In this document: piece after piece, positions 1-60,000 of the stretch | How positions within the stretch are numbered: the stretch's first letter is position 1 | Layout: the number at the start of each line of letters is the position of its first letter | Source of the DNA: Bolinopsis microptera | Taxonomy: Eukaryota > Ctenophora > Tentaculata > Lobata > Bolinopsidae | Length of the DNA stretch: 60,000 nucleotides | Direction of reading: 5' to 3' | NCBI RefSeq assembly: GCF_026151205.1 | Contig: NC_087076.1 | Location: 13,069,675-13,129,674, forward strand | Position numbers and translations under genes: made by a program | Notes under the pieces: model-generated | Told to the model about the DNA's origin: nothing | Databases searched by the model: none | Seen by the model: the letters and a program-made list of their open reading frames with translations, nothing else

Positions 1-1
1 A

Positions 2-295
2 AGTTTAGATCTCCTTTCATACCAAGACATTGCAGAGAAGCTGGAAGAAAGTGTTACTATGATAGGGCCAACGTGGCCCTCTATGGCCAAACATCCGCCT
101 CTTCTCGCTAAGAAGCAGACTAAAGAGATCAGCAAGCAGTTGCGGAAGAATTTCGCAATGTTTGAGACTTTGAAGGGGAAGATGTTACCGGCGGAGAGGA
201 AAACTTTTGTAAGGAAGAAAACTGATAAACAAGTTAAATCCAACCAGATTTATAATTTGTATAATAATCTTTCACCGTTGCAATACTTTTTATGA
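2..295 (+). CDS. 3' coding exon of an unidentified gene (partial)
   Basis: A reading frame is open from base 2 to a TGA at 293-295, about 97 residues, entering from outside the window. The peptide is basic and helix-prone, with a stretch such as LLAKKQTKEISKQLRKNF and a Tyr/Asn-rich tail. I do not recognise it. The open 5' edge and the next gene starting at 794 on the same strand make it a plausible C-terminal exon. A chance ORF is also possible: the first internal Met is at 59. Confidence 0.35.
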   Translation, partial: SLDLLSYQDIAEKLEESVTMIGPTWPSMAKHPPLLAKKQTKEISKQLRKNFAMFETLKGKMLPAERKTFVRKKTDKQVKSNQIYNLYNNLSPLQYFL

Positions 296-793
296 TTATT
301 TGAGAATGTATTTATAGTAGAGTCAAAAAATAAGAGAGTGAAATCAGTAAGGTGAGACTCCAAACAACGAGTAAATGTTAGGAAGTAAATTAAATTTCGT
401 TCTCATTTTTATTTGACTTTACTTTAACATGTAATTATTAACTATTCAATGGAGACTGTTGCCGGCAGGTATTTCATAAGTTTTATCTGATAGTTTGGCT
501 AACGGCTTTTCTCTAAATATTTGAATGCTTTCAATATCAATGAATATTGCAGATTGCTTAAATTATTGAATGTATTATTCTGTTTTATTATTCATCATTT
601 GTTTTATCTTGTATATCATGTTCATTATATATGTATGTGCAGTAGTTAATAGATTTTTTTGCCGATTGCGGTTAAAAAGACTATGAAATCAGAAACTTTA
701 TTTCAGTTCCCAAAACTTCTCGAATATCTTCAACATTTGAAAATGAAAGTTAAAATGTTGCTGCTTTAAACCAAAAACACAAGAAATTATAAA
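296..793. other. Intergenic stretch upstream of WASHC5
   Basis: AT-rich sequence between the 3' end of the first gene and the WASHC5 start. It presumably holds the WASHC5 promoter and 5' UTR. I see no convincing TATA box and no repeat. Confidence 0.3.
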
Positions 794-978
794 ATGTCTG
801 AAAACGTTTTTACCATAGCTCCATGTCAAATGAGCTCGTTTACTGCCGAGAACAACGCATGTGGACAAACCCTTCTCCATCTGGTGGCACGAGGAAGTGC
901 CATCATAGCGGAGCTGTTGAGGTTATCCAGCAATGTGCCGGCCGTGTTCTATCTCAACAACAAAGTTGATGTCGACAG
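794..978 (+). CDS. WASHC5: WASHC5 exon 1
   Basis: Residues 1-61 plus two bases. It carries AENNACGQ and [17 protein letters not shown], the conserved N-terminus. Donor CGACAG|GTTAGA, phase 2. Intron 1 is 16.3 kb and holds the antisense receptor gene. Confidence 0.92.
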
Positions 979-3900
979 GTTAGAAATCATGGAGTTTTTG
1001 TACATTTTAATTGTTTAATTTGACGGTTTGTTTGTGAATCCCGATATTGATATTGTCAGCTCTTTAGTTTTAATTTTGGGATTTAATTTTAACCTTTCGT
1101 TTTACCACAAATAGAAATATTAGAAAGGAATAAATAAGGAGTCAGGTTTGGAGAAAAACGTTCCTATCGTATTATGTAATTTGTTTGACAGTCAAAGTGC
1201 TGAAAACAATCATTGCGAGGATGACAAACACTATTTAATAGATTTACATACGAGATTTACATACGAGAAAAGTTCGTTATGACTTTTTTAAATGAGTCGC
1301 TTAAAATCGATCTCAAAATAATGGTAAAATAATGGTTAAAATAATTGATAAAAATCTAAAAAACTGAAATGATGAAATTTCCTATTTAATTTATACCCTA
1401 ATTACCTTAATTTCTCAATATCAATGAAATGACGCTTAAAAAGGTTCAATTGATCATCATCATTTAATTAATTGAAGACTCCGCCAAATTGCATGCACAT
1501 ACATACATCCTCATTCTTCCTCCCCCACAATAAAAATAATTTAAATTTCTCTAGATTTCTCTACATTTCATTCCTGAAAGCATAGTTTCAAAATTTACGG
1601 GACTTCGCCCTAAATCGCCCCTGCGGCCTGCCCCAAATATTGGAAAAATCTTGCTCTGTTGTTAGAATTATCAGAATCTGGCAATGTGAGATGATGTCAA
1701 TCCTGAAGGAAATCAAAAATACCATTTCTTAGCAGCACAAGTTTCACAAGAGCAGCTGGCAGGTGAGTCGCCCTATGGAAAAAACACCCTGTCCCCTGAT
1801 GATGAAGTAACTAGAATAGTTACTAATTAAATAGTTGCGAAAAAATTGTTCTTGAACATTGAATCGAAAATGTAACAACAAATATGAATAAACTGGATAT
1901 ACACCACTGCCATTAACTGTCCTTTCCTGATAAACTCACTCCTTTGATTAAACTTTTACTGTCTCAACGATCTTTCTCGTACCGTCGATCTAGAACTAAC
2001 AGGTCGATGCTGAGATGATCTGTTCTTTCTGCTACTGTTCTTCCTGCTACTGTTCTTTCTGCTACTGTTCTTCCTGCTACTTTTCTTCCTGCTACTTTTC
2101 TTCCAGCTACTGTTCTTCCTGCTACTGTTCTTCCAGCTACTTTTCTTCCTGCTACTGTTCTTCCTGCTACTTTTCTTCCAGCTACTGTTCTTCCTGCTAC
2201 TGTTCTTCCTGCTACTGTTCTTTCTGCTACTGTTCTTCCTGCTACTGTTCTTCCTGCTACTGTTCTTCCAGCTACTTTTCTTCCTGCTACTGTTCTTCCT
2301 GCTACTGTTCTTCCTGCTAATGTTCTTCCTGCTACTTTTCTTCCTGCTACTTTTCTTCCAGCTACTGTTCTTCCTGCTACTGTTCTTCCAGCTACTTTTC
2401 TTCCTGCTACTGTTCTTCCTGCTACTTTTCTTCCAGCTACTGTTCTTCCTGCTACTGTTCTTCCTGCTACTGTTCTTTCTGCTACTGTTCTTCCTGCTAC
2501 TGTTCTTCCTGCTACTGTTCTTCCTGCTACTGTTCTTTCTGCTACTGTTCTTCCTGCTACTGTTCTTCCTGCTACTGTTCTTCCTGCTACTGTTCTTCCT
2601 GCTACTGTTCTTCCTGCTACTGTTCTTTCTGCTACTGTTCTTCCTGCTACTGTTCTTCCTGTTACTGTTCTTCCTGCTAATGTTCTTCCTGCTACTGTTC
2701 TTCCTGCTACTGTTCTTCCTGCTACTGTTCTTGCTGCTACTGTTCTTTCTGCTACTGTTCTTCCTGCTACTGTTCTTCCTGCTAAATTATATGTAGACCT
2801 GTAGTAAAGAACCATTGCTATTAAAATACAAACTACACCCAATTTTCAGAGATATAAATCTACTTAAGTCTGATTATTTATGGACAAAATGAGCCAAAAA
2901 CACTCATTTGGTTGCCTATCCAAGGTCTCAAGAACCGATAAAGCTTTGGTGTCCGCAAATTCAGGAGACACTTCTCTTCTGTTAAAAGTCGGTCTATTAT
3001 GTTCATGAAACAACCAATGAATATATAAACTTAAGGGGACATACACCAAAAATTTTTTGCCGAGATTCGGAATTTGACTTCATATTATGAAAGTATAGAT
3101 AAAAACAATAAGATTTGATGCATTGAAAAACTTTTTTGAGAGTACGCACTTTCGAAAAAAATATTTTCTTTTTGGAAATTTTAAGAAGTCTGTCACTGAA
3201 ATACCGATAATTTAGTCATTTTAAACGTTTTTTGGCTGATCTTTTTATTTAACATTACTTACAATCCGTACAAGAAGCCCTCCAAAGGATTATACAATTA
3301 AATAATAAATGACGAAGTTACAGACCGAACAAGGTCGAGAGAAGCAAAATTGAAAGTGTTGCCTACTATTAAAGTTGTACATTTTTTTAAAAGTTTGGTG
3401 TATGTCTCCTTAAATAATATTGTATAAGATACTTACCTGGACAGCTGTAGCAGTGATATTCCGTCCGTAAACAAACTCAACTAGGTCCCACTTTATAATT
3501 AGTCCAGAATCATTGCTAGAAATGGTAACACGATTAATATGGTTTATTGCAGGGGAAGGATATAAAAGACGTGATTAAATCAACAGATTTTTGATAAAAT
3601 TTTAAACCATAGAATCATGTAGTACCATATTAAATGTTATATAACTTTAAAAATCGAAGAAGAGTAAATGAAACCATAAATATCAATATTAATGTATCGA
3701 AAAATTAGCATTATATCGGAGAAGAATAGTAATGTCTGACATTCCAAGTAAATATAATAACATCCACCAATGATTGTATCTCAATTTTTATAACCAAAAA
3801 CGCAAATGATAAGTTCATAATAACTCTAATAACATTAACATCCTAAAATGATAATAAGTGCTGAAAGCTTCCGACGGAAATTGGATAAAATGCGACAATC

Positions 3901-6900
3901 CCTGGTGTTATCCCGTTTTCTAAAAATGTAATGATTCAATACCACGATAGAGCAAATGGGAGGATGGCGTAAGCTTGTTTTTGGCATGTGACATTAATTT
4001 GCGCAACAAATGTTAGATTTCATGATTTATATTTGTTGCAAACTGACTGGTAGTCATCTCTATCACATATACATGTCAAAACTAATTTACGTAATCTTCC
4101 CGATTTTAAAAGGTTTTTAGTGAAACTGATTTTAGCCAGATACCTTATACAGACATACAACACAACAACCAAGATTGTTTACCGATTTCTTTAACAATCA
4201 CAATGCTTGACTTGGATACAACAGATAGGACGATGACGCAAACTTGTTTTTGGCATGTGACATTAATTTGCGCAACAAATGTTAGATTTAGTGATTTATA
4301 TTTGTTGCAAACTGACTGGTAGTCATCTCTGTCACATGTCAAAACTAATTTACGTAATCTTCCCGATTTTAAAAGGTTTTTGAAAGAAACTGATTTTAGC
4401 CAGATACCCTATACAGACATACAACACTACAACCAAGATTCTTTACCGATTTCTTTAACGATCAAAATGCTTGACTTGGATATAACAGATAGGACGATGA
4501 CGCAAGCTTGTTTTTGGCATGTGACATTAATTTGCGCAACAAATGTAAGATTTTGTGATTTGTATTTGTTGCAAACTGACTGGTAGTCATCTCTGTCACA
4601 TGTCAAAACTAATTTACGTAATCTTCCTGATTTTAAAAGGTTTTGAATGAAACTGATTTTAGCCAGATACCCTATACAGACATACAATACAACAACCAAG
4701 ATTCTTTACCGATTTCTTTAACAATCACAATGCTTGACTTGGATATAACAGATAGGACGATGACGCAAGCTTGTTTTTGGCATGTGACATTAATTTGCGC
4801 AACAAATGTTAGATTTTGTGATTTGTATTTGTTGCAAACTGACTGGTAAGTTATCTCTGTCACATGTCAAAACTAATTTACATAATCTTCCCCTTTCTAA
4901 AAGGTTTTGGATGAAACTGGGTTTAGCTGGATACAGACATACAATACAACAACCAAGATTCTTTACCGATTTCTTTAACCATAAAGCTTTTAATGAAATA
5001 GTTTAAGGGAAACAAAATAAATCTTAAGATTTCTTACCACTGGAACGTGATCCCGATCAGTTTTCTATTAACAATCTCCTGAATTCAAATAGCATCAGTA
5101 ATACCAGTCCGTGTAGTACAATCAACTGGGGGTGAGGTTGGGCAACTCTGCTCTGAATAACATGCAGTTCCATTTCCTCTATTGGAGCTGGTTGATTTGG
5201 TGCAACATATATACCAAGTGCTGAAAGAAATCTCGTTTTCAGTTGTTTTATTCTGTCAACGGCAATCTTTTCGAAGGGTTCACCGTATATAAGCGGATTG
5301 ATGACTGAGTTTACAGGTAGTATCACAAGAGAAAATATAGGGTATGAAGAAGTTGCGTCAATTAACTCCAGTGAATGCAGTCCACAGATAAAGATGAAGG
5401 GAACCCAGCAAAAGAAATCTGTTAAAATGATCAGTGCTATGTTTCTTTGGGTCTTTTTTCTTTCTCGCCTTGCTTCAATTCTTTCATCCTCATGATTAAG
5501 GTGATCCTCAATTTGATTCGAACGTTTAGATTTTGCTTTGATAATCCCATAGCATATGCTGATTATGAAGAAACATGATAAGTTTATTGATAAACAGGAC
5601 CATACAAAATTAATTTGGGGATCGTTTCTGTCCACAAAATATTTGAATAAACACACACCATTGTTGCCGTAAAAATGGATTTTTCTACGATCAAGTGCTC
5701 CTTTTTCATAGTCTTTAGTGAACATTTCATCAACTAAAGAGTTTATGCGTTTCCATGTGAATTTTTCACCGTCTATGTTAATCCTTCCATAGTACCCTTT
5801 GATAACTCCGAGATGAGTGTTTTTGTCTACATAAGGTAGGAATGATTTTATTTTCGGGTTATATGTCATCCCGTTAACAAAAAAATCCTCATAAGATGGT
5901 ATAAGAGGTCCAATAGCCATAACAAGACTTATAGCCGTGATTGTGGCTATTATCACGGTGATTTTAATGAACAAGTTTTTTGTGTCGCTTACTTTTAAGA
6001 CTTCAGACAAACGGTACATACTTAAAAACGTCATAGAAAATAATGATAGCTGTGATCCGAATGTGCTGATGACCCCGAGAGACGAACACATGTTGCTGGA
6101 CAACCAAACATATTGTAGCTTGCAGTACCCTTTTCCATACACAACAGAATCAACTATTGCTATTGATAACAAATAAAAACCATTAAGAAAATCACCCAAG
6201 TGGATAAGCAACCCGAATGATGAATTAATAACAGTGTTAGATTGCCTGTCTCTAACTAACAAGACTGAGCTACTAAATATTTTAACAAAATTAAGAACAA
6301 CAGCTGCCATACCTATAATCCAGCTCACCGACTTGAGTGCGAATCCAGATATAATTTCCTTGCCACATTCCTCGCTGCACTCATCAGAATAGTCACTGCA
6401 TTGTACCTTGCCGTTACATTTTTCTGTACTTGGGATGAACTCTTCGGACTCTTCGCAATGAAAAACGTTGGTGCAGTTTTTCTCGTCTGAATGGTCCCCG
6501 CAATCATTCACCAAGTTACAAACCTGATCATAATTTATACAGCGGTCGTTGTTGCATTGAAAAATGTTGTTGTTTTTTTCCTTAGTCACAAATGTTAATC
6601 TTGAGCTTCTTCTTGTTATGGTGATGATTCTATCCTTGTAAGCGCCTCCACATCCATCTGCTTTGATAACATTTAGTGGACAGGTAGAATTCAAGCATCT
6701 ATTCTTACAAGCCATAAATAAATACTGATCCCCGTAAAAACTGTTGCAACTAACTCTGTTTTCTGGTAATAGAATGGAAGTTACTGTACTAAGTACTGTG
6801 ATTCCAACGATACCTTCGTCTGGATATTTGAATGTTTCCTTTGAGCATTTTGAGATAAGGTGCCCTGCACTGATGGCGATGCCAGGAATACAGTAGGACA

Positions 6901-9900
6901 CAAATTTTGTGAGTGGCTCATATACTAGGTTCCATGAATTTTGGTGATGTTGACGTTCGTAAGCATGGTTCACGACAACTTTGAAAGGTCTAGTTGCTTC
7001 GCAAACTGATATTTCAGCTGAACAAGTATTCATTCCACTGCAGAGGTGCTCTATTTCTACGAATGCATCCGACTCCAGTCCACACGAGAAAATGTTTTCA
7101 CAAGAACTGCCATCTGGTAAGAACCTAATAGAGTTACCATATTTGCAGGTCGACCATTTTGAATCAATTTCATCCTTCCCATCTCGGCAATCATCTATTC
7201 CATCCTTAAGCCACGCAATGGGCAGACTTAGAGGTATTTCACGTCGATATTTGCGATGACAGGTGTCTTTTGTCATCGCATGACATTCTACGACGTTTTC
7301 ATCACTGTTGTCAACACAGTCGAAAATGCCATCACAAAGTTGATGTTTGTGAACTTTGCATTTAAATGAGGGATCTGTACACAAGAAATCTGACCCATCG
7401 TCACACAGAGGATACATTTCACTGTAAATTTTAATTAGATTTTTATTACAAACGATTGCAGCAGATAAAGTAGTTGAGGATCCATTAACTGGACATGTTA
7501 ATACACCTCGTTTTTCATCTGTGCAATTCATTTGATCTAAAAAGCTATCACACATCGGATAAAATTCGTTACCGGATTTTAATTGCTGAAGAAATCCCTT
7601 GGTACAGGCTGTTTCGTAATCTAAAGCTGAACATCTTGTCGAATCGTATATGGTGATCAAAGGCTCAAAAGAGTCGCTAAATAACGGAAATCGGCATGAA
7701 AATGGATTGCGCATACGTTTAGAGCATGTCAGATAATCATTTTTTGTATCATTCGCTATTCTATAGCACTCCTTCTTTTCATCTTCCCCCTGATCACAAT
7801 CAGTTATTCCATTGCAGACTTTTCCCGGTTTTATATAGATATCTATTCCTCCTCTTTTGCACATGATTCCATAGATAAAGTTGTTACAAATCGCTTCATC
7901 AAAACAATCGGAGGAATCGCAAAAGCCATTGCATAATTTGATAGCATTTGTATCCGTGTTTTTGTTGCATGAGTCTCCTAAATCTTTATCCCAAGAAATA
8001 AGTGACTGATATGTTAAATCAGCTTGAGCTTTATCACAAACCCAGTCATGGTCTAATATTTGCTTCCATTTAAATCCTAACATTCCGGCGTATGAAGTGT
8101 TACCAATGAATCCACTACAAAATGAACCCTTTATTTCAATTAGAAATGAATCGAGTGAAAAGAATCTGATTTCGTTTATACAGAGCTGATAATTATGCCG
8201 GGTTATATTCGGACAAATTCTGGAAACGAACAATTGTGTCATATGTCCATCATTATTCGCTATAATTTCAGCTTCATGATATTGAATTTGATGCATTGCA
8301 ATTTCTTTTACATATGTGTAATATGTCTCAGAACCAACACATTTCAGGACATCGAATAGAAACTCGTGAACACATACAATTTGGATTGTATATTGCAATC
8401 TTATTTCTTTGCACTGTCCTGTGATAATTTATAAGTTGCATGGAATTGTCAGCAAGGAAAATCAGGGCTCTACTTTAATATTATCGAAAGGACGTGCCAA
8501 CTGTTTTGACGTTAAACCTACACAAATAAACATTAACAGTATACCCTCGCTGTAAACCATACAAGCGATCACGCCGTTTTTTTAGACATGAACAGTTGCA
8601 GTTTTTACTGACTACTTTTAATTTAATGTACAGAAATGTTACCTGGTGCAGGGTTACAGGATAAGATGATAACGGGAAGTACTAAGTATGGATAGTAGAC
8701 CATTTTCATGTTGTACGAACAATCATCAAAAGTGTCCGCTTCATCCCCACAGTGAAGATCCGACAAGAGGATATAGTCTTCAACAGTGACATTCCAGTAG
8801 TATCTTTCACTCCGGTCGACGTAATCCACCCAATCTATGGCATGTTCAAATCCCAAATCTCGGCAAATAAGGTTTGATGCGATGTCGGAGAACTTTTCCG
8901 CGACAATAAGTTTACTCTGAAATAATAGTTTAATACTGTTAACATTTCTACACAATATCCATTTATAAATTGTGGTTAAAGGAAGGGGAAAAGGAGCTGA
9001 AAACATCAAATTCCGGCCAAGTAATATATTCGAACGGTCCTTGTGTAACCATTGCGGTAATTTTTCACCACCAGCACAGCTGTCAGCTTGTCGAAATAAC
9101 AACTTGAGAACCTACTTTCTTAGATGAACCAGGTGCAAAGGCTTCAAGAATTCCAGAGCTCGATGTTGCCGGCATCTCCGCGTAACTCATCAGTTGGAAC
9201 TGCAGCCTTCCTGTAAAAAGTTTGAATGCTTATGTCATGACAGGAGACAGCTGATAGGTTCTGCAGCAATCAATTCAGAAAAACATAAAACATGTTTTTG
9301 TTAAAACTGGTAACAAGACCAAGCAAGTACAATGATAAGCGAAAAATTAGAGGGTTTATCTATGGGCTACCTTCGTTAGTCATCTTCTTTGCATCTCTGT
9401 AATCGATACATCCATCGCAAGTGCAATGGTCTGCTGAATCACCACATCGCTCCCAGTTACTGCAACAAGGATTGTGCCCTTCAGGATCGCATTCAGCAGC
9501 GTTCCCGTTACCCAGGGGGTATCTTATACCGCAATGCCCGTCATTTCTCCATCGTTTCTTAGCTGCAGATTTGTATCTAACTCGACGAATAAAATTTTTT
9601 TTCGCCATTGTCTCGAAATGAAGAAAAAGTAAAATACATTTCGTAAAAGCAAATGGCTAAATTGTCTGAGATGGCACCACCCCGTTAGATCCAAAATCCC
9701 TCTTTTTCTGCAAAAACGACCATTCGTAACCTTTTACTTAACATTTTTGCTTCGCAAGATGGTGATTGGAAAAATTCTTGCTACAACTGAGGATTAATTT
9801 GCACATTCGGATATAAATATTGGTATCTAGCTCTGTCATATTTCTTACCGTCTTGTCTCCACTTTGCAACATCTCTGTAGTCGATACACCCCTCACAGGT

Positions 9901-12900
9901 GCAATAGTCGGACGAGTTCCCGCACAGACCCTTCTCTTTGTCATTACAACAAGGTTTCTCTCCTCCAGGGTTACACTCTGTAGCGTTGCCGTCAGGGAGG
10001 GGGTAATACAAACCACAAACACCGTCATCTCTCCACCTCTTCTCGCCTGAATTTAAGTTGAGAATTTTAGCGTAATTCTCAGATGTTCAAAAGTGTCCTC
10101 AAAAACACTGACTGACTAACTGACTTAGGTCGGGACAAAAGTCCGAGCAACTATGTATCCCCTCCACACTTGTCGGTCAAGCATCGCTGTCTGGATCTCC
10201 TGACTGCTGGGCACTTTGGTATCCCTCTTCAGCATATCCAAAAATGTTAGATGTGAACGTCCTGGTCTCCGATACCCAATACCCATGCTGGGACTCCCAA
10301 ACAAGTCCTTGATGGGCCAGAAAATCGTAAAAAACAGCCTAATGTTAACACCTGTTCACTGTTCAGTGATGACAAGAGGAAATTTGGCATGATATAGATT
10401 ACAACAATACAACAAGGGCAGGTCTCTCCCGAACAGACGTGGGCGCCGCCGCCGGTACGCCGCCGCCGCCGATAAATTCGACACGCCGCCGCCGCCGCCG
10501 ATAAATTTCGATCGGCGCGCCGAATGTCAAATTTTTGCCTAAACAGTTAAAAAAATCGTAGCCGAATATCTGCTTGTTGCTGAACAGAGTATAAATAGTT
10601 GCTCTTTCAAATCGTCATTCAATTTTGAAATGAACCTTAGCATACAAAGTGTACATTAGCTTATAAGATGTCAGTCAGTGGTACAATGACTATGTTGCCA
10701 AAAAATTGGTTCCAGCCGCCAATACGCCGCCGAGTGAAATACGGCCTCACGCCGCCGCTGCAGCATTTTCGGCGGCGCCCACGTCTGCTCCCGAACGTTG
10801 GGATGGCCTGAGGTGCTTATCTCCTTTTTCAGTAACCCTAAGCCACTCTGTGCCGAGGCACTATACTAGCTGCTGTATGGGGGGTTAATCCTACGAGCCA
10901 GAGAGTGTGTATCATCAGCCGAAGCTGTACCAAATCACAGCTTGGTAACTGGCCGACTTGCATCCGACCGGATTTGAACCCGGGTCTTCTGCTTGGGAGG
11001 CGATCTTGTTACCACTACACCACCCGGCCGACAATATAATATAGATTAAAGTATTCTAATTAATTTTACCTATTACTGAAAATGATTTTGTACCTTCATC
11101 TCTCCATTTTGACACATTTCTGTAGTCTATACATCCCTCACAGTTGCAATAGTAACGAGAGTAACCACAATGTCCCGCCGGTAAAATATCAGGGTTGCAA
11201 CAAGGGCTCTCCCCATCAGGATTACACTCCGAAATTATCAACCCGTTTGCAGTGTTCACGAGGCTATGGGCACCACATTTCCCGTCGTCTCTCCATGTCT
11301 TTTCAACTGACAATTATCTTTATTAACTTCATTTTATTCATAATGTCTTTGTCATCAAGTGATAAAGTGCCATGTATGATTGAAATATTGGCTAAGTTGA
11401 CCGATTGGAGCAGATCGTGATCAATCACAGGGAAAACCATTCAATTTGCGAGCAAGCACCCATCAGAAAAAGTGCTGTTTGATAATCGATTTTTAACCAA
11501 GGTAAAAATAACAAAAAATTACCCATATTCAGTATGAATGTATTGCTTCTATAATCTATAATACTAACATTAGAAATAACCAAACCAACCTTGGGGATTG
11601 GAGAATGTGGTTTTGTTTGATGACGTCACATTGCTGACTTTATTTGATAACGTCACATCGCTGACTTGGTTTGATGAGGCCACATCGCTGACTTGGTTTG
11701 ATGACGTCACATCGCTGATTAGTGTTAACAGCAACACACCACCGCACATTATCATCATACTCATTAGGCTTGATTAGACAGTCTCTGAAGAGAATGGATT
11801 TTTAAAATATATATAACCAACATGAACATCGCAAACATTGTTAAGACAATGATTAGTTCGATGTTCGAAACGTCTACACTGGCTGATAGTGCATGATTCG
11901 ATTTGAAACTTTCAAAATTTTGATCACAAATATTATATGGACACGTTCATTGAAGTTTGAGGATATTGGTAAATATTAGTGACCCTACTGAATGGCACGA
12001 TGATGTAAAATGTGTCACACTATGAAACTATATAAACCCTCTAACCCTAAGATAATCGTTTCATCCTCTAGATAAACTTTGTCGCATAACGATATCTTTA
12101 TCAGACGATAAGATATCGCTTAAATGCGGCCGGCAGTGAGTTGTAAACTTTGTCACACTATAAAAACGTGACGGAGTTTATATGGACCCCTTGTTGCCGT
12201 GTTTGACCAAATTTTCGAATTTCCAATTCATAGAATAGCTGTATATGACTATTATCTACCTACATATTTAGCGACTTTTTCCTTAAATGGTAGCACCATG
12301 TAAACTCCGTCACACATTTAAGAAATTTATATGAGGGATGTTTATGACATCCTGACAAGAAATGCCGAATAGTTTAGCATTATTTTGTGAGCTGAATGTG
12401 TTTGGAATTGTTCACATATTTCATTGTTATAGGCAAATACAAATACAGAAGGCAGAAATAGGTAAATTTAGTCACATAAATTTGTATGATATCTCAACAT
12501 GTGTGAAATTGAGTAGATATTAGTATACCAACTTAAACACCCTATATTACGTACTATGGATCAATTAACAATATTTCAACCATACGCCGGTCATATAAAT
12601 TATTATATGGCAGTGATATGTTAACATTGGATAAATTTCAACACCTGAACAGGATAAAAATTTGTAAATTTCGTCACACAAAAAATATTATAACTTTATT
12701 TGCTCCGTGTTTATCGACATAGTGATGGTGATAAAGTAACATTATATACTAATTGAGGTATGATTCTTCAAAATAGGGGCAAGAAATGTAAATTTCGTCA
12801 CATCAGCCATTGCATTAGTTAGATAGATTTTCTTTCATATCAACTGCCCTTATTATAGTTGGAATGGATTTATACAGGAAATATAGAAATTAGAAACCCA

Positions 12901-15900
12901 TGCCCATTTTTCATCACATTGAAATTATACTGTTGGGGCAGGAAAAGTAAATTTCGTCACATTTCGGTAAATTAGTGATATCAAACTCAGCATTGTTAAA
13001 CTTGGGTTCTGATTTGCTGAAAAATAACCTACCAATAATTCTTGGAAGAATATTGAATTCTAATCGGGGTATGGTTCTTCAAAATAGGGTCAAGAAATGT
13101 AAATTTCGTCACATACGTCATTGTAAAATTTAGATACATTTTCTTTTACATCAACTGTCCTAATTATAGTTTGAAATGATTAATTCAGAGATAAAGGAAA
13201 TATAGAAACCCATGCCCATTTTTCATCACATTGAAATTATACTTTTGGGGCAGGAAAACTGAATTTCGTCACATTTCGGTAACTTAGTATAATTAAACTC
13301 AGAATTGTCAAACTTGAGTTCTGATGATCTGCTGAATAATAACCTACTAATAATTCCTGGAAGAATATTGAATTCTAATCGGGGTATGGTTCTTCAAAAT
13401 AGGGTCAAGAAATGTAAATTTCGTCACATACGTCATTGTAAAATTTAGATACACTTTCTTTCACATCAACAGTCCTAATTATAGTTTAAAATGATTAATT
13501 CAGAGATAAGGAAATATAGAAACCCATGCCCATTTTTCATCACATTGAAATTATACTGCTGGGGCAGGAAAAGTGAATTTCGTCACATTTCGGTAACTTA
13601 GTAAAATTAAACTCAGAATTGTTAAACTTGAGTTCTGATTTGCTGAATAATAACCTACTAATAATTCCTGGAAGAATATTGAATTCTAATCGAGGCATGT
13701 TTCTTCAAAATAGGGTCTTGAAGAAATGTAAATTTCATCACATCAGCCATTGCATTAGTTAGATAGATTTTCTTTCATATCAACTGCCCTTATTATTATT
13801 GTGACAATTTTTACATCAACTGCCCTTAACTTGAATCAGCTCTATCCGTGCATCGTCCTTATATAGAGTTTTCCCGCCTTCCAAACCTAAATCAGATATA
13901 AATGATTTCGGCAATTCACCCAAAATTTTAAATTCCATATAATGTGACAGAATTTACATCATTTCCCAATAAGTGCATGTATTTGCTAACTTTTCAAAAC
14001 AACATATTTTAGGGCTATGATTGGTAGAAGAACCATCAAATAAAGAGTTGAAAGGGTTTTGAGGACACCTCACAGTATAAAAGAGGTATCGTATTCTGAG
14101 TGTGACAAAGTTTACGAAATATTGCCTTAAAACCGTTCGATCCCTGCCCTTTAGCCAAATGTTGTATCATAATTGCATTGTTAGAATGACCTAATCTACT
14201 ATATTTTAAACCAAAAAATGCTAATTGGGCAGCTATGGTTAACACAGTAACAAAAATGTGACATTTTTTACATTATAGTGCCTAAAAACAATAAATTGTA
14301 TTTCTGAGCCGTGTATATGGAAGTATGGGTCACGTGGCTAATGTCCAGAACTTCTGAACACGCTATTTTTTTGGTTTACCAATATCCTTAAACTTCAACA
14401 TGAACGTGTCCATTTACGATTTCGTATCATTTTGTGACGATGTTTACATCAACTGCCCTATACTTCAATCAACTGTATCCGTGTATCGTCCTTATATAGA
14501 GTTTTCCCGCCTTCCAAACCAAAATCAGATATAATTGATTTCGGAAATTCGCCCAGAATTTCAAATTCCATATAATGTGACAGAATTTACATCATTTCCC
14601 AATAGCCAAGTGCATGTATTTGTTAACTTTTCAAAACAACATATTTTAGGGCTATGATTGGCAGAAGAACTATCAAATAATGAGTTGAAAGGGTTTTGAG
14701 GACACCTCACAGTAGAAAAGAGGTCTCGTATTCTGAGTGTGACAAAGTTTACGAAATGTAGCCTTAAAGCCGTTCGATCACTGCCCTTTAGGCCTACATT
14801 AAATCATAATTGTTAGATTGACCTAATTTACTATATTTTAGACCAAAAAATGCTAATTGGGCAGCTATGGTAAACAATGTCACAAAAATGTGACATTTTT
14901 TACATAATAGTGCCAAAAAGCAATACATTTTATTTTTGAGCAGTGCATATGGAAGTATGGGTCACGTGGCTAATGTTCAGAACTTATGAACACGCTAGAT
15001 TAATATATGTTAAAATTAAACCACTATCGTCAAAAACGCTGTTTTAGAAATTTACCAATTTCCTCAAACTTCAATGAACGTGTCCATATATAATCATATA
15101 AATATGTTCAATTCCATTTTGGACACTGCATGTGTATTGTGTATGTTGATAACTAAAACTAATTTATATTACCTGAGGTAGACTACAATAGTGGCCCTCT
15201 GTCCGTACGCACACCAACTAGCTTTCTCTTCTAAACCCTAAAACACAAGTCGACAATAAAAACCCAGCCTGATTGCATTTCGTAAACTATTGATACTAAT
15301 AACTAAAAACATAGCAGTTATAAACCAACTTCATGTATAAATAGTAAATACCAACCTAAATTATACCAGTGGTGACCCTCTGTCCGTACGCACAACAACT
15401 GGGTAGCTCCTCTTCTAACCAGGTTTCAAACCCTAAAACACAAGTCAATGACAAAACCTGTAAATTATCACCTTACAATTATAATTATCTTACTTACAGG
15501 GTGCGTACAAAAAATCCCAGGTCAAGATTAAGGCGAGACTGTGAGTTAGGCTTATCGCACAAAATTTGTAAATAAACACAGAAAAAATATAACAAGAAAA
15601 TAAATAAGAAAACAGAAAAAATTTAATTTAAAAGTTGAGGGACACACAAATTAGGAACTTAGCATGGCGTGCGATCACGTGTATTATATCACTTGTTTAT
15701 ATTGTGAAAACTTCGACGTAACGCGCGCGAGTTTTGTGCGAGATTTTTTTTCGAGATTCGTTTAAATCTCATACTCAGGCTTGCACTCACGCGAGACTAA
15801 CCGCGAGCCTAAGGTGTCTTTTTTCAGCATCGTAGAATTAGCAGAAACGCGCGATAATATATATACCAATATTACTTCACTACACATGACCGTGTGGCTT

Positions 15901-18900
15901 AGTTGGTTAGCATGTCTGCTCTTAATCAGCAAATCGAGGGTCCGAATCTCGCCGAACATAATTTTACGCCCACTTTTTTTTGGCAATAATGAAGAACTAA
16001 TAATTCCTCGGTAATATAATCAGCAAAGCATAGTACAGTAAGGTATGGATTAAGGGTGACACAAGTCGTTCAGCAGGTTTATTTTTAGTTCAAAATATTC
16101 TAATTCAATGTTGAAGATGACAGTAATAAATAATAGCTTATATATAAGCTATATAGCATATATATATGAATTGTGTGTAATAATAACTAAAACTAATTCA
16201 AAGTACCTGAGGTTGTAGAGAGGAAATAGTTTACATCCTGTGACAGGAACGTTATCAATGAAGGAAAAAAACACAAATTTGACAGTCCCGGTTGCTGCTA
16301 GATGCGGTTGCTCGCTCGATTTACTATCACTGCGACCAGTTAGCAATCAGGACCATCTATATATTATGCTATTAATAACTCTGCAACTTTAAAAGCAAGT
16401 TTTACTCTTCTCTAGTCTCGCTGCGAGGAGTTGATGGGATCCATTGTCAACACGACGTTATATCCACATGCTTTTGTTAATAAGATTGGGTAGCGAAGCC
16501 CCTTCAATAAGCTGCAATTTCGAGTGCGACGAATCTTGCTGCTCAGTTATCGAGCCAATGGTCAAAGCGATAAATTCTCAAATACTGGTTAAAGGTTGAT
16601 GAGATTTATCTGTACACGTCAAACTGTATTCTCTAGCTCCCCGTAGTCATGTTGCTCAACAATATCAAGTATAAATAGTCACATCGACTATAGGACTTGT
16701 CAGGGGGGGGGGGGGGGTGTCAGGGTAACCACGAACAAAGGCTGTACTGTTACCCTGTAGAGTGTAGAGTGTAGATGAAAGAGTTTGTGGATTTGATGTG
16801 GACATAATATATATTATATAAACCATCGGTTAGCGAGTGATCTGGTAAATGATGTGTGTCTGAAATCTGTAATCTTGTTAGAAAAAATAATAGCTCTGTT
16901 CATTCGGTATTCTACTGCCCTTAAACTCTTAAACTTAATCGCAACACTACCTATTGTATGCAACTCGAATCTCAATTCTTAGATGGCCGATAGCCGATTG
17001 GGATCCTTTAGCCAAGTCGTATGGAAAAGTACTCTAGTCCACAATTGTTACCGTGTGTTCAAATCCACCCTTTAGAATTTTGAAAGTTGAGAAAAGGGTG
17101 GAAATTGAAATTATCAAAGTACGTTTGCACATTACGTGTAGAAGGAGGGGCTTTAGAAAAGCTTAGGCTCATTTTATTCGTACACCATATATCTTAAGGG
17201 GAAGGTGGGGGGGGGGGGCTAAAATCGATAAAATAAGGCTTACGTAATTTGTACACGATCCCTTACTTTTTAGATTTTTGAGATTTCGTTGAATATTTGA
17301 CTGTTAACCTCTTATTTTTCAGGTACGGTCCGCTATTATCAGACTTCTCCTACTTTACCTCTGTAGAAGCATTCAACAACAAACTAGATGCAAACGGAGA
17401 CTTACAGGTATTAAAACACAAGAAAACAACAATTTCAAGAAAACACAATGTTTTTCATATCAAGAATTGAATTGTAATCATATCCAGAAAATGAAAGCAT
17501 CATTGATTCACATAGAGTAGGTCCCACTCTCCATCTTACAAAGCGATGGTGTTGTTTCGTTCCTGACACCCACTGATTTTAATCCTGAATGACCTGCCCT
17601 TGCGCATTTCTCCGTATTTAATCAGGTATTTCCCAGCATGGTCACATGAAGCGTTCCTGATCCTTACACGTCCGTGTATACCGTGTACAACGCCTGAAAA
17701 AGTGACTTTCAGCACTGCTACAATAATATTACTAATAATTTGAGACCATGACTATGGTGTGGTCTGTAACAATGATACCATCTACTTTCTACTGAAAAGA
17801 GCAGCCTTTTTACTCTGTATATAATTATATTAATAACTTACTCGAATTATCGGCGACAACCGACTTGAGGGTGAAGTTGAAGGGTAGGTAGGTGGCATTG
17901 TATTTGCTCATCTGGACCATCGATTCGTTCAGGCTCACCTGGGATAGTGGGATAAATTTGTCATTATGAGGTCTTCTTAAAACAATCTCAATAAAAAACA
18001 TGTGAAATCGTAATTCAGAAGAAATAAGAATACAGCAGTGAATCCTGGACCATAACACAACAAAAAGCTTAACCTCGACTAAACCATACTTACATTCCTG
18101 TCTAGAGAGCGAATACCAAAGTTGAACCTGACATCATAGCCTTGGTGAGCGAATACTCTGCCGGGGGATCTGATCTCAACAGCGTGTCTGTTAGCCAGCA
18201 CAGCGGCTAGGGCAGCTACTAACAGCAGCGAGGCAATGTAACTAAGCTTCATGATTAGGGTGGTCTCTGAGGTTGAATTAGTACGAGAATTATGATGAGA
18301 GATTGGATGTGTGGTGGGGTTTTATAGTGTGCAGGCTTGACAGTGGAGGGAGGTGTTAGGAGAGCTCTCTTTGTGCTAAACGCGTTATTTGCCAGCACCT
18401 GCCTGATTCTTTAAGACATTTAACTAGCTTCGTTTTTTACGGATAAGTGGGAAGTAGGTCAAAGACCGACCACCGCTTAAGAGCCGGTTAAGAGCCGTTT
18501 AAGAGCCGTTTAAGAGCCGTTTAAGAACCGCTTAAGAGCCGCTTAAGAACCGTTTAAGAACCGGCTAAGAACCGGCTAAGAACCGCTTAAGAACCGGTTA
18601 AGAGCCGGTTAAGAGCCGGTTTAGAGCCGGTCAAGAGCCGTTGAGCGGCCGCTTAAGAACCGTCTAAGGACCGCTTAAGAACCGCTTAAGAACCGTTGAA
18701 GAACCGCCTCTAAAACTGCATTTAAACAACCTAAGAACCAACTTAGAGCCGTTTAAGAACCGGTTAAGAACCGTCTAAGGACCGCTTAAGAACCGGTTAA
18801 GAACCGCCTATAGAAAACAGATTTATAAAGTCTACTCTGATTTCTACTCATCTGTGGTGGACACGATGCATCGAACTGGATGCGGCCTATACGAAGCCCT

Positions 18901-21900
18901 CGACAGTATCAACGTGAAGCGTGGCTTCTGGAGGAACGTCAGACCCATCGCTGAAGCCCTCCTGGTGTCTCCTACACGATTTAAGGAGACGCTACGACAC
19001 CACGGTAGCACTCTCAACCTGAAGCGTGCCAAGACCTTGGCGGCAGCAGTCCTCAACACCACTTCCGGACAACAGAAGCTGAAGACCTTGAACATAGATG
19101 GGGTGGCATTGGTACCCTTGGCGGGATACTGATTTATCTGTAAACTCATTCTGTAATTTAACATTGTAATTGATTTAACACAGTAATTGATGTACATTAT
19201 AACTATTACTTCAATTTATTCATGAAATATCGTCTATTCATTCTTAACCAATTGTAAATCTGAAAATCTGAAAATTTATTCATGAAATATCGTCTATTCA
19301 TTCTTAATCAATTGTAAATCTGAAAATTAACATATTAAAAGTCTGAAATTGACGGGAGAATTTTTGTCTACAAACTTCTCACTGTTTACTTGTTTAGCAA
19401 TCGTGTCTGGGTGTTTAGAGACGGTTCTACAACGGTTCTTAACCGGTTACTTATCTAGGTTGATAAGTAGATTTATAAATCTGTTTTCTATAGGCGGTTC
19501 TTAACCGGTTAAGAGCCGGTTCTTATCCGGTTCTTAACCGGTTCTTAAACGGCTCTAAGTTTATTAGTAGATTTATAAATCTGTTTTCTATAGGCGGTTC
19601 TTAACCGGTTCTTAAGCGGTCCTTAGACGGTTCTTAACCGGTTCTTAAACGGCTCTAAGTTGGTTCTTAGGTTGTTTAAATGCAGTTTTAGAGGCGGTTC
19701 TTCAACGGTTCTTAAGCGGTTCTTAAGCGGTCCTTAGACGGTTCTTAAGCGGCCGCTCATCGGCTCTTAACCGGCTCTAAACCGGCTCTTAACCGGTTCT
19801 TAGCCGGTTCTTAGCCGGTTCTTAAACGGCTCTTAAGCGGTTCTTAAACGACTCTTAAACGGCTCTTAACCGGCTCTTAAGCGGTGGTCGCTGTTTGCCC
19901 TATTAGCCGGATAAGTTAAGAATTAAGTTAGCATTTCCACTTCTATTATGAAAGAAATCTCACATCTGCTCTGTTTCTAGAGTCACTCAGAGTTAAACAC
20001 ATGATTGTAACAATATTACTGGAATTACTCCTTTTCTCGGTCAAGAAACAGTGGTAGTGCGCGCCACACGTGGTAGTTGATGAGGTCGGTAACTACAAAG
20101 TGCCACATTGTGCGTGTGCGACTCAGATACGCGATGACTATCCCTTTGTTGTCAGCTGGAGTCAACATTTAGCACTCTTCACACCAATCTGTGATTTATT
20201 ACAGTATTGTAAAAGCGCCTACTTCCCAACTTGTGTCAAACACTGGACACATGTTTCCCAATTTCCATCAAGTCCAAACTCCTGATTTCTCAACATAAAC
20301 CTCCTGCTTCCTCAATAGTGCTCCTGCTTCCTCAATAGTGTCCAATAAACCTCAATAGTGTCCAACACACCTCAATAGTGTCCAACACACCTCAATAGTG
20401 TCCAACAAACCTCAATAGTGTCCAACACACCTCAATAGTGTCCAACACACCTCAATAGTGTCCAACACACCTCAATAGTGTCCAATAAACCTCAATAGTG
20501 TCCAACACACCTCAATAGTGTCCAACACACCCCAATAGTGTCCAACACACCTCAATAGTGTCCAACAAACCTCAATAGTGTCCAACAAACCTCAATAGTG
20601 TCCAACAAACCTCAATAGTGTCCAACACACCTCAATAGTGTCCAACAAACCTCAATAGTGTCCAACACACCTCAATAGTGTCCAACAAACCTCAATAGTG
20701 TCCAACACACCTCAATAGTGTCCAACACACCTCAATAGTGTCCAACACACCTCAATAGTGTCCAATAAACCTCAATAGTGTCCAACAAACCTCAATAGTG
20801 TCCAACACACCTCAATAGTGTCCAACACACCTCAATAGTGTCCAACACACCTCAATAGTGTCCAACAAACCTCAATAGTGTCCAATACACCTCAATAGTG
20901 TCCAACACACCTCAATAGTGTCCAACAAACCTCAATAGTGTCCAACAAACCTCAATAGTGTCCAACAAACCTCAATAGTGTCCAACAAACCTCAATAGTG
21001 TCCAACAAACCTCAATAGTGTCCAACAAACCTCAATAGTTTCCAACACACCTCAATAGTGTCCAACACACCTCAATAGTGTCCAACACACCTCAATAGTG
21101 TCCAACACACCTCAATAGTGTTCAACACACCTCAATAGTGTCCAACACACCTCAATAGTGTCCAACACAACACAATAGTGTCCAATAAACCTCAATAGTG
21201 TCCAACACACCTTAATAGTGTCCAACACACCTCAATAGTGTCCAATACACCTCAATAGTGTCCAACAAACCTCAATAGTGTCCAATAAACCTCAATAGTG
21301 TCCAACAAACCTCAATAGTGTCCAATAAACCTCAATAGTGTCCAATACACCTCAATAGTGTCCAACAAACCTCAATAGTGTCCAACACACCTCAATAGTG
21401 TCCAACACACCTCAATAGTGTCCAACACAACACAATAGTGTCCAACACACCTCAATAGTGTCCAACACACCTCAATAGTGTCCAACACACCTCAATAGTG
21501 TCCAACAAACCTCAATAGTGTCCAATAAACCTCAATAGTGTCCAATAAACCTCAATAGTGTCCAACAAACCTCAATAGTGTCCAATAAACCTCAATAGTG
21601 TCCAACACACCTCAATAGTGTCCAACAAACCTCAATAGTGTCCAATACACCTCAATAGTGTCCAACACACCTCAATAGTGTCCAACAAACCTCAATAGTG
21701 TCCAACAAACCTCAATAGTGTCCAACAAACCTCAATAGTGTGCAACAAACCTCAATAGTGTCCAACAAACCTTAATAGTGTCCAACAAACCTCAATAGTG
21801 TCCAACACACCTCAATAGTGTCCAACACACCTCAATAGTGTCCAACAAACCTCAATAGTGTTCAAAACACCTCAATAGTGTCCAACAAACGTCAATAGTG

Positions 21901-24900
21901 TCCAACACACCTCAATAGTGTCCAACAAACCTCAATAGTGTCCAACACACCTCAATAGTGTCCAACACACCTCAATAGTGTCCAACACACCTCAATAGTG
22001 TCCAATAAACCTCAATAGTGTCCAACAAACCTCAATAGTGTCCAACACACCTCAATAGTGTCCAACACACCTCAATAGTGTCCAACACACCTCAATAGTG
22101 TCCAACAAACCTCAATAGTGTCCAATACACCTCAATAGTGTCCAACACACCTCAATAGTGTCCAACAAACCTCAATAGTGTCCAACAAACCTCAATAGTG
22201 TCCAACAAACCTCAATAGTGTCCAACAAACCTCAATAGTGTCCAACAAACCTCAATAGTGTCCAACAAACCTCAATAGTGTCCAACACACCTCAATAGTG
22301 TCCAACAAACCTCAATAGTGTCCAATAAACCTCAATAGTGTCCAATAAACCTCAATAGTGTCCAACAAACCTCAATAGTGTCCAATAAACCTCAATAGTG
22401 TCCAACACACCTCAATAGTGTCCAACAAACCTCAATAGTGTCCAATACACCTCAATAGTGTCCAACACACCTCAATAGTGTCCAACAAACCTCAATAGTG
22501 TCCAACAAACCTCAATAGTGTCCAACAAACCTCAATAGTGTGCAACAAACCTCAATAGTGTCCAACAAACCTTAATAGTGTCCAACAAACCTCAATAGTG
22601 TCCAACACACCTCAATAGTGTCCAACACACCTCAATAGTGTCCAACAAACCTCAATAGTGTTCAAAACACCTCAATAGTGTCCAACAAACGTCAATAGTG
22701 TCCAACACACCTCAATAGTGTCCAACACACCTCAATAGTGTCCAACACACCTCAATAGTGTCCAACACAACACAATAGTGTCCAATAAACCTCAATAGTG
22801 TCCAACACACCTCAATAGTGTTCAACACACCTCAATAGTGTCCAATACACCTCAATAGTGTCCAACAAACCTCAATAGTGTCCAACACACCTCAATAGTG
22901 TCCAACACACCTCAATAGTGTCCAACACACCTCAATAGTGTCCAACACACCTCAATAGTGTCCAACACACCTCAATAGTGTCCAACACACCTCAATAGTG
23001 TCCAACACACCTCAATAGTGTCCAACACACCTCAATAGTGTCCAACACACCTCAATAGTGTCCAACACACCTCAATAGTGTTCAACACACCTCAATAGTG
23101 TCCAACACACCTCAATAGTGTCCAACACAACACAATAGTGTCCAATAAACCTCAATAGTGTCCAACACACCTTAATAGTGTCCAACACACCTCAATAGTG
23201 TCCAATACACCTCAATAGTGTCCAACAAACCTCAATAGTGTCCAATAAACCTCAATAGTGTCCAACAAACCTCAATAGTGTCCAATAAACCTCAATAGTG
23301 TCCAATACACCTCAATAGTGTCCAACAAACCTCAATAGTGTCCAACACACCTCAATAGTGTCCAACACAACACAATAGTGTCCAACACACCTCAATAGTG
23401 TCCAACACACCTCAATAGTGTCCAACACACCTCAATAGTGTCCAACAAACCTCAATAGTGTCCAACACACCTCAATAGTGTCCAACACACCTCAATAGTG
23501 TCCAACAAACCTCAATAGTGTCCAATAAACCTCAATAGTGTCCAATAAACCTCAATAGTGTCCAACAAACCTCAATAGTGTCCAATAAACCTCAATAGTG
23601 TCCAACACACCTCAATAGTGTCCAACAAACCTCAATAGTGTCCAATACACCTCAATAGTGTCCAACACACCTCAATAGTGTCCAACAAACCTCAATAGTG
23701 TCCAACAAACCTCAATAGTGTCCAACAAACCTCAATAGTGTCCAACAAACCTCAATAGTGTCCAACAAACCTTAATAGTGTCCAACAAACCTCAATAGTG
23801 TCCAACACACCTCAATAGTGTCCAACACACCTCAATAGTGTCCAACAAACCTCAATAGTGTCCAAAACACCTCAATAGTGTCCAACAAACGTCAATAGTG
23901 TCCAACACACCTCAATAGTGTCCAACACACCTCAATAGTGTCCAACACACCTCAATAGTGTCCAACACACCTCAATAGTGTCCAACACACCTCAATAGTG
24001 TCCAACACACCTCAATAGTGTTCAACACACCTCAATAGTGTTCAACACACCTCAATAGTGTCCAATACACCTCAATAGTGTTCAACACACCTCAATAGTG
24101 TCCAATACACCTCAATAGTGTCCAACAAACCTCAATAGTGTCCAACACACCTCAATAGTGTCCAACACACCTCAATAGTGTCCAACACACCTCAATAGTG
24201 TCCAACACACCTCAATAGTGTCCAACACACCTCAATAGTGTCCAACACACCTCAATAGTGTCCAACAAACCTCAATAGTGTCCAATAAACCTCAATAGTG
24301 TCCAATAAACCTCAATAGTGTCCAACAAACCTCAATAGTGTCCAATAAACCTCAATAGTGTCCAACACACCTCAATAGTGTCCAACACACCTCAATAGTG
24401 TCCAACACACCTCAATAGTGTCCAACAAACCTCAATAGTGTCCAACACACCTCAATAGTGTCCAACAAACCTCAATAGTGTCCAACACACCTCAATAGTG
24501 TTCAACACACCTCAATAGTGTCCAACAAACCTCAATAGTGTCCAATAAACCTCAATAACCCCACAACTTGTTCCACCAGGACAGAGACGAGGAATTCAGA
24601 GAAAACCACCTCGGTCTACTCAAGAGGTTCTATAAGGTGTTCGAGAGTGTCTACAAGTATATCTGCGATATCAACAGGTTCATTTACAATGCTGTCAACT
24701 GTATAGTAAACCTGGGGGAAGCCAAGGGGTATTTTGGGAAATACTTTAATGGGTTTTGGAAATTCCCCATAATAAAGTCCCACATAATATCACAAATACC
24801 CCTTGGCTTCCCCCCTAAGCCATAGTACTATATTAACAGGTAACGAGGGAGCTTGAAGTCGTAACTACCTCTCACGCGCTCTTATTTAGGATCAAAATCT

Positions 24901-27900
24901 TGATTTAACCTTTTCTTTTTCGTATTTTTTCCCGATCCATGACTCAAAGTGCCGAAGGCGCAAAAGAGTCAAGGACAAGGGTTAGCGATCGAGGTTTTTT
25001 TTGTATATGGTAGCTTTGCGACCGTGCGTGCGTGCGTGCGTGCGTGCCCTCGCCCCCAGTCTAGTTATCGCCCACGTGTCTGCCTGCGCAAAGTTATTTT
25101 GCGCGATCATCTGAATTAAACAATTGTTGGCGCGCAGTGCTGAAATGTTCAAGTACATTGTTAATTTTACCATGTACGCATCCCGATAGGGACTAATTGA
25201 TAGCATTGTATTATTATTTTGAGTTAGTATTACTATTTTGCACAGATCCGTGTCAGGTTGCATAAACAATAAACATATAGTTACATAGAAATATACACGA
25301 TTTTCAAATTCAATATAGAATTATATCAACTGGGCGGCGCTCGGCCTGTCACTCCGCCATATCTGCATGCTTATAAACAGCAAAGACTGGGGTCCCCAGG
25401 TGGTACTGGTATGGAATATGATAGAATACTTCATCCCGGATCGGGAAATTTAGCGGCCATCCACAAAAGAAAAGCGGCCGCATTTCTTGTTTGTGTGGTT
25501 AGGTGGTTGTTTAATGTTTGGGTGGTATCAATAATGCTGTGTGTCAGGTTTATGGAGGAGTTGGAAGAGGGTATCTACATACAACAGTCACTGGAGACTG
25601 TCTTCATGGATACTGAAGGCAAACAGGTACCAACTGTGGGAAAAGGTTGCCAACTTTATAATAATATGTAGGGGTACTGTTAGCCAATCCAACAAAATAC
25701 CCAAACGTTCTCATCTCAAGATTTAACTAGTTAACAACCTCTTTTCGCACAACCTTCTCCAATAATACCGCAGTTGTTATGTGAGAGCCTGTACCTGTAC
25801 GGGGTAATGTTGCACGTGATCGACATTAAATACAACGGCACTGTCAGAGAAAGGATCCTGGTCGCTTACCACAGGTTCATTTTCACTTAACATTCGTTTT
25901 GTAAACATGTGTGAAAATTAGTGATATATAACGAATATCAAAATATTTTTTACATTTATAATAATTGATAACTGTATGTCAACCCCACATTAACCAGTAA
26001 TCCTCTTTAGGGGTCGTTCACATATTACGTAATCAATATTTTGGCAATTTTTCCCCCCCCCCCCCCTCCCCTTCGTAATCAACCGTAATCAAGACCGAAC
26101 CCCCCCCCTATATAACGTAATCAAGGTTTGACCCCCCCCCCCCCCCCCGTAATCAACCGTAAGCATTTGAAACCCCCCCCCCCTCTGCTGATTAGGTAAT
26201 ATGTGAACGACCCCTTAGTGAACTTGAGGTCGGAGAAGCTGTAAGAAATGGCTGAATTTACCGTATTTAGTTTCAGCATTCCTCCTTGTTTACTTACTTG
26301 TCTCAAGATATAGTAGTCCCGTAGTTAAACTGTGCTACACTGTACTCTTATCGAGGTACATAGATAAGATAATAGTTTATAAGCTATTATCTTATATATG
26401 AACCTCGATAAGAGGTACATAGAATTAGATAGGAGTATGTTTTATTTTTGATATAAAGTAAATTGCAATATTTTTCACATCTAAGAGAAATAAAACTCAA
26501 TATTCAATGCAACTTTTTAAACTTATGGTCATTCAACAAAATTTACTCGTGATCGTATCACACCTTACCCCTGCGTTACCCAGTGCAGTTTCATACAAGT
26601 TAGCATTATTGGGGTCCCTGCTGGGGTTGAGGGTTCAGCTGATCGTTTTCCAAAATCAACAAATGGTTCACCGTTCTGCTGGGGTTCAGCTGATCGTTTT
26701 CCAAAATCAACAAATGGTTCACCGTTCTGCTGGGGTTCAGCTGATCGTTTTCCAAAATCAACAAATGGTTCACCGTTCTGCTGGGGTTCAGCTGATCGTT
26801 TTCCAAAATCAACAAATGGTTCACCGTTCTGCTGGGGTTCAGCTGATCGTTTTCCGAAATCAACAAATGGTTCACCGTTCTGCTGGGGTTCAGCTGATCG
26901 TTTTCCAAAATCAAGAAATGGTTTACCGTTCTGCTGGGGTTCAGCTGATCGTTTTCCAAAATCAACAAATGGTTCACCGTTCTGCTGGGGTTCAGCTGAT
27001 CGTTTTCCAAAATCAACAAATGGTTCACCGTTCTGCTGGGGTTCAGCTGATCGTTTTCCAAAATCAACAAATGGTTCACCGTTCTGTTGGGGTTCAGCTG
27101 ATCGTCTTATTGGAGGCTGACACTGAGTCAGAGCGATCAGTCCTAGCACTAGTAGAAAACAGAATACTTTCGTCATTGCTGCGGGTCTGGTGCTTTTTTT
27201 AAAGGCTAAAACAATAGGATACGAATATGGCAATACTTAAATAGTTCAACTTTTTTACAAATATCACTCGATATCAGATAAAAATAAGATTTAAAAAAAA
27301 ATGAAATGCGGAGTTACGTGAGACTGAAACCTGGTAAAAGGAACAGAACTGAAAGTTAAAGCCCTGATAAAGCAAATACAACCGTGTTCTAAGGAGAAAT
27401 CTTAATCAGTCGTATCAGAAGTCGTTCAAAAGGTAGATCAAAATAGTCTATTCTATTATATTGTTAAAGATAAAAAGGAAAAAAGCAACCAGCTGCTAAA
27501 ATTTAACGCTGAAAAAAACCCGGAAATCGGCATATTTAGGTGTCTAAAAAACCATGTTAATAGAGATCTAAAATTTGTTGAACACCAGACTCTAACTTTG
27601 TTCACGATAATTATCGTAAACCAAAGAAGGGAGCGGGTGCCTTAAATTGATACAGTCTGGGCGAAGATTCCGCCATATTTTTCCCGGTCAAAAATTTTAC
27701 CAGTCATAAAAAAACCCGCCGACTCAGATTATGGGGTTCCAAGGGGGTGGTGATCATCATATTTTACCTGAAGTCTCATATGTGCTAGAGAAGACTTTTG
27801 AAGCAGTGGATGGAGGGCTGTAACTTTATTGGCGGTTGCTACCATAATTTCGTTATAAAAATCACAATTTGGTTATAGAAATCAGATTTCAGGGTGGACC

Positions 27901-28723
27901 GTGATTCTCACTTTTCTTGCCCATGAAGTGAGTAAACTGTGCCACTATTTCATGGTCCACGGTGGATTGATTACTGGAGCAGTTGAAGATGCAAAGCCAA
28001 GACGTTCCCCAATACCAAGCGGTGGGCAGGAAATTAAGCTCCCGCGGCTGACCTTCAGAGCAGTAGCCCCATTAGCGGACAAAATGAAAGTCTTGTTAAG
28101 ACAACAATACAACTTCGAATTTGACGGTCAGCAGCAGGGGGATATCAATAATGATAATGGAGGGGACATTAGCGATAATGAGAATGAGAATACGCTTTAA
28201 TGAAGATTTGACTTATTATTGCTATAGATTTATTTTCCTTTAAATACTAGACGTGTCTTTTTTTCTATTTCTGAGTAATATCAGTAACTGTAAATTGAAA
28301 TAACTTTTTTAACAAGTAACAAAAACAGAAATTTCGGTTGAAAATTTGTTGACCTCTGAAAAAAAACTTGAAAGGTCGGCCACCGGTAAATACATGACCG
28401 GGATAATTTGGCGGGTTTTGGGAAATTCCGCCATATTTTTCCCGGTTATTAATTTTCCCAGTCATAAATTAACCCGCTATAATATTCCCGAGTAAGGTAG
28501 GTAAACTGTGCTACACTACAGTCTGTTTCTATGATCTGTGATAAATTTAAATTAAATTAAAATTTGTCACTGTTCAAGTTAAATAGGGCCGTCCAAAAAA
28601 GAATTTCACTGTAGTTTGCGTGCATCAAGATACCTTACTAGCTTGCATCAAGATATAACTTATAGTATGGTAGGTAAACTGTGCTACACTTCAGTCTGTT
28701 ACTATGATCTGTGATAAGGTTTG

Positions 28724-28755
<32 letters not shown>

Positions 28756-31700
28756 TAATCAAGACCCAACCACCCTCCTATATTACGTAATCAAGATTAG
28801 ACACCCCCCCCCCCCCCCCCCCCCCCGTAATCAAGACCCAACCCCCCTCCTATATTACGTAATCAAGATTAGACACCCCCCCCCCCCCCCCGTTAATGGT
28901 TAGGCACAGAGCTGCAAACCTGACCTACGTCGAAGCCCTGACTAAATTTTGTCAGTTCCCAAGCATGAAGACACTACCCGCTGTAAGTGTAAGAGCTGCT
29001 TTGAAAGAGCTCTAGGTTCTTAAACGTATCTAGATATTGTGTAATTTTGTTGTTGATTTAATTTTATTACTGATTTAATTTTATAACTGATTTAATTTAT
29101 TACTATCTATTACATGTTCATGTTAAGTCATTTATTTATTAAAAGCTATCACAACGGATTAATGAATGAAATAATCGCAAAGCACTTACTAAACGAAAAT
29201 TGGTTTAAAAAACGAACATTTTGATTACCGTACATAATTAACGAAAATTGTCCAATCGGTATTTCGAAAATCGGTAAGAAATTAAAATTTTGATCACGCA
29301 ATCAACGACCAAACCCCCCCCCCCCCCCCCCCCCCCCCGTAATCAACCGTAAGCATTTGAAACCCCCCCACCCCCTGCTGATTACGTAATATGTGAACGA
29401 CCCCTTAGTGAACTTGAGGTCGGAGAAGCTGTAAGAAATGGCTTCAACATTCCTCCTTGTTTCAACATTCCTCCTTGTTTACTTACTTGTCTCAAGATAT
29501 ATATTAGTCCCGTAGTTAAACTGTGCTACACTGTACTCTTATCGAGGTACATAGATAAGATAATAGTTTATAAGCTATTATCTTATCTATGAACCTCGAT
29601 AAGAGGTACATAGAATTAGATAGGAGTATGTTTTATTTTTGATATAAAGTAAATTGCAATATTTTTCACATCTAAGAGAAATAAAACTCAATATTCAATG
29701 CAACTTTTTAAACTTATGGTCATTCAACGAAATTTACTCGTGATCGTATCACACCTTACCCCTGCGTTACCCAGTGCAGTTTCATACATTCATGATCGTT
29801 TTCCAAAATCAACAAATGCTTCACCGTTCTGCTGGGGTTCAGCTGATCGTTTTCCAAAATCAACAAATGCTTCACCGTTCTGCTGGGGTTCAGCTGATCG
29901 TTTTCCAAAATCAACAAATGCTTCACCGTTCTGCTGGGGTTCAGCTGATCGTTTTCCAAAATCAACAAATGCTTCACCGTTCATCCCCCCCCCCCCCCCC
30001 CCCCCGTAATCAACCGTAAGCATTTGGAAACCCCCCCCCCCCCCCTCGGCTGATTACGTAATATGTGAACGACCCCTTAGATATAACGCAAACAAGGCAG
30101 CAGTAGACTCTCACATTAACCAGTAACCCTCTCTAGATATAACGCAAACAAGGCAGCAGTAGACTCTCACATTAACCAGTAACCCTCTCTAGATATAACG
30201 CAAACAAGGCAGCAGTAGACTCTCACATTAACCAGTAACCCTCTCTAGATATAACGCAAACAAGGCAGCAGTAGACTCTCACATTAACCAGTAACCCTCT
30301 CTAGATATAACGCAAACAAGGCAGCAGTAGACTCTCACATTAACCAGTCACCCTCTTTAGATATAACGCAAACAAGGCAGCAGTAGACTCTCACATTAAC
30401 CAGTAACCCTCTTTAGATATAACGCAAACAAGGCAGCAGTAGACTCTCACATTAACCAGTAACCCTCTCTAGATATAACGCAAACAAGGCAGCAGTAGAC
30501 TCTCACATTAACCAGTAACCCTCTTTAGATATAACGCAAACAAGGCAGCAGTAGACTCTCACATTAACCAGTAACCCTCTCTAGATATAACGCAAACAAG
30601 GCAGCAGTAGACTCTCACATTAACCAGTAACCCTCTCTAGATATAACGCAAACAAGGCAGCAGTAGACTCTCACATAGATGATGTGTGTAAGTTGTTACG
30701 GAGCACAGGGGTAGGAGGAGGAGGAGCTTCACGGAGACCTGCTAACTACCCTATAAGTTACTTCGGCAGGGTTCCTATCAGACAGGACTTTGTTAACATG
30801 GCTATAGGACGACTCAGGTTGGTCACTGTCTTGGTTCCCTTTGTCTTTACTTATGAGCTTATGGTCTCTGAGTTTAATTTTGGGTTTTTGTCACAAGTAA
30901 TGCTCAGATGTTTAATTAATTGAAGTAAATTTACCATATAGATTTGGTAATGGTATTATCCGACATCAATACTAGATGTACACTGTACATTGTACACTGT
31001 GCATTGTACATTGTACATTACATATCCGACCTTTTGTAATCTAGCTAACAAACTGTCCCCAGATCAGATGATGTGTATAACCAGATGTCGAACTACCCTC
31101 TCCCGGAACACAGATCAGTGGCCCTGTCCACCCAGGCCAGCATGCTCTACATCATCCTCTACTTCGCTCCGGACATCCTCCACAACCAGCAGGCAGTCAT
31201 GAGGGAGATTGTAGATAAACATTTCCCTGATAACTGGGTTCTGGATGTTTACATGGGTCAGTACTGGGCTATATAAACCCTGAGGCTATATAAACCCTGA
31301 TGGAATATAAACCCTGAGGCTATATAAACCCTGAGGCTATATAAACAATCTAACAGGATCCTGTCACTAACCACTAATAACTAATTCCACTACTAAGAGG
31401 GAATATAATAAACAATCTACAGGGTGATTCAAAAGCTTGGCGAGGATGTTCTTTTTGGATACTTCTCTTTTAATTTGAAACACCCTGTAACGGTATCCTG
31501 CCACTAACCAGTACCACCCTCTGTTTGAACGAGAATTTTCTTCTTTAAATAAAAGCATATTTGGGTATACATTCAAAATCAGGAAATAAAACCATACCTT
31601 AATTAATACATATTTATATTCAGGCCTTACAGTAAACCTTGTTCTGGAATGGGAGGGATTTCGTGCCGCACGCACCGCACTCAACAACACGTTCGACAAC

Positions 31701-33644
31701 GTGCGCGCGGTGTCGCGCAAGCACGTGCAAAGCATCCCCAAACTCTGCGACAGAGCCCTCAAGCTACTTCAAGAGGGAGTGCTAGTCGAGGACTACGTTT
31801 TGGACCACATTCCTAAGCTGATGACGTTTCTAAGAGAGTGTAACTGTACGTTGAGATGGATGATGTTACACACAGCTACCCCTCCCTCTCAAAAGAAGTG
31901 TAAACAACTTTATGACACCGTCATGTCTCATAATGTTAGCTTTTTTAGTTAATTCATCACATTTTTAGAGAGACTTTACTTAAGTAAATACTTTCCTGTT
32001 CAACGATATGGTTTATACAATATTCTCCAAAACAGAAAAGAATCGATGCGTTATACTTACTAGTTAACTAGTATACTATAAACCGTCTCGCTTTATATAT
32101 GTAGTAAGATACGTTATAGCGTTCGCACAAAAGTTAAGATCTGACACCCCACCTCTCAGACACAGCTAAGTGAGGTGGTGGCACTACTTCTAAACACGGC
32201 TCAGCTGGAACTAGTGCTGAAGGACATGTTCAAGTTCCTCCTGGACAGGAAGGAAGAGAAGTGGAACTCTTGTCAGAAGGAAACGGGGGAGCGACTCCTT
32301 GAGTTAGCTGACGTGTTCAGTGGCACGAAACCTCTTGCTAGGGTTGACAAGAACGATAATCTACAGGTTAGTTATTTGAGGGAATATTTCCTTTAGAGGT
32401 AGGGCTTGCCTTTCTATAGCAACATAGTTGGAAATTCAGACACGAGGAAAGTTTATATTTCATTAACAAGATATATGAATAATATATTATAAGAAATGTT
32501 GGCAGAGCTTTACTAACCGCTTGAAACTGAGCCCAGGCGTGGTTCCGAGAGATAGCAAAGCAGACGGCTGATATTGACTACAATGATCACACGATGGCGG
32601 GAAGGAAGATAGCCCAGCTGATACAGGCTATAGAGGAGGTCCAGGAGTTCCATCAGCTGGAGAGTAACTGGCAGATCAGGCAGTTCCTCACCGACACCAG
32701 GTCTTATCTTCATCAGGTCAGATGAACTGGATTATCTTCTTAAATTCTCATGGACTATGGACTCTGCGGAGGGTGCATGCTAATTACAGTCACATTATTC
32801 GTGTTTCTAGCTGTTAGTATTATATCCGGCAGAGTATCAGATTGTTTAATTTAATTCTCATTTTTCAGATGATCCGAACAATAAACGTAAAAGAAGAGGT
32901 GCTGATTCAGATTCAGATAATTGGAGACTTATCCTACGCCTGGTACATAATAGACGACTACACCAAGTTCATGCAGAACCTCATCAAGAAAGACCCAGGA
33001 TTGGTTAAGAAGCTCCGAGCGACCTTCCTGAAACTGGGCTCAGCTCTGGATCTGCCCCTGGTGAGAATAGGAGAAGCAGGTACTGAAGACTTCAGGTCCG
33101 TCAGTGAGTGCTACAGCAAAGCTCTGGTATCCTACGTCAGGAAAGTTCTCCAAATCATCCCCCAGTCCATGTTCTCGTTGCTGGAGGAGATTGTTAAAGT
33201 TCTGACTCATGACATGGTGGAGGTTCCTACCAGACTTGACAAGGACAAGCTGAAGGACTACGCTCAGCTCAATGAGCGGTACAAGGTTGCTAAACTTACC
33301 CACGCTATATCTGTCTTTACTGATGGTATGTTGATGATGAAGTCTACTCTGGTAGGTGTGATTAAGATAGATCCTAAGAAGCTTCTAGAAGATGGAATAA
33401 GGAAGGAGCTGGTTACGAGGGTAGCTAAAGCATTCCACAATGCGCTGGTTTTCAATCAGAAGGGAGTGTCTAATGATTTGCCCCAGGTTCTCTTACGGTT
33501 ATCTTCAAAAACTGACGGTTTTAGGCGGTCATTCGAGTACATTCAGGATTATCTGAATATATTTGGGCTGAAGATGTGGCAGGAAGAGGTTATGAGGATT
33601 ATTAACTACAACGTGGAGCAGGAATGCAATACATTCCTTCGTCA
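794..33644 (+). CDS. WASHC5: WASH complex subunit 5 (strumpellin), 5' two thirds, 11 exons
   Basis: Strumpellin is the large helical scaffold of the WASH complex, which activates Arp2/3 on endosomes. Exons: 794-978, 17323-17407, 24580-24677, 25548-25626, 25774-25874, 30641-30817, 31063-31256, 31624-31934, 32160-32366, 32537-32716, 32869-33644 (cut by the N gap). All junctions are GT-AG and all phases agree, giving 797 complete codons of an expected ~1160. The match to animal strumpellin is collinear: [110 protein letters not shown]. Met-794 has A at -3; Met-830 aligns better with the usual N-terminus, so the start is ambiguous by 12 residues. Introns 1, 2 and 5 contain antisense genes. The last ~360 residues must lie in or beyond the gap. 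Confidence 0.96.
979..2034 (+). other. WASHC5 intron 1, proximal part
   Basis: Apart from AT-rich sequence with short direct repeats (a doubled ATTTACATACGAG near 1245) I see no gene or element here. Confidence 0.3.
2035..2790. repeat. 15-bp minisatellite (GCTACTGTTCTTCCT)n
   Basis: About 50 copies of a 15-bp unit with simple substitutions (C/T in TTCTT, A/C in CCAGC). Because 15 is a multiple of three and the unit has no stop in several frames, both strands show long pseudo-ORFs, for example a minus-strand repeat of AGRTV following the hydrophobic start [15 protein letters not shown] see no splice sites or homology making it a gene. Coding use of the minus frame (1964-2842) cannot be excluded. 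Confidence 0.9.
3035..3409. mobile_element. piggyBac-like MITE, TTAA target duplication
   Basis: A 375-bp element flanked by TTAA at 3031-3034 and 3410-3413. Inverted termini are GGGGACATACACCAAA on the left and TTTGGTGTATGTCTCC on the right, with one mismatch. TTAA targets are typical of piggyBac transposons. There is no transposase ORF, so it is non-autonomous. Confidence 0.8.
3437..3515 (-). CDS. Candidate single exon of an unidentified antisense gene
   Basis: Acceptor TTTCTAG| and a strong donor CAG|GTAAGT bound 79 bases that read [18 protein letters not shown] then NITATAVQ, with an N-glycosylation sequon. It enters in phase 2 and leaves in phase 0. It lies downstream of the stop of the antisense receptor gene. 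I could not chain it convincingly to other exons; a possible terminal exon at 2866-2976 reads [19 protein letters not shown] but does not match in phase. Confidence 0.3.
3960..4965. repeat. Four tandem copies of a ~263-bp repeat
   Basis: The segment containing GTGACATTAATTTGCGCAAC recurs near 3988, 4257, 4520 and 4783, the last two exactly 263 bp apart, with a degenerate edge to 4965. Copies are about 95% alike. Each carries a minus-strand ORF of about 60-90 residues ([25 protein letters not shown]) open in every copy, ending just downstream of the receptor gene. No known domain; probably a local tandem duplication rather than genes. Confidence 0.85.
5057..8418 (-). CDS. Receptor exon 7: LDLa array, 7TM and C-tail
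   Basis: One 3362-bp exon. Acceptor TTATCACAG| at 8419-8420 joins in phase 1 and the frame stays open upstream of the first possible internal start, so the exon is not a gene by itself. Four LDLa modules are well formed (starting near + strand 7855, 7375, 6555 and 6470); others have lost cysteines or the acidic calcium site. The 7TM part spans about 6340-5270. Confidence 0.88.
5057..11764 (-). CDS. Chimeric GPCR: Cys-rich domains x3, SRCR, LDLa repeats, 7TM
   Basis: Seven exons on the minus strand: 11764-11590, 11306-11094, 10046-9849, 9562-9371, 9210-9116, 8916-8643, 8418-5057. Every junction is GT-AG and phases chain without a break (1,1,1,1,0,1), giving 1502 residues. Order: signal peptide (1-22) with a Ser/Thr-rich linker; three hevein-like 8-Cys domains (about 62-255); an SRCR domain (260-382, [13 protein letters not shown] and [16 protein letters not shown]); several LDLa modules (540-1065, such as [13 protein letters not shown] and [13 protein letters not shown]); seven membrane segments (about 1075-1430) with NPLIY in TM7; and a ~75-residue tail. 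DRY in TM3 is replaced by MYR. The second extracellular loop is very long (~110 residues). Closest known architectures are the LDLa-bearing class A receptors (relaxin/LGR type, mollusc GRL101), but leucine-rich repeats are absent here. It lies wholly in WASHC5 intron 1, antisense. Ligand unknown. Confidence 0.85.
8643..9210 (-). CDS. Receptor exons 5-6: SRCR domain
   Basis: Exons 9210-9116 and 8916-8643 join in phase 0 to give one scavenger receptor cysteine-rich domain: [13 protein letters not shown], then [19 protein letters not shown], then [16 protein letters not shown] and ILSC. SRCR domains bind proteins or polyanions outside the cell. The intron inside the domain has donor AAGAAA|GTAGGT and acceptor TATTTCAG|. 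Confidence 0.8.
9371..11306 (-). CDS. Receptor exons 2-4: three tandem hevein-like Cys-rich domain exons
   Basis: Three symmetric phase 1 exons (11306-11094, 10046-9849, 9562-9371) of 71, 66 and 64 codons, each one domain with eight cysteines. The shared pattern is W-R-x-D-G-x-C-G ... E-C-x-P ... P-C-C ... C-G-x-S-x-x-x-C-x-C-x-G-C-I-D-Y-R. CC-x5-C-x6-C spacing resembles type 1 (hevein) chitin-binding domains, but the tail C-x-C-x-x-C differs. Symmetric phase explains how they could multiply by exon duplication. Carbohydrate binding is an inference. Confidence 0.78.
10125..10319 (-). mobile_element. 3' remnant of a LINE (C-terminal ORF fragment)
   Basis: Minus frame ending at TAA 10125-10127 reads [18 protein letters not shown] and ILQ-like [12 protein letters not shown], the C-terminal tail seen behind the reverse transcriptase of CR1/RTE-like LINEs. 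It resembles the fragment at 47825-48255. 5' truncated, inside receptor intron 2. Confidence 0.6.
10380..11030 (-). mobile_element. tRNA-derived SINE, split by a hAT MITE
   Basis: The head (about 11030-10966, minus strand) resembles tRNA-Gly: GTGGTGTAGTGG as A box, CCTCCCAAG as anticodon loop (CCC) and GGGTTCAAATCC as B box. The T-arm is one base short, so it is not a working tRNA. An unrelated body follows to about 10380. A MITE at 10435-10787 interrupts the body, with target copies CTCCCGAA on both sides. The 3' limit is uncertain, because a LINE tail follows directly. Confidence 0.65.
10435..10787. mobile_element. hAT-type MITE, 8-bp TSD CTCCCGAA
   Basis: A 353-bp element with perfect inverted termini CAGACGTGGGCGCCGCCG and an 8-bp direct duplication at 10427-10434 and 10788-10795. 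CAG ends plus an 8-bp duplication are the hAT signature. The subterminal regions are GCC-repeat rich. No transposase. It is inserted in the SINE. Confidence 0.88.
11590..11764 (-). CDS. Receptor exon 1: signal peptide and linker
   Basis: Starts at Met [19 protein letters not shown], a clear signal peptide, then a repeated S-N-(Q/K)-V-S-D/N-V linker with several sequons encoded by a degenerate 24-27 bp repeat. Donor CAAG|GTTGGT is weaker than consensus but gives the phase 1 needed by the next exon. Confidence 0.7.
11935..15089. mobile_element. 3.15-kb inverted-repeat element with phased TTTCGTCACA motifs
   Basis: The termini are inverted: ATATGGACACGTTCATTGAA at 11935 and its complement ending near 15089. 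A consensus GTAAATTTCGTCACA occurs about every 150-165 bp: eleven times in this orientation from about 12142 to 13730 and eight times in the opposite orientation from about 13797 to 14890, so the arms mirror each other around 13.77 kb. The left arm includes three ~310-bp tandem units (from about 12765, 13065 and 13376); the right arm has two ~630-bp units, each ending in a copy of the terminus (near 14360-14415 and 15045-15089). No ORF of note. A non-autonomous foldback-like transposon is the best guess. Confidence 0.7.
15173..15440 (-). repeat. Two diverged copies of an exon-like segment (antisense)
   Basis: The segment around TCTGTCCGTACGCACA occurs at about 15200 and 15382 with its flanks. 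Read on the minus strand the left copy (15230-15173) has acceptor TTTAG|, donor CTCAG|GTAATA and codes [18 protein letters not shown]; the right copy reads [15 protein letters not shown]. Open frames and splice-like edges suggest exons or exon relics of an antisense gene. No family recognised. Confidence 0.3.
15886..15958 (+). mobile_element. tRNA-like sequence (probable SINE head or tRNA pseudogene)
   Basis: TGGCTTAGTTGG (A box), a TGCT/AGCA anticodon stem with loop CTTAATC and a T-arm CGAGG-GTCCGAA-TCTCG that pairs are all visible. The acceptor ends do not pair and the Leu-type anticodon lacks a long variable arm, so a functional tRNA is unlikely. Confidence 0.4.
16207..16329 (-). CDS. Candidate exon, unidentified antisense gene
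   Basis: Acceptor GGTCGCAG| and donor CTCAG|GTACTT frame 123 bases that code [18 protein letters not shown] then [18 protein letters not shown], phase 2 on both sides. The donor flank matches the flank of the exon-like copy at 15173 (AATTAGTTTTAGTTAT downstream on the minus strand), so the two sites share ancestry. Isolated and unconfirmed. Confidence 0.35.
16330..17322. other. WASHC5 intron 1, distal part
   Basis: Contains poly-G tracts (about 16705-16720 and 17208-17218) but no recognisable gene or element. Confidence 0.3.
17323..17407 (+). CDS. WASHC5: WASHC5 exon 2
   Basis: 28 codons from acceptor TTTTTCAG| to donor TTACAG|GTATTA; codes [11 protein letters not shown] and KLDANGDLQ, matching YGD-FDFSYF and KLDAKPELQ of vertebrate strumpellin. 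Confidence 0.9.
17536..18252 (-). CDS. Small secreted glycoprotein, 3 exons (Ig-like?)
   Basis: Exons 18252-18094, 17938-17842 and 17693-17536 join in phases 0 and 1 with good splice sites (AAT|GTAAGT, CCCAG|, CGA|GTAAGT, TTTCAG|), giving a complete 137-residue protein. Residues 1-21 ([20 protein letters not shown]) are a signal peptide. The mature part has about seven N-glycosylation sequons and only two cysteines, both in exon 3, about 31 residues apart ([15 protein letters not shown] and IKISGC). D-H-A-G-K-Y recalls the D-x-G-x-Y motif of Ig folds, though the canonical Cys is missing, so Ig-like is a guess. A TATA box lies about 70 bp upstream. It is nested antisense in WASHC5 intron 2. 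Function unknown. Confidence 0.72.
18319..18326 (-). promoter_or_regulatory. TATA box of the small secreted protein gene
   Basis: TATAAAAC on the minus strand, 67 bp before the ATG at 18252. Position and sequence suit a core promoter with a short 5' UTR. Confidence 0.55.
18854..19132 (+). CDS. 92-codon ORF in the foldback spacer
   Basis: [18 protein letters not shown] to a TGA, predicted helical and basic ([33 protein letters not shown]). I do not recognise it. It has an ordinary coding appearance and sits exactly between the inverted arms, so it may be a captured gene fragment or an element-encoded protein. Confidence 0.35.
   Translation: MVDTMHRTGCGLYEALDSINVKRGFWRNVRPIAEALLVSPTRFKETLRHHGSTLNLKRAKTLAAAVLNTTSGQQKLKTLNIDGVALVPLAGY
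19225..19330. repeat. Tandem duplication of ~58 bp
   Basis: The segment with ATGAAATATCGTCTATTCAT occurs twice in direct tandem inside the foldback spacer. Confidence 0.7.
19920..20320. other. WASHC5 intron 2 between foldback and minisatellite
   Basis: No gene seen. An ORF at 20070-20285 lacks homology I can recognise. Confidence 0.3.
20321..24556. repeat. 20-bp minisatellite, about 211 copies with higher-order repeats
   Basis: Consensus unit TCCAACACACCTCAATAGTG. The register is kept exactly for 4.2 kb: no insertion or deletion, only substitutions (mainly C/T at base 6 and A/C at base 8). Rare variant units mark larger repeats: TGCAACAAAC at 21741 and 22541, TTCAAAACAC at 21861 and 22661 (800 bp apart), and GTCAATAGTG at 21891, 22691 and 23891. 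The array ends 23 bases before WASHC5 exon 3. Confidence 0.97.
24580..24677 (+). CDS. WASHC5: WASHC5 exon 3
   Basis: Acceptor TTCCACCAG|, donor AACAG|GTTCAT; codes [18 protein letters not shown] and [13 protein letters not shown]. The minisatellite stops 23 bases upstream, so this acceptor has a very short pyrimidine tract. Confidence 0.92.
24711..24821. mobile_element. Short MITE-like inverted repeat
   Basis: GGGGGAAGCCAAGGGGTATT at the left and its complement at the right enclose ~110 bp. No clear target duplication. About 33 bp after WASHC5 exon 3. Confidence 0.5.
24830..25547. other. WASHC5 intron 3
   Basis: Holds a short GTGC run at about 25022-25045. No gene recognised. Confidence 0.3.
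25548..25626 (+). CDS. WASHC5: WASHC5 exon 4
   Basis: Acceptor TGTGTCAG|, donor AACAG|GTACCA; codes [19 protein letters not shown], aligned with YLDDLNEGVYIQQTLETVL. Confidence 0.92.
25774..25874 (+). CDS. WASHC5: WASHC5 exon 5
   Basis: Acceptor ACCGCAG|, donor CACAG|GTTCAT (the same weak donor as exon 3); codes [19 protein letters not shown] and [10 protein letters not shown]. Ends in phase 2, completed by the first base of exon 6. Confidence 0.92.
26010..26214. mobile_element. PIF/Harbinger-like MITE, TTA target duplication
   Basis: The left end GGGGTCGTTCACATATTACG and right end CGTAATATGTGAACGACCCC are inverted copies (right arm with one mismatch), flanked by TTA at 26007-26009 and 26215-26217. 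Three-base TWA targets and GG-starting ends fit PIF/Harbinger. The inside is poly-C tracts with GTAATCAACCGTAAG. The same right end recurs at 29385-29404 and 30057-30076. Confidence 0.75.
26345..26414. repeat. ~70-bp perfect-type hairpin, repeated at 29541-29608
   Basis: CTCTTATCGAGGT ... ACCTCGATAAGAG enclosing AGATAAGATAATAG ... CTATTATCTTAT. A second copy lies near 29541-29608 with the same flanks, as part of the duplicated block. Confidence 0.8.
26565..27176 (-). CDS. Neuropeptide precursor, nine FVDF/FLDF-amide repeats
   Basis: A 203-residue precursor. Residues 1-19 ([19 protein letters not shown]) are a signal peptide followed by QPPIRR. Nine 17-residue repeats [17 protein letters not shown] follow (eight identical at the protein core, one [11 protein letters not shown]). 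Each ends in Gly-Lys-Arg, the usual signal for dibasic cleavage and C-terminal amidation, so the predicted product is a peptide ending in FVDF-amide; cleavage inside the spacer could give a pyroglutamyl N-terminus at Gln. Met at 27176 is preferred over an upstream in-frame Met because it starts the signal sequence. The C-terminus ends in sequence shared with the truncated copy. Nested antisense in WASHC5 intron 5. I know no family with this ending. Confidence 0.82.
   Translation of the reverse strand: MTKVFCFLLVLGLIALTQCQPPIRRSAEPQQNGEPFVDFGKRSAEPQQNGEPFVDFGKRSAEPQQNGEPFVDFGKRSAEPQQNGKPFLDFGKRSAEPQQNGEPFVDFGKRSAEPQQNGEPFVDFGKRSAEPQQNGEPFVDFGKRSAEPQQNGEPFVDFGKRSAEPQQNGEPFVDFGKRSAEPSTPAGTPIMLTCMKLHWVTQG
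27240..27900. other. Intron 5 interval, upstream side of the peptide gene
   Basis: Probably holds the peptide gene promoter. CCGCCATATTTTTCCCGGT near 27670 recurs near 28427, a diverged repeat of unknown class. Confidence 0.35.
27901..28200 (+). CDS. 99-codon ORF of unknown origin
   Basis: Open from 27901 (GTG, no early ATG) to TAA. The middle ([20 protein letters not shown]) and acidic Asn-rich end ([17 protein letters not shown]) look like real protein, but I do not recognise it. Sits inside the transposon-bounded interval, so a captured or element-derived exon is possible. Confidence 0.25.
   Translation: MILTFLAHEVSKLCHYFMVHGGLITGAVEDAKPRRSPIPSGGQEIKLPRLTFRAVAPLADKMKVLLRQQYNFEFDGQQQGDINNDNGGDISDNENENTL
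28720..28895. repeat. Poly-C tracts with TAATCAAG spacers
   Basis: Three runs of 16-32 C separated by ACGTAATCAAGATTAGACA-type spacers, the internal sequence of the PIF/Harbinger-like MITE amplified. Run lengths are probably unreliable in the assembly. Confidence 0.7.
28896..29540. other. Intron 5 interval with a second MITE right half
   Basis: Holds a 40-codon ORF (28893-29014, ending SVRAALKEL) that I cannot assign, AT-rich sequence, a poly-C tract at 29315-29338 and the second right end at 29385-29404. From 29385 the sequence duplicates 26195 onward. Confidence 0.4.
29793..29983 (-). pseudogene. Truncated copy of the neuropeptide repeat region
   Basis: Four repeats reading [11 protein letters not shown], all with Glu-Ala where the complete gene has Glu-Pro, then a stop after KRS. 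There is no signal peptide: the 5' side ends abruptly in a poly-C tract at 29984. Downstream sequence (26300-26600 in the complete copy) is shared, so this is a duplicate cut short. Uniform E-A in all four repeats shows its repeats have been homogenised separately. Confidence 0.75.
30081..30676 (+). repeat. WASHC5: 56-bp tandem array of the WASHC5 exon 6 splice acceptor and exon start
   Basis: AG dinucleotides recur at exactly 56-bp steps from 30079 to 30639, eleven in all. Each unit is CATTAACCAGTAACCCTCTCTAG-type intron end (branch-like TTAAC, pyrimidine tract, AG) followed by the 36 coding bases of exon 6. The last AG (30639-30640) is the one that gives an open WASHC5 frame. Using an earlier one runs into TAA after 14 residues unless the weak donor CCA|GTAACC is used, which would make a 42-nt in-frame cassette. 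Confidence 0.95.
30641..30817 (+). CDS. WASHC5: WASHC5 exon 6
   Basis: Begins [19 protein letters not shown], collinear with YSAARSSADSNMDDICKLL of vertebrate strumpellin, which fixes the acceptor at 30640. Continues through [13 protein letters not shown] to donor CTCAG|GTTGGT. The first 12 codons lie inside the last unit of the 56-bp array. Confidence 0.93.
31063..31256 (+). CDS. WASHC5: WASHC5 exon 7
   Basis: Acceptor TCCCCAG|, donor CATGG|GTCAGT; codes [34 protein letters not shown] and [12 protein letters not shown]. Confidence 0.95.
31264..31345. repeat. Short tandem repeat after exon 7
   Basis: GGCTATATAAACCCTGA repeated about five times with small changes, immediately inside the intron. 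Confidence 0.75.
31420..31487. mobile_element. 68-bp Tc1/mariner-like MITE, TA duplication
   Basis: Ends CAGGGTGATTCAAAA and TTTGAAACACCCTG are inverted with one mismatch, flanked by TA on both sides (31418-31419, 31488-31489). TA targets and CAGGGTG ends fit mariner-type MITEs. Confidence 0.7.
31624..31934 (+). CDS. WASHC5: WASHC5 exon 8
   Basis: Acceptor ATATTCAG|, donor CATAAT|GTTAGC; codes [19 protein letters not shown] and [20 protein letters not shown]. Confidence 0.94.
32160..32366 (+). CDS. WASHC5: WASHC5 exon 9
   Basis: Acceptor CCTCTCAG|, donor CTACAG|GTTAGT; codes [20 protein letters not shown] and [18 protein letters not shown]. Confidence 0.95.
32537..32716 (+). CDS. WASHC5: WASHC5 exon 10
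   Basis: Acceptor GAGCCCAG|, donor CATCAG|GTCAGA; 60 codons beginning [17 protein letters not shown] and including [19 protein letters not shown]. Confidence 0.94.
32869..33644 (+). CDS. WASHC5: WASHC5 exon 11 (cut by assembly gap)
   Basis: Acceptor TTTTTCAG|; 258 codons beginning [12 protein letters not shown], through [16 protein letters not shown] and [20 protein letters not shown] to [14 protein letters not shown], then N. The exon may continue inside the gap. Confidence 0.96.
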
Positions 33645-33744
33645 NNNNNNNNNNNNNNNNNNNNNNNNNNNNNNNNNNNNNNNNNNNNNNNNNNNNNNNN
33701 NNNNNNNNNNNNNNNNNNNNNNNNNNNNNNNNNNNNNNNNNNNN
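33645..33744. other. Assembly gap (100 N)
   Basis: Exactly 100 N, the convention for a gap of unknown size. It hides the 3' end of WASHC5 and the 3' exon of the TMEM272-like gene. Confidence 0.98.
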
Positions 33745-33889
33745 ACCGAGATATCACATCCTACTTCAAGTTTAAATATTCTTCAAGCAAATGTTTTAAT
33801 GCGGCATCAAGTTGTTGGAATCCACTTCAAGGGTTAAAATTAAATAATCTGTAATCGTGTTAAAGATGTCTCCATTGGTTTACACTCAC

Positions 33890-35321
33890 ATTTTTAAATA
33901 CGCTGTAGACCCAGATCGTACCCAGAATGAACCAGACAAAAGATACGACAGCTAAAAATAACTCGTACCCTCTGTAAGCTAAACTAAATGCTTGCTGAAA
34001 GTATACGCGTAGTGTTATTGTGGCTATTTTGTGATCAAATATTTATCTAACAAAACATTTATCTAACTATGAACTATAGATCACCAGACTTAACTTACTT
34101 AGATTTATTATTACCAGAATTAAGAGACCTAGTTATCGATAGTTGAAATTCGTCATCTAGCGTGAAATGACGCTAGATTCCGCCAGTTAGCGACAATGCT
34201 GCCAATTCTCGTGCACCCTTTCAATGTCGCTAGATCAAGATGACGCGACGCTATTCAGCGTCATTTAACGCTAGTTACGCGACTATCGCCAGGCGACAGC
34301 TAGCGCTATTATGTATTAGTATTTGCACCGAAATGTAGCGTTTAAATTAAATGACGCTAGATAGCGTCATCTAGCGCTATTTAGCGACATTGAATTTGAA
34401 AGGGTGCACGCAGCACGACAATTTGAATTGGCATTATTGCTAATTTTCGCTAACTGGACGCTCGCTGTAGATCAAAATTTTGAATTTAAACTATCGGTAA
34501 AACTAAAGGTCCGAATTAGTTTAATTTAACGATTAAAGATTAAAGAATAACTGCGCTTACGTTATTAGGCACTTGTTTCCTCAGTAACATCAGTCCATTT
34601 TGGAGTAGTCCTAGAACTCCCGCCACTATTAGGTATATTGGAATCATTCTGAAATTAGGGCTTGTACAAGTTTGTAGTTACCATATAATATAGTCTACTG
34701 AATTTAAGATCTAATCTTTTTAAATGGTTTAAGACGCCAGACGTAGAATTGATATCAGATATACATCGTGTCTTTTGATAAAAGTGTTTATCACCACGTT
34801 TGAATAAGTGTTGGTGCACTTGATAGTTAAGATGTTTGGCATTTTACCTGTTGATGGGGCACTTGTCGAGGTATGCAGCTCCGATAACAATGTAAGCTAC
34901 AGGTAGAATGAGTAGGAAGAGTAACACAAGGGTGCATGCCAGGGAGGCTATCAGAATTCCACCTGAGCAGTGTTAATTACTTCGGCACAGGTTGTGAATA
35001 GTAAGCTGTGAGACAGATTTTATTCTGGATGGTACTGTAGTTTAAACATGTCATCAGATTTATCTATTAATCAAGCACATTTGCACATTTACCAGCTTTT
35101 CGTAAGAAATCTGAGAAGTTCTCAGCAGTCAGCCACTCCTCCTTGATCTGCCCAAATAGAGACTCGTAAGTGGGGGGCAAGTCATCATCCTCGAACACGG
35201 GCAAGTTTCTGTCATGTTTAGTGCGGTGCCGGGCTGCTGAAGAAGTGTTCTGGTACTCTGGAGGTTCCCCGAGCTGGCCAACCTTCTCGTAGTCGGGCAG
35301 GGAGTCTCCTACCGACGACAT
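33890..35321 (-). CDS. TMEM272-like multi-pass membrane protein (3' end missing)
   Basis: Four exons on the minus strand: 35321-35093, 34962-34848, 34648-34561, 33994-33890, phases 1, 2, 0, 0, all GT-AG; 179 codons so far. The N-terminus is cytosolic-looking and acidic with LPPTYESLFGQIK, a PPxY motif typical of NEDD4-type ligase partners. Three membrane segments follow (ILIASLACTLVLLFLLILP; MIPIYLIVAGVLGLLQNGL; ELFLAVVSFVWFILGTIWVY). K-C-P-I-N-R-M-I-P-I-Y-L and F-V-W-F-I-L-G-x-x-W-V-Y match the TMEM272 family as I know it. The donor AAAAAT|GTGAGT at 33889 needs one more exon, to the left, in the gap. Converges on WASHC5. Confidence 0.8.
34134..34497. mobile_element. MITE-like inverted repeat rich in TAGCG/CGCTA
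   Basis: Ends ATCGATAGTTGAAATTC and GAATTTAAACTATCGGT are imperfect inverted copies, enclosing many TAGCG and CGCTA words. Lies in intron 3 of the TMEM272-like gene. Confidence 0.5.
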
Positions 35322-36303
35322 GGGGTCATCCCGTCACCTAGTAACTTAGTAACCGTAGTAACCTAGTAACCGTAGTAACAGTCACATTGTCTTTGTTTCC
35401 TTTTCTGGGAGTGAGTGTAAGACTTTCTTCGAACTTTGCATGCAGAATTAATACATTAAACGGGGACTAAAACTTAAGTTTATTCCCCAAAAACGAATAT
35501 CTCAGTATGCGGGCATACTGTGAGTGTGAACGATGGTTTTTAATTTGAAGCAATAATTTGGAGCGAGAGTTAAATCTGATATTTACTAATATTAGATTTA
35601 AAATTTAACACAACTACTACTAGACTGGTACTGATCGTTAACTGCACAGCAAACGTTACACTCGACACTAAATGTATACAAATGATGCAAACTGTACACA
35701 CGGCTTGTAGGCTAGACTCTTGAGATATTATATGTAAGCCTTCACAACTACGAACTAGTAGTTCTTAATCTTTCTCAATAACGTGTTCATTGTTAATACC
35801 ACACGGTAAGCTAACTACTGACTGTGCCGTAGTGCCGTTATTTTCGGGCATCCATTGTCCTTAAACAATGTTAAATGGTCTAAAGTCATGCTCCTGATAT
35901 TACATCTCAACTTTAATAAGTACAACAGTACAACGTAAAACGTGAGCCCAAACGATGAGCAGAATGTCGAATTTGTAACTGTCACGTACATGTAATTGTA
36001 ATTAGGTCTGTCCGACCTAATTTCATATCCATGATGTAAAGCATATCTTTTTAACTCAAGAGAATATGTAGTTTATGCTTACCTTTCATCATCATGTAAC
36101 GTTAGTCTCATTCATATTGATATTTGACCAATTTATGGGCCAAAATCTATCACATGCCCAAATATGGGCATATAGGTTTTGGCTCATAACTCAGTCATTT
36201 TTAGTCTAATCTGGATGAAAATTCATATACGAATTCAGGAGACCACTACTACTAGCTACAAATAGAGCACCTAAAACATAGGTTTTGGACATGTTATGTC
36301 CCG
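35322..36303. other. Upstream region of the TMEM272-like gene
   Basis: Just before the ATG are short repeats of AGTAACC(T/G)TAGTAACC (35338-35382). No other gene or element recognised. Confidence 0.3.
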
Positions 36304-36311
36304 TCGCGTTC

Positions 36312-36419
36312 TTGTATCAGGTTGTGACACCCACGGTCGTTTCATATCACCTTTATCGTCCTGACGATACAGGGGGAGCCGCGCACTTCGTGCGCGGCGG
36401 GTCATACAACGTATGACAA
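36312..36419. mobile_element. Tiny transposon copy 1 (TTGTATCA...TATGACAA), TSD TCGCGTTC
   Basis: 108 bp with a GC-rich hairpin GCCGCGCAC-TTC-GTGCGCGGC near its right end, flanked by 8-bp TCGCGTTC at 36304-36311 and 36420-36427. Part of its sequence (36350-36400) recurs inverted at 36588-36638. Confidence 0.8.
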
Positions 36420-36640
36420 TCGCGTTCGTCCTATCATATAATTATATACCATATACGAATACCTATATTAGTATTACATTTTAGATCGGTCCGCCCTTGT
36501 TACATGTTCGTGACAGTATGAGTAACAGTCGAATCGCAAATCGGTTATCATTGCGATTATTTTTTTAAAAAATAATCGCAAAAAAAACCGCCGCGCACGA
36601 AGTGCGCGGCTCCCTCTGTATCGTCAGGACGATAAAGGTC
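36350..36640. repeat. Large inverted repeat with GC hairpins
   Basis: CTTTATCGTCCTGACGATAC plus the adjoining GCCGCGCAC hairpin at 36350-36400 has an inverted copy at 36588-36638. The spacer also has the palindrome CGATTATTTTTTTAAAAAAT. Confidence 0.75.
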
Positions 36641-36650
36641 TGGATTTCGG

Positions 36651-36708
36651 TCTGCATATTTAATTTTTTTTTTTAATAATTAAATATGCAGACCGAAATC
36701 CACTTTAT
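36651..36708. repeat. 58-bp palindrome around a T run
   Basis: GGATTTCGGTCTGCATATTT and its complement are separated by about 17 bases, mostly T and A: a near-perfect hairpin. Confidence 0.85.
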
Positions 36709-37088
36709 AATTGTTAAGCCTAAGGTTTATTTATTATTATTACATATTATGACTTGGCTTCATTCGGACGCGGTTACAAAATATTAATAGTATCAATTAT
36801 AAAAGTTCGAAGTTTATTTTATTAGTGAACGTGAATATCCGATAACCTTTGTTTTAAGAATTCAACAGTGAATTAGTGCTGCCATTACAAATTACTGCAA
36901 AGTTATTACATCATACATATTATTATTAACACACGGCCCGATGGCCGATGGCGATAAAATCAAATTGGAATGATTGTTAATCACCCTACACAGTCACACT
37001 ACACTTGACTGTCACCTGACTTTTTTAACCCGTTCTCAAGCTGGCCCTGAACGACTATTAGAAACCGAAACCCTGACCCTCTAAAATG

Positions 37089-37207
37089 TTGTATCACGTC
37101 GTGACCCCCATCGCCGTTTCACTATAGTAGTACTAGTAGAGTTTCTACGATACAATTACAGGGGGAGCCGTGCACTCGTGCGCGGCGGGTCATACAACGT
37201 ATGACAA
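37089..37207. mobile_element. Tiny transposon copy 2, TSD CTAAAATG/CTAATATG
   Basis: 119 bp with the same ends TTGTATCACG and GTATGACAA. The flanking 8-mers differ by one base. The related segment at 38226-38330 lacks the insert, giving an empty site. Confidence 0.75.
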
Positions 37208-37540
37208 CTAATATGATCCCAACCATAATTCTAACAAAAGCATATTAATATACTGAAACCCTAACGAGAAACTATACCAACTTCCTTATACGATCATATT
37301 GTAGCGCGATGCACTACTAGTACTGGGCCACGCCGCAAATAATGTTTCTCGTTAGATCGGCGAGGTGCACCACTGGTTGCTCTAACCAGAGCCCTCTCGC
37401 TTGCAGAAGCGCGCGACACGCAATACGCGTATACACATGGCTATGTGAACACCACTGGGCCACGCAAATCGCTCGCCCAAAAATTTCACGTGACTTTGGT
37501 TTATTTGGTTTTGCAGCCGTACAAAACGGTTTTACATAAA

Positions 37541-37622
37541 CCCTAATCCCAACCCTAACCCTAACCATAACCCCGAAGCTATCCATAATCTTAACCACAA
37601 CCCTAACCCTAACCCGAGCCCT
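37541..37622. repeat. Interstitial degenerate telomere-like CCCTAA repeat
   Basis: AACCCTAACC words with many variants here and again at 38285-38365. Shared by two diverged copies of a larger segment (36975-37300 and 38210-38420), so an old interstitial block. Confidence 0.6.
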
Positions 37623-38504
37623 AAATAATCGAATTCACGTTTTACTAGCCTGTCATGTGACCAAAACGGTTTTTTGCCCATAACTCTCCAGGGAATCATT
37701 TTAACCCTACGTCATGGGGGGTGATTCGGAATCAGCGTCCAAAAATACACCGATCTAGATCACTTTCACGCCTAGATGGCCTTTTCACAAGAATTTTCTT
37801 AAAATTTGGGCGAGCGATTTAGTAGGAGCGATGACGCAGAGCTGAGAAGGATTGCCACCGTGAATGAAACGGTCATATCGAAATAGTTTTTCGCTAATAT
37901 CTTCATGCCAGGGGAGCATTTTACTTTTATAACTCTATACTAGGCCTATGTCATGGAGGCTGATTCGGAATCAGCGTCCGAAAATACATCAAGCTGGTTT
38001 CAATTTCAACTTTCAGGTATGGTACCTTTTTAGAAAAATCCCGAAAATCGAGTGTACAGTGATTAGCACGCTCGGATAACTATAAGTACAAAATAGATAA
38101 GCACAGTGTACAATGGCTTTAAAACAGATGAGATATTGGATTAGTAAGATTGTAGATGGTACAGTAATACTAATGAGTGGCCGGATATAACGGAGGTGGA
38201 ACAGGATGATGATTAATCACTCTACACTCGACTGTCACGTGACTTTTTCAACCCGTTCTCTAGCTGGTTCTGAACGACTTTTCGAAACCCTAACCCTCTA
38301 GTCTGATCCCAACCCTAACCCTATCCTTAACAAAAATATATGCTGGAACCCTAACCCTAACGAGAAATTAGACTAACTTCCTTATACGGTCATATCAAGT
38401 GATCGAGACAGTTTTTCGCCAATATCTCGTCAGGGGAGCAGTTTAAATTTAATCCTGTGGGGGTGATTCGGAATCAGCGTCCGAAAATACATCGATTGAA
38501 GTTG
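37623..38504. other. Diverged repeats between tiny-transposon copies
   Basis: GATTCGGAATCAGCGTCC recurs at about 37724, 37964 and 38466 in diverged copies. No gene seen. Confidence 0.5.
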
Positions 38505-38512
38505 GTTACAAC

Positions 38513-38616
38513 TTGTATCACGTGGTGACCCCCACGGTCGCTTCACTATAGTGAAGTTTCGGCGATACAGGGGGAGCCGCGCACTCGTGCGCGGCGGGTC
38601 ATACAACCTATGACAA
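38513..38616. mobile_element. Tiny transposon copy 3, TSD GTTACAAC
   Basis: 104 bp, TTGTATCACGTGGTGACCCC ... TATGACAA, with perfect 8-bp flanks at 38505-38512 and 38617-38624. Confidence 0.85.
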
Positions 38617-38929
38617 GTTACAACCGTTGGGGGCCCTTTTAGAACAATCTCGAAGATCGACTGTAAAGTGATTTAGCACGCTCGGGTGGAACATGCAATA
38701 TGACGTCGCCGGAAAACAACATACTAGTTGCAGTTGGCCTTAAAAGTTGCTCAACCATGAACCGGCTTGTAAAACAAGCGCGCCACGTAGTATGTTAATG
38801 TTATGTGTATGTAGTACTATACGCGTAGTATGTTATGTGTATGTAGTACGCGAAGTGCAGGCCCATGGCTAGGTGAATGTAATGCACACAATTTGGAGTA
38901 TGATTTTGTACCATTATCCTTGTGGATCA

Positions 38930-39026
38930 TTGTATCACGTAGTGACCCCCACTGTCGCTTCACTATAGTGATATAACCCCTGTAGAGTTTCTACGATACA
39001 GGGGGAGCCGCGCACTCGTATGACAA
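38930..39026. mobile_element. Tiny transposon copy 4, TSD GTGGATCA, empty site at 42455
   Basis: 97 bp with a shortened right hairpin and perfect 8-bp flanks at 38922-38929 and 39027-39034. The duplicated segment near 42450 reads CCTTGTGGCTCAGTTGG without the insert, so this is a genuine insertion. Confidence 0.88.
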
Positions 39027-40060
39027 GTGGATCAGTTGGTGAACCCATCTGTTTACTGACTCTAGTTGGGCTAATAAAAGAGCTCAAAACAGCCGTCACT
39101 GACCAAACTATTGTGCCTCCTATTATGCATTAGTGACTTAAATTGACGTTGGAGCTGCGAAAATGACACGAGCGCAGCAAAATAAAACATTGACTTTGAG
39201 TTGGTGGGTAAAAATAGTAAAAATTCAAATGGCATCAAAACATTATTTATTCCGCATCCCCAAAATAAAATATTGTCTGAAAGTTAATTGTTCGTCGGTC
39301 AGAGATGTTCTACCTGATGTTAATTTTAAATCATACTACATAAAACGAATATGACTTCAGACTTCAGTTTATTAAATCATTAAAAATTCGAGCGGCCAAA
39401 CTCCAGTTCATCACTAATTTGTAACACGATCTAAATAATTCTTATTACTCCCATCTTGTAATAGTTAAATCTAAATGGAAGACGATCATTGATCAAAGGT
39501 TACATTATGTATCATATCAATCTTAGTCATAATTATAATTATGATAATCGTCTAAAGTAAGTAGAACCTAGTTAAAAATCTGCTATGCCTTCAGTATTAT
39601 AATTGTACCCTGGAGCTTGGTTTCAGTGTCTGCCCACAATTGTAACGACAATAATCTGTTTCATTTGTTAAATATGCACTAGTCCTAAGTCCAGGCTCGC
39701 TGAACCCGCAATTCTGAGGGTGAACGATGATCTTCATGTTAGATTAATTTCCAATGCTGCTACAATAGAATACAGTGGTAGCTCCTCAATCATCGTTCTC
39801 CTTGTTCTTTCCTCTTTTTAGTTTCTTCTTGGGCTGCTCCGTGTCCGCCCCGTCTTCCTCCACCTAAATAGATGATCAGCAAATTAAGAACAGTTTTCAC
39901 ATGATGGACGGTCGTCGGTGATGGAGTTAATTCAAAATTATTGAACGAATAATTGTAGTATATCTTCCGTCTAAACTGTAAATGAAATCAACTTTAATAA
40001 TAATGAACCTTTGTTAATTTTTCTTCGAGAACTTTCATGTTTACTTTCAAGTTGCATAGT
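39027..40060. repeat. Segmental duplication copy A (partner about 42450-44460)
   Basis: About 1 kb of 90-95% similarity with the region from 42450, including the FANCI-type last exon. The partner copy holds two extra MITEs (42824-43611 and 44241-44411) that are absent here. Confidence 0.85.
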
Positions 40061-41887
40061 AACCATGGTAACTGTGTTGAACTACCATTGGTACCAAACC
40101 CCTAAAAGATTGCTCAGAATTAAATCAAATTTAAATAAAACTTACGGGTACGGTGTTGTTGTGCTCTGAAGACGGATCAGAATTCGAGGAGTGAAGCTTA
40201 GATCTCAAAACCGACACCTCATCTGAAGCCCGAATCAAAGTGTTATTAAAAAGTGTCACTTGTAAATTACTTTTGGACGTTTGGGTTAATTTACAATGTG
40301 TTATGCTTTGACAGACAAATCATCAATCGAGTGACTAAAAGCATAATTACCTTTGAGTTGTTGGATGTTAGAATTCCGCTTGTCCCTTGTCCTCAACAGT
40401 TCTGCCTTCTCCTCAAGAAGTTCTGCCTTCTCCTCAACAAGTTTATCAATTTTTTGTTGGTGAAGTGCTGTGTCAGACAGCTGGGATGTCGATGCTTGGG
40501 ACTCATTGTCTACGTCATGTGACCCATTTGAGTTCTAGAGGGTAGCGTATTACTATATATTATTATAAATCAGACATCAGCTTAGAATTTTGTATATTTA
40601 CGATGACAACATGAAAATTTATCCAATATACAAATATACATATACAGATATAGCAATTGTTTGATCTGAAATATTAAGGAATGGTATCATTGTCAATACC
40701 ACACCTTTTCAAGTATAATATGAAATTAATTGTGGAACAACTGGGACTGGGAGACAAAAAATCAAGATTGCATTTTTAAAAATACATTTCACAAGGATTA
40801 TTAAAATATGACAAAGACCGGACTTACCCGTGGCACCCTTCTATTTTGCGCCTCCTCTGCCTCTTTCTGCCTCTTTTCACTGGGTTTTAATTTGGTTTAC
40901 TTAAATTTAAAAAGCAATGAAGACAAATTCAAATCTAAAATCTGACATTTGAAAATTCTACATTTATACGGAGGTACGGAGATTGTGCTTGGAAGAAGAA
41001 TATTCAACCTTAGTGCCTGTATTTCTTCTCCGTGCTTCAACATAATCTTCATCAACAGTAAATCTCTCTGTAGTGGATCTGAATTGCGAATTAAATGAAA
41101 AACATTGATTCGCTCATACTTTGTCCTGTGATCATGAAAACATTTTATGTATATTTAATTGAATTTGTTAAGTTACTAAATCAAACACTGCACGACGCCA
41201 GTAAACGACCGGGGGTAGGATTTGGCCGGGGCCGGGAATGTCCAAATTTTGCCGGGGCTGGGAATTGGCCGTTCTGGAATTTGGCCGGGGCCGTGAATTT
41301 AATAAATTATTAAGATTTAAGGATTTAGGTGGAATATCGTAATTGTAAAAACTATCAGAGGTTACAAAAACAAAGGACTGCTCTTAAAAGTTGGCACTCT
41401 GGACATCATCCTTTCAAAATTGAAAATCCATTTTAAGATTTATATGGCCGATTTCGATCAAAAATTCCCGGCCAAAATTGAAAATCGGCCGGGGCCGGGA
41501 AAAAATAGCTCCCCCGGTGCCGGGAATCCCGGTCGATTACTGCACGACGCACGTGTAGATGTGAAGCAGTTCATAGGTTTGATGATAGGTTCGGTCATAA
41601 CGTGCTGATTGTAGGTAATAGGAATTTAAAAGTTCGATAAAAACCTTTCTCTTTGATGTAGACCAAGTCGACTAAATTTCTAGCAAGAAGCCTTATTACA
41701 GGATAGTTCTCTTTCTTCTTCTTCTCCTTCTCTTTCTCCGTCCTCATTTCCTCCAACAGCTGCTCAGCGGCCTCTTCTGTCAAATATGCCAATATGTATA
41801 TACATTAACATACAATGTATAATTAAATTTAAATGTGCGATAAAATTTAACCGACTCTTCTAAGGAAGATTACCATCGGCCTCAACA
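39786..41887 (-). CDS. Coiled-coil protein gene with a FANCI-derived last exon (5' end missing)
   Basis: Minus-strand exons that chain in phase: 41887-41874 (14-nt microexon, uncertain), 41776-41645, 41078-41009, 40879-40828, 40534-40351, 40222-40146, 39863-39786. The protein is charged and coiled-coil: EEAAEQLLEEMRTEKEKEKK, ENYPVIRLLARNLVDLVYIK, DPLQRDLLLMKIMLKHGEEI, EKAELLEEKAELLRTRDKR. The final exon, VEEDGADTEQPKKKLKRG... to TGA, is a near copy of the FANCI last exon and joins in phase 0. I do not recognise the coiled-coil part. Either the gene acquired this exon by segmental duplication or its true last exon lies elsewhere and the copy is unused. The 5' start was not found. Confidence 0.55.
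41199..41542. mobile_element. hAT-type MITE, 8-bp TSD CACGACGC
   Basis: 344 bp; ends CAGTAAACGACCGGG and CCCGGTCGATTACTG inverted with one mismatch; direct CACGACGC at 41191-41198 and 41543-41550. Interior rich in GGCCGGGGCCGGGAA. In an intron of the coiled-coil gene. Confidence 0.88.
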
Positions 41888-41899
41888 CTGCATAAAAAG

Positions 41900-42440
41900 T
41901 GCATGATAGACTCGTTGCAAAAGTTTTCTCTGACTCTGTTTAATCACGAATTAAGTATTTAAGTATGAAGTAAATATTTTTAAGGATAGAAAATAAAAAG
42001 TTCAAAATTATAAAAACCTATTTGTTCGACGTAGGAAGACATTCTAAATAAGTTTCAGTGAGGAAGTCAACTCGTTGACGTAATTCACCATTTGTCCCCA
42101 GAATTTTTGACAGTTATTTATGGTTTTCAAGTTAGTTTAATAACGATACGATCGAGATGTTTTGTCCAAGATAAGAGTAGGATAAATCTAAATGGGGACT
42201 AATGGAGACTTTTGGGGACTAAAAATCATCTAAATGGGGACTAATGGAGACTTTTGGGGACTAAAAATCATGGGGACTCGGGGTAAAATCGTTGACGTAA
42301 TTCCCCAAGTCCCCAAAAGTAGTCATTACCCCCCCCCCCCCGGAGAGAGCCACCTAGTTCATGGATTTCTATACCAATGTTTGTAAATAAAATGTAATGT
42401 TTGTGAGAATAATTTAATGTTTCTTTTACAATATTGAAAC
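41900..42440. other. Intergenic or intronic stretch
   Basis: A 49-bp direct repeat containing CTAAATGGGGACTAATGGAG lies at 42188-42270. No gene recognised. Confidence 0.4.
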
Positions 42441-42823
42441 TAATATTATCCTTGTGGCTCAGTTGGTGAATCCATCTGTCTACTGACTCTAGCTGGGCAA
42501 ATTTAAGAGCTCAAAACTGAAGGGCAGCCGTCACTGACCAAACTATTGTGTGCCTTCTATCGTGTATTAGTGACATAAATTGACATTGGAGCTGCGAAAA
42601 TGACACGAGCGCAGCAAGATAAAACATTGAGTTTGAGTTGGTAGGTAAAATTTAGTAAAAATTCAAATGGCCCCAAAACATTATTTATTCCGCATTCCCA
42701 AAATAAAATATTTTCTGAAAGTTAATTGTTCGTCGGTCAGAGATGATCTACCTGATGTTCATTTTAAATCATACTACATAAAACAAATATGGCTTCAGTT
42801 TATTAAATCACTAAAAATTCGAG

Positions 42824-43611
42824 GGGGGGGGGGGATGCAACGTCAATTAATGTCAATTAATGTCAATTAATGTCAATTAATGTCAATGTCAGTTTTGCAA
42901 AATTTTGGAATACTGACATTAATTGACACGATATTTTTCGACCAGAGATTATGTAGTTCTACCATATTTTTAGCACTTTAGAACGTTTATATCATCAATT
43001 TATTCACTACTATCACATATGGAAATGTGAAATGTGAAAAAATTCAGATCACTAAACAATAAACCTAAAATAATACGGTTTTCCAAAATTTAATTTTCTT
43101 AAATGGGCGTGGTTCTCAACATCATCAGAACTTAAAACCCACATTAAACGAAATACCTTCATGACATTTATATTTGAATAACGAATCTTAAACAGCTAAC
43201 ATTACTCCTTCATACTAAAAAAGCCGATTCTAGATATTTTACCTGTATAAGAAACCAATAAAATATGGGCGTGGCCGGTGGGGACCGAAGATGGAAGAGT
43301 TGGAAGCTGAAATTTTTTTGGTGGTCTTTGAACCTAAGGATCAACAGATAAGAACATACTCATAATTATGCAAGGACATTTTGTTTTTTTGAACCGGTCT
43401 AACTTACATAGACGTGAATATCTTGAATATTTATCGAATAATGATAATCTCAAATTTCAAGACAAATTAATGTCAATTAATGTCAAATAATGTCAATTAA
43501 TGTCAAATAATGTCAATTAATGTCAATTAATGTCAATTAATGTCAATTAATGTCAATGTCAGTTTGGGGTTTTTATGGAATACTGACATTAATTGACGTT
43601 GCATCCCCCCC
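42824..43611. mobile_element. 788-bp MITE with (ATTAATGTCA)n ends, 8-bp TSD AATTCGAG
   Basis: Ends GGGGGATGCAACGTCAATTA and its complement are inverted. ATTAATGTCA is tandemly repeated near both ends (42842-42890, 43465-43560). AATTCGAG flanks at 42816-42823 and 43612-43619. The paralogous segment near 39385 has a single AATTCGAG and no insert. Confidence 0.9.
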
Positions 43612-44023
43612 AATTCGAGCGGCCAAACTCCAACTGCCAACGTCACTAATATGTAACACGATCTAAATAATTCTTATTACTCCCATCTTGTAATAGTTAA
43701 ATCTAAATGGAAGACGATCATTGATCTAAGGTTACATTATGTATCATATCAATCTTAGTCATAATTATAATTATGATAATCATCTAAAGTAAGTAGAACC
43801 TAGTTAAAAATCTGCTATGCCGTCAGTATCATATCCTGGAGCTTGGTTTCAGTGTCTGCACACAATTGTAACGACAATAATCTGTTTTATTTGTTAAATA
43901 TGCACTAGTCCTAAGTCCAGGCTCGCTGAACTGTGAACCCGCAATTCTGAGGGTGAACGATGATCTTCATGTTGGATTAATTTCCAATGCTGCTACAATA
44001 GAATACAGTTGTTTGGTAGCTCC

Positions 44024-44101
44024 TCAATCATCGTTCTCCTTGTTCTTTCCTCTTTTTCGTTTCTTCTTGGGCTTCTCCGTGTCCTCCCCATCTTCCTCCA
44101 C
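44024..44101 (-). CDS. FANCI: FANCI last exon
   Basis: Acceptor CTATTTAG|; 25 residues and TGA. EEDGED contains the C-terminal EDGE motif known in FANCI and FANCD2, followed by KKKRKRGK, a likely nuclear localisation signal. The duplicate at 39786-39863 has EDGA instead. Confidence 0.88.
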   Translation of the reverse strand: MEEDGEDTEKPKKKRKRGKNKENDD

Positions 44102-47100
44102 CTAAATAGATGATCAGAAAATTAAAAACATTTTTCCCTTGATGGACGGTCGTCGCGTCGGTGATGGAGTTAATTCAAAATTATTGAACGAATAATTGTA
44201 GTATATCTTCCGTCTAAACTGTAAATGAAAATCAACTTGTATTGTCACCAAGATGTAACTAGGTCGAACGGAAAAATTAGGCCTCACGCAGGAATTAGTT
44301 CTCAAGTAGGCGCGGCTTTTAAGTGTATTTATATATCACGCGCCTGCGTGAGACCTAATTCCTGCGTGAGACCTAATTCTCCGTTCGACCTAGTTACATC
44401 TTGGTGACAGTAATAATAATGAAACCTTTGTAAATTTTTCTTCGAGAACTTTCATGTTTACTTTGAAATCTCGGGCAGGGCTCCTTTTGAAGTGTTCCAT
44501 CAAATCTGTCTGAAAATCATTCAATGTAATTATAATGAATTAAAGAGGACGTTTTAACTTTGAGAGATTAAAATTTACGATTGAATGAAGCGAATAACTT
44601 AAAACCTACTTTAGTTTTCTTGCTGAGTATGATGAGGTTTCTTTCGCACTGCTCAACAGCGTATATTAGTCCGGGGACACTGACAGCTTGTTTGCGTATT
44701 GTGGCAGCGTTCTGAGCTGTGCCTGAGGGGATTCCAAATGTTGCGAATAGTTGTGTCTACATGGACGAAAACTTACACGTCTCTACCAAGTACGGGTGTT
44801 TCAGTTGGAAATAAAATTATTATAAATTAAAATAAATCAACTATTATTCGTTCCATTAAGCCCCATATCGGTTTTGAATTTACCGATATTTTCCGATAGA
44901 GGTTGTTCTAAGTAGATGAGGAAACTGTAGAGTTTTTGGTTAGTGGAAGTTCCAACTAACTTGGCCAGCTTCTCCAGTGATTTTAGGATACCGTTATTGT
45001 GTGATGACTCTCGCTTTATCTGTCACAAAGAGAGGTGTTAGTTGCAAGTTTGTAGGACAAGCAAGATAAAGAACGTAGTTTAAATATTACAATAAAATGT
45101 AGCCATATTTAAAATGTTTGAACCGCAGAGTTGTACCTATCTTGAAAAAACAACACTCAAATGGTACCCACCTGTAGCGTAAAGGTGTTGTAGAACTTCT
45201 TGGTGGTCCGGGAGAGAAGGTCTGTTGTAGAGGAACTGTGAGGACTCTTACACGTCAGACAAACACTCAACACCTGGGAGGGGTAACCACGTACGGAGGG
45301 GGCCGGGGGGGGGGGGGGGGGGGGGGGGGGCTGCAGCTGGCTAGCTGGTCCCACACTACGATATAGTGTTCTAGCTTTAACTGCAAATCATAATATTTAT
45401 AAACGGATATCTAAAAGCAACAACACTCAAAAGGATAAAGGAAGTACTGTTTAGCAGCAGGTAACACTGGAGGGGGGGTACCAATGGCATAGAATGGAGA
45501 CAAATGGCATAAAATTCATCAAATGGCATAGAAATTTCATGGCATAAATGGAAATTTTGTTAGGCCAATTCTCCATTTATGCCAATTTATGCCATGAATT
45601 TAGGTCTTCATATTTGACCTTTAGGATGACTTTAAATTCGCAAATATTATTAGTACTTGAATAAGAGAAATGTTTCATGCTTTATAACACTTGGAATGAT
45701 CGTTAAAGTCAAAGATTCATATGACAAATAAAGAAAATGACTTGACTTGACTTAAAGGACCAGTTAACTGAAAAATTTGTAGTCTCCAATTTGGCTAAGA
45801 TTTAAATCAGCTGTGACAAACTCGTAAAAAATTGTATCGCCGAAAGAACCAACTCTCTAGCTTACGTGTAACGCGTGTTATTGCAATAATAAGCTGTGGC
45901 CGCGTGACGTCATAAAGTCCCTCAGTGCGCGCTGGCATAGCGTAATACAATGCACAAATGTTTATCATCGTCAATAAAACACGTGTAACTCACTCAAATT
46001 TTAGAGTTATGACTATTTCCCTAGTTCTCCAAAATCCTTATAGTTTTGGCTATCACCCTAACTATATGAATAGCTGATTGGATGTACAGTGCTCACGTCA
46101 GGATTTTAAACAGTGACATAAGTTCTTGAACAGTGGCGGGTGAATGTACGGTTAGAAAGTTTCTGCTATTACAAGTTATGTCATATGTGATAATTTTGGA
46201 TTGTTTTCATTGCTTCATTAAAACGAAGGGAGACTGTACCGATTATTTTTCCCCAGTCCATGAAACTAATACACAAAATAATGTGCTATATATTAAATAT
46301 AGCTGATCAGAGTGTAACTCTGTAATATAATATTACAGTTGTTCGGAAGAATGCGAGCAGTCAAATGGTTCGCTATCCTAAAAGACATAGTTCCGAGAGC
46401 AATTATATTTCTAGCATAGCGAAATTTCTTACTTTAATCCACACGTGCCAGACAGTACAGGAGACATGAAGTCTGGCTATTTTACGGCCGTTCCCATCGG
46501 ACCATTAGTAGAAGTAGCTCCTATCAGAACGGTGCCGTGGGAACTGAAAAATACCCGGTATACGTAATACTGATTGGAGTGTACGGTGAGCGGTGTGTTT
46601 TGAATGTGACTTACCTAGTTATCGTCCTACTTGTATGATCATCGGTAGGTACATAACATAAATAAACTACTGGTAAAATTAAATACCAAGTGCAAACGTG
46701 TTCAGTCAATCGACCCACTGAACAAATATAGAATTTCCAAGACCCTATTATTCTTTGGCCATATATATTGCGGCACGATCGATTCTTAGATGGCTAAACG
46801 ACATACGTTAATCTATACAATTCTTAAACTATGAGATAGCACTTTAATCTAGAAATACACTTATTATATTACTCCTGATTTTTACATTTCAATTTTCATG
46901 TAAAACATTGTAGCCATAGGTTGATCATGGACACTGACAGCTTAATTTTAGATAATAATGATTTATGAGTTTCTCTAAAGTTAACTCTAAACTAGTGTAG
47001 TCCAGTCATTTAAGGACATTTATGGAATTGAACCTGCAAATTTTCGTATACTCACGAAATTTTGCAAAGACCTTCTCAAAAGTATGAATAAACGATTTTC

Positions 47101-50100
47101 GGTTGGAGACATATTGACCACGCCGATATTGACCCAATAACGTAACCGACCCTTTGCTTCTGAAGGTCGTAGACTTCTAAATAGGCTTAAACGAAGCGGC
47201 ATATGCATGTTTATATAGGAGTTACTGAGCAACACATGGCCTAAAATCCTTACTCTTCGAGAAATTTGCCAAAAACCATTTTGGGCGTGGTGCTGAGCCC
47301 ATTTTCGATAGGATCGTGATAGAGTCTTTAGACAGGGTGCAAAAGAACCGCAATTAACATATTTATATATGACTTACGAAGAAACAGATGCCTTAAAGTG
47401 CTTACTTTTTCAGTTATTGGCGAAAAACTGATTTCCGGTTCCAGAAATCATGCAAAAGTATGGGTATCTTGTAAATTGGGCTATGAAGGCCCTACAGATT
47501 TTTGAATGATTGCAAATTGTGCAGAATGGCCATGTTTATGTACAACTTATGAAGCAACATGTACCCTAAAACACTTATTTTTCGAGTTATTTAGGGGAGA
47601 AACATTGTATTATGTCCATTTTTACCTGTAAAATACAGTCTCACGAGCTCTTCTGTGCGCGCAAGGGACTTTATGACGTCATCGCCAAAATAATACAAAC
47701 GCTAATTACACGCGTTAGAGAGCAGTTAGAGATTTAGGAATTTCGACTCGTTGCTCAGTTTGCTATTTGTCACAATCTGTCAAAATATGAGGATAACTTT
47801 TTTTTGAGTTAACTGGTCCTTTAAGGCGGGTAGTATTCCCGAGATCCATTGACAACAGTTCTCCACAGCTTTCTGTCCTCCATCAGTCTAGCTATCTCAT
47901 CTACTGATTTCAGCCCAGTATCTGCTTTTAGGTTATCTAGTAGTGTTAGGTAAGGTCGCCCCCTGTTAGTATGCCCATGACTCGGCTTCCAGAGGATCAG
48001 TTTGTTCAGTGTCAGCTCCGGATGTCGGTGAGCATGACCTGCAAGTCTGAGCCTTCGTTGGGTTATCTTGGAGCTGACTTTAGGAAGATCACCGTACAGA
48101 CTGTGGTTGCTGACATGGTCTCGATATTGATTGATGTTAAGGGCCATTCTTAACATTCGTGTATAGCAACCATCAACCATCTTCTCCAGCCTTTTCGTCA
48201 TAGTCCAAGTCTCAGAACCGTATAGAAGCACCGACTCGACTAGTGCTGTGAACACTCTGGTCTTGATAGACTTTCTAAGGTTAGATTTCCAAATAAAGAA
48301 AATAGAAATGTATTATATCAAATATATACCAAACATTTCACTATTCAAGAAAAGAAAATTGTGAGATGTTCAAAATGTACAGAATACAAACATTGACAAC
48401 ACAACGATTTTGAATGTCATCAAGGAACAATGCATGTGATGTATTTGTCTTAGACGAGTAGCCAAACATTAGGAGATCCGTTGATTAGGCTATACTCCTG
48501 GCAGTAGTACTTCATCGGGCATGACTAATAAGAAATAAATCTAACCATTCCTGTTGCAAAGTCCTGCTGAGATTTGAAGACTTTAAGAGTTTCTGTACTG
48601 CCAGCTTTCAAAACTGTTGAACATCCGCATTCAGGTTGATTGTATATGCGAACATCAGAAGACACTCCAAACGCGTTCCCCTTGAATCTTGAAAGACAAG
48701 ATTTTGTTGATAAAGTGCTTCTTCCTCCATTGAGCGTGAGTGTCTCAAAATACCGGAAGGAAAGTGTTCCATATTTATCTGTTGATATCGTTTCTCCAAC
48801 ATCACAATCATCAACTCCAGGTTCTACCTCATAAGCTTAGTCGTCCTCATCCCCGAGGCATCCAGCTTCATCATCTACAGCTTCCCAAGAAAGTACTTGG
48901 CCATGGACGATTGGCTTCCCACTCTGTTCTTCGGGATCTGCGACTGCGGCGAACACAGAGAAATTATTTCTTTTCCCTTCTCGAATGCAGTCCCTCGATG
49001 CCCTGTCCAGCGTTATTTAAGCAATATATTATGTCATCATCATTTTGTATAATAGGAAGCAAGTATTTCAGGTCATTTGGTGAACTGTTATGTAATACTA
49101 ATATACAGGTTCATCGAGATATCAATGAATATTATTTTTAAGGGCAAAGACCTCGAAAAAAGAAGGACAGGCACCAATCTCAGCAGACAAAAGAATTATT
49201 GAAGAACCGTAAGGAATTTAAGCGTAAAGACCCTAATTCGAACGCTAACAGGTCAGAGTATTCTAGATTGAATAAGCTCTTTAAAAAAGTAGCAAGGTGG
49301 ACGATAACAACTGGGCACGTAGAATGGCCAATGACTTGGAAGAAGCTGCGAGAAAAGGTCAGCAACGTGAGGTATGGCAGAAGATCAATGTCATATCTGG
49401 AAAGAAGAAGAAGCAGTCAACTGCAGTTACTGTTAGAGACGTATCTGGCCAGTTGATTGCCGACCCACATGCCCAGAAAGAAAGGTGGAAAGAGCACTTC
49501 TCTAGGCTATTGAACCCTCCCCCGCAAGAGGCCAATATTTCTGACCTAGACAACATCCCCCCGCAACCCAGTTTTGACGACCTTTCCGATTCGGATGAGG
49601 CTCCTACAAGAAACGAGATTGTTGATGCCCTCAAAAAACTCAAGAATCACAAAAGTCCAGGAGTGAATGGTATCACCAACGAGCAACTTAAGTATGGACA
49701 GGATGGGTTGGTCGATCAACTAGTTGTGTTGTTCAAGAAAGTGTGGGAAGATGAGAAGATTCCTGAGGATTGGTCCAAAGGTTTTATTATCATCGTTGGA
49801 AAGAAGGGTGACACCTCTCATTGCGCTAACAACAGAGGCATTACATTAAGATCCACAGCCTCGAAGCTCCTGCAGATGATACTCCTGCGGAGACTTAGCA
49901 ATGGCATGGAAAAATTCCTCCGGGAGAATCAAAGTGGTTTAAGACAGAATCGCTCATGTATTGACCAGGTTTATTCACTCCGCTGTATTATACACCAATG
50001 CATTGAGTATAATATCCCTCTATATATCAATTTTGTTGATTTCAAAGCAGCTTTTGATTCGATTGACAGGCAGTTCATTTGGAGAAGTATGCAGCACTAC

Positions 50101-53100
50101 GGCTTACCTGACAAGTACATTAGAATTATGAAGGCGTTCTTCACTCACACAGTTAGTGCTGTTAGGGTCAATGGAGAGGTAACAGGTTGGTTTGATGTTA
50201 ACTCGGGTACTGGGCAAGGTGATATACATTATACAGGGACCACCAGTCTTCAACTTTTGTTTGAATTTTTCAGCATACCTTATGGAACTGAACAAGGTCA
50301 TTAGCAAGGCCAGGGGGCTTTATTACAGCTGCCAGCCCCCGGGGTAGAAGAGAAACATCTCTTGGACACTGATTACGCTGATGACATGGCCATGTTAGAT
50401 AACTCAAAAGAGGGGCTGCAGGAAACCACTAACCTTCTCTGCAAATACAGTGCCTATGCGGGTCTGAAGACTAATGCTGGCAAAACACAGAGCATGGTTG
50501 TCAGCAAAAGTGCATCGCAGAGGCCGTATTCTAAAGACGACACTATGGACATCAATATGGAAGGTATTCCAATACAGCAGGTCAGCAATTTCACTTACTT
50601 GGGTGCAATCATCAGTGCGAATGGAGAAATTGACTAAGAACTATCAGCTCGAATTCAAAAGGCCTCTGGGGCATTCTATCAGCTTAGTAGTATATGGTAC
50701 AGTCGCAACATCAAGACTCCGACTAAAATCAGGATTTACAAAGCGGCTGTTCTCACTATACTGCTTTATGGAAGTGAGGTATGGAATACCACACAGACGC
50801 AGATGAAAAGATTTGAGGTGTTCCATCATAGATGTCTGAGGAGAATCCTGAAAATCAAATGGTTTTATCATGTATCTAATGCTGATGTACTTAAGCGGGC
50901 TAACATCGCCCCTGTTGATACTTTCGTACGAGCAGCTAGACTCCGACATGGTTTGGCCATGTGGTGAGGATGCCAGAAGAAAGAATACCCAACTATCTTC
51001 TGCACTGGATCCCAAAGCATGGTAAAAGGTCAAGAGGTAGACCTCGGAAAAACTGGTTGTCATGTGTCCGGGAGGATGCAGCAATCTTCACAGGTGTCGA
51101 TAACATCACGATAGAAGATGCAGAACAACAAGCTACAGACAGGGTTCACTGGAGAGGTCTAATACACCGGAGAAAAGAGTTACTATGTTGTATGTGGTGC
51201 AGGCCACTCCAACGACTAGGAGGAGACCTTTTCAAGTACAAGTAAGTACCCATTCGAAACATGTTTACAGATCATTATCAATCTTATGAAAATGTTTAAA
51301 TTTTAAAACCTTCAACATGAACACGGTCCCGACACGATACATCTGTACATACTACACAATACACATCATTAAAAAATAATATTTTAATCGAGTTGGTAAT
51401 GTTACAGTTTTCCACTGTTAATTTGGATATAGATATTCGATTGACTCGGAGCATTCAGTCGACTGTCCTCTCTGTTATATGGTGTGTAGCGTGTACTATG
51501 CCATACTGCCCGGTCACTTGTTCACTATCAACCAAATTCTCATATCATATTGATATACATTGAACGTCATTATAATCAATAATGCCCATTGCTAGGGATA
51601 TTTTGAGGAATTTAATGGGTGAAAATAAATGTTGTACTAGTACAATAAATAGAGATAAAGGTGGACACTGGACAGTAATAGTGGGGTGCAGACAATTCGT
51701 TATCAAATTCTCAGTTCAAAGTTTTAAAATTTCATATTTCGAATGGCATAGAATGGAGACAAATGGCATAAAATTCATCAAATGGCATAGAAATTTCATG
51801 GCATAAATGGAAATTTTGTTTGGCCAATTCTCCATTATGCCATTTATGCCATTGGTACCCCCCCACTGGAGACACACGGGGAAGAGAAAGAGACACTTAC
51901 CGTAGCTACTTGCATGAGATATTGGAGAGGAAGAGAAAGAGAAACACTTACCGTGGCTACTTGCATGAGATACTGGAGAGGAAGAGAAAGAGAAAGAGAA
52001 AGAGAAACACTTACCGTAGCTACTTGCATGAGATACTGGAGAGGAAGAGAAAGAGAAACACTTACCGTAGCTACTTGCAGGAGATACTGGAGAGGAAGAG
52101 AAAGAGAAACAATTACCGTGGCTACTTGCATGAGATACTGGAGAGGAAGAGAAAGAGAAAGAGAAACACTTACCGTGGCTACTTGCATGAGATACTGGAG
52201 AGGAAGAGAAAGAGAAACACTTACCGTGGCTAGGGGGGGGTCCAAGGGGAACTTTGGGGAGTTTTGGGGAACTTTTTTTTGGGGAACTTCAGGAAACCTG
52301 GGGGACTTTCCCAAAGTTCCCCAAAAAATTATCAATGAAACAAATAATTTTGGGGAATTTTGGGGAACTTTTTTTGGGGAACTTCAGAAAGTTCCCCAAA
52401 ATTCCCCAAAGTTCCCCAAAGTTCCCCAAAAAAATTATAATGCCAAACAAATTATCATGCTGCAAGTATCAACAAGTAAGTTAAGATTATACCTTATAAT
52501 AACATACATGTTAACATTAATGGGTATTAATGTATATTAGAGAAATTTTGAATAATTTTGAATAATTTTGAATAATTTTAAATAATTTATAATAATTTTG
52601 GGGAATTTTGGGGAACTTTGGGGAGTTTTGGGGAACTTATTTTTGGGGAACTTCAGAAATCTTGGGGGACTTTCCCAAAGTTCCCCAAAGTTCCCCTTGG
52701 ACCCCCCCCTGGCTACTTGCATGAGATACTGGAGAGGAAGAGAAAGAGAAAGAGAAACACTTACCGTGGCTACTTGCATGAGATACTGGAGAGGAAGAGA
52801 AAGAGAAAGAAGAAACACTTACCGTGGCTACTTGCATGAGATACTGGCACAGCAGATCCGACTGATCGTCTCCGGATTTTCCTTGCTGTATACCCCACTC
52901 AATATCTGATAATACCTGAGACAGATTTGTTTGTAAGTTTTTGCATGATTTTGATTTATGTCCAAATGCTAGGTTTAATTTTAATTTGCTAACATATTAT
53001 AAGTATTGAATATTGATATGCGGGAGACGAAAATACGAACTATACATTCGTATTTGCAGAGTAGAGGAGAGGTTGTAAAGAATAAAGGGAGCAATTAAAC

Positions 53101-53927
53101 TAGAGTATAATAAAAAATTTGCCAAGGAATAGGAATTTTAGAGCCCAAAATTAAATAGGTAATAATTATTTTAGTCTCTTGAGTCTTGACACCATTTTAG
53201 GGTTATACGGGTTCCTGCTAGTTAAACTAGTGCTTACAGAATCCACTGATGTTAGGAGTACAGAGAGTAGTTTTCCAGCTGAGTTCTCCGAAACCAACTT
53301 GTACTTCACCTGAACAAACTAACTGTTACACAAACAAACAAACAAACAAACAAACAAACAAACAAACAAACAAACACAAGGAGACTATATACTTCAATTC
53401 AGTAACCCAAAGACGGTTAAGGAGACATGAAAAAACAGAATGTAAAAGTTGTGTTACCTCGTCAATCATGCTTTCCTCATCCTCTGTCTCAATATCCCCC
53501 ATCTCAGCTAGAATGTCACGTGCTAGTGCTAGCTGTATATCCAACTGATAAACATAACTCTGGTTTAATCCGTAAACATCAAATTATCTTAATCGGAGAG
53601 GATTGATCGACCGAAACAAAAACCATAACGTAACATCACTTAATATAAAGTTAAACATCAAATACTTGTCTCTCTATAAAATTATGTCCAAAAACTGAAA
53701 TGTGCAACTTCCAAGAAGAACTATAGAAGATTACTGAAGGATGGGATATTTTTATCCGCAAGCCTAGCTCGTAACAATAGGTACCTTATCAGAAGATCGT
53801 CTCAGGGACGAGAAGAGGATGGACACAACGTCTTTAGAAAAACCAGAAGTAAGAGAGGGGTTATCAAGCGACTTGAGGAGTATGTCCTCTAGGGAACTCT
53901 GTGTTCCACACATATTGTACAACACAT
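44024..53927 (-). CDS. FANCI: Fanconi anemia group I protein, 3' part (nine exons)
   Basis: FANCI pairs with FANCD2 in the ID2 complex, which clamps DNA and is monoubiquitinated at interstrand crosslinks. Minus-strand exons: 53927-53785, 53544-53458, 53309-53238, 52915-52823, 45273-45172, 45019-44884, 44756-44610, 44509-44462, 44101-44024. Collinear with the human C-terminus: LALARDILAEMGDIE (human AKDIHNQLGDID), VLSDIEWGIQ, LSRTTKKFYNTFTL, KLAKLVGTSTNQKLYSFLIY, VPGLIYAVEQCERNLIILSK, LMEHFKRSPARDFK, and a last exon VEEDGEDTEKPKKKRKRG that keeps the EDGE motif and basic tail. All phases agree except exon 45019-44884, which leaves in phase 1 while the next enters in phase 0. The 7.5-kb intron between 52823 and 45273 holds transposons and a microexon array. 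The 5' part lies beyond the window. Confidence 0.9.
44241..44411. mobile_element. MITE with GTCACCAAGATGTAACTAGG ends
   Basis: A 171-bp near-perfect hairpin: GTCACCAAGATGTAACTAGG at the left and its complement at the right, with CTCACGCAGGAATTAG arms inside. The paralogous site near 39985 lacks it. The target duplication is unclear. Confidence 0.75.
44462..44509 (-). CDS. FANCI: FANCI exon, 16 codons
   Basis: Acceptor TTTTCAG|, donor TTCAAA|GTAAAC; codes TDLMEHFKRSPARDFK, aligned with VNLMQHMKLSTSRDFK. Confidence 0.9.
44610..44756 (-). CDS. FANCI: FANCI exon, 49 codons
   Basis: Acceptor CCATGTAG|, donor ACTAAA|GTAGGT; codes TQLFATFGIPSGTAQNAATI and VPGLIYAVEQCERNLIILSK. Enters in phase 0, one base out of step with the preceding exon. 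Confidence 0.88.
44884..45019 (-). CDS. FANCI: FANCI exon, 45 codons
   Basis: Acceptor TGTGACAG|, best donor ATATCG|GTAAAT; codes ESSHNNGILKSLEKLAKLVG and TSTNQKLYSFLIYLEQ. Leaves in phase 1; the donor or a single-base assembly error is in doubt. Confidence 0.82.
45172..45273 (-). CDS. FANCI: FANCI exon, 34 codons
   Basis: Acceptor CCCTCCCAG|, donor CTACAG|GTGGGT; codes VLSVCLTCKSPHSSSTTDLL and SRTTKKFYNTFTLQ. A run of about 28 G (C on this strand) lies 30-60 bases upstream of the acceptor. Confidence 0.88.
45756..47820. mobile_element. 2.07-kb piggyBac-like non-autonomous element
   Basis: TTAA at 45752-45755 and 47821-47824; inverted ends AGGACCAGTTAACT and AGTTAACTGGTCCT, perfect for 14 bp. 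I find no transposase ORF. Confidence 0.75.
47825..48255 (-). mobile_element. LINE 3' fragment (RT C-terminal part)
   Basis: 143 codons: LVESVLLYGSETWTMTKRLE, QRRLRLAGHAHRHPEL, NRGRPYLTLLDNLKADTG, ARLMEDRKLWRTVV. This is the region behind the RT core of CR1/RTE-like LINEs. It runs directly into the TTAA at 47821-47824, which supplies its stop codon. 5' truncated. Confidence 0.75.
48256..49190. other. Unassigned stretch between LINE remnants
   Basis: On the minus strand 48950-48838 reads ADPEEQSGKPIVHGQVLSWE then DDEAGCLGDEDD and a stop, which could be a C-terminal exon of a transposon protein. No other feature is clear. Confidence 0.25.
49190..51245 (+). mobile_element. Degenerate CR1/RTE-like LINE reverse transcriptase
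   Basis: Main frame 49297-50304: KNHKSPGVNGITNEQLKYG, NNRGITLRSTASKLLQM, FVDFKAAFDSIDRQFIW, then a break near 50250 where sequence is lost. The YADD box follows (DTDYADDMAMLDNS, 50370), and the C-terminal part RIYKAAVLTILLYGSEVW, KRSRGRPRKNWLSC runs to 51240 in shifted frames. At least three frameshifts or stops (about 49297, 50305, 50640) show it is dead. No endonuclease domain is visible upstream. Confidence 0.85.
51246..51742. other. FANCI intron, between LINE and terminal repeat
   Basis: AT-rich; nothing recognised. The weak ORF at 51582-51806 runs into the AATGGCATA repeats. Confidence 0.3.
51901..52822 (-). repeat. FANCI: Tandem array of 21-nt in-frame microexons derived from a FANCI exon
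   Basis: Downstream of FANCI exon 52915-52823 the final 21 coding bases (YLMQVAT) recur with donor CG|GTAAGTG and a polypyrimidine acceptor CTTCCTCTCCAG|. Copies: 52785-52765, 52728-52716 plus 52232-52225 (split by a MITE), 52192-52172, 52137-52117, 52085-52065, 52035-52015, 51972-51952, 51921-51901. Spacers are 29-42 nt except at the MITE. The last copy has lost its acceptor AG (AA), the fourth from the left reads YLLQVAT, and the one at 52117 has a weaker donor GTAATT. Both neighbouring exons are in phase 0, so any number of copies would keep the frame. Confidence 0.95.
52233..52709. mobile_element. G-rich MITE inside a microexon copy, TSD TGGCTA
   Basis: 477 bp with inverted ends GGTCCAAGGGGAACTTTGGG and its complement plus G/C runs; internal GGGGAACTTT words in both orientations. 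TGGCTA at 52227-52232 and 52710-52715 restores an intact array unit when joined. Confidence 0.85.
52823..52915 (-). CDS. FANCI: FANCI exon, 31 codons, source of the microexon array
   Basis: Acceptor CTGTCTCAG|, donor CCACG|GTAAGT; codes VLSDIEWGIQQGKSGDD and LLCQYLMQVAT. An internal CCAG just before TATCTC became the acceptor of the array units. Confidence 0.92.
53238..53309 (-). CDS. FANCI: FANCI exon, 24 codons
   Basis: Acceptor TTGTTCAG|, donor GATTCT|GTAAGC; codes VKYKLVSENSAGKLLSVLL, aligned with HFAIVNLRTAAPTVCLLVL. Confidence 0.9.
53333..53377. repeat. (ACAA)n microsatellite
   Basis: About eleven ACAA units in a FANCI intron. Confidence 0.95.
53458..53544 (-). CDS. FANCI: FANCI exon, 29 codons
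   Basis: Acceptor TTTATCAG|, donor GACGAG|GTAACA; codes LDIQLALARDILAEMGDIE then TEDEESMIDE. Confidence 0.92.
53785..53927 (-). CDS. FANCI: FANCI exon, 47 codons (most 5' one seen)
   Basis: Acceptor CATCTCAG|, donor GATAAG|GTACCT; codes VLYNMCGTQSSLEDILLKSL and FSKDVVSILFSSLRRS. Joins the next exon in phase 0. Assigned by position and phase; its own similarity is weaker. Confidence 0.75.
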
Positions 53928-53994
53928 CTGAGATGGGTGATCATTAACTACAATTTCAAGACGTATCAAAGTAAGATGAAAAAATCATATTGTT

Positions 53995-56900
53995 AAAATT
54001 CTGTCCCATTTCCAAATATGAACCGACATTTCCCAGATTTTTGTCCAGTGACCAGTTACTCAGTTAGTTAGTTAACTATGAATGGTATTAAACACAATTG
54101 AGGTGCTGGAAGTTTGATTCCGGCCGGAGGAAGCTTCCCAGAGAAAGAGCTACAAAACCAAAAATCGAATTTTCAAAACTCTGTCCCATTTTCAAATATG
54201 AAATTTCTAGAACCCAAATTTCCCCGATTTTTGTCCAGTGACCAATTAGCTGGCTGACTATGGGTCACATGAGACCAAATTGAGGTACTGGAAGTCAAAA
54301 TCTCGGACAAGAAACTGCAAAATAGAAAAATCTTGTCATCCAAAATGCTGTCCAATTTTCAGATTTTGAAGACGAAACTTCCAGGACCGAAATTTCCAAG
54401 TTTTCACTGAATATGTTTCGAATGACCGATTTGTCAGTCATCTATGGAAGGTATTAAACACAATTGAGGTGCTGGAAGTTTGATTCCGGCCGGAGGAAGC
54501 TTTCTAGAGAAAGAACTACAAAACCAAAAATCGAATTATCAAAACTCTGTCCCATTTTCAGATTTTGAAACCGAAACTTCCAGGACCGAAATTTCCCAGT
54601 TTTCACTGAATATGTTTCCAATGACCGATTGTCAGTCATCTATGGATGGTATTAAACACAATTGAGGTGCTGGAAGTTTGATTCCGGCCGGAGGAAGCTT
54701 TCTAGAGATAGAACTACAAAACCAAAAATCGAATTTTCAAAACTCTGTCCCATTTTCAAATATGAAATTTCTAGAACCCAAATTTCCCCGATTTTTGTCC
54801 AGTGACCAATTAGCTGGCTGACTATGGGTCACATGAGACCAAATTGAGGTACTGGAAGTCAAAATCTCGGACAAGAAACTGCAAAATAGAAAAATCTTGT
54901 CATCCAAAATGCTGTCCAATTTTCAGATTTTGAAGACGAAACTTCCAGGACCGAAATTTCCAAGTTTTCACTGAATATGTTTCGAATGACCGATTTGTCA
55001 GTCATCTATGGAAGGTATTAAACACAATTGAGGTGCTGGAAGTTTGATTCCGGCCGGAGGAAGCTTTCTAGAGAAAGAACTACAAAACCAAAAATCGAAT
55101 TATCAAAACTCTGTCCCATTTTCAGATTTTGAAACCGAAACTTCCAGGACCGAAATTTCCCAGTTTTCACTGAATATGTTTCCAATGACCGATTGTCAGT
55201 CATCTATGGATGGTATTAAACACAATTGAGGTGCTGGAAGTTTGATTCCGGCCGGAGGAAGCTTCCCAGAGAAAGAGCTACAAAACCAAAAATCGAATTT
55301 CCAAAACTCTGTCCCATTTTCAAATATGAAATTTCTAGAACCCAAATTTCCCCGATTTTTGTCCAGTGACCAATTAGCTGGTTGACTATGGGTCACATGA
55401 GACCAAATTAAGGTACTGGAAGTCAAAATCTCGGACAAGAAACTGCAAAATGGAAAAATCTTGTCATCCAAAATGCTGTCCCATTTTCAGATTTTGAAGA
55501 CAAAACTTCCAGGACCGAAGTTTCCAAGTTTTCACTGAATATGTTTCCAATGACCGATTTGTCAGTCATCTATGAATGGTATTAAACACAATTGAGGTGC
55601 TGGAAGTTTGATTCCGGCCGGAGGAAGCTTCCCAGAGAAAGAACTACAAAACCAAAAATCGAATTTTCAAAACTCTGTCCCATTTTCAAATATGAAATTT
55701 CTAGAACCCAAATTTCCCCGATTTTTGTCCAGTGACCAATTAGCTGGTTGCCTATGGGTCACATGAGACCAAATTAAGGTACTGGAAGTCAAAATCTCGG
55801 ACAAGAAACTGCAAAATGGAAAAATCTTGTCATCCAAAATGCTGTCCCATTTTCAGATTTTGAAGACAAAACTTCAAGGACCGAAGTTTCCAAGTTTTCA
55901 CCGAATATGTTTCCAATGACCGATTTGTCAGTCATCTATGGATGGTATTAAACACAATTGAGGTGCTGGAAGTTTGATTCCGGCCGGAGGAAGCTTTCCT
56001 AGAGATAGAACTACAAAACCAAAAATCGAATTTTCAAAACTCTGTCCCATTTTCAAATATGAAATTTCTAGAACCCAAATTTCCCCGATTTTTGTCCAGT
56101 GACCAATTAGCTGGTTGACTATGGGTCACATGAGACCAAATTAAGGTACTGGAAGTCAAAATCTCGGACAAGAAACTGCAAAATGGAAAAATCTTGTCAT
56201 CCAAAATGCTGTCCCATTTTCAGATTTTGAAGACGAAACTTCCAGGTAGAGGCCGAAATTTCCCAGTTTTCACTGAATATGTTGCCAATGACCGATTGTC
56301 AGTCATCTATGGATGGTATTAAACACAATTGAGGTGCTGGAAGTTTGACTCCGGCCGGAGGAAGCTTCCCAGAGAAAGAACTACAAAACCAAAAATCGAA
56401 TTTTTAAAACTCTGTCCCATTTCAAATATGAAATTTCTAGAACCCAGATTTCCCCGATTTTTGTCCAGTGACCAATTAACTGGTTGACTATGGGTCACAT
56501 GAGACCAAATTGAGTTACTGGAAGTCAAAATCTCGGACAAGAAACTGCAAAATGGAAAAATCTTGTCATCCAAAATGCTGTCCCATTTTCAGATTTTGAA
56601 GACGAAACTTCCAGGACCAAAATTTCCCAGTTTTCACTGAATATGTTTCCAATGACCGATTTTTCAGTCATCTATGAAAGGTATTAAACACAATTGAGGT
56701 GCTGGAAGTTTGATTCCATCCGGAGGAAGCTTCCCAGAGAAAGAACTACAAAACCAAAAATCGAATTTTCAGAACTCTGTCCCATTTTCAAATATGAAAT
56801 TTCTAGAACCCAAATTTCCCCGATTTTTGTCCAGTGACCAATTAGCTGGTTGACTATGGGTCACATGAGACCAAATCTCGGTACTGGAAGTCAAAATCTC

Positions 56901-57685
56901 GGACAAGAAACTGCAAAATGGAAAAATCTTGTCATCCAAAATGCTGTCCAATTTTCAGATTTTGAAGACGAAACTTCCAGGACCGAAATTTCCCAGTTTT
57001 CACTGAATATGTTTCCAATGACCGATTGTCAGTCATCTATGGATGGTATTAAACACAATTGAGGTGCTGGAAGTTTGATTCCGGCCGGAGGAAGCTTCCC
57101 AGAGAAAGAACTACAAAACCAAAAATCGAATTTTCAAAACTCTGTCCCATTTTCAAATATGAAATTTCTAGAACCCAAATTTCCCCGATTTTTGTCCAGT
57201 GACCAATTAGCTGGTTGACTATGGGTCACATGAGACCAAATTGAGGTACTGGAAGTCAAAATATCGGACAAGAATCTGCAAAATGGAAAAATCTTGTCAT
57301 CCAAAATGCTGTCCCATTTTCAGATTTTGAAGACGAAACTTCCAGGACCGAAATTTCCCAGTTTTCACTGAATATGTTTCCAATGACCGATTGTCAGTCA
57401 TCTATGGATGGTATTAAACACAATTGAGGTGCTGGAAGTTTGATTCCGGCCGGAGGAAGCTTCCCAGAGAAAGAACTACAAAACCAAAAATCGAATTTTC
57501 AAAACTCTGTCCCATTTTCAAATATGAAATTTCTAGAACCCAAATTTCCCCGATTTTTGTCCAGTGACCAATTAGCTGGTTGACTATGGGTCACATGAGA
57601 CCAAATTAAGGTACTGGAAGTCAAAATCTCGGACAAGAAACTGCAAAATGGAAAAATCTTGTCATCCAAAATGCTGTCCAATTTT

Positions 57686-57747
<62 letters not shown>

Positions 57748-60000
57748 AAAAAAACTAAAAAACAAAAGAATTTCCCCTTGTTTTTTTCACGTTTTCCCTT
57801 CCTTTTACAAATTTTTAAGTTTTAACTAAAAACTCCAATAACCTCACTTATCTTCTGAAAATTGATCAAGACAAAAAAGGGAAACTTAAATAGTTCAATC
57901 CGTCCTTTAAAAATTTTCGTAATTAAAATGGGAATTTAGAAGGAAACATATATTTTTTCCCAAAAACACTACGGTTCCCTTACAAAATTTGGGGTTAACC
58001 CAAAAAATTTCAAACTCTTTTAACCATGGGGTTCAAGCCGGGATCTTAAACTCTGCAACAATTCCCCCCCAATTTTTTCTTTCATTTAAACGACAACAAG
58101 AATAAAAACCCCCATTATTCTCGTCCCCAAAAATAACGTTTTTTGCAAAAACCTCATTTTTACCTTATATTCCTTTTTTTAAAAGGGGTTAAAAAGGAAA
58201 AAAAACGAATTTCAAAATTGGGCCCTTTTTAAAATATAAAATTTCTAGAACCCTTTTTCCCCCGATTTTTGCCCAGTGCCCAAATTTTTCTGGTTGACTA
58301 TGGGTCCATGAGACCAAATTGGTACTGGAAAATCAAATTTGGACAAGAAAGCAAAATAAAAAATCTTTCATCCAAAAATGCTGTCCATTTAAATTTTGAA
58401 GACAAAAATTTCCGGGACCGAATTTCCCCAGTTTTCACTAAAATATTTCCCAATGACCGATTGCAGTACATGGGGTATTAAACAAAATTGGGTGCTGGAA
58501 GTTTGTTTCCGGGCCGGGGGAATTTTTCCCAGAAAAAAATAAAAAAAAAAAATCAATTTCAAACCTGCCCCATTTTTTGAATTTTGAACCCAAATTTCCC
58601 CGATTTTTTCCCATTTTTACTATTGGTCCAAGACCAAATTGAGGTCTGGAAGTAAATTGAAAAAATTAAATTAAAAAATTTTGTCTCCAAAGCTTTTTTA
58701 AAATTTAAAAAACCAACCAAATTTTTTTCCCCCATTTTCATGAAATTTTCCAATCCCCCGATTGTCAGTATCATGGTGGAAAAAACCAAAGGGGGTCGGG
58801 AAAAATTGGGGGGAACTTGGGGAAAAAACTACAAAACCAAAAAAAAATTTTCAAAAACTCTGTCCAATTTTCAAAATATAAATTCTAGAACCAAAATTTC
58901 CCCGATTTTTCCCCATGACCATTGTGGTTTCTATGGGTAATAAACCAAATTAAGGGTTAGAAGCAAAACTCGGAAAAAAACTCAAAAAAAAATCTTTACC
59001 CAAAAACGTCCCTTTTCAGTTTTGAAAACAAATTTCCCAGGGGGGGGCGAAATTTCCCAGTTTTCACTGAATATGTTTCCAATGACCGATTGTCAGTCAT
59101 CTATGGATGGTATTAAACACAATTGAGGTGCTGGAAGTTTGATTCCGGCCGGAGGAAGCTTCCCAGAGAAAGAACTACAAAACCAAAAATCGAATTTTCA
59201 AAACTCTGTCCCATTTTCAAATATGAAATTTCTAGAACCCAAATTTCCCCGATTTTTGTCCAGTGACCAATTAGCTGGTTGACTATGGGTCACATGAGAC
59301 CAAATTAAGGTACTGGAAGTCAAAATCTCGGACAAGAAACTGCAAAATGGAAAAATCTTGTCATCCAAAATGCTGTCCCATTTTCAGATTTTGAAGACGA
59401 AACTTCCAGGTAGGGGCAGAAATTTCTCAGTTTTCACTGAATATGTTGCCAATGACCGATTGTCAGTCATCTATGGATGGTATTTAACACAATTGAGGTG
59501 CTGGAAGTCTGATTCCGGCCGGAGTAAGCTTCCCAGAGAAAGAACTACAAAACCAAAAATCGAATTTTCAATAGTCTGTCCCATTTTCAAATATGAAATT
59601 TCTAGAACCCAAATTTCCCCGATTTTTGTCCAGTGACCAATTAGCTGGTTGACTATGGGTCACATGAGACCAAATTGAGGTACTGGAAGTCAAAATCTCG
59701 GACAAGAATCTGCAAAATGGAAAAATCTTGTCATCCAAAATGCTGTCCCATTTTCAGATTTTGAAGACGAAACTTCCAGGACCGAAATTTCCCAGTTTTC
59801 ACTGAATATGTTGCCAATGACCGATTGTCAGTCATCTATGAATGGTATTAAACACAATTGAGGTACTGGAAGTTTGATTCCGGCCGGAGGAAGCTTCCCA
59901 GAGAAATAACTACAAAACCAAAAATCGAATTTTCAGAACTCTGTCCCATTTTCAAATATGAAATTTCTAGAACCCAAATTTCCCCGATTTTTGTCCAGTG
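53995..60000. repeat. 365-bp dimeric satellite array
   Basis: The word GAGGTGCTGGAAGTTTGATT recurs at about 365-bp steps, with some 201-bp short units. Each 365-bp unit has two related halves (ATTGAGGTGCTGGAAGTTTG against ATTGAGGTACTGGAAGTCAA), so it is a dimer. 54092-54656 and 54657-55220 are almost identical, a 565-bp higher-order step. Repeated ORFs of 60-90 codons in it are by-products. It runs off the window end. Confidence 0.95.
57690..59045. other. Low-quality consensus within the satellite
   Basis: Starts at a T run joined to an A run and continues as satellite sequence with many dropped bases and homopolymer errors. It returns abruptly to clean satellite at about 59050. Real mutation would not act on one block between near-perfect copies, so this is an unpolished or gap-filled stretch. 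Confidence 0.75.

Follow-up and report, generated by a model that had tools for sequence, protein, structure and literature searches.

Tandem repeats across splice junctions are already known, from potato RdRp, from human genes and from IFI6. According to the excerpts of PMC4974935, the potato RdRp gene gained an intron by one tandem duplication, with the activation of a cryptic donor; the same excerpts cite multi-copy 24-bp AGGT repeats in fission yeasts, with introns across them. The human IFI6 (6-16) gene carries a minisatellite that provides several splice donors (Turri 1995, as stated in the excerpted part of PMC4526556). For human duplicated genes, internal tandem repeats at exon-intron boundaries and 27 intron modifications are described in the excerpts of PMC2812944. 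Splicing of UBC uses dual-specific sites arranged in tandem, and 792 human introns lie within tandem repeats, as given in the excerpts of PMC10809524.

The array described here lies in WASHC5 of the ctenophore Bolinopsis microptera, at the junction of intron 5 and exon 6, within a stretch of 60,000 nucleotides that was analysed as a whole (the window). As in potato RdRp, the copied segment spans an intron end and an exon start, so that branch site, pyrimidine tract and AG travel together. In contrast to the single duplication in potato, eleven copies are present, and in place of an activated cryptic donor and a new intron there is no good donor and an expected skip to the last acceptor (potato data from the excerpts of PMC4974935). 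IFI6 shares with WASHC5 an exon-edge minisatellite with splice sites within the repeat units; its sites are alternatively used donors, whereas WASHC5 shows an acceptor array, and the donor arrays of FANCI, dynein and myosin genes presented below stand nearer to IFI6. The human boundary repeats also lie at exon-intron boundaries, but belong to gene families from segmental duplication and are kept or spliced out, and no high-copy acceptor array appears in the excerpts of PMC2812944. UBC resembles WASHC5 in having splice sites once per tandem unit, with identical sites competing; it differs in that AGGT serves there as both donor and acceptor, giving a ladder of ubiquitin numbers (excerpts of PMC10809524), and the 56-bp unit of WASHC5 lacks AGGT. 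The excerpts of PMC3296678 and PMC4039745 contain no closer parallel. No high-copy acceptor array was found in the open-licence literature searched.

Gene identity and anatomy of the WASHC5 array

A search of the genome with the PF10266 profile gave nine exon matches at E <= 0.001, all at this locus. A conceptual join of exon 5, exon 6 (from the last array copy) and exon 7 aligns along its whole length with PF10266 positions 113-272 (E = 1.3e-77); by this homology the gene is WASHC5, encoding strumpellin. Exon 5 (numbering as in the sequence-only reading; 25774..25874, plus strand) ends in CACAG|GTTCAT, phase 2, and exon 7 (31063..31256, plus strand) is also matched by PF10266. A PDB search with one WASHC5 exon returned no match, and no tRNA genes were found in the window. 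A further array, of 4.2 kb and 211 copies of a 20-bp unit (20330-24557), lies just before another WASHC5 exon; it was rejected as a junction-crossing array, as it ends 22 nt short of the exon start at 24580 without crossing it.

Tandem Repeats Finder (TRF), applied to the window, places the array at 30078-30676, with a period of 56, 10.7 copies and a 98% match. The window contains exactly 11 copies of the 36-mer that opens exon 6, ATATAACGCAAACAAGGCAGCAGTAGACTCTCACAT, placed at 30081+56k with k = 0 to 10, a regularity that chance does not explain; in copies 2-11 it directly follows the 20-nt intron end TTAACCAGTAACCCTCTYTAG. The sequence-only reading of eleven tandem copies of a 56-bp unit over an acceptor is thus borne out, as is its statement that the unit joins the end of intron 5 to the start of exon 6 in WASHC5 with the last copy coding, which is confirmed by the PF10266 match. 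With the boundary set by profile continuity, the unit is read as 20 intron plus 36 exon bases. The intron part contains a branch-like TTAAC, pyrimidines and TAG, with one unit reading GTCACC. Holding both sides of what the homology indicates to be a genuine exon-intron boundary, the repeat can be classed as a splice-junction minisatellite.

Copy 1 (30081..30116, plus strand) lacks the TTAACCAGTAACC intron end; its exon-start 36-mer follows a transposon-like insert end and TTAG. Copies 2-10, with their intron ends (30117..30620, plus strand), supply nine complete decoy acceptors, with AG at 30135-30136 + 56k. The frame-keeping acceptor is provided by the intron end at 30621..30640 (plus strand; AG 30639-30640), which leads into copy 11 and the remainder of coding exon 6 (30641..30817, plus strand), 177 nt long, a multiple of 3, with the donor CAG|GTTGGT. 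The proposal that ten upstream acceptors compete with the real one therefore holds for nine complete decoys, while copy 1 is altered and without the 20-nt intron end.

Only copy 11 continues the strumpellin frame. From upstream acceptors 1-4 and 6-10, the frame runs for 15 codons and is closed by TAA at codon 16; at copy 5 (30305) the stop is delayed to codon 28, because TAA reads TCA there. An early stop behind every upstream acceptor had been correctly anticipated, but its position, given as within 14 codons, is codon 16 in nine cases and codon 28 in one. The exon measures 177 nt from the last acceptor versus 233-737 from the upstream ones.

Among the ten upstream copies, variant cells number 0 of 360 in the exon parts and 4 of 200 in the intron parts (p = 0.016). 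The cells in this test lack independence, and the differences could stem from two or three events. The result is a hint only, and would fit a degree of constraint or homogenisation of the exon copies better than pure neutrality. When a 683-base array query was compared with the genome contigs (264.65 Mb, E <= 0.001, in a search that skips very common words), the sole match was the array itself.

Origin of the array and the insert in intron 5

The history of the junction is preserved in part within intron 5. About 110 nt past exon 5, the segment CACATTAACCAGTAATCCTCTTTA (25986..26009, plus strand) corresponds by homology to the intronic portion of the unit, from which it departs at one or two bases, and represents the stranded ancestral end of the intron. 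Together with the G now at 30080, it gives an old intron 5 of about 136 nt that formerly ended in ...CACATTAACCAGTAATCCTCTTTAG. The word CACAT is found both in this stranded end and at bases 32-36 of exon 6, and one repeat unit is the exact segment between the intronic and the exonic CACAT. Consequently, the stranded intron end places the duplication between these two words, and the first duplication fits a 5-base microhomology (CACAT/CACAT) when the two ends are compared. Later slippage or unequal exchange would have raised the number to eleven copies.

The segment that separates the stranded end from the array is an insert at 26010..30076. GGGGTCGTTCACATATTACGTAATC directly follows CACATTAACCAGTAATCCTCTTTA, and its inverted form closes the insert at 30076, after which come TTA, G and copy 1; TTA stands at 26007-26009 and again at 30077-30079. 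Inside the insert there is a complete 205-bp element (26010-26214), together with a partial second copy of it; the inverted ends of the element are identical over 27 bp. At least 103 relatives of the element occur in the genome among the matches listed, with 40 of 1,282 first-look candidates scored. Of 20 relatives fetched with their flanks, 13 have TTA/TAA on both sides (identical flanks in two of these 13), 2 have another identical 3-mer and 5 have none. The ends of the insert thus combine a 3-bp TTA/TAA duplication with long terminal inverted repeats, the signature of PIF/Harbinger-type MITEs, and make the insert a putative member of that group. As judged from these ends, the TTAG of the first acceptor was most likely the insertion site of an inverted-repeat element that duplicates TTA/TAA, which accounts for the missing intron end of copy 1. 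Furthermore, the insert has only TTAG and exon on its right side, which is most simply explained if another complete unit, with branch site, pyrimidines and AG, was already present at insertion. On this layout, the array probably comprised at least two units by the time of the insertion, and the duplication would be the earlier event.

The insert also holds a nested repeat-peptide gene (26565-27236, minus strand), composed of nine 51-bp units in an amidation/cleavage style and thus antisense to WASHC5 within intron 5; it is accompanied by a truncated copy at 29790-29982. Dispersed relatives of this region are found on many contigs, at least 98 among the matches listed, with 40 of 54 candidates scored. 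In the twelve relatives fetched with the start of the region, the element is not upstream of the common flank, so that exchange between element copies may have brought the peptide gene into the insert. Two element loci 94 kb apart on one contig (L006 and L007 on C4) carry the same element and the same flanks in opposite orientation, which suggests an inverted duplication or a haplotype leftover.

Junction arrays elsewhere in the genome

The second splice-junction array noted in the window, in FANCI, is confirmed in both gene (PF14678, E = 7.3e-10) and array (51880..52847, minus strand), with the correction that it sits on a donor and not on an acceptor. Its units of 51, 57 and 63 bp comprise the exon end CAGTATCTCATGCAAGTAGCCACG|GTAAGTG and a pyrimidine tract. 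A 477-bp inverted-repeat element with ends GGGGGGGGTCCAAGGGGAACTTTGGGG (52233-52709), bordered by TAGCCA on both sides, lies inside one of the units; the WASHC5 and FANCI arrays thus both carry a transposon-like insert within a unit.

The wider survey covered seven families: dynein DHC_N2, AAA_8, Dynein_C, myosin head, TCP1, adaptin and SNF2. It listed 192 + 135 = 327 exon hits, 150 of them in dynein heavy chains, toward which the sample is therefore weighted; 188 of the 192 were entered and 6 long hits of the 135 dropped. The 317 hits fetched, with about 330-350 bases per side, form 153 loci and 230,599 bases, on which TRF was run. Junctions were called on 314 hits (231 donors and 292 acceptors) without annotation, by a home-made score with differing cut-offs for donors and acceptors, in one genome and a few families. 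On these calls, arrays reaching at least five bases into the exon cross 6 of 231 donors and 0 of 292 acceptors (p = 0.007). The last three loci (L188-L190), which stand outside the 314-hit counts, show no array at a junction.

The six donor-crossing arrays, five in dynein genes and one in a myosin gene, have units of 30 bp (L028), 40 bp (L050), 18 bp (L059), 32 bp (L087), 49 bp (L102) and 50 bp (L114). The program had counted seven; L113 was dropped by eye because it lies at a dynein C-terminus ending in an in-frame TAA, and L103 was likewise set aside as an array at a stop codon. The same difference is apparent among arrays close to the junctions: within 10 nt of a called donor, 7 of 21 (L113 included) run into the exon, while within 10 nt of a called acceptor none of 10 enters it, all stopping 1 to 8 bases short. 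Under a stricter array filter, donors show 6 crossing arrays (7 with L113) versus 13 with an edge 5-49 bases into the intron, and acceptors 0 versus 16; the contrast, computed with 6, gives p = 0.02 (two-sided). The recurrent process suspected from the window is therefore supported by six further junction-crossing arrays among the 314 sampled exon hits, all on donors, and the WASHC5 acceptor array is the exception to a donor-only pattern in the sample. Such an asymmetry would be expected if splice sites tend to win when they are transcribed first, which would be harmless at donors and harmful at acceptors.

Including WASHC5 and FANCI, the unit lengths of the eight crossing arrays (56, 51, 30, 40, 18, 32, 49 and 50) are multiples of 3 in 3 of 8 cases, about the chance level, and the extra copies hence do not look selected or kept in frame as coding inserts. 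Microhomology is uneven in the other arrays, with 4 shared edge letters in L102, 2 in L114 and 0 in L087, where an indel spoils the register of the comparison. The 40-bp myosin donor array, covered by the overlapping loci L050 and L186, contains 22 donor motifs (9 + 14 - 1), with CCTTC at either edge, exonic and intronic. The matches to dynein heavy chain at C3:8952495 and C1:6101794 have open frames of 3357 and 3703 codons, in contrast to the multi-exon paralogues, and are possible retrocopies.

Splice-site choice and its meaning

Taken with the layout of the locus, these data favour a reading in which a near-neutral minisatellite happens to straddle a 3' splice site, the last, exon-attached acceptor is used and nonsense-mediated decay (NMD) removes the errors; we consider this the probable explanation. 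The spliceosome would use the last unit, which offers the sole open frame and the shortest exon, as exon definition favours. Mis-spliced RNA would meet its premature stop and be lost to NMD, the decoy acceptors would be passengers, and the same mutational process would give rise to the arrays at other splice junctions. At donors, arrays would be tolerated, since the exon-attached site is both the first to be transcribed and the correct one. What counts against this reading is that the nine decoys are nearly letter-for-letter as good over the 20 intron and 36 exon bases, so that a choice by sequence alone would fail most times. A dynein locus (L076) bears on this point: in L076:1-356, an array of 26-bp units that contain, in most cases, a branch-like CTAYTAAT and, frequently, CACAG ends one base before the exon, placing 8 CACAG upstream of the homology-called acceptor, with decoys that carry no exon sequence. 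If that acceptor call is right, the spliceosome would skip upstream AGs elsewhere too.

The decoys could instead act as a poison switch, in which regulated unproductive splicing sets the share of productive WASHC5 mRNA by the win rate of the last acceptor. An early stop behind every upstream acceptor of a conserved gene and exon copies without differences would agree with such regulation. It is nevertheless unlikely, given that the sequence contains no regulatory pointer and that like arrays occur at unrelated dynein and myosin donors.

It is very unlikely that the array creates a mini-exon by an intron gain of the potato RdRp type, in which an upstream copy ending in CCA|GTAACC is spliced in as a 42-nt, 14-codon cassette and splicing resumes later. 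The cassette is frame-neutral, joining copy 1 to copy 11 introduces no stop, and a tandem duplication of the same anatomy made an intron in potato (excerpts of PMC4974935). However, the candidate cryptic donor in the copied exon piece, as scored from the sequence, reaches only -0.8 bits, whereas the donors scored from WASHC5, FANCI and the arrays range from 5.0 to 11.1; it has no -1G and no +5G, and a cassette from neighbouring copies leaves an intron of 14 nt. Its bottom rank (zero percentile) is partly by construction, since the donor matrix was built on the 231 sampled donors, pre-filtered by a related score; the missing -1G and +5G are not. The cassette, which the sequence-only reading had derived from this donor, was thus rejected as the main reading on the donor score.

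That WASHC5 is decaying in this lineage, with the array tolerated in a dispensable gene, is highly improbable. PF10266 positions 773-1084 have no match in the genome, and a 4-kb insert lies within intron 5; against this, those exons that do match keep open frames and are conserved, one of them scoring 422 bits, and the missing part would start at an assembly gap of 100 N (33645..33744). The WASHC5 coding sequence breaks off there, so that the assessment extends only as far as this gap; matches can also escape the search. Most improbable of all is an assembly artefact or a collapsed or expanded repeat: tandem arrays are difficult to assemble and the 100-N gap lies 3 kb downstream, but the units starting at 30305, 30361 and 30473 are distinct from the others, the array spans just 0.6 kb and like arrays are found on other contigs.

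The near-neutral minisatellite may form part of a broader picture, which we put forward tentatively and with more doubt than confidence. The genome would grow introns steadily from their edges, as junction duplications turn into minisatellites of intact splice sites. Donor arrays would survive, at about 2-3% of sampled donors, where the first donor transcribed is right, and acceptor arrays would be purged, where the first acceptor transcribed is wrong. WASHC5 would have escaped, with a position rule and not a sequence rule picking the last of eleven identical exon starts, perhaps not until the 4-kb insert had changed the first acceptor and made the intron longer.

How one among identical 3' splice sites comes to be used, whether by first-come, scanning, intron definition or exon definition, has been approached mainly through engineered duplications. 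WASHC5, a conserved gene, offers a natural case, in which nine complete near-identical units precede the correct one; together with the donor arrays elsewhere, it could make the selection rule readable from ordinary RNA-seq. The donor/acceptor asymmetry, if genome-wide, would measure the selection against misplaced 3' splice sites and would reveal intron growth by tandem duplication as an ongoing process in a probably early-branching animal lineage.
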